DNA from: Nocardioides sp. YIM 152315
GTDB taxonomy: Bacteria > Actinomycetota > Actinomycetes > Propionibacteriales > Nocardioidaceae
Direction of reading: 5' to 3'
Assembly (NCBI RefSeq): GCF_029210375.1
Contig: NZ_JARGER010000043.1
Location: forward strand, 372,001 to 436,000
Length of the DNA: 64,000 bases
In this document: piece by piece, positions 1 through 64,000 of the stretch
Layout: every line of letters begins with the position of its first letter
How positions within the stretch are numbered: the stretch's first letter is position 1
Translations under genes and position numbers: made by a program
Notes under the pieces: model-generated
The model's input: the letters and a program-made list of their open reading frames with translations, nothing else
Told to the model about the DNA's origin: nothing
Databases searched by the model: none

Positions 1-1
1 G

Positions 2-106
2 CACGCGGAGATCCACGTCAGCCCGCGGATGTGGCCGGCGTTCACCGAGGGCGACCTCGACCTGGCGCTGGCGGACTACGCCGCGAGGCGTGGCGCCCTC
101 GGCTAG
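2..106 (+). CDS. C-terminal end of an unidentified protein (partial)
   Basis: An open frame enters from the left edge and ends at a TAG at 104-106. The 34 visible residues contain HAEIHVSPRMWPAF and end in AARRGALG. Codon use fits the surrounding genes (G or C at nearly all third positions). The piece is too short to identify, and no family is claimed. It converges on the macro-domain gene that follows on the other strand, about 45 nt away. Confidence 0.5.
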   Translation, partial: HAEIHVSPRMWPAFTEGDLDLALADYAARRGALG

Positions 107-151
107 CGAAGCCTCACTGGTGGCCATCTCCGTTGGTTCCGTCGATGATCA

Positions 152-643
152 CTAGAGAGCCCCGCGGATGAGGTCGTAGGTCGCGGCGTCGTACGCCACC
201 AGTCGGGCCTCCTCGACCTCCGTCGACGCCGAGCGGAGGACCTCGAGCGGCGCCGCGATCGCGTCGTCCTTCGGCCAGCCGTAGACGCCGGCGGACACGA
301 GCGGGAAGGCGACGGTGCTGGCGCCGAGCTCGTCGGCGACCTCCAGCGCGCGCGAGTAGCAGGAGAGCAACAGGCCGCGATCGGTCTGCCCCGCGCGGCG
401 GTTGGGGCCGACGACGTGGATCACCCAGCGGGCGGGCAGCTCCCCCGCGGTCGTCCAGCCGGCGTCGCCGGTGGCCAGACCGTCGGGGAAGCGTCGCACG
501 CAGTCGGCGAGGATCGCCGGCCCGCCGCCGGCGTGGATCGCGCCGTCGACGCCGCCACCGCCACGCATCGCGTTGTTGGCGGCATTGACGATCGCATCGA
601 CCTGTTGCCGGGTGATGTCGCCGTGCACGGCCGTGATCTTCAC
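152..643 (-). CDS. Macro-domain protein, probable O-acetyl-ADP-ribose deacetylase
   Basis: A 163-residue single-domain protein. The N-terminus ITAVHGDIT, the loop VNAANNAMRGGGGVDGAIH and the later VSAGVYGWP are the ADP-ribose-binding signatures of the YmdB/MacroD class, which hydrolyses O-acetyl-ADP-ribose and removes ADP-ribose from proteins. I chose the GTG at 641-643 because GGAGG lies just upstream and because the longer frame upstream reads through another gene. The start overlaps the stop of the topoisomerase gene by 4 nt (GTGA), so the two are probably translationally coupled. The family call is firm; the physiological substrate is inferred. Confidence 0.85.
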   Translation of the reverse strand: MKITAVHGDITRQQVDAIVNAANNAMRGGGGVDGAIHAGGGPAILADCVRRFPDGLATGDAGWTTAGELPARWVIHVVGPNRRAGQTDRGLLLSCYSRALEVADELGASTVAFPLVSAGVYGWPKDDAIAAPLEVLRSASTEVEEARLVAYDAATYDLIRGAL

Positions 644-1646
644 GAGGCCTCCCTGATCAGCCTCAGCGTCGCACGCTCCAGCGCGGCCTGCCGCTCGTCG
701 ACGGTCTCGTACCCCTTCGACGTCGCCCCCGCGATCGTGCGGCCCTCCTCGTAGGCGTCGATCACACGCGGGTCGACGTACGACGAGCGCGCCAGCGTCG
801 CGGTGTTGCCGAGGAACGACGCGACCTCGTTCATCGCGGCGGAGATCGCCCGCTTGCGCGAGGCCTTCGTCTCGCCGGGTTCCGGTGTCTCGGCGAGGGC
901 CGCGGCGGCGAGCACGGTCGCGTGCCAGTGCGGAAGTCCTTCGCGGTCGCCTCGATGCCGGTGCTCGAGCGGACGTACTCGTTGACGAGCTCGGGAAGCA
1001 CCGACCGCCACGACCGACCGTCCTTGTAGGCGAGCAGCCGCGCGTCCTCACCACGCCGGCGCCGCATCACGTCGAGGGCCGCGATGACGTCGGCGTCGTC
1101 GATCTCGATCCGGTGCTCGACGCCGGACTTCCCGACGAACGTGAACACGAGCCGGTCCTGGCGCCGACGCACGTGCCGACGCTCGAGCGTGGTCAGTCCG
1201 TAGCTGCCGTGCGCGTCGGCGTACACGTCGTTGCCGATCCGGAAGTAGCCCAGGTCGAGCAGCCGCACGGCGACGGCGCACGCCCGCTCGAGCGGCATTC
1301 CCTCGCGCCCGAGGTCGACGACGACGAGGTCGCGGGCCTTGGTGAGCGCCTTGCCGAAGTCGAGGACCCGGTCGAACTTCGCCGCGTCCCGCCGGGCGCG
1401 CCAGTCGGGGTGGTAGAGGTACTGCCGCCGGCCCGCGTCGTCCGTGCCGACCGCCTGCAGGTGGCCGTTGTCGTACGGCGTGACCCAGACGTCGGTCCAC
1501 GCCGGCGGGATCACCAGGTCGCGGACGCGCTGTGCGTCCTCGTCCGGGAGCCGCGCGCCCTCCTGGTCGAGGTAGACGAAGCCGCGACCAGCCCGCCGGC
1601 GTGTCCAACCTGGCTGGTCGGGAGCCGTTCTACGGAGCCTGACCAC
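640..1646 (-). pseudogene. DNA topoisomerase IB (poxvirus-like), interrupted by a frameshift
   Basis: The first part, from about 1646 down to about 930, encodes a type IB topoisomerase: VIPPAWTDVWV, the FDRVLDFGKAL region, LERACAVAVRLLDLGYFRIG and ending in EATAKDFRT. The frame then breaks near 928-931. The rest, WHATVLAAAAL through SSYVDPRVIDAYEEG, which carries the catalytic tyrosine, continues in another frame to the stop at 640. Restoring one base (ACT-GG to ACG-TGG) joins the conserved KDFRTWHAT motif. It is therefore either a real one-base deletion or a sequencing error. The 5' start is uncertain: the GTG at 1644-1646 precedes VRLRRTAP, which is where family members begin, but it has no clear ribosome site and overlaps the upstream gene by 17 nt. 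Confidence 0.8.
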
Positions 1647-2583
1647 GTCGCAGGAGTAGCCATCCGACCACCGCCACAAACGCGACCACCAGGCCGCCCC
1701 CGGCGAACCACGCCCACGACGTCCCGGACTCGGTGGACAACTCGACCGGCTCCGCGACCGTCGCGTCGGATGCGGGCGCCATCGCCCGCGCGACCTGCCG
1801 CGGGACCTGGATCCGCAGCAGATCGGTGTGCTGTCCCTCGGTGCTCAGGTAGAGCTCTGCGTCGGCGCCCACCGAGATGCCCTCGCCCTGCTGCTGCGCC
1901 GGGAGCGGGAACGAGCCGATCCGCTCGTGGCCGGGGAACGTGTAGACCGCGGCGCCGGTGTAGCCGCGGACGACGTAGTGGCGTCCGTCGGGGAAGAACG
2001 ACCCGTCGGTCGCGAAGCTGAACCCCGGGGCCACGTCCTCGAGCCGGTTGGGATGATCGGCCGACAGCCTCCTCGGCGCGGCGTACACCCGACCGCCGAA
2101 GACGTCCTTGGACACGACGAAGAGCCGGCCGGTCCCCGGGTCGGCCAGCAGCGTCTCGGCGTCGTGGGCGCGGTCCGGGTAGACCAGCTCGTACGCCGTG
2201 GGGTCGACCACCCGGTCCGTGCGCCCGTAGGGCACCCGCAGCACGGTGATGGAGTCCCGCGACCTGGGGTTGTCGCCGGTGTCGCCCACCCAGACCTCGC
2301 CGGGCCCGGCGGGCGCGAGCGACTCCACGTCCACGGGGTCCGGCGACCACGACGTGGTGCCGACGGTCGCGCCGGTGCGGTCGACGACGAACACCCGACC
2401 GCCGTCGCCGGAGTCGTTGGTGGTGAGGAAGAGCCCGTCGTCCGTGGCGACCAGGCCGCTCGACTCGACGATGTCGGGGTCCTGGAAGGTCAGCTCGACG
2501 TGTCCGGACGGGCCGGCCGGCGCCGAGACCGCGCCGACCGCGATCGACAGGGCGGAGGCCAGGCCCAGGACGCGGTCGAGCAT
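1630..2583 (-). CDS. Exported, membrane-anchored protein with propeller-like repeats
   Basis: A 317-residue protein. It has an N-terminal signal sequence (LGLASALSIAVGAVSAPAG) and a C-terminal membrane helix (GGGLVVAFVAVVGWLLL) followed by the basic tail RRGQAP, so it is probably displayed outside and tethered by its C-terminus. The body has repeated short strands of the type FLTTNDSGDGGRVFVVD, VWVGDTGDN and LFVVSKDVFGG, as in beta-propeller proteins, and lacks recognisable catalytic residues. The ATG at 2581-2583 shares one base with the TGA of the methyltransferase gene upstream. The function is unknown; a binding or scaffolding role is only a guess. Confidence 0.75.
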   Translation of the reverse strand: MLDRVLGLASALSIAVGAVSAPAGPSGHVELTFQDPDIVESSGLVATDDGLFLTTNDSGDGGRVFVVDRTGATVGTTSWSPDPVDVESLAPAGPGEVWVGDTGDNPRSRDSITVLRVPYGRTDRVVDPTAYELVYPDRAHDAETLLADPGTGRLFVVSKDVFGGRVYAAPRRLSADHPNRLEDVAPGFSFATDGSFFPDGRHYVVRGYTGAAVYTFPGHERIGSFPLPAQQQGEGISVGADAELYLSTEGQHTDLLRIQVPRQVARAMAPASDATVAEPVELSTESGTSWAWFAGGGLVVAFVAVVGWLLLRRGQAP

Positions 2584-3803
2584 CAGGCCCGGTCGAGCAG
2601 CTCGGCGAGCCTCGGCCGGATCCCCCACGTCGTCACGAGCTCGTCGTACTCCTTGCGCACCGAGCCACCCTTCACCGGACCGCCGGTGCGCACGGCGCGC
2701 AGCATCGTGTTGCGCGGGGTGTGCTGGCTCTCGACGAACTGCACGACGTCGACGCGGTAGCCCTGCTGCCGCATCAGCGACGCGCGCAGCCCGTCGGTGA
2801 GCGTGTCCGCGAGCCGCTCCCGGAGGATGCCGTGGCGGGTGAGCACGGCGTACGGCGCGGGCGTGGGCGCCTTGCGCAGCTGGGCGGCGATGTCGTGGTG
2901 GCAGCACGGTGCGGCGAGCACGAGCTGGGCGTCCCAACCGACCGCCTGGGCGAGCGCCTCGTCGGTGGCCGTGTCGCAGGCGTGCAGGGCGAGCACGACC
3001 TCGGGGGCCGGGTCGAGCGCGACGCCGCCGATGGTGCCGACGACGAAGTGCGTGTTCTGGCCGGCCGAGACACCGAGCTCGCCCGCGACCTGCGCGTTGT
3101 GCTCGCGCGACTGCTCCTTGACGTCGACACCGGTCAGCCGGACGGGCAGGCCGCGGACGCCGGTGAGGTAGCGCTCGGCGGCGAACGTCAGGTAGGCGTT
3201 GCCGCAGCCGAGGTCGACGATGCGCAGCGGGTCGTCGTCGGTGGGTCGACGGAGGTGGCCCTTCTCGAGCGCGTCGGTGATCGAGGAGTCGAGCAGCCGC
3301 AGGAACTCCTCGACCTGGCGGTACTTCGCCTGGCGGCTCGGCTTGAGCCGGCCCTCCGCGTCGGAGATGCCGAGCGCGACGAAGACCGGGTCGTCCTCGG
3401 GCAGCAGCCGCTGCTTGTCGCGGTCGTGCTCGCGCTCCGCCTCGACCGGCTCCGCCCGATCGGTGGTGTGCACGACCGCCTCGAGCTTCTTGGTGACCCG
3501 CAGCTGGTGGCTCTGCGTCGTGGTGTCGACGTGCCAGCTGCCGAACGGCTCGTCGAGCAGGGCGTCGACCGCGTCGCGTGCGTCGTCGCCGACCGAGTGG
3601 TTGCGGGTGAACGCCTGCGTCCGGTCGTACGTCGTGACCTGCAGGTGCCGCCCGGCCTTGAGGTCGACGTAGCGCAGCTCGGCGCGCCGCCAGCTCGGCT
3701 CCTCGCCCCTCTGGTGTCCCGACGCGACGGCCTTGACCAGCACCTCGGGGTCGAGGACCAGCCCGCGGAGCCGGTTGAGCTCGCGCAGCAGCGGCTCGGC
3801 CAC
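2583..3803 (-). CDS. SAM-dependent methyltransferase-fold protein (Methyltransf_32-like)
   Basis: About 406 residues. The C-terminal half has a class I methyltransferase motif I (RIVDLGCGNAYLTFAAE), a following acidic strand (LTGVDVKE) and the motif APCCHHDIAAQL, typical of the GSTCD/Methyltransf_32 group. The N-terminal half (ELRYVDLKAGRHLQV, then TRNHSVGDD) resembles the accessory domain of these proteins, which are suspected to act on RNA. Substrate unproven. I start it at the GTG at 3801-3803 (EPLLRELNRL), because the longer upstream reading is low-complexity and runs over the small peptide gene. It ends in a TGATG junction with the next gene. Confidence 0.75.
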   Translation of the reverse strand: MAEPLLRELNRLRGLVLDPEVLVKAVASGHQRGEEPSWRRAELRYVDLKAGRHLQVTTYDRTQAFTRNHSVGDDARDAVDALLDEPFGSWHVDTTTQSHQLRVTKKLEAVVHTTDRAEPVEAEREHDRDKQRLLPEDDPVFVALGISDAEGRLKPSRQAKYRQVEEFLRLLDSSITDALEKGHLRRPTDDDPLRIVDLGCGNAYLTFAAERYLTGVRGLPVRLTGVDVKEQSREHNAQVAGELGVSAGQNTHFVVGTIGGVALDPAPEVVLALHACDTATDEALAQAVGWDAQLVLAAPCCHHDIAAQLRKAPTPAPYAVLTRHGILRERLADTLTDGLRASLMRQQGYRVDVVQFVESQHTPRNTMLRAVRTGGPVKGGSVRKEYDELVTTWGIRPRLAELLDRA

Positions 3804-3805
3804 GG

Positions 3806-3889
3806 CTAGATCACCGCCGCGACCACGACGATGACGAGCAGCGCCACCAGCGCGATCGGGATCACGAGACGGCGGTGGCGGGGATTCAC
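3806..3889 (-). CDS. Tiny single-helix membrane peptide (27 aa)
   Basis: A GTG-started frame encodes a basic N-terminus (MNPRHRRL) followed by an uninterrupted hydrophobic stretch (VIPIALVALLVIVVVAAVI) that runs to the TAG, long enough for one membrane span. It ends 2 nt before the GTG of the methyltransferase gene, the tight spacing of an operon. The positive-inside layout and codon use support a real gene. There is no strong ribosome site and no recognised family, so the call rests on composition and position. Confidence 0.5.
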   Translation of the reverse strand: MNPRHRRLVIPIALVALLVIVVVAAVI

Positions 3890-4053
3890 GTCTCGAGTCT
3901 AGAGGTGTGCTGATCGGGCCGGCGTCGTCGAGGGGCGTCGTCCAAGGCGTGCGATGGCAAGGCGGAGGCGCGAAGGCGGGACGGAGTCCCGGCGAGTCGC
4001 CGACAACGCCGCCAGCGTGCGTCATGGGCGGCGACCCGCAGGCGCCGGACCGG

Positions 4054-6738
4054 TCAGGGCACCTTGGAAGCGAGCAGCTCGGCCAGGTGCATCGTGGGGG
4101 TGCCCGCGAGGTCGTCGAGCTGCACCCGGCAGGACATCCCGTCGGCGAGCACGACCGCGTCCGGGTTGGCCCGCACGGCCGGCAGCAGGTGGGTCTCGGC
4201 GACGGCCACGGACACGTCGTAGTGCCCCTTCTCCATCCCGAAGTTGCCGGCCAGTCCGCAGCACCCGGCCACCTGCGTGACGGTCGCGCCGGCCTTCTCC
4301 AGCAGTCGCCTGTCGGCAGCCCAGCCGAGGATCGAGGCGTGGTGGCAGTGCGGCTGCGCCACGACGGTGAGACCCTCCAGCGAGGGCAGCGGCAGGTCGA
4401 GCCGCTCGACGAGCTCGGCGACGCTCAGCACCTCCAGGTGCTCGCCGGTGAGCTCCGGCACGTCGCTGCGCAGGGTCGCCAGGCACGACGGCTCGAGGCC
4501 GACCACCGGCACGCCCGACTCGACGTACGGCGTGAGCGTGCGGACCGTCCGCTCCATGATCGCCCTGGCCTTGTCGAGCTGCCCGGTCGTCACCCAGGTC
4601 AGCGCGCAGCAGGCGTCGTCGCCGATGACTCGTGCGGTGACGCCCACGGACGCCAGCCACGCGATCGCGGCGTGGCCGTTGCCGGGGAAGAAGTGGTCGC
4701 TGAAGGAGTCGGCCCAGATCCACACGTCCGGGGTCGCGGCGTCTCGCGGCGCGGAGCGTCGCAGCGTGCGCTCGGCGAAGCGCGGGACGGACCGGCGCTG
4801 GTCGATGCCCGCGGTCGCCTTCGCGATCCGTTGCACCGGCTTCAGCCGCAGCATCCGGTTGGCGAGCGGCGCCACCGGCGCGGTCAGGGCGGCCCACCTC
4901 GGCAGCTGCCCGAGGAGGAGGTGGCTGCGCGGCCGCCGGATGCCCAGCACGTCGTGCTTCTGGTGCAGGGCCTCGGCCTTGTACGTCGCCATGTCGACGC
5001 CGGTCGGGCAGTCGGATGCGCAGCCCTTGCAGGCCAGGCAGAGGTCGAGGGCGTCGTGCACCGCGGGGTCGGCGAAGCCCCGCACCATCGAGCCGTCGAC
5101 CGCCTCCTGCAGCACGCGCGAGCGGCCGCGGGTGGAGTCCTTCTCGTCGCGGGTGGCGAGGTAGGACGGGCACATCACACCCGCGGTCTTCGGCGCCACG
5201 CACTTGCCCACGCCGGTGCAGCGGTGCACCTGGTCGGCCAGCCCTAGGTCGACGCGGGGACGCGTGGGACGCAGGTCGGCGTCGAGAGGCGCCGGGTCGA
5301 CGATGTTGCCCGGGTTGAGCAGGTTCTGCGGGTCGCAGATGGCCTTGACCGCGGAGAAGAGGCGCAGCGACTCGGCGTCGTACATCAGCGGCAGCAGCTC
5401 CGAGCGCGCCCGCCCGTCGCCGTGCTCGCCCGACAGCGAGCCGCCGTGGTCGCGGAGCTCCAGCGCGCAGGCGGTGAGGAAGTCGCGGAAGACCTTCGCG
5501 CCGTCGCTGAAGGGGAAGTCGATCCGCACGTGCACGCAGCCGTCGCCGAAGTGGCCGTAGGGCACGCCGTCGAGGTCGTGGTCGCGCAGCAGCCGGTCGA
5601 AGTCGCGCAGCCACGCGCCGAGCCGCTCGGGCGGGACCGCGGCGTCCTCCCAGCCGGAGTAGGCCGGCCGCGACAGGCTCTGCGCCGCCAGCCCGGCGCC
5701 GTCCTCGCGGATCCGCCACAGCGCCGCGGCCTGGGCGGCGTCGGGCACGACGCGGTGGCCGAGCGCGCCGGCCGCGCCGACGACCGGCGTCACCAGGTCG
5801 GGGTCGACGACCTCGACGAAGAGCCAGCCGGCGCCCGTCGGCAGCTCGGGCACGGCGCCGCCGCGGGCCCGGACCAGGTCGACGATCCGGGCGTCGAGTC
5901 CCTCGCAGGCGATCATCCGGCCGCCGGTGGCCGCGACCAGGGCGGGGACGGCGTCGGCAGCGTCGATCATCGACGGGTAGCCGAGCACGACCAGGCGGCG
6001 CTGCTGCTCCTCCTCCACCAGCCGCACCGTCGCCCCGGTGACCACGCCGAGCGTGCCCTCGGAGCCGACCAGGAAGCGCTCGAGGGAGCGGCCGTTCTCC
6101 GGCAGCAGGTGCTCGAGCGAGTAGCCGCTGACCTGGCGCGAGAACCTGCCGAACGACGTGCGCACGTGCCCCAGGTGCTGGTCGACGAGCGCGCCGAGCC
6201 GCGCCGGGACGTCGGTCGCCCCGGGCGCCCAGGCGACGTCGAGGTCCACGACGTTGTCGACGGTGCGGCCGTAGCCGAGGGCACGCGAGCCGCAGGCGTT
6301 GTTGCCGATCATCCCGCCGATCGTGCAGCGGGTGTGGGTCGACGGGTCCGGGCCGAAGCGCAGCCCGTGGGGCGCGGCCGCGCGCTGCAGGTCGGCGTGG
6401 ACGACGCCGGGCTGCACGACCGCGGTGCGGGCCTCGCGGTCGATGGAGACGACCTGGTTGAGGTGCTTGAGGGTGTCGACGACGATGCCGCTGCCGACCG
6501 CGTTGCCGGCGATCGAGGTGCCGGCGCCGCGCATCGTGACGGGCGCCCCGGTCTCGCGCGCGACGTCGAGGACCGCGTGCAGCTCGTCGGGGTGCCGCGG
6601 GCGGACGACGGCCTGCGGCACCACCCGGTACAGCGAGGCGTCGGAGGAGTAGAGAGCCCGGGTCAGCGTCGAGTCGTCGACGTCGGAGACGCCCCGGCGG
6701 CGCAGCGCAGCGACCAGGTCCGGGGCGGGGTTCGTCAC
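4054..6738 (-). CDS. FAD/Fe-S dehydrogenase, YdiJ-like (probable D-2-hydroxyglutarate or D-lactate dehydrogenase)
   Basis: A fused protein of 894 residues. The first third is a vanillyl-alcohol-oxidase-type FAD domain (MRGAGTSIAGNAVGSG, GNNACGSRALGYG), followed by an FAD-oxidase C-terminal domain (GHFGDGCVHVRIDFPF, SGEHGDGRARSELL). Next come two cysteine clusters of 4Fe-4S type (near residue 505, CTGVGKC, and near 563, CLACKGCASDCPTG). Last is a CCG domain with GCCGLAGNFG. E. coli YdiJ, a D-2-hydroxyglutarate dehydrogenase, has the same order. The gene starts with GTG one base after the stop of the transhydrogenase-like gene, so both are coupled. The exact D-2-hydroxyacid substrate is inferred from that neighbour. 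Confidence 0.85.
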   Translation of the reverse strand: MTNPAPDLVAALRRRGVSDVDDSTLTRALYSSDASLYRVVPQAVVRPRHPDELHAVLDVARETGAPVTMRGAGTSIAGNAVGSGIVVDTLKHLNQVVSIDREARTAVVQPGVVHADLQRAAAPHGLRFGPDPSTHTRCTIGGMIGNNACGSRALGYGRTVDNVVDLDVAWAPGATDVPARLGALVDQHLGHVRTSFGRFSRQVSGYSLEHLLPENGRSLERFLVGSEGTLGVVTGATVRLVEEEQQRRLVVLGYPSMIDAADAVPALVAATGGRMIACEGLDARIVDLVRARGGAVPELPTGAGWLFVEVVDPDLVTPVVGAAGALGHRVVPDAAQAAALWRIREDGAGLAAQSLSRPAYSGWEDAAVPPERLGAWLRDFDRLLRDHDLDGVPYGHFGDGCVHVRIDFPFSDGAKVFRDFLTACALELRDHGGSLSGEHGDGRARSELLPLMYDAESLRLFSAVKAICDPQNLLNPGNIVDPAPLDADLRPTRPRVDLGLADQVHRCTGVGKCVAPKTAGVMCPSYLATRDEKDSTRGRSRVLQEAVDGSMVRGFADPAVHDALDLCLACKGCASDCPTGVDMATYKAEALHQKHDVLGIRRPRSHLLLGQLPRWAALTAPVAPLANRMLRLKPVQRIAKATAGIDQRRSVPRFAERTLRRSAPRDAATPDVWIWADSFSDHFFPGNGHAAIAWLASVGVTARVIGDDACCALTWVTTGQLDKARAIMERTVRTLTPYVESGVPVVGLEPSCLATLRSDVPELTGEHLEVLSVAELVERLDLPLPSLEGLTVVAQPHCHHASILGWAADRRLLEKAGATVTQVAGCCGLAGNFGMEKGHYDVSVAVAETHLLPAVRANPDAVVLADGMSCRVQLDDLAGTPTMHLAELLASKVP

Positions 6739-6739
6739 G

Positions 6740-7996
6740 TCACCAGTGTTCCATCGACCGCCGGATGATCCCGGCGAGGTCCGCGTCCGTGGGACTCTTC
6801 GGCGCGGTCGCGAGCAGTCTCTGCTGCCGCAGCGCGCCCTCGACGAGGTCGTCGACGTCGCCCTCGTCGTACCCGACGGCGGCGAGCCCGTTGGGGATGC
6901 CGACGTCGCGTATCAGCGTCGCGAGCACGGCCGGCAGGGCGTCCGGTCCCTCCCCGGCACCCGGGTCGAGCAGCCGCGCCGCCCGGTCGTGCCGCTCGGG
7001 GGCGGCGTCGTAGGTGAAGCGGAAGGCCTCGGGCGCGGTCAGCGCCACCGCCATGCCGTGCGGCACGATCGGCTCGTCGGGATAGCCCGCGGGCGAGTAG
7101 TCGCGGACGCGGCCGGCGATCGGGTAGGCGTTGGCGTGCGGGATGTGGACGCCGGCGTTGCCGAACCCGAGGCCGGCGAACGTCGCGGCCAGCGCCATCT
7201 GCTCCCGCGCGGACTCGTCGTGCCCGTCGCGCACGGCGTCGCGGAAGGACCCCGCGAGCAGGGTCATCGCCTTCTCCGACCACAGGTCCGCGATCGGGTT
7301 GGCGCCGCAGTAGGGCACCCGCTCCTCGGGGCGCTTGGCGTCGAAGGCGGCGTACCAGCGGGCCGTCCAGCTCTCCAGCGCGTGGCAGAGGATGTCCATG
7401 CCGGCGGCCGCGGTGACCATCGCGGGCTGGCTCATCGTGAGCCGGGGGTCGACGACGGCCAGCGTCGGGCGCAGCGCCGGGTGGCTGATCCCGGTCTTCA
7501 CGTGCAGCGAGAGCACGTCGAGGACGCAGATCGTGGTGCTCTCCGAGCCGGTGCCGGTCGTGGTCGGCACCGCGACCAGCGGGAGCAGCGGTCGCGACGG
7601 CGCCAGCGCCCTCCCGACCGGGGCGTTGACGTAGTCCATGAGCTCGCCGGGGTTGGTCGTCAGCAGGTTGACGGCCTTGGCCGTGTCGATCGCGGACCCG
7701 CCGCCGACCGCGACGATCGCGTCGAACGGGCCGGCGTCGCGGGCGAAGTCGATCGCCTCCCGGAGCGACTCGTCGGTCGGCTCGACGTGCGCCGCGTCGT
7801 ACGTGGTGACGCTGAGGCCGTAGGCCGACATGTGCTCGGCGATCCGCGCGGGATGGCCGGTCGCGGCGACGCCCGGGTCGGTGACCAGCAGGGCCCGCCG
7901 CACTCCGCGCTGCGCGAGGTCGTGCCCGACCTCGTCGGAGGCGCCGGGCCCGAACTTCAGGGCGGGCGCTGCGTAGGTGAAGACGGTCTCGTTCAT
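6740..7996 (-). CDS. Iron-containing alcohol dehydrogenase, hydroxyacid-oxoacid transhydrogenase-like
   Basis: 418 residues of the group III Fe-ADH fold: dinucleotide loop AVGGGSAIDTAKAVN, PTTTGTGSEST, and metal ligands in MDILCHALESW, VHIPHANAYP and VPHGMAVAL. The N-terminus ETVFTYAAPALKFGPGA is characteristic of hydroxyacid-oxoacid transhydrogenases. These oxidise 4-hydroxybutyrate to succinic semialdehyde while reducing 2-oxoglutarate to D-2-hydroxyglutarate, using a bound cofactor. The adjacent YdiJ-like enzyme could reoxidise D-2-hydroxyglutarate. The ATG start overlaps the Nudix gene stop by 4 nt. A plain NAD-dependent alcohol dehydrogenase remains possible, because family boundaries within Fe-ADH are hard to draw by eye. 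Confidence 0.8.
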   Translation of the reverse strand: MNETVFTYAAPALKFGPGASDEVGHDLAQRGVRRALLVTDPGVAATGHPARIAEHMSAYGLSVTTYDAAHVEPTDESLREAIDFARDAGPFDAIVAVGGGSAIDTAKAVNLLTTNPGELMDYVNAPVGRALAPSRPLLPLVAVPTTTGTGSESTTICVLDVLSLHVKTGISHPALRPTLAVVDPRLTMSQPAMVTAAAGMDILCHALESWTARWYAAFDAKRPEERVPYCGANPIADLWSEKAMTLLAGSFRDAVRDGHDESAREQMALAATFAGLGFGNAGVHIPHANAYPIAGRVRDYSPAGYPDEPIVPHGMAVALTAPEAFRFTYDAAPERHDRAARLLDPGAGEGPDALPAVLATLIRDVGIPNGLAAVGYDEGDVDDLVEGALRQQRLLATAPKSPTDADLAGIIRRSMEHW

Positions 7997-8862
7997 GCCA
8001 GCGCCTCCCGCACCAGGTCGAGCACGGGCACCGCGCCCGACTCGATGTCCGCGAGCGGCACCCAGGCGACGGCGTCGGTGGTGCCGTCGGTCTCGGCGAC
8101 CGCCGGCTCGGCCCCGTCGGCGACGGTCGCCTCGAAGGCCAGCGCGACCGCGTGGAAGTCCTCGTAGCGGCCCGAGGGCGCCGTGCCGCTGAAGTGCTCG
8201 TCGTGGATGGCGACCAGCTCCCCCACGCTGCCGTCGACGCCGCACTCCTCGCGCAGCTCTCGCAGGACGGCGGCGCGCGGCGACTCGCCGTGGTCGACGC
8301 CGCCGCCGGGCAGCGTCCACGAGCCGGTGTGGAAGCCGCGGGCGGAGATCCGGACGAGCAGGACCGTGTCGTCGCGGCGGACCAGGGCGTAGGCACCCAG
8401 GCGCTGGTGCCGGAACGGCCGGTGGTCGGCGAGCGCCTCGAGCACCATCGGCACGGCCGGCACCGTGCCGTCGAGCACGGACCCGACCGGGTGCCAGGCG
8501 GCGGCCATCGTGGACCCGCCGACCTCGACGACGTGGGGGTCCGGTGAGTCGGTCGGCACCCAGCCCTCGTAGACGATCCGCAGTGCGTGCGCGTCGACGC
8601 GCCGGCCCTCGCGCCAGACTCCCGGGAGGTGGGCGGAGTAGACGCGTGCGGTCTCCCCGACCGTTGCGTGCAGGCCGGTCTCCTCGAGGACCTCGCGGAC
8701 CACCGCGTCCCGCGGGTCCTCGCCGTGGTCGAGGCCGCCGCCGGGCAGCGTCCAGAGCTCCTCGGCCGTCACCGACGGCGACAGCCGGCTGAGCAGGATG
8801 CTGCCGCCACGCAGGATGACGGCGTACGCCGCCACTCGCTGTCGCTTCGGGAGCCCGCTCAT
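7993..8862 (-). CDS. Tandem two-domain Nudix hydrolase
   Basis: 289 residues with two complete Nudix domains in a row. The first box contains GGGLDHGEDP then REVLEETGL. The second contains GGGVDHGESP then RELREECGV. Both fit G-x5-E-x7-RE-x2-EE-x-G, so both could bind metal and hydrolyse a nucleoside diphosphate derivative. Each domain begins with a similar strand (VAAYAVILRGGSILLSRL and LGAYALVRRDDTVLLVRI), which points to an internal duplication. Start is the ATG at 8860-8862, 14 nt after the MenJ-like gene. The gene is coupled to the transhydrogenase-like gene by an ATGA overlap. Substrate unknown. Confidence 0.85.
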   Translation of the reverse strand: MSGLPKRQRVAAYAVILRGGSILLSRLSPSVTAEELWTLPGGGLDHGEDPRDAVVREVLEETGLHATVGETARVYSAHLPGVWREGRRVDAHALRIVYEGWVPTDSPDPHVVEVGGSTMAAAWHPVGSVLDGTVPAVPMVLEALADHRPFRHQRLGAYALVRRDDTVLLVRISARGFHTGSWTLPGGGVDHGESPRAAVLRELREECGVDGSVGELVAIHDEHFSGTAPSGRYEDFHAVALAFEATVADGAEPAVAETDGTTDAVAWVPLADIESGAVPVLDLVREALA

Positions 8863-8876
8863 CCTGGTGACCCGTC

Positions 8877-10127
8877 TCAGCTGAACGGCGGCCGGTGGTC
8901 GCGGGTCAGCGAGCGCCGGCCGGCCCAGCGCCAGACGCGGGCGGCGCGGTCGCGGTCGTCGTCGGTGACCAGGTTGCCCATCCAGCGCAGGGCCAGGGTC
9001 ATCAGCCAGTCCGAGCGCATCCCGACCGGGCCGAGCGCCGGCAGCAGGCGCGGCACGGTCACGAGGCCGGCGAGCCGGCGGGCGATCGAGAACGCCTCGC
9101 CGTAGTGGTCGCGCAGCAGCGCCGGCCAGACGGTGCCGAGGTCGCCCCGGTCCGACGACGCCGTCTCCGCCAGGATCTCCGCGACCAGGCGGCCGGTCTC
9201 GAGCCCGTAGTCGATGCCCTCGCCGTTCAGCGGGTTCACGCACCCGGCGGCGTCGCCGATCAGCGCCCAGTTGGGACCGGCCACGTTGGACACCGCGCCG
9301 CCCATCGGCAGCAGCGCCGAGGTCGGCATCCGCAGCTCGCCGGTGAGCTGGAAGTCGTCGCGCCGCTGGGCGGCGTAGTGCGCCATCAGCGGCTTGATCG
9401 CCAGGTCGGCGGGACGCTTGGCGGTGGCGAGCGTGCCGACGCCGAGGTTCACCTCGCCGGTGCCGAGCGGGAAGATCCAGCCGTAGCCGGAGAGCACGGC
9501 GCCGTCCTCGCCGCGCAGCTCGAGGTGGGAGCTGATCCACGGGTCGTCGGACATGCCGGAGGCGACGTAGGACCGACCGGCGACGCCGTAGACGGTCTCG
9601 CGGTGCCACTCCCGGCCGAGGACCTTGCCCAGCGGGGAGCGCACCCCGTCGGCCACGACCAGGCGGCGGCAGGCGATCTCGACCGGTCCGGCGTCGGTCC
9701 GGAAGACGACCGCGGTCACCCGGCCCCGGTCGCGACGTACGTCGACCGCGCGGTGCCCGTCGACCGCGGTCGCGCCCGCCTTGATCGCCGTCGTGCGCAG
9801 GTGGTCGTCGAGCTCGGTGCGCGCCACCGCCGACCCCCAGTCGGGGAGAGTGCCGCCGGGCCAGGGCAGCAGCAGGGTCTGCCCGAAGCCGTGGGCGCGC
9901 AGCCCCCGGTTGACCGTGTGGGCGCGCAGCCAGTCCCCGAGCCCGAGCCGCTCGAGCTCGCCGATCGCGCGTGGGGTCAGCCCGTCGCCGCAGGTCTTGT
10001 CACGGGGGAAGACCGCCGCGTCGGCGAGCACCACCTCGGCCCCCGACCGGGCCGCCCACGCGGCGGCCGCCGACCCCGCGGGGCCGGCGCCCACGACGAG
10101 GACGTCGGTCTGGGTCGGTATGCTCAC
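8877..10127 (-). CDS. menJ: Geranylgeranyl reductase family flavoprotein, MenJ-like menaquinone reductase
   Basis: 416 residues. The N-terminal FAD motif VLVVGAGPAGSAAAAWAARSG, the FPRDKTCGDGLTPRA signature and the second FAD motif ALIGDAAGCVNPLNGEGI define the geranylgeranyl reductase family. In mycobacteria the closest member, MenJ, saturates one isoprene unit of menaquinone at the membrane. The length and CGDG motif fit MenJ. Without other menaquinone genes nearby, archaeol-type or chlorophyll-type reductases are unlikely in this lineage but not excluded. GTG start with GGAG a few bases upstream. It leads into the Nudix-transhydrogenase-dehydrogenase run. Confidence 0.75.
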   Translation of the reverse strand: MSIPTQTDVLVVGAGPAGSAAAAWAARSGAEVVLADAAVFPRDKTCGDGLTPRAIGELERLGLGDWLRAHTVNRGLRAHGFGQTLLLPWPGGTLPDWGSAVARTELDDHLRTTAIKAGATAVDGHRAVDVRRDRGRVTAVVFRTDAGPVEIACRRLVVADGVRSPLGKVLGREWHRETVYGVAGRSYVASGMSDDPWISSHLELRGEDGAVLSGYGWIFPLGTGEVNLGVGTLATAKRPADLAIKPLMAHYAAQRRDDFQLTGELRMPTSALLPMGGAVSNVAGPNWALIGDAAGCVNPLNGEGIDYGLETGRLVAEILAETASSDRGDLGTVWPALLRDHYGEAFSIARRLAGLVTVPRLLPALGPVGMRSDWLMTLALRWMGNLVTDDDRDRAARVWRWAGRRSLTRDHRPPFS

Positions 10128-10139
10128 GCTCCGATTGTC

Positions 10140-11168
10140 TCAGCGCAGCGTCGAATCCGTGATTCCGGGGCGCCGCGCGCCGAGGAAGAAGATGCCGGGC
10201 AGTCCCCGCGTCTCGAACCCGCGACTGGGGTTCCGCGCGAGCGTCGAGTGCCGGATCCGCATCGTGCCGGTGCGGTCGTTGCTCACGAAGAAGACCGCGC
10301 CGCCGCCCTCCCGCGCGACGTTGTCCCGGACCAGGGTGCCGCCGAGGTCGAGGGTGAACCGGTTGCCGTCGAGGTAGATCGCCCCTCCACTGCCGCCGCC
10401 CGGCGTCCCGGCGCGGGCCGGGTTGGCGCCGTGGCCCACGGCCCGATTGCCGACGAACGTGCTGTTCAGCACCCGCCAGGAGACGCCGATGCTGCTCAGC
10501 GCGCCACCGTTGCTGCACCGCCCGCCGCGGAACGTGCTGCCCACGACGTACACCGGCCGGTCGCGGTGCTGATCGAGCACCCGCACCGCCGCGCCACCCA
10601 GGTCCGGCCCCCTGCGCTCGCAGCGGTTGCCGACGAACGTCGAGTCGACGATCCGCAGTCGGCCACCCCGCACGAAGATCGCGCCGCCGCCGCCACCGTC
10701 GTAGGTCTCGCCGACCGAGCTCCCGTGCGCGAGGGTGAGGTGCTGCACGGTGAGTCGCGGCGACGCCTGGTCGTTGCAGTGCGACGTCGTCCAGTGCTGC
10801 TTCGGGTCGCAGGTGTTCTGGTAGAGGATCCGGCGCTCGCCACCGCCGTCGAGGGTGACCAGCCCGCCGCCGTCGATGACCACGCGACGGGAGTCGTTGA
10901 CGACCTTCGCCGTCCGGCGCATCCGGATCGTCACCGGCTCCGGTCCGCAGTCGAACCTGATCACGCCGCCCCGGCGCACCGCCCGCACCACGGCCGCGGA
11001 CGTGCAGCTCGCCGGGGTCCCGCGACCGATCACGTGGTCCGGGTGCGAGGTGTCCGCGGCCCGCCCCGCCGGGGGCACCGCCACCGGCCGCACGCCGTCG
11101 GCGTGCGAGGCAGGGGTGAGGCCGACCAGACCGGCGATCACGAGGGCGACGAGGAGGACCCGAGTCAC
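10140..11168 (-). CDS. Exported right-handed beta-helix protein
   Basis: 342 residues with a signal peptide (VLLVALVIAGLVGLTPASHA). The mature part has repeated rungs of the type GGGAIFVRGGRLRIVDSTFVGNR, GGALSSIGVSWRVLNSTFVGN and GGAVFFVSNDRT. This is the pattern of parallel beta-helix (PbH1/polymorphic repeat) proteins that bind or cleave polysaccharides. The cysteine pairs fit a secreted protein. No lyase or hydrolase catalytic set is evident. It ends 12 nt before the MenJ-like gene on the same strand. Function unknown, probably at the cell surface or secreted. Confidence 0.7.
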   Translation of the reverse strand: MTRVLLVALVIAGLVGLTPASHADGVRPVAVPPAGRAADTSHPDHVIGRGTPASCTSAAVVRAVRRGGVIRFDCGPEPVTIRMRRTAKVVNDSRRVVIDGGGLVTLDGGGERRILYQNTCDPKQHWTTSHCNDQASPRLTVQHLTLAHGSSVGETYDGGGGGAIFVRGGRLRIVDSTFVGNRCERRGPDLGGAAVRVLDQHRDRPVYVVGSTFRGGRCSNGGALSSIGVSWRVLNSTFVGNRAVGHGANPARAGTPGGGSGGAIYLDGNRFTLDLGGTLVRDNVAREGGGAVFFVSNDRTGTMRIRHSTLARNPSRGFETRGLPGIFFLGARRPGITDSTLR

Positions 11169-11184
11169 CCGCCGATGCTAGTGG

Positions 11185-11688
11185 TCAGCGCCGGGCGCGG
11201 TAGGGGCCGTGCTCGAGGAGGTGCACCCGCTCGTTGCGGCACCCCGTGCCGGGGTGTCGGACGAACTGCGACCGGGTCTCGTCCGGCAGGTAGACCCGGA
11301 GCCCGTCGACATGCGCCGGGCGGCACCTGCGCTTCGGGTACGGCGCGGCCAGCGTCTCGGCGACCGGGCTGCTCACCCGGTGTCCCGGCCGCACCACGGT
11401 GCTCGGCGTCCGCCCCTTCGCGCGGGTCGCGGCCGCCCCGACCTGCGTGCCGTCGCCGCCGCCGACGTACGACAGCCCGCCGTACCCCTCGATCCGGCAC
11501 GCGCGGTCGGAGACGTTGCGGAGCACGATCCACCCGTAGCGGTGGCTCATCCCCGCGTCACCGCCGCGGTAGGACGCCTTCAGGTGGGCGTTGGTGCACT
11601 CCGGCGGGCCGGCCGCGTGCGCGGTCAGAATTGTCAGGCCCGCGGCGAGGAGGCCGAGGACCAGGGATGCGATCAGTCGCTTGGTCAT
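11185..11688 (-). CDS. Exported DUF4232-like protein
   Basis: 167 residues beginning MTKRLIASLVLG with a signal peptide that ends near AHAAGPP. The mature domain has spaced cysteines (PPECTNAHL, DRACRIEGYGG, KRRCRPAHV, GTGCRNERV) and the strand YGWIVLRNVSDRACRI. These match the DUF4232 family of small secreted actinobacterial proteins of unknown role. I used the internal ATG at 11686-11688, because the longer frame adds a hydrophilic stretch before the signal peptide. It lies 16 nt upstream of the beta-helix gene on the same strand, so the pair may be co-transcribed. Confidence 0.7.
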   Translation of the reverse strand: MTKRLIASLVLGLLAAGLTILTAHAAGPPECTNAHLKASYRGGDAGMSHRYGWIVLRNVSDRACRIEGYGGLSYVGGGDGTQVGAAATRAKGRTPSTVVRPGHRVSSPVAETLAAPYPKRRCRPAHVDGLRVYLPDETRSQFVRHPGTGCRNERVHLLEHGPYRARR

Positions 11689-11798
11689 GCCAGTGGGACG
11701 CCGACACGGGGCCGCCGGTTGCCCCGACGCGGCCCTCTCCTGCATCCGGCGGCCGCCCCGTCATCTCGGGTCGCGCGTCATCGGTCACGTTTGTCGCG

Positions 11799-11882
11799 GG
11801 AATACCCGGTGCACCGGGTATTCCTGGACCTCTCGGCCACTGCAACACCCGAGAAGCGCGGGAAGCGCCCGAGAAGTCCGGG
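11799..11882 (+). repeat. 84-nt REP-like element, copy 1
   Basis: Begins with a perfect 26-bp palindrome at 11799-11824 (half-site GGAATACCCGGTG). After a 16-nt variable spacer comes TGCAACACCCGAGAAGCGCG at 11841-11860, then a related CCGAGAAGTCCGGG ending at 11882. The same order and exactly the same total length recur in inverted orientation at 50876-50959. No mobile-element gene adjoins it. Confidence 0.85.
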
Positions 11883-11939
11883 TCGATCAGGCGCCCGGCC
11901 CGAGCCGCGCGTGCGCCGAATCGGCGTCCCGGAGATGAC

Positions 11940-11975
11940 AGAGGCCCCACCACCCGACCGGGCGATGGGGCCTCT
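11940..11975 (-). terminator. Hairpin downstream of rpoC (second)
   Basis: Perfect 10-bp arms, AGAGGCCCCA at 11940-11949 and TGGGGCCTCT at 11966-11975, with a 16-nt loop. There is no T-run on either strand, so it may be a backup or a processing stem rather than a classic terminator. Confidence 0.45.
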
Positions 11976-11987
11976 GTGCGACGGACT

Positions 11988-12050
11988 GGGTTTCGAGACG
12001 CGTCACACGTCCCGCGCTGACGCGCGGTCCGTGTCGACGCTCCTCAACCT
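11988..12050. repeat. Degenerate dispersed inverted motif (TTTCGAGAC...CTCCTCAACC)
   Basis: GGGTTTCGAGACG at 11988-12000 and CGCTCCTCAACCT at 12038-12050 flank a partly self-complementary centre. This resembles the GGTTTCGAGACGC...TCCTCAACC palindromes scattered through many actinobacterial genomes. Related pieces lie at 16041-16081 and at about 34046-34058. Confidence 0.45.
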
Positions 12051-12061
12051 TCGCGCCTGGT

Positions 12062-12087
12062 CCTGCCCGGAGCAAGCTCCGGGCAGG
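12062..12087 (-). terminator. Probable rpoC terminator hairpin
   Basis: An 11-bp stem, CCTGCCCGGAG at 12062-12072 with CTCCGGGCAGG at 12077-12087, and a 4-nt loop. It starts 6 nt after the rpoC stop. No T-tract follows, as is common in actinobacteria. Confidence 0.6.
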
Positions 12088-12092
12088 GGCGC

Positions 12093-15977
<3,885 letters not shown>

Positions 15978-16036
15978 TGTGGCTGCAACCCTTCGGTAGT
16001 TCTAGGAAAGATGAAGTAGTGGGGGCGGAGGCGGGC

Positions 16037-16087
16037 CCCGGCGGTGGTTGAGGAAGGACGAAGTCCTGTCTCGACACCACCGCCGGG
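16037..16087 (-). repeat. Long hairpin in the rpoB-rpoC spacer
   Basis: Outer arms CCCGGCGGTGGT (16037-16048) and ACCACCGCCGGG (16076-16087) pair perfectly. Between them sits an inner stem AGGAC-gaa-GTCCT (16055-16067). The sequence GGTTGAGGA...TCTCGACACC inside it resembles the dispersed actinobacterial palindrome seen downstream of rpoC. It could attenuate or process the rpoB-rpoC transcript. Confidence 0.6.
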
Positions 16088-16094
16088 CCGCATC

Positions 16095-19616
<3,522 letters not shown>

Positions 19617-19716
19617 GAGGTGTCCTTCGACGAAACGCTGTGAGATCGGCGTCGGCCCACCACAGAACCAACCACCGGGCAGGCTGGAGAGCATTTGAGG
19701 GCAGACGCAAAGGAAA

Positions 19717-19745
19717 AGCCTACCGCACGCGGACACGCGCCACAA
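19717..19745 (-). promoter_or_regulatory. Predicted rpoB promoter
   Basis: On the minus strand, TTGTGG (19740-19745) and TAGGCT (19717-19722) are 17 nt apart, a good housekeeping sigma match. It leaves a leader of about 95 nt before the TTG start of rpoB. Confidence 0.6.
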
Positions 19746-19790
19746 ACCCCGGACTGAGCGCCGGGTGCGGCGTTGGCGACGATCATGAAC

Positions 19791-19829
19791 GCCCGGGGCG
19801 GCCAGGTCAAGCAGCGCGGCCGTCCGGGC
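19791..19829 (-). terminator. Possible terminator of the mce operon
   Basis: Just after the stop of the last mce-operon gene, GCCCGG (19791-19796) pairs with CCGGGC (19824-19829) and CGGCC (19799-19803) with GGCCG (19818-19822), separated by a small internal loop. No T-run. Confidence 0.4.
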
Positions 19830-20570
19830 TCAGGTGTCCAGTCCCGCGACCAGCCAGTCGCCGTCCACCTTCTCCATGGTCACCGTGACCCAGTTTTTGT
19901 AGACGACCGGCCTCTTCTCGGCCTTGTTGGTGCGGGTCTGGTCGACCAGCAGGAAGACCTGCGCCCGGTCGTCGTCGGCGCGCACCAGGCCCGACCGCAC
20001 CAGCTCGGCCTCCACGACCGTGCCGGTCGACGGCGCGTTCTGCTGGATCACGCCGTCGAAGAGCTTGTCGTACTCCTCGCGGTAGTCGCCGGTGAGGTGT
20101 GCCTGCGCGGCCGCCCGCGACTCGTCGAGGTGCCTGGCGTCGTAGGACAGGATCGGGACGATCGCTCGCTCGGCCGCGGCCCGGGCCTCGGCGGAGGCGT
20201 CCTCGACCGCGCGGTCGGAGGGCACCGTGGCCGCGACCACCGCCGCGGCGCCGGCGACCAGCAGCGTCACGACCGCCACGCCGACCAGCAGCCAGCCCGG
20301 CACCACCCGGCGGCCCGTCGGCGCTGCCGGCGCCGGTGCGGGCTCGGGCTCGGGCTCAGGCTCCGGTCCGGGGGCCTGCGCGGCGAGCTCGGCGTCGTAC
20401 GCCGCGCGCCGGTCGGCGTCGAGCAGCACCTCGGCGGCGCGGTTGAGCGACCCGAACCGGCGGTCGGTCGGGTCGAGGTCGGCGATCGCGGCGCGCCACG
20501 CGACCCGGATCTCGTCCTCGCTCGCGCCGGCCTCGACGCCGAGGAGGTCATACCAGCTCGGGGTGCTCAC
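19830..20570 (-). CDS. Mce-associated membrane protein with a degenerate J-domain
   Basis: 246 residues. Residues 1-55 form a J-like domain (SWYDLLGVEAGASEDEIRVAW ending in LLDADRRAAYDAEL) in which the HPD tripeptide is replaced by DLDP, so DnaK activation is unlikely. A Pro/Glu/Ala linker, one membrane helix (VPGWLLVGVAVVTLLVAGAA) and a C-terminal domain (WVTVTMEKVDGDWLVAGLDT) follow, the usual layout of Mce-associated (Mas/VirB8-like) proteins. Such proteins stabilise Mce transporters in mycobacteria. The GTG start overlaps the preceding gene's TGA by 4 nt. Last gene of the operon. Confidence 0.75.
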   Translation of the reverse strand: MSTPSWYDLLGVEAGASEDEIRVAWRAAIADLDPTDRRFGSLNRAAEVLLDADRRAAYDAELAAQAPGPEPEPEPEPAPAPAAPTGRRVVPGWLLVGVAVVTLLVAGAAAVVAATVPSDRAVEDASAEARAAAERAIVPILSYDARHLDESRAAAQAHLTGDYREEYDKLFDGVIQQNAPSTGTVVEAELVRSGLVRADDDRAQVFLLVDQTRTNKAEKRPVVYKNWVTVTMEKVDGDWLVAGLDT

Positions 20571-21166
20571 TGCCCGCTCCCCTCGGCGCTCACCGTCGAG
20601 TAGTCGTCGACCAGCCACTCACCGTCGGAGCGGACCAGGTCGACCTCCCAGCGCAGCACGTCGGGGTCGGCCTCGACCCGCTTGGCGTCGTCGTCGGGGT
20701 GCTGCGGGTCGGGGTAGCTGCCGGTGATGCCGGCGGCCACGACGACGCTGGCGTCGTCCTCGCCGATCGACTCGACGCCGGTGCCGTAGACCTCCGCCGT
20801 CCGCCCGTAGCCGGCCTGGGCGACGGTCTTCTCGGCGATCGGCAGCCCGGACTTCTCGAAGTCGGCCGCGAACTTCGGCGTGATCACCTCGCTGACCTGC
20901 TGCAGGTAGTCCGGCAGGCGGCCCTGGTCGTCGAGCTGGTCGGGGCCGTAGGTGTTGAGCCGCAGCACGAACTGCTCGGTCTGGCGCAGCACGGCCTCGC
21001 GCTCCGACTGGGCGCTGTCGGCGGCACCGCGGCGCTCGGCGAGCAGCCACACGAGGCAGCCGGCCGACGCGAGCAGCGCGAGCACGAGCACCCCGAGCAC
21101 GACGAGTCGGGCCGTGCCGTGGGGGCGCCGGTCCTGCCGGTCGGGGGTCGGCTCGGTCGCGCTCAC
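20567..21166 (-). CDS. Mce-associated membrane protein
   Basis: 199 residues: a charged cytoplasmic N-terminus (TEPTPDRQDRRPHG), one membrane helix (LVVLGVLVLALLASAGCLVWLL) and an outside domain ending VDLVRSDGEWLVDDYSTV. The ending EWLVDDY and the length are typical of Mce-associated proteins encoded at the 3' end of mce operons. Start is the GTG at 21164-21166, overlapping the mceF stop by 4 nt (GTGA). Its partner downstream carries an extra J-like domain. Confidence 0.75.
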   Translation of the reverse strand: MSATEPTPDRQDRRPHGTARLVVLGVLVLALLASAGCLVWLLAERRGAADSAQSEREAVLRQTEQFVLRLNTYGPDQLDDQGRLPDYLQQVSEVITPKFAADFEKSGLPIAEKTVAQAGYGRTAEVYGTGVESIGEDDASVVVAAGITGSYPDPQHPDDDAKRVEADPDVLRWEVDLVRSDGEWLVDDYSTVSAEGSGQ

Positions 21167-22449
21167 CTCGGGCTCCTGGTCAAGGGCTGGAGAAACAGCC
21201 ACTTCCAACTCTCCTCTCCGAAGCTCGTCGGGGCAGCGGTCCCGGGCTGGGCGTCGGCGCCGTCGACCCGGTCGCTCCAGCGCAGCCGCTCGGTCTCGGG
21301 GTCGTACGACGCGACGACCGGTGCCCGGTAGTGCGGCGCCGCCCGCTGCAGGTTCTGCACGCCGCGGGCGTTGCTCTTCGACGCGGGCTCGGTGCAGCCC
21401 GCCTGCTCGTTCACCGGGCGGTTGCCGCCGTCCTGCGGCGGACGGGTGTCGGTGCCCTCGTAGCCGGCATGACACACCGGGTTGGTCGTCAGGATCAGGC
21501 CGAAGTGGGCGTCGTAGAGGCCGGTGTCGGGCGACTTGGACACGACGGTGAAGCCGCCCTCCACGACGTACGGGTAGATGACGAGGATCTGCCGGATGCC
21601 GGGGAGGTGCTCGACGATCACCTCGCCGGTGGTCACCAGGTTGTTGATGAGCTCGCCCAGGTCGACGCCGTACTCCTCGAGGAAGGTGCGCAGCTGGTCG
21701 GCCGTCGCCGAGCCGCTGTCGATCACCTGGCGCAGCGCCTTGTCTGACCCCGCGAGCGTGCCGCTGAACAGGCTCAGCTGGTCGGCGAACGTGCGGATCG
21801 CGCTCGCCTTGTCCGCCTGGGTCTGCAGCACCGTGTTGCTGTCGCGGATCAGCGCCGTGGTCAGGTCGAAGTTGGCGTCGGCCTCCTCGATGAAGGAGTT
21901 GCCGGTGTCGATGATCCGCTGGAGGTCCTTGCCGGTGCCCGCGAACGCGCGGCCGAGCTCGTCGACCGTCGTCGCGAGGGCGTCCCGGTCGACCGACTGC
22001 ACGGTCTCGGAGATGTCGGCCAGGAACTTCTCGGTCGCGATCGGGGTCTGGGTGTCCGCCCTCGCGATCTCGGAGCCGTCCTCGAGGTACGGCGAGTCGT
22101 TCCTGCGCGGCTGCAGCTCGACGTACTGCTCACCCACGGCCGACCGGTTGCCGACCACGGCGAGCGTGTCGGCCGGGATGTCGTCGACACCGTTGTCGAT
22201 GTCGAGATGGACGTCGACGCCGCCGTCGGTGAGCGTCATGTCGCCGACCTTGCCGATCCGGACGCCGCGGTAGGAGACCTCGGCGCCCTCGTAGATGCCG
22301 CCGGAGCGCTCGAAGTGGGCGACCACGGTGTAGTCGTCGTCGAAGAAGGCCCGGTCGAGCTGGGCGTAGCGGGCGCCGACGTAGCTGACGCCGAGCAGGG
22401 TGATCGCCACGAAGACGAGCAGCTGGATGCGGGTGCGGCGGGTGATCAT
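21163..22449 (-). CDS. mceF: Mce family protein MceF
   Basis: 428 residues. One N-terminal membrane helix (RIQLLVFVAITLLGVSYVGA) is followed by the MlaD/MCE domain (VVAHFERSGGIYEGAEVSYRG, VGEQYVELQP), then a long helical region and a Pro/Gly-rich tail. Mce proteins form a hexameric tube that carries lipids to the YrbE permease. Its place as the sixth mce gene, before the Mas genes, marks it as the F subunit. The ATG at 22447-22449 overlaps the mceE stop by 4 nt. A cysteine pair in the tail (NPVCHAGYEG, EQAGCTEPA) may form a disulphide outside. Confidence 0.9.
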   Translation of the reverse strand: MITRRTRIQLLVFVAITLLGVSYVGARYAQLDRAFFDDDYTVVAHFERSGGIYEGAEVSYRGVRIGKVGDMTLTDGGVDVHLDIDNGVDDIPADTLAVVGNRSAVGEQYVELQPRRNDSPYLEDGSEIARADTQTPIATEKFLADISETVQSVDRDALATTVDELGRAFAGTGKDLQRIIDTGNSFIEEADANFDLTTALIRDSNTVLQTQADKASAIRTFADQLSLFSGTLAGSDKALRQVIDSGSATADQLRTFLEEYGVDLGELINNLVTTGEVIVEHLPGIRQILVIYPYVVEGGFTVVSKSPDTGLYDAHFGLILTTNPVCHAGYEGTDTRPPQDGGNRPVNEQAGCTEPASKSNARGVQNLQRAAPHYRAPVVASYDPETERLRWSDRVDGADAQPGTAAPTSFGEESWKWLFLQPLTRSPR

Positions 22450-23870
22450 CGCGCGCTCACCATCCCCGGGACGAGGAGCCGGACCAGCGCCGGATCGAAG
22501 GCCTTGCTGAGCTGGCCCATCGTCGGTCCCCGTTTCGTCGCCCGTGCCGTCGGCCCGGCGGGGGCCCTGCCGAGGCCGAGCAGGTCGCCCAGCACCGGGA
22601 CCGACGGGAGGTTCTCGGTGCCGGGCAGGTGCGGCAGGCCGGGCAGCTGCTTGAGAGCGGTGCAGAGCACGACGTTCGCGTTCTCCGGCTCGAGGCACGC
22701 CGACTTGAGGCGGTTGAGGCCCTGGACCGTGCTCATCAGCTGCTGGCAGGACGCGCTGGTCAACGCGCCGCTCGTCAGGCACTGCGTGAGCAGCGGGACC
22801 AGGCGGGTCGGCTCCAGGTCACCGGGCAGGAGCGTGGGCAGCTGCGTCGGGACGCCGGTGATGCCACCGGAGAGGTCGACGTCCAGCTCGATGGAGAGGT
22901 TGGTGTAGTCGCCCATGTGCAGGTTGCGGGCGACCTGCGGATCGCGACCGACGACCTCGTCGACGAAGGGGTAGGTCAGGAACACGTTGAAGGACTTCAC
23001 GAACGCGTCACCGGAGTTCGCGAGCTCCTCGACCACCGGCGTGAGCTGCTCGAGGGCGTCGATCGTGCCCTCCTTGGAGGCCCGGATGACCTGGACGCCG
23101 ACCGAGCTGAGGTCGTCGAGCGCCCGCAGCATCTTCACCAGGTCACCGCGCTGCTTGTCGAGCGACGTCAGGGCGCTCGGGAGCTCCTCGAGCGCGGCGT
23201 CGATGGAGCCCTCCTGCTCGCGGACCTCCTTCGCGAGGTGGTTGACCGAGTCGATCGCGGTGACGATGTCGTCCTTGTTCTCGTCGAGCTGCGACATGAA
23301 CTGCCGGATCTGTCCGAGCACGGAGCGCGCGGCGCCCTCGCGTCCGTCGAGGGCGTGGTTGATCTCGGTCGCGATGGTCTTCAGCTGGGCGACGCCGCCG
23401 CCGTTGAGCACCAGGCTCAGCGCGCCGAGCACCTCCTCGACCTCGGGGTTGCGGCCGGTCTGCTCGAGCGGGATCTCCGCCCCGTCGCCGAGGCTGCCCT
23501 CGGCCTCCTCGCCGGTCGGTGGGGCCAGCGACACGAACTTCTCGCCGAGCAGGCTGGTCTGCCGGATCTCGGCGATCGCGTTGGCGGGCAGGTCGGTGTC
23601 ACGCGGCAGCTGCATGGTCACCACGGCGTGGTCGCCCTCGAGGTCGATGTCGGTCACCTTGCCGACGCTGACGTCGTTGACCTTCACCGTCGACTTCGGC
23701 ACCAGGTCGAGAACGTCGCGGAAGTCGGCGGTGACCGTGATGGCGTCGTCGCCGACGTCGGCGCCACCGGGCAGGGGCAGCTCGTAGACGTCGAAGTCGC
23801 AGCCGGTGAGCAGGAGCGCACCGGCGAGCACGCCGGCCAGGGTGCGCAGGATCGTCGCGGGGCTGCTCAT
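22446..23870 (-). CDS. mceE: Mce family lipoprotein MceE (LprK-like)
   Basis: 474 residues. The lipoprotein signal ends in the lipobox LLLTGC, so the mature protein is lipid-anchored, as is usual for the fifth Mce subunit. The MCE domain runs ITVTADFRDVLDLVPKSTVKV to LLGEKFVSLAPP, with long helices after it and a C-terminal segment with several cysteines (LTQCLTSGALTSASCQQL). The ATG at 23868-23870 precedes SSPATILRTLAGVLAGALL. A 74-nt spacer with a hairpin separates it from mceD, unlike the overlapping junctions elsewhere in the operon. Confidence 0.9.
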   Translation of the reverse strand: MSSPATILRTLAGVLAGALLLTGCDFDVYELPLPGGADVGDDAITVTADFRDVLDLVPKSTVKVNDVSVGKVTDIDLEGDHAVVTMQLPRDTDLPANAIAEIRQTSLLGEKFVSLAPPTGEEAEGSLGDGAEIPLEQTGRNPEVEEVLGALSLVLNGGGVAQLKTIATEINHALDGREGAARSVLGQIRQFMSQLDENKDDIVTAIDSVNHLAKEVREQEGSIDAALEELPSALTSLDKQRGDLVKMLRALDDLSSVGVQVIRASKEGTIDALEQLTPVVEELANSGDAFVKSFNVFLTYPFVDEVVGRDPQVARNLHMGDYTNLSIELDVDLSGGITGVPTQLPTLLPGDLEPTRLVPLLTQCLTSGALTSASCQQLMSTVQGLNRLKSACLEPENANVVLCTALKQLPGLPHLPGTENLPSVPVLGDLLGLGRAPAGPTARATKRGPTMGQLSKAFDPALVRLLVPGMVSAR

Positions 23871-23884
23871 CCGGGGTCCCCGAC

Positions 23885-23927
23885 AAGTTGTGCGCGGAGC
23901 GAGCACAGCGAGCGGAGCGCGCAACTT
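23885..23927 (-). repeat. Hairpin in the mceD-mceE spacer
   Basis: AAGTTGTGCGC (23885-23895) pairs with GCGCGCAACTT (23917-23927) with one G-T mismatch. The loop contains GGAGCGAGCACAGCGAGCGG, the core of a dispersed actinobacterial repeat. It may set mceE expression or be a processing site. Confidence 0.5.
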
Positions 23928-23944
23928 GGTGGGGTGGTGGTGGC

Positions 23945-25069
23945 TCACTTCTCCTCCTCCACGAGTCCGCCGAGGGTCGGGTCGAACCTGTCGGCGGACG
24001 AGCGACCGCCGGGCGCGGCGCGACCCAGCGCCTGCTTGACGAGGCCGCACAACGCACCCGACTTGTCGGCCTGGCCCACGATCCCGCACAGGAAGGTGCT
24101 CGGGTCCCCGGTGATCTGGTTGACGAGCTCGCCGAGATTGGCGTTGGTGTCGAGCGTGCCGGCCTCGGGGTTGTAGGTCAGCGCGAGGTTGTTGAGGGCG
24201 AGCGGGGCGGAGTCGAGGATGCTGTCGAGCTCCGCCCGGCGCTTGACCAGCACCTTCGAGACGCGGTTGAGACCGATGATGTTCGTGCCCAGGGCGTCGC
24301 GGTTGTCCTTGACGAAGGTCGTGACCTGCCCGAGGGCGGTCGACAGGTTCTCCAGCGCCTCCGAGAGCTCCTGGCGCTCGCCCGACAGCATCGACGAGAC
24401 GTCGGCGAGGGAGTCGTTGAACCGGCGTAGGGTCTTGTCGTTGTCGGCGAGCGTGCCGAGGAAGCCCTCGAGCTTGCGGGCCGAGCCGAAGAGCTCCTCC
24501 TTGTTGTCGTCGAGGGTCGTGCTGAGCCGGCCGAAGTCCTTGATGGTCTGGTGGAACCTCTCTCCCTGGCCGCCGAAGTTCTTCGCCGTCGTCTCGAGCA
24601 GGTCGGTGAGTGCGCCCTCCTTGTTGGCCCCGTTGGGGCCGAGCGCGACGGTCAGGTCGTCGATGCTCGTGTAGATCTGGTCGAGCTCGAGGGGGACGGC
24701 CGTGCGGTCCTCGTCGAGCGTCGCACCGTCCGCCAGCTCCTGTCCGCCCGTGTAGACGGGGGTCAGCTGGACGAACCGGTCGCCCACGATCGAGGGTGCG
24801 ACGATCGCCGCCTTGGCGTCGGCCGGCACCTGGACGTCGGCGTCGTAGTGCATGGTGACCACGACGTCGGTGCCCGACGGCGTCACCGAGTCGATCTTCC
24901 CGACGGGCACACCGAGCACGCGCACGTCACTGCCCTCGTAGATCGAGATCGTGCGCGGGAAGTGCGCGGTCAGCGTCTTGGTGTCGTCGCTGCGGAACAT
25001 CGTGAGGGCCGCCACCAGGAGGAGGAGCACCAGCACGGCCGGGACGACCACCCGCTTCAGCATCGCCAT
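23945..25069 (-). CDS. mceD: Mce family protein MceD
   Basis: 374 residues. An N-terminal membrane helix (VVVPAVLVLLLLVAALTMF), MCE domain (LTAHFPRTISIYEGSDVRVLG and VGDRFVQLTPVY), then heptad-rich helices (LSTTLDDNKEELFGSARKLEG), consistent with the coiled outer tube of the Mce complex. The C-terminal tail has two cysteines (STFLCGIVG, SGALCGLVK). I take the ATG at 25067-25069, 1 nt after the mceC stop and with GGTGG upstream. The GTG at 25076-25078 would add three residues and is an alternative. Confidence 0.88.
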   Translation of the reverse strand: MAMLKRVVVPAVLVLLLLVAALTMFRSDDTKTLTAHFPRTISIYEGSDVRVLGVPVGKIDSVTPSGTDVVVTMHYDADVQVPADAKAAIVAPSIVGDRFVQLTPVYTGGQELADGATLDEDRTAVPLELDQIYTSIDDLTVALGPNGANKEGALTDLLETTAKNFGGQGERFHQTIKDFGRLSTTLDDNKEELFGSARKLEGFLGTLADNDKTLRRFNDSLADVSSMLSGERQELSEALENLSTALGQVTTFVKDNRDALGTNIIGLNRVSKVLVKRRAELDSILDSAPLALNNLALTYNPEAGTLDTNANLGELVNQITGDPSTFLCGIVGQADKSGALCGLVKQALGRAAPGGRSSADRFDPTLGGLVEEEK

Positions 25070-25070
25070 G

Positions 25071-26063
25071 TCAGCCACCCACCTGCGGGACCGGAGGGAG
25101 GTTCTGGATGTAGGTGTCGAACCACGGGCCGTTGCCGAGCGTGCTGGCGAAGACCCGGTAGAAGGGCTTCATCAGGCGCAGGCTGTTGTCGAGGTTGTCC
25201 TCGTTCTTGTTCAGGACGGCGACGACGTTCTCCAGGTGGTCGAGCGCCGGCTTCAGGTCCTCGCGGCTCTGCCGGACCAGCGTGGTGAGCTCCTTCGAGA
25301 GGCTGGCCGTCGAGACCAGCAGGTCGTGGACGGCGTTGCGCCGCGCGACCAGCGCGCGGAAGAGGACGTCGGAGTCCTTCATCAGCCCGACGATGTCCTG
25401 GTCTCGCTCGTCGAGCACGCCGGAGACGCGGTCGAGGTTCTTCAGCAGGGTGTTGATCTGCTGGTCCCGCGCGGCGATGTTGGACGAGAGCGCGGAGACG
25501 CCGTCGAGCGCCCGCCGGAACTCCTCGGGGGTGTTGCGGGTCAGGTCGGCCAGCGTCGTGAGCGACTTCGCGAGCTGGTCGGTGTCGATGCGCTCCGAGG
25601 TGGACGCCAGGCCCGAGAACGCGTCGACCACGTCGTACGGCGAGGTGGTGTGCTCGACCGGGATCTCGCTCCCGGTGTCGAGCTGTCCGGACCCGGCGGG
25701 CTCGAGCGCGAGGTACATCGCACCCAGCAGGGTCTTCACCTTGATCGCGGCGCGCGTGTCGGGACCGAAGCCCGAGTCGGTGTCGACGCGGAACTGCACC
25801 TGCACGTGGTCGCCGTCGAGCTCGACGGACTCGACCTTGCCGACCCGCACGCCCGCGATCCGCACCTCGTCGTTCGGCTTCAGGCCACCCGACTCGGCGA
25901 ACGCGGCGTAGTAGGTGTCTCCCCCGCCGATCACCGGCAGGTCCTGCGCCCGGAACGCCGCCAGCACCAGGAGGGCGACGACGGCGAGGCTGACCGCCCC
26001 GATCACCACCGGGTTGCGCTCGCGGAAGGAGGTCGGCTTCCGGCCCTGCGTCGGCTGGGTCAT
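25071..26063 (-). CDS. mceC: Mce family protein MceC
   Basis: 330 residues. A basic N-terminus then a membrane helix (PVVIGAVSLAVVALLVLAAF), MCE domain (YYAAFAESGGLKPNDEVRIAG, LLGAMYLALEPAG) and a long helical part (SSNIAARDQQINTLLKNLDRV). It lacks the proline-rich tail seen in some mycobacterial MceC proteins. It ends in FDTYIQNLPPVPQVGG, a common end of Mce proteins that contain a conserved FDTY-type motif. ATG start with a 4-nt ATGA overlap with mceB. Confidence 0.9.
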   Translation of the reverse strand: MTQPTQGRKPTSFRERNPVVIGAVSLAVVALLVLAAFRAQDLPVIGGGDTYYAAFAESGGLKPNDEVRIAGVRVGKVESVELDGDHVQVQFRVDTDSGFGPDTRAAIKVKTLLGAMYLALEPAGSGQLDTGSEIPVEHTTSPYDVVDAFSGLASTSERIDTDQLAKSLTTLADLTRNTPEEFRRALDGVSALSSNIAARDQQINTLLKNLDRVSGVLDERDQDIVGLMKDSDVLFRALVARRNAVHDLLVSTASLSKELTTLVRQSREDLKPALDHLENVVAVLNKNEDNLDNSLRLMKPFYRVFASTLGNGPWFDTYIQNLPPVPQVGG

Positions 26064-27094
26064 CCGAGATCACACCTGTCGGACCCGGTGTTGTAGTCGA
26101 CCGGCACCGAGACGCCGCCGGGCAGCCGGACCCGGCCCTGGAAGTGGCAGAGGTAGAAGTTGAACCACGAGCCGTACGTCGCGGTGCGGCCGACCTTGTT
26201 GAGCTTGATCGGGAGCACCTGGAGGGCCCGATCGATCTCGGCCTTCCCGTCGTCGAGGTTCTTCGACAGCCGGCGCAGCTGGTGGATGTCGTCGACGAAC
26301 GGCTCGCGGATGCCCGAGACCAGACCGGCGGTCTCCACCGACAGGTCGGAGATCTCGTCGAGCGAGCCGAGGATCGCCTTGCGGTCGCCCTTCAGGCCGC
26401 CCACGAACGTGCGGAACGTCGTGATCAGCTCGCTGAGCTGGTCGTCGCGGTCGCCGAGGTGGTCGAGCACCTCGTTGAGGTTGTCGATGAGCTCGCCGAT
26501 CACCTGGTCGCGGCTGGCGAGCGTCGAGGTCACCGAGGCGGTGTGGGAGAGCAGGCCCTCGAGGGTCCCGCCCTCGCCCTGGAAGACCTGGACGATCTCG
26601 TAGGAGAGCTGGTTGATGTCCGCGGGCGAGAGTGCCTGGAAGAGGGGCTTGAAACCGTTGAAGAGCACGGTGAGGTCCAGCGCCGGCGTCGTCCGGTCGA
26701 CCGGGATGGTGGCGCCCGGCGCGAGGTCGCCGGTGTCGCCGATCTGGTCGGTGAGAGAGATGTAGCGCTGGCCGACCAGGTTGCGGTAGCGGATCGCTGC
26801 ATGGGTGGCCTTGCTGAGCGACTCGGCCTCGTCGACCGTGAAGGTCACCAGGGCGCGGGTGCGGTCGACGATCTCGACGTCCTTGACGCTGCCGACCTTC
26901 ACGCCGGCGATGCGCACGTCGTCACCCTCGACGACGCCGGTGGCGTCCACGAACTCGGCGCGGTACTCGCTCTTCGGCGAGAACGAGAGGTTGCCGATCG
27001 TCACGACGAGGACCGAGGTGGCCAGCGTGGTCACCACGATGAACACGAGCAGCTTGACCAGGTCGGCGCCGGTGCGGCGGTCGAGGATCTTCAT
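26060..27094 (-). CDS. mceB: Mce family protein MceB
   Basis: 344 residues. Membrane helix near the N-terminus (LVKLLVFIVVTTLATSVLVV), then the MCE domain (YRAEFVDATGVVEGDDVRIAG, LVGQRYISLTDQ) and helices with ALSPADINQLSYEIVQVFQG, a motif typical of MceB-type subunits. It ends near FYLCHFQGRVRLPG. The ATG at 27092-27094 (MKILDRRTGADL) matches family starts. A 142-nt spacer rich in repeats separates it from mceA. Confidence 0.9.
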   Translation of the reverse strand: MKILDRRTGADLVKLLVFIVVTTLATSVLVVTIGNLSFSPKSEYRAEFVDATGVVEGDDVRIAGVKVGSVKDVEIVDRTRALVTFTVDEAESLSKATHAAIRYRNLVGQRYISLTDQIGDTGDLAPGATIPVDRTTPALDLTVLFNGFKPLFQALSPADINQLSYEIVQVFQGEGGTLEGLLSHTASVTSTLASRDQVIGELIDNLNEVLDHLGDRDDQLSELITTFRTFVGGLKGDRKAILGSLDEISDLSVETAGLVSGIREPFVDDIHQLRRLSKNLDDGKAEIDRALQVLPIKLNKVGRTATYGSWFNFYLCHFQGRVRLPGGVSVPVDYNTGSDRCDLG

Positions 27095-27120
27095 CCGGGG
27101 CCCCCGCGGAATCGTGGGCT

Positions 27121-27185
27121 GGAGGAGCGAAGCTGCGGGGTCCCCGCGGGCTTGTGGCGGAGGAGCGAAGCGGGGGAGCCACAAG
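27121..27185 (-). repeat. Repeat and hairpin block in the mceA-mceB spacer
   Basis: A 13-nt direct repeat GGAGGAGCGAAGC occurs at 27121-27133 and 27159-27171. CTTGTGGC (27151-27158) and GCCACAAG (27178-27185) form a hairpin around the second copy. The spacer from 27095 to 27236 contains no gene. Confidence 0.55.
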
Positions 27186-27236
27186 GTCGTGGGGTGAAGC
27201 GTTGCGGGGGAAGCTCGCGATTTCGTGGGGTGTTGT

Positions 27237-28538
27237 TCATCGCAGCGACACCTCCGCTCCGCGGGCCATCGGCCCGACCAGGAGCGGTCCGAGGTCGGGC
27301 ACGTCGGACGCGCCGACGCCCAGCGCCGGCCCGAGCAAGGAGCGCAGCAGGGCGGTCTCCTCGGGGCTGCCGGGCCGGGCGTGCCGGAACGAGCGGTTGG
27401 GCAGGACGCGGCTGGTCCCCTTGCCGGTCGGCTCGTCCACGCCGTCGTCGAAGTCCGGCTGGTGCCGCACCGGGTTGTCCTGGCTCCACGGCGGGTTCTC
27501 GAGGTGCAGGCAGCTGGGGCCGCGGTCCTCGCCGAAGCGCGGGACGTCCTCGGGACCGTAGGGCCGCGGCTGGTGTGGCAGCGTCTCCAGGACGATGTGG
27601 AGCATGAAGCCGCGGAAGGCCTCGGCCTGCAGCGCGCCGGCCTTCACGATGCCGCGGGTCAGGCAGGCGTACTCCGGCGCGTACTTCGCGAACACCCGCA
27701 GCTGCTCCTGACCGATCTCGGCGAACCGGATCAGGTTGTCGCCGTTGGCGTCGAGGAAGTCCTCGGCGGTCCCGGAGAACGACGCGACGTCGTCGAAGAG
27801 CGCGTGCAGCTTCTCCTCGCGATCCTCGAGGGTGCCCGTCGTGAGCACGGTGTCGTCGATGATCTGGGCGATCTGGGGCAGCACGTCGGCGTAGTTGTCG
27901 GAGACCTCGGCGGTCAGCCGCAGGTCCTCGACCAGCGCGGGGATCTGCGGGTTGATCCGCTGGAGGTAGCCGTCGAGGATCTCGATGTTCTCGCCCAGCT
28001 CCTCACCGCGTCCCTCGAGCGCGGTGGCGAGGGCGTTGAGCGTCTGGTTGAGCTCGGCGGGCTGCACGGTGCGCAGCAGCGGGTAGAGGTCGGAGAGCAC
28101 CTGCTCGACCTCGGTCGAGACCGTGGTCCGCTCTATGGTGGCGCCGGTCGCGATGTGGTCGGCCGCGGGCTCGTCGGGCACCACCAGGGAGACGTACTTC
28201 TCGCCGAACAGCGTCTTCGGCACGATCGAGCCCGTCACGTTGGCGGGGATCGAGTCCAGCTGGCTCGGGTAGATGCCGAGGGTGACGGCGGCGCCCTCAC
28301 CCGTCGACCGGAAGTCGAGCACCTCGCCGACGAGGACGCCCCGGACCTTGACGTCGGCGCGCGCGGGCAACTGCAGGCCGATCGTCGAGGTGCGCAGGGT
28401 GACCTCGTCGTACTCGGTGAACTTCTTGGAGAAGATCGCGTAGGTCAGGTAGACCGCGCCCAGCAGCAGGCAGAGGAACAGGATCCCCATCACTTTGGGG
28501 ATCCCGGCGCGGTCGACCGTGCTGCGCACCGGCGTCAC
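27237..28538 (-). CDS. mceA: Mce family protein MceA
   Basis: 433 residues. Membrane helix (GIPKVMGILFLCLLLGAVYL), MCE domain (YDEVTLRTSTIGLQLPARADV, LFGEKYVSLVVPDEP) and a helical region (NALATALEGRGEELGENIEIL) followed by a hydrophilic tail. The first Mce subunit after the permeases is MceA by position. The GTG at 28536-28538 overlaps the yrbEB stop by 4 nt; the much longer frame upstream is the shadow of yrbEB. Confidence 0.9.
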   Translation of the reverse strand: MTPVRSTVDRAGIPKVMGILFLCLLLGAVYLTYAIFSKKFTEYDEVTLRTSTIGLQLPARADVKVRGVLVGEVLDFRSTGEGAAVTLGIYPSQLDSIPANVTGSIVPKTLFGEKYVSLVVPDEPAADHIATGATIERTTVSTEVEQVLSDLYPLLRTVQPAELNQTLNALATALEGRGEELGENIEILDGYLQRINPQIPALVEDLRLTAEVSDNYADVLPQIAQIIDDTVLTTGTLEDREEKLHALFDDVASFSGTAEDFLDANGDNLIRFAEIGQEQLRVFAKYAPEYACLTRGIVKAGALQAEAFRGFMLHIVLETLPHQPRPYGPEDVPRFGEDRGPSCLHLENPPWSQDNPVRHQPDFDDGVDEPTGKGTSRVLPNRSFRHARPGSPEETALLRSLLGPALGVGASDVPDLGPLLVGPMARGAEVSLR

Positions 28539-29362
28539 CCGGCCAGCCGGACGGTGGTGGTCGTGCCCCAGATCGCCATCGACAGGAGCAGGTCGATGAC
28601 GTTGAGCGCCACGATGCTGGTGCGCACGGCCTTGCCGACGGCCACGCCGACGCCGGCGGGGCCACCCGAGGCGTTGTAGCCGTGGTAGCAGTGGATCAGG
28701 ATGACGGTGACCGCGAAGACGAGCACCTTGCCGAAGGACCACAGCACGTCGCCCGGCGGCAGGAACTGGTTGAAGTAGTGGTCGTAGGTGCCCACGCTCT
28801 GGCCGAAGAACTGGGTCACGGTCAGACGGGTCGCGAAGTACGACGCCAGCAGGCCGACCACGTAGAGCGGGATGATCGCGATCAGGCCGCCGATGATCCG
28901 GGTCGTCACCAGGAACGGCAGCGACGGGATCGCCATCACCTCGAGGGCGTCGACCTCCTCGGAGATGCGCATCGCGCCGAGCTGCGCGGTGAAGCCGCAC
29001 CCGACGGTCGCGGCCAGCGCGATGCCGGCGACGAGCGGGGCGATCTCGCGGGTGTTGAAGTACGCGGACACGAAGCCCGAGAACGCGGCGGTGCCGATCT
29101 GGTTCAGCGCGGCGTACCCCTGCAGACCGACCTCGGTGCCGGTGAAGAAGCACATCGCGACGATCACGCCGACGGTGCCGCCGATGACCGCCAGCGCACC
29201 CGACCCGAGCGTCACCTCGGCGAGGATCCGCAGGATCTCCTTCTTGTAGCGCCGGATGGTGCGCGGCGTCCACGCGAGCGCCTTCACGAAGAAGAGCAGC
29301 TCGGCGCCGAGGTCGTCGAGGAACTTCGCCGGCCGTTCGTAGACGGCCCTCATGCTCGCCAT
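28535..29362 (-). CDS. yrbEB: Mce permease YrbEB (MlaE family)
   Basis: 275 residues with five or six hydrophobic segments (GSGALAVIGGTVGVIVAMCFF, EIAPLVAGIALAATVGCGFTA, IIGGLIAIIPLYVVGLLASYF and others). MRISEEVDALEVMAIPSLPFLV carries the EExxALxxM signature of MlaE permeases, the loop that couples to the ATPase. With YrbEA it forms the inner-membrane permease dimer of the lipid importer. ATG at 29360-29362, 4 nt after the yrbEA stop. Confidence 0.95.
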   Translation of the reverse strand: MASMRAVYERPAKFLDDLGAELLFFVKALAWTPRTIRRYKKEILRILAEVTLGSGALAVIGGTVGVIVAMCFFTGTEVGLQGYAALNQIGTAAFSGFVSAYFNTREIAPLVAGIALAATVGCGFTAQLGAMRISEEVDALEVMAIPSLPFLVTTRIIGGLIAIIPLYVVGLLASYFATRLTVTQFFGQSVGTYDHYFNQFLPPGDVLWSFGKVLVFAVTVILIHCYHGYNASGGPAGVGVAVGKAVRTSIVALNVIDLLLSMAIWGTTTTVRLAG

Positions 29363-29366
29363 GTCG

Positions 29367-30152
29367 TCAGCCCGTCTTGGGTGGGACGAGCTGGAAGTAG
29401 ATCGCGCTCATCACGAAGTTGACGATGAAGAGGAGCATGAAGGTGACGACGACGGACTCGTTCACGGCGTCGCCGACACCCTTGGGGCCGCCCTTGGCGT
29501 TCATGCCCTTGTAGCAGGCGACGATCGCGGCGATCAGGCCGAAGACCAGGGCTTTGACCATGCCCTGCCACAGGTCGGGGAGCTGGGCGAGCGCGGTGAA
29601 GCTCGCCAGGTAGGAGCCCGGGGTGCCGTCCTGCAGGACGACGTTGAAGACGTAGCCACCCGCGACGCCGACGACGCTCACCAGCCCGTTGAGGAAGACG
29701 GCGACGAGCATGCACGCCAGCACCCGGGGTACGACGAGGCGCTGGATCGGGTCGATGCCCAGCACCATCATCGCGTCGAGCTCCTCGCGGATCTTGCGCG
29801 CGCCGAGGTCGGCCGCGATGGCCGAGCCGGCCGCACCCGCGATCAGCAGCGAGGTCGCGATCGGTCCCGCCTCGCGGACCACGGCGAGCACGGCGGCGGA
29901 GCCGGTGAACGACTGGGCGCCGAACTGCTTGATCAGACCGCCGACCTGCAGCGCGATCACCGCGCCGAACGGGATCGCGACCAGCGCGGTGGGGATGATC
30001 GTCACCGACGCGATGAACCACGCCTGCTGGATGAACTCCCTGGCCTGGAAGGGGCGGCGGAAGATGTTCCTGCCGACGTCGAGGCCGAAGGCGAAGAGGT
30101 TGCCGGCGGTCCCGACGGGCGCCAGGACCCGTTGGGCGGTGAGGGACGACAT
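29367..30152 (-). CDS. yrbEA: Mce permease YrbEA (MlaE family)
   Basis: 261 residues. Several membrane spans (FIASVTIIPTALVAIPFGAVI, VLACMLVAVFLNGLVSVVGV, VTFMLLFIVNFVMSAIYF) and the coupling signature KIREELDAMMVLGIDPIQRLV. GPIATSLLIAGAAGSAIAADLGA is the other conserved MlaE motif. The ATG at 30150-30152 (MSSLTAQRVLAPVG) lies 5 nt after the Mkl stop. It makes the permease heterodimer with YrbEB. Confidence 0.95.
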   Translation of the reverse strand: MSSLTAQRVLAPVGTAGNLFAFGLDVGRNIFRRPFQAREFIQQAWFIASVTIIPTALVAIPFGAVIALQVGGLIKQFGAQSFTGSAAVLAVVREAGPIATSLLIAGAAGSAIAADLGARKIREELDAMMVLGIDPIQRLVVPRVLACMLVAVFLNGLVSVVGVAGGYVFNVVLQDGTPGSYLASFTALAQLPDLWQGMVKALVFGLIAAIVACYKGMNAKGGPKGVGDAVNESVVVTFMLLFIVNFVMSAIYFQLVPPKTG

Positions 30153-30157
30153 CGGGC

Positions 30158-31111
30158 TCAGCCGCCGGTCGCCATCGACATGTTCGTCGCGAAGGACCCC
30201 GACGGAGGGACGACGCCGTTGTCGCGGCACCAGCCGCCCGCCGGGCGTTGGCCGCGGCGGGGCAGGCCGTTGGACGGCTCGAGCTGGAGCGGGATCGGCG
30301 GCAGCGGTGGCATCTCCCGGCCGCGCTCCGCCTCGAGCTCGTCGGCGTCCTTCTCCTCGGACATGCCGATCGGGCCGATCGTCTGGGCGTTCAGGAACTG
30401 GCGGACGACCGGCTCCTCGGAGGACAGCAGCATCTCCCGGGGCCCGAACATCGCGAGGTGGCGGTGGTAGAGCAGCCCGATGTTGTCGGGGACGGTGCGG
30501 GCGGTGTTGATGTCGTGGGTGACGATGAGGAAGGTCGCGTCGATCTGGGCGTTGAGGTCGACGAAGAGCTGGTTGATGAACGACGTGCGCACGGGGTCGA
30601 GGCCGGAGTCCGGCTCGTCGATCAGCAGGATCTCGGGATCGAGCACGAGGGCCCGGGCAAGACCGGCGCGCTTGCGCATGCCGCCGGAGATCTCGCCGGG
30701 CAGCTTGTCCTCGGCGCCGAGCAGGCCGACGAGGTCCATCTTCTCCATGACGATGTCGCGGACCTCGGACTCGGACTTCCGGGTGTGCTCGCGCAGCGGG
30801 AACGCCACGTTGTCGTAGAGGGTCATCGAGCCGAACATCGCGCCGTCCTGGAACAGCACGCCGAACAGCTTGCGGATCTCGTAGAGATCCTTCTCGGAGC
30901 AGGTGGCGATGTCGGTGCCCTCGATCAGGATGGAGCCCTGGTCTGGCTTGATCAGGCCGATCAGGCTCTTGAGGAACACGGACTTGCCCGTGCCGGACGG
31001 GCCGAGCATCACCGATATCTCACCGGCGGGGATGGTCAGGGTCACGTTGCCCCAGATCAGCTGCTTGCCGAACGACTTGCTGAGGTTCTCGACCGCGATC
31101 TCGACACCCAT
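30158..31111 (-). CDS. mkl: Mce transporter ATPase (Mkl/MceG, MlaF family)
   Basis: 317 residues. Walker A GPSGTGKS, the Q-loop in LFQDGAMFGSMT, signature ISGGMRKRAGLARAL and Walker B ILLIDEP are all intact. The Met/Arg-rich signature and the C-terminal extension after about residue 240 (ending with a Pro-rich stretch) are typical of Mkl/MceG, which powers Mce lipid import. The ATG at 31109-31111 precedes GVEIAVENLSKSFG; a GTG at 31145-31147 would add 12 residues. First gene of the operon and directly downstream of the rplL terminator. Confidence 0.95.
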   Translation of the reverse strand: MGVEIAVENLSKSFGKQLIWGNVTLTIPAGEISVMLGPSGTGKSVFLKSLIGLIKPDQGSILIEGTDIATCSEKDLYEIRKLFGVLFQDGAMFGSMTLYDNVAFPLREHTRKSESEVRDIVMEKMDLVGLLGAEDKLPGEISGGMRKRAGLARALVLDPEILLIDEPDSGLDPVRTSFINQLFVDLNAQIDATFLIVTHDINTARTVPDNIGLLYHRHLAMFGPREMLLSSEEPVVRQFLNAQTIGPIGMSEEKDADELEAERGREMPPLPPIPLQLEPSNGLPRRGQRPAGGWCRDNGVVPPSGSFATNMSMATGG

Positions 31112-31273
31112 GATCTGTCCCTGTCCCTCCTCGTCGCTGCGCGCCACAGCACGCTCGGACCCACTCCCCCGTCTCCCTTGTCCGGTACCAACGGCGGCTG
31201 GCCGGCAAAGTTACGCGCGAGTTTCCTTCCCCGTGTGGCACGGCCTACACCCCCGGCCTGGGCCGGATCCGCG

Positions 31274-31289
31274 TCCGGACCGGTCCGGA
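31274..31289. promoter_or_regulatory. 16-bp perfect palindrome upstream of the mce operon
   Basis: TCCGGACC GGTCCGGA is a perfect inverted repeat between the rplL terminator and mkl, about 160 nt before the mkl start. It could be a repressor operator for the mce operon or a chance GC palindrome. No function has been shown. Confidence 0.35.
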
Positions 31290-31293
31290 AATG

Positions 31294-31335
31294 CCACGAG
31301 GGGCGGCCACCCTGTCGGGTGACCGCCCCTCGTGG
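31294..31335 (-). terminator. rplL terminator
   Basis: A 19-bp stem with one mismatch: CCACGAGGGGCGG at 31294-31306 continues inward to a 4-nt loop, with the return arm ending at 31335. On the minus strand it is followed by CATTTCC and lies 20 nt after the rplL stop. It should insulate the ribosomal operon from the mce operon. Confidence 0.8.
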
Positions 31336-31355
31336 AGGGTGCAGCTAGGAGAGCG

Positions 31356-31751
31356 TCACTTGAGGGTGACGGTGGCGCCGGCGGCCTCGAGGGCCTCCTT
31401 GGCCTTGTCCGCGGCCTCCTTGTTGACCTTCTCCAGGACCGGCTTCGGGGCGCCCTCGACGAGCTCCTTGGCCTCCTTCAGGCCGAGGGAGGTCAGGGCG
31501 CGCACCTCCTTGATCACGTTGATCTTCTTGTCGCCGGCGGCGTCGAGGATGACGTCGAACTCGTCCTGGGCCGCGTCGCCGGCAGCCTCGCCGCCGGCCG
31601 CGCCGCCCGCAGCCGGGGCAGCCGCGACGGCGACCGGGGCAGCGGCGGTGACGCCGAAGGTGTCCTCGAACTGCTTCACGAACTCGCTGAGCTCGATCAG
31701 CGTCATCTCCTTGAACGCGTCGAGGAGCTCGTCGGTGCTGAGCTTCGCCAT
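31356..31751 (-). CDS. rplL: 50S ribosomal protein L7/L12
   Basis: 131 residues. N-terminal dimerisation domain ([20 protein letters not shown]), an Ala/Gly-rich hinge at about residues 36-62, and the C-terminal domain ([33 protein letters not shown]-type helix) that contacts elongation factors. Forms the ribosomal stalk with L10. ATG preceded by GGAAGGAAG. It follows rplJ after 76 nt on the same strand. Confidence 0.99.
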
Positions 31752-31827
31752 GGTGGCGCTTCCTTCCAGTCGTTGGCCCGCCGCGCTCGCGGGGGCCGGG
31801 TTTCAGGTGGTGTGTCGCCGGGGCCGA

Positions 31828-32400
31828 TCAGGCCTCGGCGGTCTCCTCGTCAGCGGCGGCTGCACCACCCTGGAGGACTGACGGGTCCTGCTCGGCCTTC
31901 GCCTGGAGCGCACCCGCGAGGCGGGCGGCCTGGGCGATCGGCGCGTTGAGCAGGTAGACGGCCTGGCTGAGCGACGCCAGCATCGCGCCGGCCAGCTTGC
32001 CCAGGAGCACCTCACGCGACTCGAGGTCCGCCAGCTTGGCGATCTCGGACGCGTCGAGGGGCTTGCCGTCGAGGACGCCACCCTTGATGACCAGGGTGGG
32101 GTTCGCCTTGGCAAAGTCACGCAGACCCTTGGCCGCCTCGACGACGTCGCCGTTGATGAAGGCGATGGCGGTCGGGCCGGTCAGCAGGTCGTCGAAGCCT
32201 TCGATGCCGACCTCGGTGGCGGCGATCTTGGCGAGCGTGTTCTTGACCACGGCGTAGTTGGCGTTCGCACCGAGGGAGCGCCGCAGTTCCTGCAGCTGCT
32301 TCACGGTGAGACCGCGGTACTCGGTCAGCACGGCACCGGCGGAATCGTTGAACGACTCAACGATCTCCGCGACGGCCGCCTGCTTGTCTGCCCGCGCCAT
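31828..32400 (-). CDS. rplJ: 50S ribosomal protein L10
   Basis: 190 residues, starting [17 protein letters not shown] with the conserved [15 protein letters not shown] segment of L10, which anchors the L7/L12 stalk on 23S rRNA. The ATG at 32398-32400 is preceded by a strong GGAAGGAG. Upstream lie its own promoter, an L10 leader RNA and an attenuator-like hairpin, so it is likely autoregulated by the L10-L12 complex. Confidence 0.98.
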
Positions 32401-32450
32401 GGGTCTCCTTCCGGTGGTCGACCACCGGTCTCGGCCTCGGAAACGACGAA

Positions 32451-32474
32451 CGCCCCGAGCACAGGCTCGGGGCG
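32451..32474 (-). terminator. Attenuator-like hairpin in the rplJ leader
   Basis: Ten-bp perfect stem (CGCCCCGAGC at 32451-32460, GCTCGGGGCG at 32465-32474) with a 4-nt loop, followed on the minus strand by TTCGTCGTTT. It lies between the L10 leader and the rplJ ribosome site. Confidence 0.6.
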
Positions 32475-32482
32475 CGGGTCTT

Positions 32483-32572
32483 GCTTCTCGCTCCGTCACC
32501 TGCGCAGGTCGTCCGCTGCTGCGGAGCCTTCGATCGTGCCACGTGCGTGGCGCGACAACCGGCGGTCTCTGG
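32483..32572 (-). ncRNA. L10 leader (cis-regulatory RNA)
   Basis: The minus-strand transcript contains CCAGAGACCGCCGGTTG at its 5' side and CCTGCGCAGGTGACGGAG then GAGAAGC at its 3' side. These are the conserved kink-turn and joining segments of actinobacterial L10 leaders, which bind L10-(L12) and repress rplJL. Placed between a promoter and rplJ, as expected. Boundaries are approximate. Confidence 0.7.
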
Positions 32573-32583
32573 TTTCGTGGAGA

Positions 32584-32613
32584 ACACTACGGGCCGGCTC
32601 GGCGTACGGCCAA
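32584..32613 (-). promoter_or_regulatory. Predicted rplJL promoter
   Basis: TTGGCC (32608-32613) and TAGTGT (32584-32589) on the minus strand, 18 nt apart, directly upstream of the L10 leader. Confidence 0.55.
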
Positions 32614-32631
32614 ATCGAGACCGCCGAAATG

Positions 32632-32668
32632 ACGCCGACCCGCCCGAAAGTTTCGGGCGGGTCGGCGT
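32632..32668 (-). terminator. rplA terminator
   Basis: A perfect inverted repeat with 18-bp arms around a single central base (half-site begins ACGCCGACCCGCCCGAAA), 9 nt after the rplA stop and followed on the minus strand by CATTTC. Its 31-nt core is shared with the hairpin at 40505-40535 downstream of rpmG except at the outer ends. Confidence 0.85.
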
Positions 32669-32677
32669 GAGATCGGG

Positions 32678-33403
32678 TCAGGCGGTGGGAGCCGCCTCGT
32701 CCTCGACCGCAACGTTGCGGGTGCGGTTGGGGTCGACCTGGACGCCGGGGCCCATCGTCGTGGAGACGGTGACCTTCCGGATGTAGCGGCCCTTCGAGCT
32801 GGCCGGCTTCAGGCGGAGCACCTCCTCCAGCGCCGCGGCGTAGTTCTCCGCGAGCTGGACCTCGGAGAACGAGGCCTTGCCGATGATGAAGTGGAGGTTC
32901 GCGTGCCGGTCGACGCGGAACTCGATCTTGCCGCCCTTGATGTCGGACACGGCCTTCGCCACGTCCGGGGTCACCGTGCCGGTCTTCGGGTTCGGCATCA
33001 GGCCACGGGGACCGAGCACACGGCCGAGGCGGCCGACCTTGCCCATCATGTCGGGGGTCGCGACGACGGCGTCGAAGTCGAGCCAGCCGCCGGAGACCCT
33101 CTCGATGAGCTCGTCGCCACCGACGACGTCGGCGCCGGCCTCACGGGCGGCCTCGGCCTTGTCGGCGTTCGCGAACACCAGGACCTTGGCGGTCTTGCCG
33201 GTGCCGTGCGGGAGGTTGACGGTGCCGCGGACCATCTGGTCGGCCTTGCGCGGGTCGACGCCCAGGCGCATGACGACGTCGACGGTCTCGTCGAACTTCT
33301 TCTTGGAGGCGGTCTTCGCGATCTTGATCGCGGCCAGCGGGGCGTGGAGCTCGTCCTTGTCGAACGTCGCGGCCGCCGCGCGGTAGGTCTTGCTGCGCTG
33401 CAT
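32678..33403 (-). CDS. rplA: 50S ribosomal protein L1
   Basis: 241 residues, full length for L1. Contains the conserved RNA-binding segments [20 protein letters not shown] and [16 protein letters not shown], and ends with a short acidic tail. L1 forms the movable E-site stalk and can repress the rplKA operon. ATG at 33401-33403, 73 nt after rplK on the same strand; followed by a strong terminator. Confidence 0.99.
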
Positions 33404-33476
33404 GAGCTTCTCGTTTCTCTTCGGAAAAGATGTGGTTAGCGGGCCAGCGCGGCCCTCCCACCTGCCAAAAATGTGC

Positions 33477-33908
33477 TCAGGACTCGGTCGTGACGCCCAT
33501 CGAGCGGGCGGTGCCCTCGACGATCTTCATGGCCGCGTCGATGTCGTTCGCGTTGAGGTCGGGCATCTTGGTCTGGGCGATCTCGCGCACCTGGTCCTTG
33601 GTCAGCTTGCCGACCTTGACCGAGTGCGGGGTGCCGGAACCGGACTTGAGACCGGCGGCCTTCTTGATGAGCTCCGCGGCCGGCGGGGTCTTGGTGATGA
33701 ACGTGAACGAGCGGTCCTCGTAGATGGTGATCTCGACCGGGATCACGTTGCCGCGCATCGACTCGGTCTGGGCGTTGTACGCCTTGCAGAACTCCATGAT
33801 GTTCACGCCGTGCGGACCGAGCGCGGTGCCGACCGGCGGGGCCGGCGTCGCGGCGCCGGCCTGGAGCTGCACCTTGACGAGTGCGGCGATCTTCTTCTTC
33901 GGAGGCAT
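33477..33908 (-). CDS. rplK: 50S ribosomal protein L11
   Basis: 143 residues. N-terminal domain with [22 protein letters not shown], where thiostrepton-type antibiotics contact the ribosome, and a C-terminal RNA-binding domain ([41 protein letters not shown]). The prolines around positions 24-26 are wild type. ATG with AGAGAGAAG upstream. First gene of rplKA, 150 nt after nusG. Confidence 0.99.
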
Positions 33909-33974
33909 GGTGCTTCTCTCTCTGTCTCGTGGTCATGACGAGGCGTACGTCGCGCGCCTCTGCCACCTGCTGCT

Positions 33975-33992
33975 GCCCGTGTCACCACGGGC
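33975..33992 (-). promoter_or_regulatory. Leader hairpin upstream of rplK
   Basis: GCCCGTG (33975-33981) and CACGGGC (33986-33992) form a 7-bp stem about 65 nt before rplK. It could be the L1-binding operator of the rplKA mRNA, but I cannot confirm the L1 motif. Confidence 0.35.
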
Positions 33993-34058
33993 AACCGGAC
34001 TATTGTGCTGCGCTTCAGTCGGAACGCGAAATCTTGATCCGCTGGGTTTCGAGACGTG

Positions 34059-34955
34059 TCAGACGCGCTGGATCTGGCTGAAGCTCAGTTCGACCGGGGT
34101 CTCGCGGCCGAAGATCTCGACGAGGGCCTTGACGCGCTGCGACTCGGCGTTGATCTCGGTGATCGTCGCGTGCAGCGTGGCGAACGGGCCGTCGACCACC
34201 ATGACCGAGTCGGACACGTCGAAGTCGGCGACCTCGACGGGCTTCTTCGGCGCGGCGCCGGCGGTGGTGCTCGGGGTGCCGGCGGCAGCGGCCTCGGCCT
34301 CGGCGCGGGCGACGACGGCGGGGGCGAGCATGCTCTCGACCTCGGACATCGACAGCGGCACCGGCTGGTGGCTGTGGCCGACGAAGCCGGTCACCGACGG
34401 GGTGTGGCGGACCGCGGCCCACGACTCGTCGGTGAGGTCCATGCGGACCAGGACGTAGCCGGGGAGAACGGTGCGCTTGACCATCTTGCGCTGGCCGTTC
34501 TTGATCTCCGCCACCTCCTCGGTGGGGACCACGATCTCGTGGATGTAGTCCTCCATGTTGAGGGAGATGATGCGGTTCTCGAGGTTCGACTTCACCCGGT
34601 TCTCCATGCCGGAGTAGGTGTGCACGACGAACCAGTCGCCCGGCTTGGCCCACAGCTCGCGGCGGAACGCCTCGAGCGGGTCGTCGTCCTCGGCGTCGTC
34701 CTCGGCGTCGGGGCCCTCGTCACCCTCCGCCTCGGAGAGGTCGAGGGTGGTGCCGTCGGCGTCGCGGTCGTCGAGGCCGAGCGCCTCGTCGGAGTCCTCG
34801 TCGGTGGTCTCGGCGTCGAGGCGCGGCTCGTCCACGACCTCGGGGCCGTCGTCGGGCTCGCCGTACTGGTCCTCGAGGCTGGGTTCGACTCCGGGGCTGT
34901 CGACCCCGGGGGTCGTCTCCTCGGTCTCCACCGAGTCGTACTCCTGCTCAGACAC
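34059..34955 (-). CDS. nusG: Transcription termination/antitermination protein NusG
   Basis: 298 residues. Residues 1 to about 95 are a strongly acidic, unstructured extension ([16 protein letters not shown]). The NGN domain follows ([40 protein letters not shown]), then an Ala-rich insert ([20 protein letters not shown]), then a KOW domain ([19 protein letters not shown]). It binds RNA polymerase and links it to Rho or the ribosome. I prefer the GTG at 34953-34955 (VSEQEYDS) because GGAG lies 7-10 nt upstream. The ATG at 34965-34967 adds four residues but lacks a ribosome site. Confidence 0.95.
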
Positions 34956-35008
34956 GTACTGCTCCATCAGGTCGGGTGTTGCTGTCGTTCATCGGCCGGC
35001 CGGCCCGG

Positions 35009-35251
35009 TCAGGAGCCGCCGGAGAAGACTTCGAAGGCGAGCTTGCCGAAGCCCAGGTCGAGCAGCGACACGATCGTCATCATCACGATCACGAACACCA
35101 TCACGACGATGAAGTAGGTGACCAGCTGCTCCTGCGTCGGGTAGACGACCTTGCGGAGCTCGGCCACCACCTGGCGGTAGAACGTGGGGATGCTGGTGCG
35201 CTTGCGGGCGTCGCCGCCCCGCTCACCGCGGACTGCCTTGCTGTCCGGCAC
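35009..35251 (-). CDS. secE: Preprotein translocase subunit SecE
   Basis: 80 residues. A basic cytoplasmic N-terminus, then the conserved TFYRQVVAELRKVVYPTQEQL, then one membrane helix (TYFIVVMVFVIVMMTIVSLLD). This is the short, single-span form usual in Gram-positive bacteria. SecE clamps SecY in the translocon. GTG at 35249-35251 with AAGGA upstream. It is encoded between tRNA-Trp and nusG as in most actinobacteria. Confidence 0.96.
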   Translation of the reverse strand: MPDSKAVRGERGGDARKRTSIPTFYRQVVAELRKVVYPTQEQLVTYFIVVMVFVIVMMTIVSLLDLGFGKLAFEVFSGGS

Positions 35252-35296
35252 GTCCTTGACTCCGTTCGTCGTCCGATCCGTTCGATCCGTTCCTTG

Positions 35297-35369
35297 CAGG
35301 GCACGAGGGACTTGAACCCCCAACCTTCGGTTTTGGAGACCGATGCTCTGCCAGTTGAGCTAGTGCCCT
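35297..35369 (-). tRNA. tRNA-Trp (CCA)
   Basis: 73 nt with acceptor stem AGGGCAC/GTGCCCT, D-arm AGCTCAACTGGCAGAGC, anticodon loop CTCCAAA (anticodon CCA at 35334-35336) and T-arm GGGGGTTCAAGTCCCTC. The 3' CCA is not encoded. It precedes secE on the same strand. Confidence 0.97.
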
Positions 35370-35370
35370 T

Positions 35371-35384
35371 CGCAGACGTCTGCG
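35371..35384. promoter_or_regulatory. 14-bp palindrome upstream of tRNA-Trp
   Basis: CGCAGACGTCTGCG is a perfect palindrome starting 2 nt upstream of the tRNA-Trp 5' end. Its role is unknown; it could form a hairpin in the primary transcript that guides 5' processing. The rest of 35385-35539 shows nothing definite. Confidence 0.3.
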
Positions 35385-35539
35385 AGGGCGGAGCCCCGCA
35401 GCACCCGGCCTGCCCAGAGAATGATCCAGGGCAGGACTGAGCCTGTGGAGATCCACCAAACCGGGAGTCTACGGGGTGGGGCGATCCAGAGTCCAAACGG
35501 CTGCCGGGCCGTCCCGCGACCCACCCTACGATGGAGGAC

Positions 35540-36760
35540 ATGACCTCCGCCCCTGAGTCCTCGCCTCGTTCCCGCCGCGTGTCCCGACGGGTCGGCGCCA
35601 TCGCCGAGTCCGCGACGCTGAAGGTCGATGCGAAGGCGAAGGCGCTCAAGGCGGAGGGCCGCCCGGTCATCGGGTTCGGCGCGGGCGAGCCCGACTTCGC
35701 GACGCCCGGCTACATCGTCGACGCCGCCGCCGAGGCGTGCCGCGACCCGAAGAACCACCGCTACACCCCCGCCGGCGGCCTGCCCGAGCTCAAGAAGGCG
35801 ATCGTCGCGAAGACCGCCCGCGACAGCGGTCTGACCGTCGAACCGGCGCAGGTGCTGGTGACCAACGGCGGCAAGCAGGCCATCTACGAGGCGTTCGCCG
35901 CGATGCTCGACCCGGGCGACGAGGTGATCGTGCCCGCGCCGTACTGGACGACCTACCCGGAGGCCATCCAGCTCGCCGGCGGCGTGCCGGTCGAGGTGCT
36001 CGCGGACGAGACCCAGGACTACAAGGTCACCGTCGAGCAGCTCGAGGCGGCCCGCACGGACCGCACCAAGGTGCTGCTCTTCGTGTCGCCGTCGAACCCG
36101 ACCGGCTCGGTCTACACCGCCGACGAGATCCGCGCGATCGGCGCCTGGGTCGAGGAGCACGAGCTGTGGGTGCTCACCGACGAGATCTACGAGCACCTCG
36201 TGTACGACGGCATCGAGACTGGCTCGCTCCCGGTGCTCTGCCCCGAGCTCGCCGACCACACCGTGGTCGTCAACGGGGTCGCCAAGACCTACGCGATGAC
36301 CGGCTGGCGGGTCGGGTGGCTGATCGGCCCGACCGACATCGTCAAGGCGGCCACCAACCTGCAGTCGCACGCCACGTCCAACGTCGCCAACGTCTCCCAG
36401 CGCGCGGCGATCGCCGCGCTCGAGGGCGACCTGTCGGCCGTCGACGAGATGAAGGCGGCCTTCGACCGCCGCCGCAGGACGATCGTCGCGATGCTCAGCG
36501 AGATCGACGGCGTGGTCTGCCCGACTCCCGGCGGCGCGTTCTACGCCTACCCCTCGGTCAAGGGCCTGCTGGGCAAGGAGCACGGCGGCCGCGTCATCGA
36601 CACTTCCGCCGATCTCGCCGAGTACATCCTCGACAAGGCCGAGGTCGCGGTCGTGCCGGGCGAGGCGTTCGGCTCCCCGGGCTACCTGCGCCTGTCCTAC
36701 GCGCTCGGCGACGACGACCTGGTCGAGGGCGTCACCCGCCTGCAGAAGCTCTTCGCGTAG
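35540..36760 (+). CDS. aspC: Aspartate aminotransferase (class I, fold type I)
   Basis: 406 residues. [35 protein letters not shown] and the PLP-lysine motif [16 protein letters not shown] identify the aminotransferase subgroup 1b of aspartate aminotransferases, which transfer the amino group between aspartate and 2-oxoglutarate in the cytoplasm. I start at the ATG at 35540-35542 because GGAGG ends 2 nt before it; an ATG nine bases earlier lacks such a site. The gene stands divergent from tRNA-Trp/secE and is followed by the deaminase gene after 20 nt. Confidence 0.95.
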
Positions 36761-36780
36761 CGCCCGATACGCTCCGGGGG

Positions 36781-37812
36781 ATGCGTGACCTCCTGGAGCT
36801 GCCGAAGGCGCACCTCCACCTGCACTTCACCGGGTCGATGCGGCACGCGACGCTGCTCGAGCTCGCCGCGCGGGACGGGATCGCGCTCCCCGACCAGCTG
36901 GTCGAGGACTGGCCGCCGAAGCTCTCCGCGGCCGACGAGAAGGGCTGGTTCCGCTTCCAGCGGCTCTACGACGTCGCACGGTCGGTGCTGCGGACGCCGG
37001 CTGACGTACGCCGTCTCGTGCGCGAGGCGGCCGAGGACGACGTCCGCGACGGCGGCCGCTGGCTGGAGATCCAGGTCGACCCCAGCGGGTACGGCGCGCG
37101 GTTCGGCGGCATCACGGCCTTCACCGACCTGGTGCTCGACGCCGTCACGGAGGCCTCCGCGACGACCGGCCTCGGCATCGCCGTGGTGATCGCGGCCAAC
37201 CGCACCCGGCACCCGCTCGACGCCCGCACGCTGGCGCGACTGGCCGCCCAGTACGCCGGTCGCGGGGTCGTCGGATTCGGACTCTCCAACGACGAGCGCC
37301 GCGGCGGCACCGCCGACTTCGCACCGGCGTTCCGGATCGCCGAGCGCGCCGGGCTGACACTGGTGCCGCACGGCGGCGAGCTGCGCGGACCCGAGCACAT
37401 CCGGATCTGCCTCGACGCGCTCGGTGCCGACCGGCTCGGCCACGGCGTCCGCTCGGCCGAGGACCCGGCGCTGCTCGACCGGATCGTCGAGGCCGGAGTC
37501 GCCCTCGAGGTCTGCCCGGTCTCGAACGTCGCGCTCGGCGTCTACTCCGACCTGACCTCGGTGCCGCTGCCGACGCTGCTGGCCGCGGGCGCGACGGTGG
37601 CCCTCGGCGCCGACGACCCCCTGCTCTTCGGCTCCCGCCTGGCCGGGCAGTATGCCACCATGCGCGCGGCCCACGAGCTGACCGACGACCAGCTCGCCGA
37701 GCTGGCCCGGATGTCGGTGCGGGCCTCGCGCGCGCCCGCGTCGGTGCGGTCGGCGATCCTCTCCGACATCGACGCCTGGCTGGCGAGCGAGCCTGCAAGG
37801 ATGGGGCCATGA
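36781..37812 (+). CDS. add: Adenosine deaminase-like amidohydrolase
   Basis: 343 residues of the metal-dependent adenosine/AMP deaminase fold. Metal and catalytic residues are visible: HLHLHFTGS (HxH), VGFGLSNDE, LVPHGGEL (His and catalytic Glu), RLGHGVRS and the Asp pair in ALGADDPLLF. It probably deaminates adenosine or adenine for purine salvage. The HLHFTGSM variant and the GADDP in place of NTDDP set it slightly apart from classical Add, so the base or nucleoside specificity is uncertain. ATG at 36781 directly after GGGGG; its stop overlaps the next gene by 4 nt. Confidence 0.85.
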   Translation: MRDLLELPKAHLHLHFTGSMRHATLLELAARDGIALPDQLVEDWPPKLSAADEKGWFRFQRLYDVARSVLRTPADVRRLVREAAEDDVRDGGRWLEIQVDPSGYGARFGGITAFTDLVLDAVTEASATTGLGIAVVIAANRTRHPLDARTLARLAAQYAGRGVVGFGLSNDERRGGTADFAPAFRIAERAGLTLVPHGGELRGPEHIRICLDALGADRLGHGVRSAEDPALLDRIVEAGVALEVCPVSNVALGVYSDLTSVPLPTLLAAGATVALGADDPLLFGSRLAGQYATMRAAHELTDDQLAELARMSVRASRAPASVRSAILSDIDAWLASEPARMGP

Positions 37813-38309
37813 CGACGGGCCCCGAGAACCCCTACGGCGAGCAGGACCCCGGCAGGCCCCCCACGCACCAGCCGTACGGTCAGCCCCACCCGCAGCCGCC
37901 GCCCAACCCCTACCAGCCCCAGCAGCAGCCCTACGGGCAGCCGCCGTACGCCCAGCAGTACGGCCAGCCCTATCCGCCGCAGCAGGCGTACGGCCACCCG
38001 GTCACCCCGCCCACCGACGGGCTCGCGATCGGCGCGATGATCACCGGCATCGCCGGGCTGGTGATGGCCTGCGCGTACGGCGTGGGCCTGCTCGCGTCGC
38101 CCGTCGCCCTGGTGCTCGGCCGCATCTCGATGAACCGGATCGACCGGTCCGGGGGGCGGCTCGGCGGCCGCGGCATGGCGCTCGCCGGCTTCATCCTCGG
38201 CATCATCGGCTCCGTCCTGCTGGTGCTCGCGATCGCCGGCCTCATCGCCCTGATCATCGTCGCGGCCAACGACGACTCCAACGGCACCTTCTCCCCCGCG
38301 ATCGGCTGA
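37809..38309 (+). CDS. DUF4190 membrane protein with Pro/Gln/Tyr-rich tail
   Basis: 166 residues. Residues 1-65 are a Pro/Gln/Tyr/Gly-rich, probably disordered region with repeated PYGQP units. Two membrane helices follow (LAIGAMITGIAGLVMACAYGVG and LAGFILGIIGSVLLVLAIAGLI), separated by LVLGRISMNRIDRSGGRLGGRG, the DUF4190 pattern. Function unknown; such proteins are common in actinobacteria. Overlaps add by 4 nt (ATGA), so it is likely co-expressed with it. Confidence 0.8.
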   Translation: MTTGPENPYGEQDPGRPPTHQPYGQPHPQPPPNPYQPQQQPYGQPPYAQQYGQPYPPQQAYGHPVTPPTDGLAIGAMITGIAGLVMACAYGVGLLASPVALVLGRISMNRIDRSGGRLGGRGMALAGFILGIIGSVLLVLAIAGLIALIIVAANDDSNGTFSPAIG

Positions 38310-38313
38310 CGCG

Positions 38314-38682
38314 ATGACCTACGGCACTCCTCCGCCGCACCAGCCCGGACCGCCGCCCGGGTACCCGCCGTACGGCTACGGACCACCACCCAAGCACCCG
38401 TCGGCGATGACCGCGATGGTGCTCGGCATCATCGGCCTCGCGGGCATCCTCACCTGCGGCGGCGTGACGCTCGTGCTGTCGCCGTTCGCCTGGGCGATGG
38501 GCGGACGCGCGGTCCGCGAGATCGACGCCGCCCCGCCGGGCACCTACGACGGGCGCGACCAGGCCAACGCCGGACGGATCATGGGCATCGTCGGCACGGT
38601 CCTGCTCGTCCTCGGCGTGCTCGCCGTCGCGGCGATCATCGCGATCGCGGTCGCGGTCAGCGAGTCGTCCTCGACCTACTGA
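38314..38682 (+). CDS. DUF4190 membrane protein (paralog)
   Basis: 122 residues, a shorter paralog of the gene before it. A Pro/Gly/Tyr-rich N-terminus (PGPPPGYPPYGYGPPPKHP), two membrane helices (TAMVLGIIGLAGILTCGGVTLV and IMGIVGTVLLVLGVLAVAAI) and the linking segment AMGGRAVREIDAAPPGTYDG. Starts 4 nt after its neighbour, so the two arose by duplication and are probably co-transcribed. Its 3' end converges on murB. Function unknown. Confidence 0.8.
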   Translation: MTYGTPPPHQPGPPPGYPPYGYGPPPKHPSAMTAMVLGIIGLAGILTCGGVTLVLSPFAWAMGGRAVREIDAAPPGTYDGRDQANAGRIMGIVGTVLLVLGVLAVAAIIAIAVAVSESSSTY

Positions 38683-38685
38683 CCC

Positions 38686-39723
38686 TCAGAGCGAGCAGCC
38701 GACCAGCACCGGCTCGTTGACGAGCACGATGCCGAACTGCTCCGCGACCCCGTCGCGCACCTCGCGCGCCAGCGCCAGCAGGTCGTCGGTGGTCCCGGCA
38801 CCCCGGTTGGTCAGCGCGAGCGTGTGCTTGCCCGACAGCGCGACCCGGTCGTCACCGTGGCCCTTCGCGAACCCTGACCTCTCGATCAGCCACGCGGCGC
38901 TGGTCTTGACCCGCCCGTCGGGCTGCGGCCAGGCCGGGGCACCCGGCGGGACCTCGACCGCGTCGACGACCGGGTTGGTGAAGAACGACCCCGCGCTCCA
39001 CGTGTCGCGGTCGGCCGGGTCGAGCACCATGCCCTTGCCGGCGCGCAGGGCGAGCACCGCCCGTCGTACGTCGGCGAGCGGCGCGCGCCGGCCGAGCTCG
39101 ACGCCCAGGGTGTTGGCGAGCTCGGCGTAGGCCACCGGCGCACCGAGGTCACCCTGGCGCAGCTGGTAGGTGACGGAGAGCACGACGTGCCGGCCCGGAT
39201 CGGCCTTGAAGCGGGAGGTGCGGTAGCCGAAGCGGCAGTCGGCGTTGGCGAACGTGCGGACGCCACGCAGGGTGCGGTCCCAGACCCGAACCCTGGCGAC
39301 GGTCTGGGAGACCTCCTGGCCGTAGGCGCCGACGTTCTGGATCGGCGTCGCGCCGACCGAGCCGGGGATGCCGGAGAGCGCCTCGACGCCGACCCAGCCG
39401 CGCTCGACGGCCAGCTCGACCAGCTCGTCCCAGCTCTCCCCCGCCGCGACCGTGACCGTGGCGCCGCCGCAGGACGGGCCGTCGTCGGCGTCGATCTCGG
39501 CGCCGGTGGTCGCCACCTCGACGACGGTGCCGGCGAAGCCGGCGTCGGCGACCACGAGGTTGCTGCCGCCGCCGAGCACGAGCACCGGCTCACCGGCGGT
39601 GTCGGCGTCGACGACCGCCTCGATGAGCTCGGCCTCGGTGGTCGCCCGGACCCACCGCTCGGCGGGTCCGCCGAGGCGGAGCGTGGTGTGGTCGCGGAGC
39701 AGCCGGCCGGTCAGCTCAGGCAC
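38686..39723 (-). CDS. murB: UDP-N-acetylmuramate dehydrogenase
   Basis: 345 residues of the type I MurB fold: FAD-binding motif VLVLGGGSNLVVADAGF, GIPGSVGATPIQNVGAYGQEV, and AGSFFTNPVV containing the serine that protonates the enol intermediate. KTSAAWLIERSGFAKG and the C-terminal segment with VLVNEPVLVG are also standard. It reduces UDP-GlcNAc-enolpyruvate in peptidoglycan precursor synthesis. GTG at 39721-39723 overlaps the hadB stop by 8 nt, so it is transcribed with hadAB. Confidence 0.96.
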   Translation of the reverse strand: MPELTGRLLRDHTTLRLGGPAERWVRATTEAELIEAVVDADTAGEPVLVLGGGSNLVVADAGFAGTVVEVATTGAEIDADDGPSCGGATVTVAAGESWDELVELAVERGWVGVEALSGIPGSVGATPIQNVGAYGQEVSQTVARVRVWDRTLRGVRTFANADCRFGYRTSRFKADPGRHVVLSVTYQLRQGDLGAPVAYAELANTLGVELGRRAPLADVRRAVLALRAGKGMVLDPADRDTWSAGSFFTNPVVDAVEVPPGAPAWPQPDGRVKTSAAWLIERSGFAKGHGDDRVALSGKHTLALTNRGAGTTDDLLALAREVRDGVAEQFGIVLVNEPVLVGCSL

Positions 39724-40087
39724 GAAGGACGGCCTTGGGCATCCCGAGCACCTTCTGGCCACCGCAGGTGACGGTGAGGGCCACGGTGGTGAGGCCGTCG
39801 GCCTCCTTCGCCTCCCCGGCGACCTCGACCTCGACGCCGCCCTCGGCGGGCACGACGACCGGGTTGGTGAACTTGCACCCGAAGCTGACGACCTCGGCGC
39901 CCGGGAACCACGTCGAGACCGCACGCGCCGCGAGCGCCATGGTGTACATGCCGTGGGCGATCACCCCGGGCAGGCCGACGCTGGTCGCGACCGCCTCGTC
40001 CTGGTGGATCGGGTTGTGGTCGCCGCTGGCCGCGGCGTACCGCACGAGGTCGGCCCGGGTGATCGTGTAGGTCTGCGTCTCGAGCAT
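39716..40087 (-). CDS. hadB: MaoC-type (3R)-hydroxyacyl dehydratase, HadB-like
   Basis: 123 residues with the hot-dog hydratase signature YAAASGDHNPIHQDE (catalytic Asp and His) and IAHGMYTMALAARAV. In mycobacteria HadB pairs with HadA or HadC to dehydrate 3-hydroxyacyl-ACP in FAS-II. I chose the ATG at 40085-40087: GGAGG lies 4 nt upstream of it, too close for the GTG three bases earlier. Gene order rpmG-hadA-hadB matches mycobacteria. No hadC follows. Confidence 0.9.
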   Translation of the reverse strand: MLETQTYTITRADLVRYAAASGDHNPIHQDEAVATSVGLPGVIAHGMYTMALAARAVSTWFPGAEVVSFGCKFTNPVVVPAEGGVEVEVAGEAKEADGLTTVALTVTCGGQKVLGMPKAVLRA

Positions 40088-40488
40088 CACGCCTCCGGAC
40101 CCCGGTGGACGAGGGTGGCGGAGGTCGTGCAGACCAGGGCGCCGGAGGCGTCGGTGACCTCGCTGGTGGTGCCGATGATGTCGTTGCCGGCGATCTGGCG
40201 CAGGCTCCCGACGGTCAGCGTCGCGGTGAGGACGTCGCCGGGCACGACCGGCCGCTCGTAGGCGAACTTCTGCTCGCCGTGCACGATCCGGAAGAGGTCG
40301 ATCGATTCGGCCTCGAGGAAGGCGTTCATGGCGTCGAAGGCCAGCACGATCGGGTACGTCGCGGGCGCCGGACCACCGGCGTACTCCTCGCCCGTTGCGG
40401 CGACGAAGTCGCGGACCTGCTCCTCGGTGATGGGGTGCGGCGCCGTCGGCGGGAAGGTCCGGCCGACGAGGGACTGGTCGACTGGCAT
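40087..40488 (-). CDS. hadA: FAS1-like dehydratase subunit, HadA-like
   Basis: 133 residues, an N-terminal MaoC-like domain (EEQVRDFVAATGEEYAGGPAPATYPIVLAFDAM, HGEQKFAYERPVVPGDVLTA). It lacks the Asp/His catalytic pair, as expected of the non-catalytic partner in Had heterodimers. It should bind the acyl chain while HadB supplies catalysis. ATG at 40486-40488; its stop is fused with the hadB start. It lies downstream of rpmG after a terminator-like hairpin. Confidence 0.88.
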   Translation of the reverse strand: MPVDQSLVGRTFPPTAPHPITEEQVRDFVAATGEEYAGGPAPATYPIVLAFDAMNAFLEAESIDLFRIVHGEQKFAYERPVVPGDVLTATLTVGSLRQIAGNDIIGTTSEVTDASGALVCTTSATLVHRGPEA

Positions 40489-40504
40489 GGCCTCAAAATA
40501 CAGA

Positions 40505-40535
40505 TCGACCCGCCCGAAAGTTTCGGGCGGGTCGA
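40505..40535 (-). terminator. rpmG terminator or attenuator
   Basis: A perfect 15-bp inverted repeat around one central base (half-site TCGACCCGCCCGAAA), 13 nt after the rpmG stop and followed on the minus strand by TATTTTG. Its core equals that of the rplA terminator at 32632-32668. Since hadA starts 17 nt further on, read-through must supply hadAB-murB unless hadA has its own promoter. Confidence 0.8.
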
Positions 40536-40548
40536 CGACGAGACGGGT

Positions 40549-40719
40549 TCAGCGGGTCTCGCGGTGCGCCTGGTGCTTGCGGCAGCGCGGGCAGAACTTC
40601 GCCAGCTCGAGCCGGTCGGGGTCGTTGCGGCGGTTCTTCTTGGTGATGTAGTTCCGCTCCTTGCACTCCACGCAGGCGAGAGTGATCTTCGGGCGAACGT
40701 CGCTGCTCTTGCTGGCCAC
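40549..40719 (-). CDS. rpmG: 50S ribosomal protein L33
   Basis: 56 residues, below the usual ORF cut-off: [20 protein letters not shown], then [18 protein letters not shown], then [17 protein letters not shown]. Cysteines at 16, 19, 43 and 46 form the zinc ribbon of the C+ form, so this copy is expected to be the zinc-replete version. GTG at 40717-40719 with AAGGA upstream. It lies between tRNA-Met and hadA, as in mycobacteria (rpmG2). Confidence 0.96.
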
Positions 40720-40759
40720 GGGAAGTCCTTCGGTCGGTACTGGGTGTCGCTGGTCTGTC

Positions 40760-40836
40760 TGGTAGCGGGAGCGGGACTCGAACCCGCGACACCACGATTA
40801 TGAGTCGTGTGCTCTAACCGCCTGAGCTACCCCGCC
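40760..40836 (-). tRNA. tRNA-Met (CAT), elongator type
   Basis: Acceptor GGCGGGG pairs with TCCCGCT with two G-U pairs, then discriminator A and an encoded CCA (40760-40762). D-arm AGCTCAGGCGGTTAGAGC, anticodon loop CTCATAA (anticodon at 40800-40802), T-arm GCGGGTTCGAGTCCCGC. The paired first base and the absence of three G-C pairs before the anticodon loop argue for the elongator. Confidence 0.95.
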
Positions 40837-40892
40837 ACAAGGGCTCGGCAGCGCGATCCAGACTAGCCGGAACGCGCAAAAACCTCTCCCAG

Positions 40893-40965
40893 AGCCCCTT
40901 TACGGAATCGAACCGTAGACCTTCTCCTTACCATGGAGACGCTCTGCCGACTGAGCTAAAGGGGC
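40893..40965 (-). tRNA. tRNA-Thr (GGT)
   Basis: Acceptor GCCCCTT/AAGGGGC, D-arm AGCTCAGTCGGCAGAGC, anticodon stem-loop with anticodon GGT (40930-40932), T-arm TACGGTTCGATTCCGTA. CCA not encoded. It leads into tRNA-Met and rpmG on the same strand. Confidence 0.96.
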
Positions 40966-41001
40966 AACGTCGGAGAACAATACACAGGGGTGCGCGCGAA
41001 C

Positions 41002-41835
41002 ATGAAATCGACTGGAACCCCTGTCTTCTACCGCTCGTCGGGAGCCTTTCACGACCCGTCCGGAGCGGTCGGAGAGGCCTTCGAGTCACTGTCGTCGAGC
41101 GTCGGTCCGTGGAGCCCGGACAGCCAGCACGGTGGTCCTCCGGCGGCCCTTCTCGCCCGGTCGGTCGAGCGCCTCTCCCCGGCCCGGATCGGCCGCTTCA
41201 CCATGGAGCTCCTGGGGCCGGTGCCGGTCGGTCCGGTCGCCGTCACGGCGTCCGTGCTGCGACCCGGGCGGTCGGTCCAGCTGGTCGGTGCCGAGCTCCA
41301 CGACGTGGCCCGCGGCCGGGTCGCCGCGTCCGCCCGGGCGTGGCTGTTCCCGGACGGCGCGGGACCCGGCGCGGCCGGGCCGCCGCCCCCGCACGGGCCG
41401 GGCGACGGCGCCGAGCGGCCGCGGCCATCCGGCTGGCACGGCGGCTACCTCGACGCGATCGAGTGGCGGTGGGTGCGGGGTGGCCTGGAGGAGCCGGGGA
41501 GCGGCGTCGTGTGGATGCGCTCCCCCGGGCTGGTCGAGGGCGAGCCGATCTCGCCGGTCCAGCGGCTGCTCGCCTGCGTCGACTCCGCGTCCGGGGTGAG
41601 CGCGGCGCTCGACGTACGCCAGTGGGGGTTCCTCAACACCGAGCTGAGCGTGCACGTGCTGCGCGAGCCGGTCGGCGAGTGGGTCTGCCTCGACGCCGAG
41701 ACCACCCTCTCCGACGGCGCGACCGGCGTCGCGACCTCCGCGGTGTACGACGAGCGCGGGCTGGTCGCCCGGTCGGCTCAGGCGCTGCTCGTGGTGCCGA
41801 GGCACGGCCGGGGCGATGCCTCGGCCGGGTCGTAG
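41002..41835 (+). CDS. Acyl-CoA thioesterase-like hot-dog protein
   Basis: 277 residues. SPDSQHGGPPAALLARSVER and RFTMELLGPVPVGPVAVTASVLRPG are typical of the first hot-dog domain of TesB/4HBT_3 acyl-CoA thioesterases. The second half (SPVQRLLACVDSASGVSAAL, VCLDAETTLSDGATGVATSAV) gives the second. It probably cleaves acyl-CoA thioesters in the cytoplasm; chain length unknown. The ATG at 41002 is preferred to the GTG at 40990, though neither has a clear ribosome site. It is divergent from the tRNA genes. Confidence 0.75.
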   Translation: MKSTGTPVFYRSSGAFHDPSGAVGEAFESLSSSVGPWSPDSQHGGPPAALLARSVERLSPARIGRFTMELLGPVPVGPVAVTASVLRPGRSVQLVGAELHDVARGRVAASARAWLFPDGAGPGAAGPPPPHGPGDGAERPRPSGWHGGYLDAIEWRWVRGGLEEPGSGVVWMRSPGLVEGEPISPVQRLLACVDSASGVSAALDVRQWGFLNTELSVHVLREPVGEWVCLDAETTLSDGATGVATSAVYDERGLVARSAQALLVVPRHGRGDASAGS

Positions 41836-41893
41836 GCGGGGGGCGGCAGGACTCCCGGGAGGTCGGCAGCGGCGCCGCTCGAGACTAGCGAAG

Positions 41894-42274
41894 CTAGAAC
41901 GCCGCCGGCCCGAAGCGGCCGTAGGCGACGGTCGCGCACAGGGCGATCAGCGCCAGCGTGCGCACGACGTCGGGGAGGAACTCGCGCCGGCGGACGTGGA
42001 CGACGATCGCGCCGACCGTGAGCACGGTGAGGCAGGACGCGGCGACGGGCGTCAGCATCCCGAGACCGACCAGCGGGGGCACCACCAGGCCGACGGCGCC
42101 CAGCACCTCGGCCCAACCGAGGGCGCGCAGGGCCGGCTCGGAGTAGTCCTCCGCCCAGGCCAGGCCCTGCGCCACGATCTCGTCACGGGTCCGGGTCAGC
42201 TTCAGGACGCCGGTGCCGAGGAAGAGCAGGGCGAGGAACCCCTGGAGGATCCAGAGCCAGATGTTTCCGTCCAC
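41894..42274 (-). CDS. DoxX family membrane protein
   Basis: 126 residues with four hydrophobic helices (IWLWILQGFLALLFLGTGVLKL, LGAVGLVVPPLVGLGMLTPVAA, SCLTVLTVGAIVVHV, TLALIALCATVAYG) and the LFLGTGVLKL start of the DoxX family. Members are small membrane proteins sometimes linked to oxidoreductases or thiol stress; no role is shown here. GTG at 42272-42274, 10 nt after the ROK gene on the same strand. Confidence 0.8.
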   Translation of the reverse strand: MDGNIWLWILQGFLALLFLGTGVLKLTRTRDEIVAQGLAWAEDYSEPALRALGWAEVLGAVGLVVPPLVGLGMLTPVAASCLTVLTVGAIVVHVRRREFLPDVVRTLALIALCATVAYGRFGPAAF

Positions 42275-42284
42275 GGCGACGACC

Positions 42285-43502
42285 CTAGACAGCGCCCGCC
42301 AGGCGTGCGTCGACCGCCACGGGCGCGAGCACGTGGTCGAGGGCGAGCGCGGCGCAGCCGACCACGCCGGCGCGGTCGCCGTGGGCCGCGGCGAGGAACT
42401 GCAGGTCCCGGGTGGCGAGCGGCGCCGCCAGTGCGTAGACGCTCTCGCGGACCCCGGCGACGTGGAAGTCGAACGCCGCCGCCATGTCGCCCCCGATCAC
42501 CACGGCCGCCGGGTTGAGCAGGTTGATCGCGATCGCCAGCACCTCGCCCAGCGCTCGGCCCCCGTCGCGCAGCAGCCCACGCGCGGTGGGGTCGCCCTGG
42601 AGGGCGAGCGCCACGAGGTCGCGCACGTGCTCGACCTCGTGGCCGGCCTCGCGGGCGCGGGCGACCAGGGCCCAGCCGCCGGCGAGCGTCTCGAGGCAGC
42701 CGGTCGCGCCGCACCGGCACGACAGTCCCCGGGCCGCGTCGACCTTGGTGTGGCCGATCTCGCCCGCCGCCCCGAGGTGGCCGCTCAGCACCCGGCCCTC
42801 GGCGATGATCCCGAGGCCGAGGCCGGTCGAGGCCTTGACGACCAGCACGTCCTTGAGCGACGCGGACCGGCCGAGCAGCTCGGAGCGGGCAAGCACGTCG
42901 GCGTCGTTGCCCGCGAAGAGCGGCGCGGTCGCGACCTCGGCGAGGTACGGCGCGAGCTCGACGCCGTCCCAGCCCGAGACGTCCGGCGAGCCGATGCTGA
43001 CGCCGCGGGCCGGGTCGAGCGTGCCGGGGAGGCTGAGGCCGATGCCCAGCACGGGCGGCTCGACACCCTCGAGCAGGCCGGCCAGCCGCTGGGCGATCTG
43101 GGGCATCAGCTCGTCGGGACCGACCCCGACCTCGTGGTCCCGGGAGTCGGAGGAGATCTCCTGCCCGTCGAGGTCGAGCACCGCGAGCTGGCTGCGCGAC
43201 CGCCCGATGGCGACCGCCAGCACGACGCCGGCGTGCTGGTTGAAGACGAGGGCGCCCGGCGGGCGGCCGCCCGTGGACGCGAGCTCCTCGCCGAGGAGCA
43301 GCAGGCCGGAGGAGGTCAGCGCGCTCACGCGAGTGGTGATGGCGGTGCGCGAGAGGCCGGTCAGCGCACGCAGCTGCGAGCGGGTGCTCGCCCGGCCGGT
43401 GCGCACGAGGTCGAGCAGCTCGCCGGCGGTCGCCGGCGCTGCGCTCTCGCGGCCGTCGGTGCGGGTCGAGCCGTTGGCCGCCCGCAGGGAGGTCTGGGAC
43501 AC
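42285..43502 (-). CDS. ROK family transcriptional regulator
   Basis: 405 residues. N-terminal winged helix ([40 protein letters not shown]), then an actin-like sugar kinase domain ([20 protein letters not shown]) with the ROK zinc motif [18 protein letters not shown] regulators sense sugars or sugar phosphates and usually repress divergent sugar genes. It faces zwf-edd-eda across 84 nt, so a regulator of the Entner-Doudoroff operon is the natural guess. GTG at 43500-43502; the much longer open frame upstream is a shadow of zwf. Confidence 0.9.
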
Positions 43503-43561
43503 GGCGAGAGCATAACGCCGCCTACTTTGATCCTCAGAAGACGTTAGTCCTGCCCTTCGAG

Positions 43562-43574
43562 AGCCGAATCGGCT
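43562..43574. promoter_or_regulatory. Candidate operator between the ROK gene and zwf
   Basis: AGCCGA-A-TCGGCT is a perfect 6-bp inverted repeat directly upstream of zwf and overlapping a -10-like TACGGT (43574-43579). It is well placed for repression by the divergent ROK protein. Short enough that chance is possible. Confidence 0.4.
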
Positions 43575-43586
43575 ACGGTGATCGGC

Positions 43587-45091
43587 ATGGATCCGAGCTC
43601 CAGCCCGCACGTGCTCCCGGCCGCGTGCGACTTCACCGTGTTCGGCGGCACCGGCGATCTCGCGCTGCGCAAGCTCCTGCCGGCGCTCTACCACCGCGAC
43701 CTCGAGGGGCAGCTGCCGGCCGACCACCGGATCCTCGGCGTCTCCATGTCCGACCTCGACGACGCCGGCTGGCGCGACGCGGTCCACGCGGCGCTGACGA
43801 CGTACGTCGACCCCGAGCAGCTGCTCACCCCGGCCGTCGACCGCTTCCTCGCCCGGCTCTACCACCTGCGGCTGGACGCCCGGAACGCCGAGGACTGGGA
43901 CCGCTTCCACGCCCTGCTCAAGGAGCGCGCCCACCCCGAGGACGCCGTCCGGGTCTTCTACCTCGCCGTCGCGCCCCGCCTCTTCGGCTCGATCTGCCAG
44001 CGCCTCGACGAGATCGGCGTCGTCGACGAGCGCGCCCGCGTCGTGCTCGAGAAGCCGATCGGCCACGACCTCGACTCGGCCCGCGAGATCAACGACGCGG
44101 TCGGCCGGGTCTTCGACGAGTCGCAGATCTTCCGCATCGACCACTACCTCGGGAAGGAGAGCGTGCAGAACCTGCTGGTGACGCGGTTCGCCAACACGTT
44201 CCTCGAGCCGTTGTGGAACTCGCGCTGGGTCGACCACGTGCAGATCACCGTCTCCGAGACCGTGGGCGTCGGCGGCCGGGGCGAGTACTACGACCACGCG
44301 GGCGCGCTGCGCGACATGGTGCAGAACCACCTGCTGCAGCTCCTCTGCCTCGTGGCGATGGAGCCCCCGACGTACGTCGGGCGCGAGACGGTCCGCGACG
44401 AGAAGGTCAAGGTCCTCCAGGCGCTCGAGCCGATGACGCCCGAGGCGGTCGACCGCGACACGGTGCGCGGACGGTACGACGTGGGGCTCGTCGACGGCGA
44501 GGCCGTGCCGTCGTACTCGGAGGACCTGCAGGCAGGGGGGAGCCACGGCCGGTCTCGCACCGAGACCTTCGTGGCCCTGAAGACCGAGGTGCAGAACTGG
44601 CGCTGGGCCGGGGTGCCCTTCTACCTGCGCACCGGCAAGCGGATGGACCGACGGGCGTCCGAGATCGTGGTGGTCTTCAAGGAGCCGCCGCACTCGATGT
44701 TCCCGGGGGCCGAGGGCGCCACCGCGCCCAACCGGCTGCACATCCTGGTCCAGCCCGACGAGGGCATGCGCCTGCACCTCACGGCCAAGGAGCCCGGGCC
44801 CGGGGGCTACCGCCTCCGGCCGGTCTCCCTGGACCTCAGCTACGCCGCCGCGTTCGACGCGCGGCTGCCCGACGCCTACGAGCGGCTGCTCATGGACGTG
44901 ATGAAGGGCAACCCCACGCTCTTCATGCGTCGCGACGAGGTCGAGGCCGCGTGGACCTGGACCGAGCCGATCCTGCGCCGCTGGGCCGCGACCGCCGAGC
45001 GCCCCAGGCGCTACCCCGCCGGCACCCCCGGACCCACCGCCGCCGCGATGCTCCTCGAGCGCGACGGCCGCACCTGGCAGGAGACCGACCA

Positions 45092-45095
<4 letters not shown>
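43587..45095 (+). CDS. zwf: Glucose-6-phosphate 1-dehydrogenase
   Basis: 502 residues. N-terminal dinucleotide fold with [20 protein letters not shown], the catalytic motif RIDHYLGKE and conserved [14 protein letters not shown]. It oxidises glucose 6-phosphate to 6-phosphogluconolactone with NAD(P)+. Here it supplies the Entner-Doudoroff enzymes encoded next. The ATG at 43587 is preferred to a GTG nine bases earlier. Its TGA overlaps the edd GTG by 4 nt. No 6-phosphogluconolactonase gene lies in the operon. Confidence 0.97.
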
Positions 45096-46946
<1,851 letters not shown>

Positions 46947-46963
<17 letters not shown>

Positions 46964-47573
46964 CTCGCTGCTCGACGTCGTCCCGGTCATGCCCGTCGTG
47001 GTCGTCGACGACGTCGCCCACGCCGTCCCGGTCGCCCGCGCCCTCGTGGCCGGTGGCCTGGCGGCGATCGAGCTCACCCTACGCACCCCGGCCGCCCTCG
47101 ACGCGATCCGCGCGATCGCGGCCGAGGTGCCGGAGATCCTGGTCGGCGCCGGCACGATCGTCACGCCCGCCCAGGCCCGGGCGGCCGCGCAGGCCGGAGC
47201 GCAGTTCCTCGTCTCCCCCGGCGTGACCCGCGGCATCCTCCACGCGATGCGGGACACCGGACTGCCGTTCCTCCCGGGCACGGCCACCGTCTCCGAGGTG
47301 CTCGCCGCGCTCGAGGCGGGCTGCACCGAGCTGAAGTTCTTCCCGGCCGAGGCGTCGGGCGGCACGGCGTACCTCAAGGCGATCGCGTCGCCGGTGCCGA
47401 CCGCCCGCTTCTGCCCGACCGGCGGGATCACGCTCGCCTCCGCGACGACCTACCTCTCACTGCCGAACGTGGGCTGTGTCGGCGGCTCCTGGCTCACCCC
47501 CGCCGACGCGCTAGCCTCCGGCGACTGGGCACGGGTGACGGGCCTCGCGGCGCAGGCGGCGGCCCTGCGCTGA
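46947..47573 (+). CDS. eda: KDPG/KHG aldolase
   Basis: 208 residues, a TIM barrel with [44 protein letters not shown] and the Schiff-base lysine in [13 protein letters not shown]. It splits KDPG into pyruvate and glyceraldehyde 3-phosphate, completing the Entner-Doudoroff route. The TTG at 46947-46949 is chosen because AGGAGG lies 8 nt upstream and the sequence after it ([12 protein letters not shown]) gives the family length. It overlaps the end of edd. Confidence 0.96.
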
Positions 47574-47603
47574 GCCGTCGCCGCCGCTGGAATACTGCCG
47601 GCC

Positions 47604-48146
47604 ATGGAGGTCGACGGTCGCGTTGTCGGGAGCCTGATCGGTCTGGTCGGCGGCGAGGTCTTCGTGCAGGCGAACGCCGCCGGTCTGCCCGGCGAGACGG
47701 CCGTGCGCGCCGCGGGCTGGGCGCTCGGGCTCGCCGTCCTCGGCTCGGTGGTCGTCCACCTCCGCTCCTCCCCGACCGCGCCGCCGCCACCTTCCCGGCA
47801 GGGGCTTCGCGTGTACGGCGTCAGCGTGATCGCCCTCGCCGTCTCGGTCCCCGTCGGCGCCGCCGCGCTCCGCGCCGTCGGCCACGACGAGCTCACCCGG
47901 GCGTGGGTGGTGCTGGTCGTCGGACTGCACCTCCTGCCGTTCGCGAGGGCCTTCGGCCAACCGTTCTTCCGGCCACTGGCGTGGAGCCTGGTCACGGTCG
48001 CGCTGGTCGGCGGGGCGGCGACCGTCGCCGGCTTCGAGGACGGTCCCGGATGGACCGGCGTGCTCGCCGGCGGTGTCCTGCTGGTCGCGGCCCTCGTGGG
48101 CCTCCGGCGGCGTGACCGCCACCTCCTCAGCCCCGGCCGCGCCTGA
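47604..48146 (+). CDS. Integral membrane protein of unknown function
   Basis: 180 residues with about five membrane helices (VVGSLIGLVGGEVFVQANAAG, AAGWALGLAVLGSVVVHL, VYGVSVIALAVSVPVGAAALR, WVVLVVGLHLLPFARAF, TGVLAGGVLLVAALVGL). The GLHLLPFARAF segment recurs in small actinobacterial membrane proteins, but I recognise no function. ATG at 47604, 30 nt after eda, so it could be the last gene of that operon. Its 3' end overlaps tag, on the other strand, by 20 nt. Confidence 0.7.
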   Translation: MEVDGRVVGSLIGLVGGEVFVQANAAGLPGETAVRAAGWALGLAVLGSVVVHLRSSPTAPPPPSRQGLRVYGVSVIALAVSVPVGAAALRAVGHDELTRAWVVLVVGLHLLPFARAFGQPFFRPLAWSLVTVALVGGAATVAGFEDGPGWTGVLAGGVLLVAALVGLRRRDRHLLSPGRA

Positions 48147-48702
48147 AGCACCCGAGCAGGTGCGGGTCGAAGATCCCGATCGCCTCCATCAGGGCATACA
48201 TCGTCGTCGGCCCGACGAACGCGAAGCCGCGCTTCTTCAACCCCTTCGACAGCGCGACCGACTCGGTCGACGTGGTCGCCATCTCCGCCGTGTCGTGCCA
48301 GCCGGGCGGCTCGTCGGGGGCGAAGCCGAGCACCAGGGCCTCCAGACCACCGTCCTCGCGCAACGCGACGGTCGCCCGGGCGTTGGTGACCGCCGCCTCG
48401 ACCTTCATCCGGTTGCGGACGATGCGCGAGTCCAGCATCAGCCGCTCGACGTCGGACTCGTCGAAGGCCGCGATCGCGTCGGCGTCGAAGCCGCGGAAGA
48501 CCTCGCGGAACGCCTCGCGCTTGTTGAGGATCGTCGACCACGACAACCCGGACTGGAACGCCTCCAGCGTGAGTCGCTCGAGGTACGCCGCCTCGCCGCT
48601 GACCCGGCGGCCCCATTCGTGGTCGTGGTAGTCGCGCATCACGCCCGGCCCGCCCGCCCAGGGGCAGCGGCCGACTCCGTCCTCGCCGATCAGCGGTCCC
48701 AT
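48127..48702 (-). CDS. tag: DNA-3-methyladenine glycosylase I
   Basis: 191 residues. Zinc ligands typical of TAG are visible: the Cys in GRCPWAG, the His in DYHDHEWG, and the His and Cys in PHLLGCF. LTLEAFQSGLSWSTILNKRE contains the base-pocket residues, and TMYALMEAIGIFDPHL is the C-terminal signature. It removes 3-methyladenine from alkylated DNA. ATG at 48700-48702. Converges with, and overlaps by 20 nt, the membrane protein gene. Confidence 0.95.
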   Translation of the reverse strand: MGPLIGEDGVGRCPWAGGPGVMRDYHDHEWGRRVSGEAAYLERLTLEAFQSGLSWSTILNKREAFREVFRGFDADAIAAFDESDVERLMLDSRIVRNRMKVEAAVTNARATVALREDGGLEALVLGFAPDEPPGWHDTAEMATTSTESVALSKGLKKRGFAFVGPTTMYALMEAIGIFDPHLLGCFRRGRG

Positions 48703-48768
48703 GGCGTCATCCTGACGTAGACCGCCGACAGGCGTTGAGGTGGGCGTCGAGGCGGGCGTCGAGGTGTC

Positions 48769-49740
48769 TCAGCGCCGCTCCTTCAGGCGGGCGTTGGGCA
48801 GCGGCGGCGCGGGGATCGGCGGGAGCTCGTCACCGACCGGCCTGCCGAACCAGCCGTCGACCATCCCCGTGTCGGTGATCTGCGCCTGCCACCGGGCGCG
48901 CCAGTCGACGACCTCCTCGTGGGTGCGGGCCACGATGTTCCACCACATCACGATCGACTCGCCGAACGGCGGCCCGCCGAGGAGCAGCAGCCGGACCGGC
49001 TCGTCGTACGACGTGAGCTCGAGCCGTGACGAGCCCGGCGGCACGAAGGCGAGGTCGCTGGACCCGGCCTCGGTCCCGGAGACGGACACCACGCCGGCGT
49101 CGACGAGCACCCCGAGCTCGTAGGCCGGGTCGACGTCGAGCTCGAGCGTCGTGCCGGCGTCGAGGAGGATCTCGGCGCCGAGGAGCGGGGTGTACGTCGT
49201 GACCGGCGAGGTGTCGCCGAGCAGCGAGCCGAGGAAGACGCGCGCCTCGTACCCGGGTCCCGTCACGGGCTTCGGCGCGTGGTGCGCGAAGCCGGGGTCG
49301 ACGAACCTCGAGTCGTCGGGCAGCGCCACCCAGAGCTGGGCGCCGTGCAGCGTCGTCGTCGTCGGTGGTGAGACCTCCGAGTGGCTGATGCCGCGGCCGG
49401 CGGTCATCAGGTTCACCTCGCCGGGGCGCACCATCGCGTGGTGGCCGGCGCTGTCGCGGTGCTCGACCTCGCCGGTGAAGAGCCAGCTCACCGTCTGCAG
49501 CCCGGTGTGCGGATGGGGTGCGACCGTCATGCCGCCGCTGTCCGCGACGAGATCGGGCCCGTAGTGGTCCACGAAGCACCACGCGCCGATCAGCGACCGA
49601 TGCCGCTGCGGGAGCGTACGGCGCACGCGCATCGCCCGCGGCCCGCCGAGCGGAACGTCGCGCGGCGTCATGATCTCGACGCCCGCGGCCGGGGTCGCCT
49701 CGCACTCGAGCTCCGGCGGCTTGTCCTCGAGGTTGCTCAC
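48769..49740 (-). CDS. Pirin-like cupin protein
   Basis: 323 residues with two cupin halves. The N-terminal pirin signature is GAWCFVDHYGPD and APHPHTGLQTVSWLFTGEVEHRDSAG, giving the His/His/His/Glu metal site, and VNLMTAGRGISHSE completes it. The C-terminal domain (PVRLLLLGGPPFGESIVMWWN) is the Pirin_C type. Bacterial pirins can act as quercetinases or bind metabolic enzymes; the role here is not known. The GTG at 49738-49740 begins MSNLEDKPPELECE; the longer frame upstream lacks family similarity. Confidence 0.85.
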   Translation of the reverse strand: MSNLEDKPPELECEATPAAGVEIMTPRDVPLGGPRAMRVRRTLPQRHRSLIGAWCFVDHYGPDLVADSGGMTVAPHPHTGLQTVSWLFTGEVEHRDSAGHHAMVRPGEVNLMTAGRGISHSEVSPPTTTTLHGAQLWVALPDDSRFVDPGFAHHAPKPVTGPGYEARVFLGSLLGDTSPVTTYTPLLGAEILLDAGTTLELDVDPAYELGVLVDAGVVSVSGTEAGSSDLAFVPPGSSRLELTSYDEPVRLLLLGGPPFGESIVMWWNIVARTHEEVVDWRARWQAQITDTGMVDGWFGRPVGDELPPIPAPPLPNARLKERR

Positions 49741-49985
49741 GCGGACATTGTCGCCCAGGGAGGCGGCGCGTCCCCGGGCAGCGGTGGGAGGTCCACCGTT
49801 CCGAACACGCGAGACGTGGCTGAGCCACCGCCGTTCGCTCACCCGCCCGCGGGCCCAGGCGCAGCGGCATGGCACGCCCACGGAAACGGCACAGGAGCGG
49901 CGACAGCCCGACGTGCCCCTGTCCGTGGCGGCCGCCAGTCACTACCTTGCTGTCCATCCACCGATGACGACCACGAGGAGCACCC

Positions 49986-50678
49986 ATGTCGACGAGCGAG
50001 CCGCCACCGCCTCCGCCGCCTCCGCCGCCTCCGCCGCCACCGACCCCGACCGGTCCGGCCGGCGGCTACAGCGCCGGCACGGCCTGGTCCTACGGCTGGG
50101 GGAGGTTCACCGCCAACCTCGGGTCGATCCTGATCGCGGTGCTCGTCCTCGTCGCCGTGCAGGTCATCGTCCAGGTGGTGTCCTATCTCGCGGGCGACGG
50201 CTACGTCCTGCGCTGGATCATCAGCCTGGCGGGCTGGGTGCTGTCGATGATCATCGGCGCCGGCCTGGTCCGCGGAGCGCTGGACATCACCGAGGGCCGG
50301 GAGCTCGACCCGAAGACGCTGCTCACCCCGAACAAGCTGGGCGAGGTCATCGTCGCCTCCCTGCTGATCAGCATCGCGACCTTCATCGGCCTGATCCTGT
50401 GCGTGATCCCCGGCCTGCTGGTCGCGTTCTTCACGTCGTTCACGCTCTACTTCCTGATGGACCGCCAGGAGTTGGGCGCGATCGACGCGATCAGGGCGAG
50501 CTTCGACTTCACCAAGCGGAACGCCGGCAACGTGATCGTCTGGTTCCTGCTCTGCCTGGCAACCTACGTGGTCGGCTTCCTGCTGTGCGGCGTCGGGCTG
50601 ATCGCCGCGATCCCGGTGATCCTGATCGGGACGGCCTACACCTACAAGACGCTGAACGGACAGCCGGTCGCGGCCTGA
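49986..50678 (+). CDS. Polyproline membrane protein
   Basis: 230 residues. MSTSE is followed by 14 prolines in a row, encoded by near-tandem CCGCCGCCT units, then a Thr/Pro/Gly linker. Four to five membrane helices follow (ILIAVLVLVAVQVIVQVVSYL, WIISLAGWVLSMIIGAGLV, IVASLLISIATFIGLILCVIPG, VIVWFLLCLATYVVGFLLCG). LIAAIPVILIGTAYTYKTL and AIDAIRASFDFTKRN resemble YciC/DUF975-type membrane proteins. Translation of the proline run should depend on EF-P. ATG with GAGGAG upstream. Function unknown. Confidence 0.85.
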   Translation: MSTSEPPPPPPPPPPPPPPTPTGPAGGYSAGTAWSYGWGRFTANLGSILIAVLVLVAVQVIVQVVSYLAGDGYVLRWIISLAGWVLSMIIGAGLVRGALDITEGRELDPKTLLTPNKLGEVIVASLLISIATFIGLILCVIPGLLVAFFTSFTLYFLMDRQELGAIDAIRASFDFTKRNAGNVIVWFLLCLATYVVGFLLCGVGLIAAIPVILIGTAYTYKTLNGQPVAA

Positions 50679-50988
50679 CGACGGGGGCGCTGGTGTGCCG
50701 GTTTCCGGTGCACCGGCCCCTGTGGGTGATGACCGGTCTGGGCCCGACGCCTCCTGGACTCGGCGATCGTCGGCGCCCCCGCGGCGACAGTGCGGGCGTG
50801 TCGGGGCGACGCCGACCTGCGGTCGGGCGGCGGGTTCGGGGCGGGTCGGGCGGGCGGGCCCCGCACCCGGCAGGCCCCGGACTTCTCGTGCGTTGCACGC
50901 GCTTCTCGGGTGTTGCACCACCCCAGAAGCGCGGGAATACCCGGTGCACCGGGTATTCCGCGACCGGCGCCGCACCAGCCGCGGCCGG
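50679..50988. other. Convergent intergenic region with the second REP-like copy
   Basis: 310 nt between two converging genes. Besides the 84-nt element at 50876-50959 I see no gene, and no classic terminator for either neighbour, so the element itself may serve as a bidirectional stem. Confidence 0.6.
50876..50959 (-). repeat. 84-nt REP-like element, copy 2
   Basis: Inverted relative to copy 1. The perfect 26-bp palindrome is at 50934-50959, the complement of TGCAACACCCGAGAAGCGCG at 50898-50917, and the complement of CGAGAAGTCCGGG at 50876-50888. The total length equals copy 1 exactly; differences lie in the 16-nt spacer and a few other bases. Confidence 0.85.
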
Positions 50989-52191
50989 TCAGCTGTTGGA
51001 GAACACTGCCGGGTCGTCCGGACCGCGACCCGCCCACGTCCAGGCGTACGCCGGGTCCTCGACGGCCAGGCCGCCCTCGCCGAGGTCCAGCGGGGCGAAG
51101 GTGTCGACCATGACCGCCGACTCCTCGAAGTACTCGACGCCGAGCGATGCCTCGATCGCGGCCGGCTGCGGGCCGTGGGCGTAGCCGCCCGGGTGCAAGG
51201 AGATCGACCCCAGGCCGATGCCCGAGCCCTTGCGCGCCTCGTAGTCGCCGCCGACGTAGAACATGACCTCGTCGCTGTCGACGTTGGAGTGGTAGTAGGG
51301 CACCGGGATCGAGAGCGGGTGGTAGTCGACCTTGCGCGGCAGGAAGTTGCACACGACGAAGTTGTGGCCCTCGAACACCTGGTGCACCGGCGGCGGCTGG
51401 TGCACCTTGCCGGTGATCGGCATGTAGTCCTCGATGTTGAACGTGTAGGGGTAGAGGCAGCCGTCCCAGCCGACCACGTCGAAGGGGTGGGTGGCGTAGG
51501 TGAGCCGGGTGCCGACGATGCCGGCACTGGTGCGGTGCTTGACCAGCACCGCGACGTCCGCACCCTCCTGCGTGAACGTCTGCTCGGGTCCGTGCAGGTC
51601 GCGCTCGCAGTACGGCGCGTGCTCCAGCAGCTGGCCGTAGCGTGAGAGGTAGCGCTTCGGCGGGCTGATGTGGCTGTTGGCCTCGATCGCGTAGAGCTGG
51701 CTGGGCTGGGCCGGCACCCACCGGTGCGTGGTCGCCCGCGGCACGATCACGTAGTCGCCGGCGCGGTAGCCCACCACCCCGAAGACCGTCTCGACCACGC
51801 CGGCGCCCGCCTCGACGTACACGCACTCGTCGCCGATCGCGTTGCGGTAGTAGGGAGACGCCTCGCTGCCGGTCACGACGTACGAGATCCGCACGTCGTT
51901 GTTGCCCAGCACCAGCCGCCGGTCGGTGACGGCGTCGCCGCCGGTCTCGAGGTCGTGCAGCCTGAGGTGCCGCGGCTTCAGCGGGTGGTTGGGGGTCCGC
52001 GACTGGTCGGGCAGCTCCCAGACCTCCGAGCCGACGATCGCCGACGGCACGCCGCGGTGGTAGAGCAGCGAGGAGTCGGAGGAGAAGCCCTCCTCTCCCA
52101 TCAGCTCCTCGTGGTAGAGGCGACCCTCGGGGTCACGGTGCTGGGTGTGCCGCTTCGGGGGCACCTCGCCGATCCGTCGGTAGTGGGCCAT
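50989..52191 (-). CDS. hmgA: Homogentisate 1,2-dioxygenase
   Basis: 400 residues. Iron ligands are visible near residue 300 (YYHSNVDSDEVMFYVGG, His and Glu) and near 333 (LHPGGYAHGPQP, His). FEGHNFVVCNFLPRKVDYHPL is the family core. It opens the ring of homogentisate to maleylacetoacetate in tyrosine and phenylalanine breakdown. ATG at 52189-52191. It is divergent from the unknown gene and fahA, with an operator-like palindrome in the 75-nt gap. Confidence 0.95.
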   Translation of the reverse strand: MAHYRRIGEVPPKRHTQHRDPEGRLYHEELMGEEGFSSDSSLLYHRGVPSAIVGSEVWELPDQSRTPNHPLKPRHLRLHDLETGGDAVTDRRLVLGNNDVRISYVVTGSEASPYYRNAIGDECVYVEAGAGVVETVFGVVGYRAGDYVIVPRATTHRWVPAQPSQLYAIEANSHISPPKRYLSRYGQLLEHAPYCERDLHGPEQTFTQEGADVAVLVKHRTSAGIVGTRLTYATHPFDVVGWDGCLYPYTFNIEDYMPITGKVHQPPPVHQVFEGHNFVVCNFLPRKVDYHPLSIPVPYYHSNVDSDEVMFYVGGDYEARKGSGIGLGSISLHPGGYAHGPQPAAIEASLGVEYFEESAVMVDTFAPLDLGEGGLAVEDPAYAWTWAGRGPDDPAVFSNS

Positions 52192-52210
52192 GACGCTCTC
52201 CCGGGTCGTT

Positions 52211-52227
52211 CGTTCGATAGTCGAACG
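52211..52227. promoter_or_regulatory. Candidate operator between hmgA and the fahA operon
   Basis: CGTTCGA-TAG-TCGAACG is a perfect 7-bp inverted repeat. A related half-site CGTTCGCTATCCGA follows at 52232-52245. IclR- or TetR-type regulators bind such sites. The divergent layout suggests joint control of both transcripts. No regulator gene is adjacent. Confidence 0.55.
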
Positions 52228-52266
52228 TTGTCGTTCGCTATCCGATACGTGGTTAGAGTAGCCATC

Positions 52267-53112
52267 GTGTCAACGCAACCCCTGTCCACCGCCTGGCGGG
52301 GCCTGGTCGACGATGCCGCCATCTTCCCCCCGGGCGATGCGCCGCTGCCGGACGCGGCCGCCGCGCACCAGCGCCGGCGGAGCGACGAGCACGCCGACCT
52401 GGTCGGCACGTTCGTCGCGCGCGACACCGACCTCCCGGCGCTGAAGAGCACCCCCCTCGCGCTCTCGGTGGTCGTGACCGGAGGCGCCGGCCAGATCGCC
52501 GGGGCGGCCGGTCTGGCCCGCAAGCTCCACATCGCCGTCGAGGGCCTCGAGATCGCGCTGCGCGACCCCGCCGACCCGGTCGGCGCCGCCCGGCGCGTCG
52601 TGGCCGCGGTCGACGCCGCCCGCGGCGAGGGCCTGCTCGACGACCACGTCCCGGTCTTCGTCGAGATCCCGGCCTCCTGCCCCGAGCCGACCTGGCTCGC
52701 CACTGCCGACGAGGTGGCCGCCGCCGAGCACCGGCTGAAGTTCCGCACCGGCGGGCTCGAGGCCTCGGCGTACCCCACCTCCGGCACCGTGGCCGCCTGG
52801 ATCGATGCGGCGCTCGACCGCGAGACGGCGTTCAAGTGCACCGCCGGGTTGCACCGCGCGGTGCGCCACACCGGCGACGACGGCTTCGAGCACCAGGGCT
52901 TCCTCAACGTCCTCGTGGCCACCCGGCTGGCGTTCGACGGCAGCCCGCGGCCCGAGGTCGAGGCCGTCCTCGAGCAGCGTGAGCCGGCCGTCCTCGTCGA
53001 GGGGGCCGGCGAGATCGACCTCGCCGGCGCGCGGCGCTGGTTCACGTCGTTCGGGTCCTGCTCGGTCACCGAGCCGCTCGACGACCTGCTGGCACTGGGA
53101 CTCGTGCCATGA
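52267..53112 (+). CDS. Unknown protein between hmgA and fahA
   Basis: 281 residues, not recognised. It opens with AWRGLVDDAAIFPPGDAPLP, and contains a region with conserved-looking HIAVEGLEIALRD, PVFVEIPASCPEPTWL and KFRTGGLEASAYPTSGTV, then FKCTAGLHRAVRHTGDDGFE and QGFLNVLVATRLAFDG. Alternating hydrophobic strands followed by helices suggest a barrel-like fold. No signal peptide. GTG at 52267; its stop overlaps fahA by 4 nt, so it belongs to the homogentisate pathway operon. The pathway step missing from the cluster is maleylacetoacetate isomerisation. A role there is only a hypothesis. Confidence 0.75.
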   Translation: MSTQPLSTAWRGLVDDAAIFPPGDAPLPDAAAAHQRRRSDEHADLVGTFVARDTDLPALKSTPLALSVVVTGGAGQIAGAAGLARKLHIAVEGLEIALRDPADPVGAARRVVAAVDAARGEGLLDDHVPVFVEIPASCPEPTWLATADEVAAAEHRLKFRTGGLEASAYPTSGTVAAWIDAALDRETAFKCTAGLHRAVRHTGDDGFEHQGFLNVLVATRLAFDGSPRPEVEAVLEQREPAVLVEGAGEIDLAGARRWFTSFGSCSVTEPLDDLLALGLVP

Positions 53113-54284
53113 GCACCTGGGTCCCCGGTGCCGACGAAGGCCACTTCGGCGTCGACAACCTGCCGTACGGCGTGTTCTCCCGCCCCGGCGAGGAGCCCCG
53201 CGTGGGCGTGCGGATCGGCGACTTCGTGGTCGACCTCGCGCCGATCGCCGCCGCGGAGATGCTCGACGTCCACCACGTCTTCCAGGAGCGGACGCTCAAC
53301 CCCCTGATGGCCCAGGGCCGGCGGGTTCGCGAGTCCGTGCGGGCCTGGGTGACCGGCCTGCTCACCGACGACACCGAGCGCGACCTCGTCGAGCCGTCGC
53401 TGGTGCCGCTCGGCGACGTCACGCTGCACCTACCGGTCGACGTCGCCGACTACGTGGACTTCTACGCCTCCGAGCACCACGCCTCCAACGTCGGGAGGAT
53501 CTTCCGCCCCGACGGCGAGGCGCTGCTGCCCAACTGGAAGCACCTCCCGGTCGGCTACCACGGCCGCGCCGGCACGGTCGTCGCGTCCGGCACGCCCGTC
53601 GTGCGGCCGAGCGGCCAGCGCCGCGGCGACGAGCGCCCATCGTTCGGACCGTCGACGCGGCTCGACATCGAGGCCGAGCTCGGCTTCGTGGTCGGCACCG
53701 GGTCCGAGCTCGGCGCGCCGGTCTCGTACGACGCGTTCGCCGACCACGTCTTCGGCGTCGTCGGGCTCAACGACTGGTCGGCGCGGGACATCCAGGCCTG
53801 GGAGTACGTGCCGCTGGGGCCGTTCCTCGGCAAGTCCTTCGCGACGTCGATCTCGCACTGGGTCACGCCCCTGGAGGCACTCGACGCGGCATGGGCCGAC
53901 CTGCCCGGCCAGGACCCGGAGCCCCTCCCCTACCTGGGACCCGGCGCCACCCGCGGGCTGGACATCGACGTCGAGGTGGTCGTCAACGGCGAGATCGTCA
54001 GCCGTCCGCCGTACCGCACGATGTACTGGTCGCCGGCCCAGATGCTCGCCCACCTCACCGTCAACGGCGCTTCCCTGCGCACCGGCGACCTCTACGCCTC
54101 GGGCACCATCAGCGGACCCGAGCCCGACCAGCGCGGGTCGCTGCTGGAGATCGGGTGGGGCGACGAGACCGCGTTCCTCGCCGACGGCGACGCGGTGGTG
54201 CTGCGCTACACCGCACCGGGCACCGGCGGCGGCCGGATCGCGCTCGGCGAGGTCAGCGGACGGATCGAACCCGCCGACGGGTGA
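53109..54284 (+). CDS. fahA: Fumarylacetoacetase
   Basis: 391 residues. An N-terminal SH3-like part (DNLPYGVFSRPGEEPRVGVRI) precedes the FAH catalytic domain with YVDFYASEHHASNVGRIFRP, RLDIEAELGFVVG (metal Glu residues), GLNDWSARDIQAWEYVPLG and FLGKSFATSISHWV. It cleaves fumarylacetoacetate to fumarate and acetoacetate, the last step of tyrosine breakdown. ATG coupled to the unknown upstream gene by a 4-nt overlap. Confidence 0.96.
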   Translation: MSTWVPGADEGHFGVDNLPYGVFSRPGEEPRVGVRIGDFVVDLAPIAAAEMLDVHHVFQERTLNPLMAQGRRVRESVRAWVTGLLTDDTERDLVEPSLVPLGDVTLHLPVDVADYVDFYASEHHASNVGRIFRPDGEALLPNWKHLPVGYHGRAGTVVASGTPVVRPSGQRRGDERPSFGPSTRLDIEAELGFVVGTGSELGAPVSYDAFADHVFGVVGLNDWSARDIQAWEYVPLGPFLGKSFATSISHWVTPLEALDAAWADLPGQDPEPLPYLGPGATRGLDIDVEVVVNGEIVSRPPYRTMYWSPAQMLAHLTVNGASLRTGDLYASGTISGPEPDQRGSLLEIGWGDETAFLADGDAVVLRYTAPGTGGGRIALGEVSGRIEPADG

Positions 54285-54366
54285 CCGGCAGGAAGTGACC
54301 CGAGGTGCCGCGATCCGGCACCTGCGACGGAGGTCCGCGCACTCCTCGCCTGCCTACGTTGCCGGC

Positions 54367-54945
54367 GTGACCCACCACCGCGCCTTCCCCGGACCCTCCC
54401 GTCGAACGCCTGGCCCGCTGGCCGCGACGATGCTCGTCGTCGCGCTCTCCGCGCTCGGCTGCGGCACGGCCGGCCCCACGGAGCGGACGCCGGAGGGCCT
54501 CCCGCAGGTGCCGCCGGCCGGCGACCGCGGCGACCGCGGCGGCCCCTTCGACACGAGCCGACCCGAGATCGGCAACCTCGACCCGGACCTGCTCGAGGCG
54601 ATCCGGGCCGCCGCACGCGATGCGCAGGACGATGGCGTGCGGATGGTGGTCACCAGCGGCTGGCGCAGCCGGGAGCACCAGCAGCGCCTGTTCGCGGAGG
54701 CCCTGAGCAAGTACGGGAGCGAGGAGGAGGCGAGCCGCTGGGTGTCCACGCCCGACACCTCGGCCCACGTCACCGGCGATGCTGTCGACATCGGCCCGAC
54801 CGACGCCGACAGCTGGCTCAGCCAGCACGGCTCCGACTACGGGCTGTGCCAGGTCTTCGCCAACGAGATCTGGCACTACGAGCTCGCCACGAGCCCGGGC
54901 GGTCGGTGCCCCGAGATGTGGCCCGACAGCAGTGCTCGCCACTAG
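54367..54945 (+). CDS. VanY-like D-alanyl-D-alanine carboxypeptidase, probable lipoprotein
   Basis: 192 residues. A signal sequence ends in a lipobox-like ALGCG. The peptidase domain has SGWRSREHQQRLF, SAHVTGDAVDIGP (zinc His and Asp) and EIWHYEL (catalytic Glu and zinc His), the M15B set that trims the terminal D-Ala of peptidoglycan stems. It would act outside the membrane. GTG at 54367-54369, with a TACGTT -10-like box about 8 nt upstream, so it may be leaderless. Its stop overlaps the convergent beta-helix gene by 4 nt. Confidence 0.85.
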   Translation: MTHHRAFPGPSRRTPGPLAATMLVVALSALGCGTAGPTERTPEGLPQVPPAGDRGDRGGPFDTSRPEIGNLDPDLLEAIRAAARDAQDDGVRMVVTSGWRSREHQQRLFAEALSKYGSEEEASRWVSTPDTSAHVTGDAVDIGPTDADSWLSQHGSDYGLCQVFANEIWHYELATSPGGRCPEMWPDSSARH

Positions 54946-56087
54946 CGCCGCTCGAAGGCACCGAGGTCGACGCGGCCGGCGACCGGGCGGCGTACCTGTC
55001 GGGTCGGGTGGACGTACTCCCAGCGGGCGCGCCACCGCTTCGGCACGCTGGCGCCGCGGTCGACGGCGGGCGAGGTGCGCCGGAGCCGGAAGTCGTCGGC
55101 GGCCGGGTCGACGAAGGTCCGCCACCCCACGCGGCGGTTGGCGCGCGCCGGGATCCCGGCGAGGTTCGTGAGGTCACCGGGCCCGACCAGCAGGTTGTTG
55201 CGCAGGTGGGCGCGGCTGCTCCCGGCGAGCGCGACGAAGGTGCCCGCCGGCCGGCGGTTGACGAAGGTGTTGTTGACCACCCAGAGATCGCGCGAGTCAT
55301 GGTCGAAGCCCTCGGCGCCGTAGGACACCAGCGTCGAGTTCTCCGAGCTCGGGCCCTGGATGACGACGTTGCCGGCGATCAGCGAGCGGCCGCCGTCGGG
55401 CAGGTCGATCGAGTAGCTGGCGGTGGCGCCGGCGTCCGAGATCCGGTTGCCGGTGATGGTGGTCCGGGCGGCGCGGGACTTCAGCTCGTGGCCGACCGCG
55501 GCTCCCCACAGGTAGCTGCCGCTGACGCGCAGCGAGCGCACGGCGCCGACGTAGAGGTTGTGCGTGTAGCCGTCGCCGGCGCCGTTGCGGAAGAACCGGG
55601 AGCGCCGGATCACGATGTCGCTCTCGGGATCGGCGCCCGTGAGGAGGCCGTCCTGGTTGTGGTGGAACCAGCTGCGGGTGACCGTGAGCCCGGTGCCTTC
55701 CTGGCGGATGCCGGCACCGTTGCCGTCGGCGACCGACGCGCCGCTGAACTCGAGGCGGTCGACCGTGGCGCGATCCCCGGCGATCACCCAGATCGCCTTC
55801 CCCTGGGCGCTCTCGCCGCCGGCCCGCAGATGTGCCCGACCACCGACGCCGCGCAGGGTCAGGTCGTCCTGGGTCCAGGTGGCGACGTCGCCGACGTAGG
55901 TGCCGGCCTCGATCAGCACGGTGTCGCCGTCCCGCGCCACCGACGCGGCGGCGCTGGGGGTCGCCAGCGATCGGCCCGGTCCGACCCGCCACGTCCGCGG
56001 TCCCTCCTCGGGCGGCACGGCGGTCGCGGGCAGCCCGCACCCGAGCAGGAGCACCGCACAGAGCACGGCCGCACCTCGCGCTGTCAT
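54942..56087 (-). CDS. Right-handed beta-helix lipoprotein
   Basis: 381 residues. Signal peptide with lipobox LLLGCG. The mature protein begins with RTWRVGPGRSLATPSAAASV and DGDTVLIEAGTYVGD, the entry motif of periplasmic copper-binding/NosD-like and alginate-epimerase-like beta-helices. Rungs such as LTVTRSWFHHNQDGLLTG, IVIRRSRFFRNGAGDG and LWVVNNTFVNRRPAG follow. Probably binds or remodels a polysaccharide at the surface. It starts 4 nt after the acyltransferase gene, so the two form an operon. Catalytic residues are not recognisable. Confidence 0.75.
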   Translation of the reverse strand: MTARGAAVLCAVLLLGCGLPATAVPPEEGPRTWRVGPGRSLATPSAAASVARDGDTVLIEAGTYVGDVATWTQDDLTLRGVGGRAHLRAGGESAQGKAIWVIAGDRATVDRLEFSGASVADGNGAGIRQEGTGLTVTRSWFHHNQDGLLTGADPESDIVIRRSRFFRNGAGDGYTHNLYVGAVRSLRVSGSYLWGAAVGHELKSRAARTTITGNRISDAGATASYSIDLPDGGRSLIAGNVVIQGPSSENSTLVSYGAEGFDHDSRDLWVVNNTFVNRRPAGTFVALAGSSRAHLRNNLLVGPGDLTNLAGIPARANRRVGWRTFVDPAADDFRLRRTSPAVDRGASVPKRWRARWEYVHPTRQVRRPVAGRVDLGAFERR

Positions 56088-56091
56088 GCGC

Positions 56092-58206
56092 TCACTCCCG
56101 TGAGTCGAGCTCGAGGCCGTCGAAGGCACCGGAGTCCTTCATCTGCGCCCAGATCTGCCCGCGGATCGACATCACCAGGCCCTTCGACAGATGGTCGGCG
56201 TCGTGCCAGGTCACCTCGCCGTCGACGATGGGCGCGCACAGCACCCGACCCGGGCAGTAGGCGTCGCGGATCTCGGCGCTGTGGACGTCGGGCATGGTGG
56301 TGGTGAAGAAGTCGTAGAAGCTGTCGATCGACGGCCGCGCGGTCGGCGGCACGACGGCGCAGTCGGCCTGCTGCTTCGCCACGGAGAGGCAGTCGAGCGG
56401 GTCCGGGCCGCCGACGTCGTACCCGCCGGTGCCGAAGACGCTGTGCATCAGCAGGACCCGGGCGCCGGTGTCGCGGATCTTCTCGACGGACTCCTGCGAC
56501 TTGCGGAGCAGCATCTGGTCGAAGCTCTCGTCGGGGTGCTCGGCCGCGTCGTCGGCGGCGGTGTCGCGTGCCCAGTGGCCGTCGCTGCGCGCCTTGCCGA
56601 CGGTCACCACGACGTCGGCATCCATCTCGGGGAGGATTTCGTCGTAGAACCGCGAGCGCATCTGCGAGCACTCGTCCTGGCGCGCCTGACCGACCCGGGT
56701 CACGCCGATGCCGTCCTGCCACGGGCAGTTGTTGAGGATGTTCGTCGACAGCCGGAAGCCCTTCTCCTCCGCCAGCCGGTGCAGCGCGGTCGCGAGCATC
56801 GCGGCATGGCTGTCGCCGATCAGCACGACCAGGGGGCCGTCGTTGTCGTCGACGACCACGCACGACGCGGGGGTGCCGTCGGAGCACTGCGGACCGATCT
56901 CGCCCTCGTCGTGCGCGAGCTCCTCGAAGTCGACGTCCTTCGGCACCGGCTCGTCGAGCTCGGCCAGCGCCGCCGCGACGTCACCGGTCCCCTTCGCACG
57001 GTCCGGTACGTCGATCGGCGCGCTCGCGCCGGGTCCGGACGCGGCCACCACCGGCTGTCGCTCGCTCTCGAGCACCACCGGCACGACGACGGCCGCGACC
57101 AGGACACTCGCGGCCAGGCCCGAGACGACCACCGGCCACGGCGTACGAGCCAGGCTGCGGCTCCGCCGGATCGGGGTCTCGAAGACCTGGAACGACAGGG
57201 CCGCCAGCCCGGTGGCGATCGCCGTCGCCATCAGTGCGAGCACCAGCGGACGGACGTCGAACAGCTGCGCGGTCACGAGGATGACCGGCCAGTGCCACAG
57301 GTAGGTGCCGTAGGAGATCTGGCCGAGGTAGCGCGGCACCGACCACGACAGCATCCTGCTGACCGACGTGAGCGGGGCCAGGCAGACGCCGCCGACGGCG
57401 GCCACCGCGGCCACGGCGCACCACAGCCCGCGGACGCTCTCGCTGACGTCGACCCACCCCGAGGCGAGCACGACGACGCCGATCACGCCGAGCGTGCCGG
57501 CGACCGCGCCCACACCCCGGCTCTCCACCATCCCGCGCCGGCCGAGCTCGCGCAGCACGATCGCCAGGACGCACCCGACCAGCGGCTGGTAGATCCGGGT
57601 CTGGGTGGCGTAGTAGGCGAAGTTGACGTCGCTCGCGGCGTGGAAGACCTGCAGCCCGACCGAGACCGCCGCCAGCGCCGCGAGCAGGACGCCGAGCCGG
57701 CGCTCGGACTGCCGTGCCTTCGTCAGCACCAGGAAGACCACGAGCGGGTAGACGATGTAGTACTGCTCCTCGATCGAGAGCGACCAGTAGTGCAGGAACG
57801 GCGAGGTCGAGACGCCGTCACCGAAGTAGTCGTTGGCGTCGGCGATGAACTGCCAGTTCGAGTAGTAGAGCAGCGCGGACCGGGCGTCGGAGACCATCGA
57901 GATCCGGCTCGCCTCGGGCGTCACCAGCACGGCCAGCACGCAGGTGACGGTGATCGCGAGCACCGCGGCCGGCAGCAGACGGCGCACCCGACGGCCGTAG
58001 AAGCTGCCGAGCGAGAACGACCCGCGGCGGTCGACCTCGCTCAGGATCACGTTGGTGACGAGGAAGCCCGAGAGCACGAAGAACAGGTCGACGCCGATGA
58101 AGCCCCCGCTGACCGACGCCATCCCGGCGTGGAAGGCGAGCACCAGCATCACGGCGACGAACCTCAGTCCGTCGAGCTGCGGCCGGTACTCCCACACGGG
58201 CAGCAA
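56092..58206 (-). CDS. OafA-like membrane O-acyltransferase with SGNH domain
   Basis: 704 residues. The acyltransferase-3 domain spans about residues 1-360 with ten or so helices: YRPQLDGLRFVAVMLVLAFH, FIGVDLFFVLSGFLVT, the FYGRRVRRLLPA motif, and FLHYWSLSIEEQYYIVYPL. The C-terminal extracytoplasmic SGNH hydrolase domain has LVVLIGDSHAAML (Ser) and HDADHLSKGLVMSI (Asp/His). Such fusions O-acetylate peptidoglycan or surface polysaccharides. ATG at 58204-58206. Operon with the beta-helix lipoprotein gene downstream. Confidence 0.9.
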   Translation of the reverse strand: MLPVWEYRPQLDGLRFVAVMLVLAFHAGMASVSGGFIGVDLFFVLSGFLVTNVILSEVDRRGSFSLGSFYGRRVRRLLPAAVLAITVTCVLAVLVTPEASRISMVSDARSALLYYSNWQFIADANDYFGDGVSTSPFLHYWSLSIEEQYYIVYPLVVFLVLTKARQSERRLGVLLAALAAVSVGLQVFHAASDVNFAYYATQTRIYQPLVGCVLAIVLRELGRRGMVESRGVGAVAGTLGVIGVVVLASGWVDVSESVRGLWCAVAAVAAVGGVCLAPLTSVSRMLSWSVPRYLGQISYGTYLWHWPVILVTAQLFDVRPLVLALMATAIATGLAALSFQVFETPIRRSRSLARTPWPVVVSGLAASVLVAAVVVPVVLESERQPVVAASGPGASAPIDVPDRAKGTGDVAAALAELDEPVPKDVDFEELAHDEGEIGPQCSDGTPASCVVVDDNDGPLVVLIGDSHAAMLATALHRLAEEKGFRLSTNILNNCPWQDGIGVTRVGQARQDECSQMRSRFYDEILPEMDADVVVTVGKARSDGHWARDTAADDAAEHPDESFDQMLLRKSQESVEKIRDTGARVLLMHSVFGTGGYDVGGPDPLDCLSVAKQQADCAVVPPTARPSIDSFYDFFTTTMPDVHSAEIRDAYCPGRVLCAPIVDGEVTWHDADHLSKGLVMSIRGQIWAQMKDSGAFDGLELDSRE

Positions 58207-58322
58207 CCGTAGCCGGGCACCGTGCGCGGGGCCTAAACCGGTTGAGCCGCGCCACGCTCAGCGGTTGGCTGGGCCGTGAGCGAGCGCAGCGAGCTCATCA
58301 TCCAAGACAGCGCGTCATGTGC

Positions 58323-58360
58323 CTCATGCGCGCACGAAGCGAAGCGAGTACGCGCATGAG
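58323..58360 (+). promoter_or_regulatory. Hairpin covering the start codon of the Eis-like gene
   Basis: CTCATGCGCG (58323-58332) and CGCGCATGAG (58351-58360) pair perfectly around an 18-nt loop containing GAAGCGAAGCGAG. The right arm includes the ATG of the gene, so the mRNA could mask its own start. A second repeat, TGAGC...GCTCA around GAGCGCAGCGA, lies at 58277-58297. Confidence 0.5.
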
Positions 58361-59615
58361 TCTCATCCGGGTCGGACCGGCCACCGACGCCGACCGCTAC
58401 CGCGCAACCGACGACACCGTCTGGTTCCAGGAGGTGCTGCCGCAGCCGACCGAGCTCCTGCTCACCGGGCTGCCGGTCGACCAACGGTTCGCCGCCGAGA
58501 TCGACGGCGCGGACGAGGCGACGTACCCCGGCGTCTACGGCGTCTTCCCGCTCCGGCTCGCCGTGCCCGGACCGGGCGGCGGGCCGAGGCAGGTGGCGTG
58601 CGCCGGCCTCACCTGGGTCGGCGTGCATCCCGACCATCGCCGCCGGGGCGTGCTCACCTCGATGCTGCGGCACCACTTCGAGCAGGTGCACGCGGAGCCG
58701 GGCACCCATGTCTCCGCGCTGCACGCGAGCGAGCCGGCGATCTACGGGCGGCACGGCTATGGCCTGGCGTCGCTGGAGCTGGTCGTGACGCTGTCCCGCG
58801 GCACCACGCTGACCGCACCCGGCCTCGACGACGCCGCCGACCCGGTGACGACCCGGATGGCGACGGTCTCCGATCGCGACGTGCCGCGGCGGATGCACGA
58901 CTGCCACGTCGCGAACGCCGCGCTCGGCGAGGTCGTCGGCGCCCTCGGCTACTACGAGCGGATCTGCCTGGAGGTGCCCGAACACCAGCGTGACAAGGAG
59001 CCGTGGCGGGTGCTCTTCGCCCGGCGAGGCGGTCGCGACGTCGGGTTCGCGATGTTCCGGCGCTCCCAGAAGTGGGAGCACGCCCGTCCCGCCGGCGACC
59101 TCGAGGTCTGGGCGGTCGTCGGCGAGCCGGCCACCCGGCTGGCGCTGCTGCGCCGGCTGGTCGACTTCGACCTGGTCGGCAGCGTCAAGGTCGGCAACGT
59201 CGGGAGCGAGGACCCGCTGCTCACGTGGGCGGGCGGACCTCGTGCGACCTCCGCCGTCGAGACCTACGACAGCCTGTGGGTCCGGCTCGTCGACCTGCCC
59301 GAGGCGCTCGCCGAGCGCACGTGGAGCGCCCCCTGCGACGTCGTCGTCGACGTGGCCGACCGCTCCGCGCCCTGGAACGAGGGCCGGTGGCGGATCCACG
59401 TCGACGGGTCCGGCGCCGCCGCGGTCGAGAGGACCGACGCCGACGCCGACCTGCGGCTCCCGGTCGACGCGCTCGGCGCGGCGTACCTCGGCGGCACCAG
59501 CCTGCTCGGGTTGGCCCGGGCCGGCACCGTGGTCGAGCAGCGCTCCGGTGCCGCCCGCGAGCTGTGGCACGCGATGCGCGCCGACCTCGCACCTGCGGCG
59601 GCGGTCGGATTCTGA
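58356..59615 (+). CDS. Eis-like GNAT N-acetyltransferase
   Basis: 419 residues. The N-terminal GNAT domain has the acetyl-CoA loop VHPDHRRRGVLTSMLRHHF and ALHASEPAIYGRHGYG. A second GNAT-like domain and a C-terminal sterol-carrier-like domain (WRIHVDGSGAAAVERTDADA) follow. The C-terminus ends in VGF, near the carboxylate that acts in catalysis in Eis. Eis proteins acetylate amines such as aminoglycosides and can confer resistance. The natural substrate here is unknown. The ATG at 58356 begins MSLIRVGPATDAD; no ribosome site precedes it. Confidence 0.88.
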   Translation: MSLIRVGPATDADRYRATDDTVWFQEVLPQPTELLLTGLPVDQRFAAEIDGADEATYPGVYGVFPLRLAVPGPGGGPRQVACAGLTWVGVHPDHRRRGVLTSMLRHHFEQVHAEPGTHVSALHASEPAIYGRHGYGLASLELVVTLSRGTTLTAPGLDDAADPVTTRMATVSDRDVPRRMHDCHVANAALGEVVGALGYYERICLEVPEHQRDKEPWRVLFARRGGRDVGFAMFRRSQKWEHARPAGDLEVWAVVGEPATRLALLRRLVDFDLVGSVKVGNVGSEDPLLTWAGGPRATSAVETYDSLWVRLVDLPEALAERTWSAPCDVVVDVADRSAPWNEGRWRIHVDGSGAAAVERTDADADLRLPVDALGAAYLGGTSLLGLARAGTVVEQRSGAARELWHAMRADLAPAAAVGF

Positions 59616-59626
59616 GAGTCTCGGCG

Positions 59627-60271
59627 TCAGAGGCCGGTGTCGTCGGTGGACTCGAACCCGTGCCGGAACCCCCACGCGACGGCCTGGGCACGGTTGCTGA
59701 CGCCGATCTTGGCGTACGCCGTGCGGATGTAGGTCTTCACGGTGTTGATGCTGAGGTAGGCGCGCCGGGCGATCTCGTCGTTGCTGAGCCCGCGGGTGAT
59801 GAACGACATCATCTCCGCCTCCCGCTGCGACAGGCCGAGGTGCTGGCCCGGCCACGTGAGGACCGGCTCCTCCTGCTGCTCGGCCGGTCGGGGATGGTCG
59901 CTGCCCTGGATGGCGATGATGGCGGCGACCAGCTCCGCGGCGCTCAGGCTCTTGGGCAGGTAGCCCACCGCGCCCAGTCGGCGTGCTGCCTCCTCGGGGT
60001 AGTCGTCCCAGCTGTAGACGACGACCTTCGCCTCCTGCTCCGCGACGATCTGCCGGAGCTTCTCGTCGTGCTCGGGAAGCCGCCCGAACGTGTCGTAGAG
60101 GATGACGTCGGGGTGGTGCTGCACGAGCTCCGGGTTGGTGGTGATGTCGACGACCTGCACCTGCCCGGGGTAGCGCGCGAGCATCTGCGCGAGGCCCAGC
60201 AGGGCGATCTCGTAGTCGTTGGACAACGCCACCCGGATCGGGCGGGTGAGGTCTTCGCGCCGCTCGGACAT
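59627..60271 (-). CDS. LuxR-type response regulator (orphan)
   Basis: 214 residues. A receiver-like domain (RVALSNDYEIALLGLAQML, phosphoacceptor Asp in DVILYDTFG, Lys in GYLPKSLS) and a C-terminal LuxR helix-turn-helix (LSQREAEMMSFITRGLSNDE, YLSINTVKTYIRTAYAKIGV). The acidic pocket is ND rather than DD, so phosphorylation may be weaker or absent. No histidine kinase lies beside it. ATG at 60269-60271, downstream of glcF on the same strand after a 48-nt gap; the tail converges on the Eis-like gene. Confidence 0.88.
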   Translation of the reverse strand: MSERREDLTRPIRVALSNDYEIALLGLAQMLARYPGQVQVVDITTNPELVQHHPDVILYDTFGRLPEHDEKLRQIVAEQEAKVVVYSWDDYPEEAARRLGAVGYLPKSLSAAELVAAIIAIQGSDHPRPAEQQEEPVLTWPGQHLGLSQREAEMMSFITRGLSNDEIARRAYLSINTVKTYIRTAYAKIGVSNRAQAVAWGFRHGFESTDDTGL

Positions 60272-60319
60272 GACGGAACCGGTACCCGCTCGCCCTTCCG
60301 GGTGAACCTCGGGTTCCGA

Positions 60320-61621
60320 TCAGCTCAGCGGCCTCCCCTGGATCGCGGCGTCGATCACCTCGACCGTGTGTGCCAGGCGCATCGGGCGACCCCCCTGCCT
60401 GCGGGCGGCTGCCTCGAGCGACGCGGCCACCTGCATCAGGCAGCCGGGGTTGGCGGTGACGAGCACGTCTGCGCCGGTGGCGACGATGTTCGCCGCCTTG
60501 CGCTTCCCGAGCTCGCGCGCCGGCTCGGGGTTCAGCAGGTTGTAGACGCCGGCGGAGCCGCAGCACAGCTCGGGCTCGGGGATCTCGCGCAGCTCGACGC
60601 CGGGGATCGCCTCGAGCAGCCGTCGTGGCTGCATCCGCACACCCTGGGCATGCGCGAGGTGGCACGCGTCGTGATAGGCCACGACCGCCTCGACCGGATG
60701 TCGCGGGGCGACCGGGCCGAGCTCGTCGAGGAGCTCCGCGACGTCGCGCACGCGCCCGGCGAAGATCTGCGCTCGCTGCGCGTACGCCGGGTCGTCGGCG
60801 AGCAGGTCGGCGTACTCCTTCATGGCGGAGCCGCACCCGGCGGCGTTGACGACCACCTGGTCGACACCGGCGCGGTCGAAGGTGTCGACCACCCCACGGG
60901 CGAAGGCGCGCGCCTCCTCGTCACGGCCGTTGTGCACGGAGAGCGCACCGCAGCAGCCCTGGCCGGGCGGGATGACGACGTCGCAGCCCTCGGCGGTCAG
61001 GACGCGCACCGTGGCGGCGTTCACCCCCGGGAAGAACGCACCCTGCACGCACCCCGTGAGCAGCCCGACGACCGCGCGCCGCTCGCCGCGCGCGGTCGCG
61101 CGCTCGGGCAGCGCGTCGGCGCGGCCGATCCGCGGCGCCAGCCGCTCCATCGCGGCGAGCGAGGGGGCGAGCCGGTCGAGCAGTCCGGTGCGTCGCAGCG
61201 CCCGGTCGAGACCGGTGCGCTGCGCCACCCGCAGCGGACCGCGCAGCAGCCGGAGCCGGCGGGAGTAGGGGAACGTGGCGAAGATCAGCCCGCGCAGGGC
61301 GCGCTCGCTGCGGGAACGTTCGTGCTCGTGCTCGACGAGCGCGCGGGTCTGCTCGATCAGCCGGTCGTACTGCACGCCCGACGGGCAGGCGGTCACGCAG
61401 GCCATGCAGCCCAGGCACGCATCCCAGTGCTGCGACATCGCGTCGGTGACCTGACCGGTGTCGATGCTCTGCTGCATCAGGTGGATGCGGCCGCGGGGCG
61501 AGTCCATCTCCTCGCCCCACAGGACGTAGGTCGGGCAGGTCGGCAGGCAGAAGCCGCAGTGCACGCAGTCGTCGACGAGCGCCGGGTCCGGTCCCCGCGT
61601 CCCGGTGCGATCGGCGGTCAT
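60320..61621 (-). CDS. glcF: Glycolate oxidase iron-sulfur subunit
   Basis: 433 residues. Two N-terminal 4Fe-4S motifs (CVHCGFCLPTCPTY and CLGCMACVTACPSG) and two CCG domains (PPGQGCCGALSVHN with NAAGCGSAMKEY, and EPELCCGSAGVYNLL with NPGCLMQ). It carries electrons from the GlcD/GlcE flavoproteins to the membrane quinone pool. The ATG at 61619-61621 shares one base with the glcE stop (TGATG). Third gene of glcDEF. Confidence 0.94.
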   Translation of the reverse strand: MTADRTGTRGPDPALVDDCVHCGFCLPTCPTYVLWGEEMDSPRGRIHLMQQSIDTGQVTDAMSQHWDACLGCMACVTACPSGVQYDRLIEQTRALVEHEHERSRSERALRGLIFATFPYSRRLRLLRGPLRVAQRTGLDRALRRTGLLDRLAPSLAAMERLAPRIGRADALPERATARGERRAVVGLLTGCVQGAFFPGVNAATVRVLTAEGCDVVIPPGQGCCGALSVHNGRDEEARAFARGVVDTFDRAGVDQVVVNAAGCGSAMKEYADLLADDPAYAQRAQIFAGRVRDVAELLDELGPVAPRHPVEAVVAYHDACHLAHAQGVRMQPRRLLEAIPGVELREIPEPELCCGSAGVYNLLNPEPARELGKRKAANIVATGADVLVTANPGCLMQVAASLEAAARRQGGRPMRLAHTVEVIDAAIQGRPLS

Positions 61622-62742
61622 CAGAGGCCTCCCACGAAGCGGCCCGGCGAGAGCCGGTGGTCGGGGTCGAACTGCTGCTTGACGCGGCGCATCAGGTCCA
61701 GCGCCGGGATCGGACCCCAGACGTCGACGGCCCGCTTCACCTCGGACGGCGCGTCCACCACCACGACGGTGCCCTCGTGGCGGGCGCAGACCTCCCGCAG
61801 TCGCGCGAGTGCCCCGGGGACCGCGTCGGCGTCCTCCAGCGCGGCGTACAGCACGCCTGCGCCGCTCGACCCCCGCACGTGCGCGCCGACCTCGCGCGCC
61901 ACGGTGAGCACGTCACGCAGCCCGGAGAGGACACAGGTGAGCTTGAGGCCGGTCGATCCGGAGGTCCACGGGTACGACGACCAGGTCGCGGGCTCGACGT
62001 CGGCGACGGTGGCGCCGCCGAGGATCTCCTCGAGGTCGCGTACGCGGCGGGCGACGCCCTCGCTGCGACCGGCGATCTCGACGACCACGGTGCCGCCGCC
62101 CTCGGCCGGCCACTCCACCTCGACCGCCGCCGGCACGAGCTGGGAGTGCACGACGGCGTGGGTGACGTCGTGCGCCCGCTCCGCCGTGTCGACGTCGACG
62201 CCGACCCACCGGCGCGCCTCGGGCACCGGGTGGAGGCGGAAGACCGCCTCGGTGACGACGGCGAGCGTGCCGAACGAGCCGACCATGAGCTTGCCGAGGT
62301 CGTAGCCGGCGACGTTCTTGACGACGCGGCCGCCGGCCCTGGCGACCACGCCGTCCGCTCGGACGACGGTGACGCCGATCAGCAGGTCGCGGGCGGTGCC
62401 GGCGACCAGTCGTCGCGGACCGGACGCGTTGGTGGCGACCGTGCCGCCGATCGTGGCGCCCGGCACGGTCTCGTCGACGAGCAGCCGCTGCTCGGCGGCG
62501 CCGACGGTCTGCTGGAGGTCCGAGAGGCGCACGCCGGCCTGGACGTCGACGATCAGGTCGCCGGCCTGGTGGTCGAGCACTTTGCCCATGCCGCTGAGGT
62601 CGACGTGCAGGTCGGGGTCGACCGGCAGGCCCCAGCCGAGCTTGGTGCCGCGGCCGGTCGGGACGACGGTCAGCTTCCGGGCGGCGGCGTCGCGCATGAC
62701 CTCGGCGACCTCGTCGGTGCTCCCCGGAGTGACCACCGGCAC
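61621..62742 (-). CDS. glcE: Glycolate oxidase FAD-binding subunit
   Basis: 373 residues. FAD_binding_4 domain with VVPTGRGTKLGWGLP, TIGGTVATNASGPRRL and GRVVKNVAGYDLGKLMVGSFG, the last being diagnostic for GlcE. The C-terminal domain is short and ends DPDHRLSPGRFVGGL. It assembles with GlcD and GlcF to oxidise glycolate (or D-lactate) to glyoxylate. The GTG at 62740-62742 lies directly against the glcD stop. Confidence 0.94.
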   Translation of the reverse strand: MPVVTPGSTDEVAEVMRDAAARKLTVVPTGRGTKLGWGLPVDPDLHVDLSGMGKVLDHQAGDLIVDVQAGVRLSDLQQTVGAAEQRLLVDETVPGATIGGTVATNASGPRRLVAGTARDLLIGVTVVRADGVVARAGGRVVKNVAGYDLGKLMVGSFGTLAVVTEAVFRLHPVPEARRWVGVDVDTAERAHDVTHAVVHSQLVPAAVEVEWPAEGGGTVVVEIAGRSEGVARRVRDLEEILGGATVADVEPATWSSYPWTSGSTGLKLTCVLSGLRDVLTVAREVGAHVRGSSGAGVLYAALEDADAVPGALARLREVCARHEGTVVVVDAPSEVKRAVDVWGPIPALDLMRRVKQQFDPDHRLSPGRFVGGL

Positions 62743-64000
62743 TCAGAACACCTCCGCCAGCCCGGCCTCCTGGGCAGGGTGGACGCCCGATCGACGCCCG
62801 GGCACCTCACCGCAGAGCCGCGGGGTCGGGAAGACCTTGCCTGGGTTGGCGATCGACTGCGGGTCGAACGCGCAGCGCACCAGCTGCATCGTGTCGAGGT
62901 CGGCCTCGTCGTACATCCGCGGCAAGTAGCGCGCCTTGTCGGCGCCGACACCGTGCTCGCCGGTGATCGAGCCGCCGTGGGCGATGCAGAGGTCGAGGAT
63001 CGCGCCGCTGACCTCCTCGGCCGCGTCGCCCTCACCCTCGTGCGACTCGTCGAAGAGCACCAGCGGGTGCAGGTTGCCGTCGCCGGCGTGGAAGACGTTC
63101 GCGACCCGGACCCCGGACGAACGCGACAGCTCGGCGATCGCGGCGAGCACCTCCGGGAGGGCGGTCCGCGGGATGACACCGTCCTGGACGATGTAGTCGG
63201 GGCTGATCCGGCCCACCGCGGCGAACGCCGACTTGCGGCCCTTCCAGATCAGCGCGCGGTCGACGGCGTCGGTGGCGACGCGTTGCTCGAACGCGCCGGC
63301 CTCGCGGCACAGCCGCTCGACCTCGACGTACTCCGCCTCGACCTCGACGGCCGGCCCGTCGAGCTCGATCACCAGCACCGCGCCGGCGCCGTCGGGGTAG
63401 TGGCAGTGCACCGCCTCCTCTGCCGCCTCGATCGCGAGCGCGTCCATCATCTCGATGGCAGCCGGCACGATGCCTGCCGCGATGATCGCGGAGACCGCGG
63501 CGCCCGCGTGGTCGGTGGAGTCGAATCCCACCAGCATCGTGCGGACCTCCTCGGGCAGCCGCACCAGCCGCAACGTCACCGACGTGACGACCCCGAGCGT
63601 GCCCTCGGAGCCGATCACCGCGCCGAGCAGGTCGTAACCCGGGCTGTCGGGTGCCGCCGTCCCGATCCGCACCGTGTCGCCCTGCGCGGTGACGAAGTCT
63701 GCCGCGAGCACGTGGTTGGTCGTGAAGCCGTACTTCAGGCAGTGCGCGCCGCCGGAGTTCTCGGCCACGTTGCCGCCGATCGAGCAGATCTGCTGGCTGG
63801 AGGGATCCGGTGCGTAGTAGTAGCCGCCCGGCGTCGCCGCCTTCGTGACGTCGAGGTTGATGACCCCCGGCTCCACCACCGCGCGCTGGTCGTCGGCGCG
63901 TACGGCGCTGATCGCCCGCATCCTCGACGTCACGACCAGCACGCCTTCGGCGTGCGGAAGTGCGCCGCCGGAGAGGCCGGTCCCCGATCCGCGCGCCACG
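62743..64000 (-). CDS. glcD: Glycolate oxidase subunit GlcD (5' part outside the window)
   Basis: About 419 residues are visible; the start lies beyond the right edge. FAD-binding segment GSGTGLSGGALPHAEGVLVV, then PDPSSQQICSIGGNVAENSG, VIGSEGTLGVVTSVTLRL, and the oxidase C-terminal domain with NVFHAGDGNLHPLVLFDE and GGSITGEHGVGADKARYL. It is the catalytic flavoprotein that takes electrons from glycolate. An in-frame GTG at 63997-63999 is internal: family members have roughly 60-70 more residues before this point. Confidence 0.93.
   Translation of the reverse strand, partial: VARGSGTGLSGGALPHAEGVLVVTSRMRAISAVRADDQRAVVEPGVINLDVTKAATPGGYYYAPDPSSQQICSIGGNVAENSGGAHCLKYGFTTNHVLAADFVTAQGDTVRIGTAAPDSPGYDLLGAVIGSEGTLGVVTSVTLRLVRLPEEVRTMLVGFDSTDHAGAAVSAIIAAGIVPAAIEMMDALAIEAAEEAVHCHYPDGAGAVLVIELDGPAVEVEAEYVEVERLCREAGAFEQRVATDAVDRALIWKGRKSAFAAVGRISPDYIVQDGVIPRTALPEVLAAIAELSRSSGVRVANVFHAGDGNLHPLVLFDESHEGEGDAAEEVSGAILDLCIAHGGSITGEHGVGADKARYLPRMYDEADLDTMQLVRCAFDPQSIANPGKVFPTPRLCGEVPGRRSGVHPAQEAGLAEVF

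Follow-up and report, generated by a model that had tools for sequence, protein, structure and literature searches.

In the breakdown of tyrosine and phenylalanine, the isomerase that acts between HmgA and FahA is described as MaiA, a glutathione-dependent, zeta-class glutathione transferase with the GST fold. Its gene closes the order hmgA-fahA-maiA in Sphingobium herbicidovorans, and the coordinates of further records among the matches listed, from Sphingobium, Roseomonas and Paracoccus, likewise place maiA beside fahA. Two further cis-trans isomerases bear on the present study, namely MDMPI (PF11716), a helical DinB-like protein that acts in Actinobacteria on a similar ring-cleavage product, and maleate isomerase, a cysteine-based enzyme of the Asp/Glu racemase superfamily. 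In deoxyribose-phosphate aldolase (DERA, DeoC), a class I aldolase barrel, the Schiff-base lysine is on strand 6, and strand 7 carries another lysine. Regarding bacteria in which the step has no assigned gene, the passages cited from two studies of the Bacillus cereus group describe operons of hppD, fahA and hmgA and no identifiable maleylacetoacetate isomerase gene (PMC4457819, PMC6193087), and the legend to the homogentisate cluster of Rhodococcus ruber names no isomerase gene (PMC6498646).

The locus examined here belongs to Nocardioides sp. YIM 152315 and lies in the window, by which we mean the whole stretch of 64,000 nucleotides that was analysed. It comprises hmgA, fahA and, between them, a gene of no named family that we call X (Table 1). 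The 3' end of X shares the ATGA at 53109-53112 with fahA, an overlap of 4 bases, which confirms the 281-residue frame coupled to fahA that had been described in the sequence-only reading of this DNA; the protein contains AWRGLVDDAAIFPPGDAPLP. It had also been called unfamiliar, as is borne out by searches of Pfam and NCBIfam, in each of which 0 families matched at E <= 1. A PDB sequence search with the single protein gave no credible relative, no structure in the viral library matched at E <= 0.001, and no relative was confirmed in the viral contig scan. Homologues in plasmid records are labelled hypothetical protein, or no gene is listed at the site. We ruled out a chance open reading frame, since 46 of 58 relatives (own genome counted) have a homologue and the homologues contain invariant residues. 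A relative of the GST proteins was ruled out by the lack of any Pfam or NCBIfam family at E <= 1, and a relative of MDMPI by the Pfam result. The 34 rows of the X profile A1 matched 9 families, which do not include PF11716 or any aldolase family, and neither of these matched X itself; CbiZ appeared as a weak Pfam match in 5 of the 34 rows (best E 0.00018).

Table 1. Features of the X locus, in coordinates of the window
Feature	Position	Strand	Remarks
hmgA	50989..52191	-	homogentisate 1,2-dioxygenase, divergent type; transcribed away from X; PF04209 and PF20510 above cut-off
Candidate operator	52211..52227		perfect 17-bp inverted repeat CGTTCGATAGTCGAACG; promoter region common to hmgA and X
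X	52267..53112	+	gene of no named family; 281 aa, GTG start, TGA end at 53112
K158 codon	52738..52740	+	proposed Schiff-base lysine; predicted strand 6 (156-160)
K190 codon	52834..52836	+	proposed second active-site lysine; predicted strand 7 (189-192)
C265 codon	53059..53061	+	proposed nucleophile or acid-base residue; just after predicted strand 8 (259-264)
fahA	53109..54284	+	fumarylacetoacetase; TIGR01266 417.7 bits against cut-off 375.3

The product of hmgA scored 51.9 bits against TIGR01015, far under the cut-off of 510.75, with both HgmA Pfam domains above cut-off, and is 73% identical to a Pseudonocardia protein annotated as homogentisate 1,2-dioxygenase. A 4-hydroxyphenylpyruvate dioxygenase above the family cut-off is encoded on a different contig of the same genome, which also carries a separate DERA. 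The maiA family TIGR01262 had 0 matches at E <= 0.001 across the whole genome, and the earlier statement that hmgA and fahA are present and maiA is absent therefore holds.

The reading that we favour, with a probability of roughly 0.6, is that X encodes a maleylacetoacetate cis-trans isomerase that replaces the glutathione-dependent MaiA between HmgA and FahA and is built as an aldolase-like Schiff-base barrel. Considered apart from fold and chemistry, the isomerase function stands slightly firmer, with context, conservation and predicted structure pointing to both the substrate and the reaction. If true, X would account for a reaction in tyrosine and phenylalanine breakdown for which many glutathione-free bacteria lack an assigned gene, and the aldolase barrel would have gained a new use in Schiff-base cis-trans isomerisation. 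The gap in the Bacillus cereus group would not be directly solved in this manner, since the operons described there, in the passages cited above, do not list X. Literature searches that joined DERA to maleylacetoacetate and homogentisate, or asked for a glutathione-independent maleylacetoacetate isomerase in Rhodococcus, found nothing, and one combining maleylacetoacetate, TIM barrel and isomerase matched only another subject. No title describing the X family was found in this material; subscription papers for the most part and bioRxiv preprints lay outside its scope and may hold an earlier description.

Regarding genomic context, 151 distinct copies of the X protein were gathered by searching with X itself and not with hmgA or fahA, in a set that is biased to close relatives, and 137 of them have hmgA or fahA at a distance of 600 bp or less (133 beside fahA, 106 beside both). 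The family is thus not found mainly away from these two genes, and the earlier proposal that X is the missing isomerase is well supported as far as context goes, the function itself being a predicted one. The fragment L085 was left out of the collected copies, and only L046, which is non-adjacent, was counted from the weak fragment matches L044-L050. When the first 30 loci were inspected with 1.5-kb flanks, hmgA and fahA were both present at 25, fahA alone at 3 and neither at 2; the corresponding fetched flanks of the best 80 of 580 confirmed places held both genes in 67 cases, fahA in 6, hmgA in 2 and neither in 5. In all 5 genomes whose X locus has neither gene, fah was found above cut-off elsewhere. 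The orientation of hmgA at these loci is divergent in Nocardioides and Kribbella and collinear in Rhodococcus and Amycolatopsis, and X nearly always adjoins fahA despite the varied gene order, with hmgA intervening in L105 and L115. A neighbour that is kept through rearranged orders suggests selection on the linkage of X and fahA, rather than mere common descent.

Gene rows in other organisms are of the same kind. On a Priestia plasmid, the order is hppD, X, fahA, a transaminase gene, hmgA and an amino acid permease gene; the transaminase is annotated as histidinol-phosphate transaminase and presumably uses tyrosine, and the row is the entire route from tyrosine, with X as its only unnamed gene. 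The row in Tsukamurella reads hppD-hmgA-X-fahA, and one Streptomyces plasmid has hmgA-X-fahA followed by two CoA-transferase subunits. On a plasmid of the cyanobacterium Kovacikia, X directly precedes fahA, and hmgA lies approximately 2 kb off on the other strand. Considering the slot of maiA beside fahA in Sphingobium and the other genera named above, X occupies the place that is held by maiA elsewhere.

The distribution of X follows that of fah. Among the 58 relatives, X and fah occur together in 46, fah alone in 5 and neither gene in 7, and X never occurs alone, with fah being counted from a TIGR01266 match of at least 340 bits, a threshold that admits 5 genomes under the cut-off of 375.3. 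Accordingly, fah is present in 46 of 46 relatives with X versus 5 of 12 without it (Fisher p 2.6e-6). In a sample of 296 genomes from the phylum, X was found in at least 16, a lower bound because no more than 8 first-look candidates per genome were scored, fah above cut-off in 29, and both in 15 (p 1.9e-16); since relatedness among the genomes is not taken into account, the two Fisher values are a guide only. A seventeenth match of the X profile (E 8.4e-4) was dropped as chance. None of the 296 genomes had maiA above the TIGR01262 cut-off, and weaker GST-like matches were present in 52, so that the co-occurrence of the family with the pathway in the absence of maiA, which had been proposed as a check, was observed. 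The plasmid collection holds X in 24 records, none of them proteobacterial, with fahA approximately 150 bp or less from X in every one. Two scans of the collection for fahA gave 119 records each, of which 60 were listed; these include all 24 records with X, and of the 25 non-proteobacterial fahA plasmid records among the matches listed, only that of Nocardia farcinica is without X. Outside Actinomycetota, X occurs in Bacillota and in one cyanobacterium.

Structure prediction, which had also been suggested, gave a confident eight-stranded TIM barrel, (beta/alpha)8, for X of the window (AlphaFold, pLDDT 95.9), and the model of Rhodococcus X is an eight-stranded barrel too (pLDDT 97.1). X would share with MaiA the proposed reaction and the slot beside hmgA and fahA, whereas MaiA has the GST fold and X, with no match to TIGR01262, is a predicted TIM barrel. 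VIA-align placed DERA first for both models (window, Z 16.3 over 208 residues at 3.1 A; Rhodococcus, Z 15.3 over 206 residues at 3.3 A), with a modest lead of approximately 2 over the best barrel other than DERA, homocitrate synthase (Z 14.2 and 13.4, respectively). Foldseek agreed with DERA for the window model (best E 7.3e-05); for the Rhodococcus model, it ranked transaldolase first and other barrels above any DERA, with 1mzh, listed simply as an aldolase, at rank 12, and the likeness to DERA consequently rests on VIA-align and the window model. The profile-profile comparison of X with DERA was not significant with thin or deeper profiles, and 48 of 120 column-shuffled profiles scored as high. 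A deeper register that pairs K158 and K190 with two DERA lysines was given no weight because shuffled profiles score equally. The best PDB sequence for profile A1 was a DERA (E 0.82), and that for the deeper profile A2 was not.

Taken together with the strand-6 and strand-7 lysines, which X matches by strand order only, these results suggest that X resembles the class I (Schiff-base) aldolase barrel. It would share with DeoC and its kind the fold over the full length and the lysines on the two strands, and would differ from them in its partner gene, which is fahA, and in a sequence similarity that is not significant; a phosphate substrate, as used by DERA, is not expected.

The residues that are most strictly kept fall on the predicted barrel strands. 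Among 137 distinct adjacent copies, R160 is present in 137, D15, E133 and T192 in 136 each, K158, K190 and C265 in 135 each, H196 in 134, E95 in 133 and R200 in 132. D15 is placed on strand 1, E95 on strand 4, E133 on strand 5, K158 and R160 on strand 6, and K190 and T192 on strand 7, and the Rhodococcus model agrees on the strand placement of the conserved residues. The adjacent copies without K158 are L043 and L264, which also lack C265, and those without K190 are L064 and L264; at K158, K190 and C265, L264 reads T, T, P and L043 reads A, K, R. Residue 210 (codon 52894-52896) is Q in X of the window, H in 135 of the 137 distinct adjacent copies, and Q in 2.

Provided that the isomerase function is right, a Schiff-base mechanism has a little better than an even chance, and we infer every chemical step of it. 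K158, K190 and C265 would be the core of the mechanism, and any of them might be the residue that bonds to the substrate. In the form proposed, the C4 ketone of maleylacetoacetate would react with K158 on strand 6 to give an imine, which would pull electrons from the cis C2=C3 bond, C265 or another group would add transiently at C2, the C2-C3 bond would rotate before the added group leaves, and hydrolysis would free fumarylacetoacetate for FahA. R160, H196, R200 and R256 may hold the carboxylates, and K190 may tune K158. Compared with maleate isomerase, the proposal has in common a cofactor-free cis-trans isomerisation via transient addition of an enzyme cysteine, whereas the folds differ and X has a single conserved cysteine, C265, plus lysines. 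From the conserved residues, X probably works covalently and without a thiol cofactor. A wider and tentative reading, to which we give somewhat less than an even chance, is that X represents a third class of maleylacetoacetate isomerase, unrelated to the other two. It would be a TIM barrel of the aldolase type that works through a lysine iminium, whether or not a cysteine adduct forms transiently, and needs no low-molecular-weight thiol, and it would belong to an unnamed family that extends over Actinomycetota, Bacillota and Cyanobacteriota.

A Schiff-base lysine suits several reactions, and many of the fold neighbours of X are aldolases or other Schiff-base barrels. X may accordingly act otherwise on maleylacetoacetate or on a side product, as a hydratase, tautomerase, retro-aldol enzyme or hydrolase, or by recycling a cyclised by-product, and some genomes with hmgA and fahA lack X, as a side activity would predict. 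We consider another reaction of this kind unlikely, since fumarylacetoacetase is encoded beside X in 133 of the 151 copies, so that the product needed there is fumarylacetoacetate, and the Priestia and Tsukamurella rows contain no other isomerase candidate.

The sequence-only reading had argued that a different isomerase is to be expected in Actinobacteria because they make mycothiol rather than glutathione. This argument is not supported as stated; a family tied only to mycothiol makers was rejected on account of the copies in Bacillota and Cyanobacteriota, and with the conserved residues suggesting a covalent enzyme, we replaced it with the thiol-free reading. A related explanation is that a mycothiol-dependent enzyme of the MDMPI family, encoded elsewhere, isomerises maleylacetoacetate and that X is an accessory protein, which, for example, matures or stabilises the dioxygenase. 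A Streptomyces study, in the passage cited, lists an MDMPI-family gene among those for tyrosine catabolism (PMC11012174), and in the Rhodococcus passages cited the equivalent step with maleylpyruvate is attributed to MDMPI (PMC3937715, PMC6498646). The present genome has 16 MDMPI_N matches, all of them outside the window, and the explanation may apply to this organism too. Two Streptomyces plasmids (L177 and L206) also have MDMPI_N-type genes, at 3 to 4 kb from X. The reaction of MDMPI is analogous to that proposed for X, and both occur in Actinobacteria, whereas the predicted fold of X differs and X serves Bacillota and a cyanobacterium too, organisms in which mycothiol synthesis is not known. 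Moreover, the D, E, K, R, H and C residues that are invariant on the barrel strands look like an active site, not the surface of a chaperone. An accessory role for X appears quite improbable, and the isomerase reading is preferred.

An important observation on the proposed active site comes from decayed copies. Four genomes (G018, G023, G028 and G036) contain an intact hmgA-X-fahA cluster and, in addition, a decayed X without hmgA or fahA. By tblastn, the residues at K158/K190/C265 are C/A/T in the relic of G018, H/S/S in that of G023, which aligned in two pieces, T/R/S in G028 and R/gap/A in G036; thus, 0 of 12 are kept in the relics versus 12 of 12 in the intact copies. A decayed X in a genome that also has an intact cluster suggests that the pathway locus was replaced by another copy. 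In G018 and G036, no more than 150 bp separate the relic from a homologue of the window's pirin, after which comes a homologue of the window's adenine glycosylase, and in G023 and G028 the pirin homologue is approximately 4 kb from the relic. Since pirin and adenine glycosylase are also encoded near hmgA in the window, the relics probably mark an old pathway locus. The decayed copies are loci L253, L257, L259 and L265. At L079, a second copy that does not adjoin fahA has R, A and G at the three positions, versus K, K and C in the fahA-linked copy of the same locus. Eight non-adjacent copies keep all three residues, and the genomes that contain them all have a long fah match at another site. 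Considering these cases together, K158, K190 and C265 tend to be lost once the link to the pathway is lost, a rule that is broken by the adjacent copies L264 and L043.

Loci with hmgA and fahA and without X are also found. In five relatives (G001, G011 with two loci, G015, G020 and G031), and likewise in G292 and Nocardia farcinica, fahA directly follows hmgA and X is neither between the pair nor beside it; and in G002, G025 and G336, X is located elsewhere in the genome. In the phylum sample, 14 of the 29 genomes with fah are without X, and 8 of the 14 belong to one genus with large genomes. Bacteria of this type must either have a different isomerase, perhaps a member of the MDMPI family, or do without one. 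That no isomerase is needed at all, with maleylacetoacetate isomerising spontaneously or FahA taking the cis isomer and X serving otherwise in aromatic catabolism, would accord with such pairs and with the Bacillus cereus group papers, which in the passages cited found no isomerase gene and one of which refers to a maleylacetoacetate hydrolase known from some Bacillus (PMC4457819, PMC6193087), but we hold it to be very improbable because X is kept beside fahA in three phyla and its orphan copies decay, which indicates that X matters where the pathway is present. Judged by eye, a small thioesterase-like protein is encoded 3' of fahA in the X-less loci of G001 and G011. By the same inspection, the hmgA-fahA pairs without X at L270 and L272 have downstream of them a small gene of thioesterase type and then another small gene, a possible alternative solution to X.

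The 75-bp gap between hmgA and X contains the candidate operator given in Table 1. Of 62 distinct homologous divergent regions, 50 have the half-site TCGRAC/GTYCGA and 37 the run GTCCGYTWW, where base shuffles give means of 5.1 and 0.2, respectively; the counts serve as a guide only because the regions are related. With the inverted repeat and the half-sites recurring in divergent regions, hmgA and X-fahA are probably under one common regulator.
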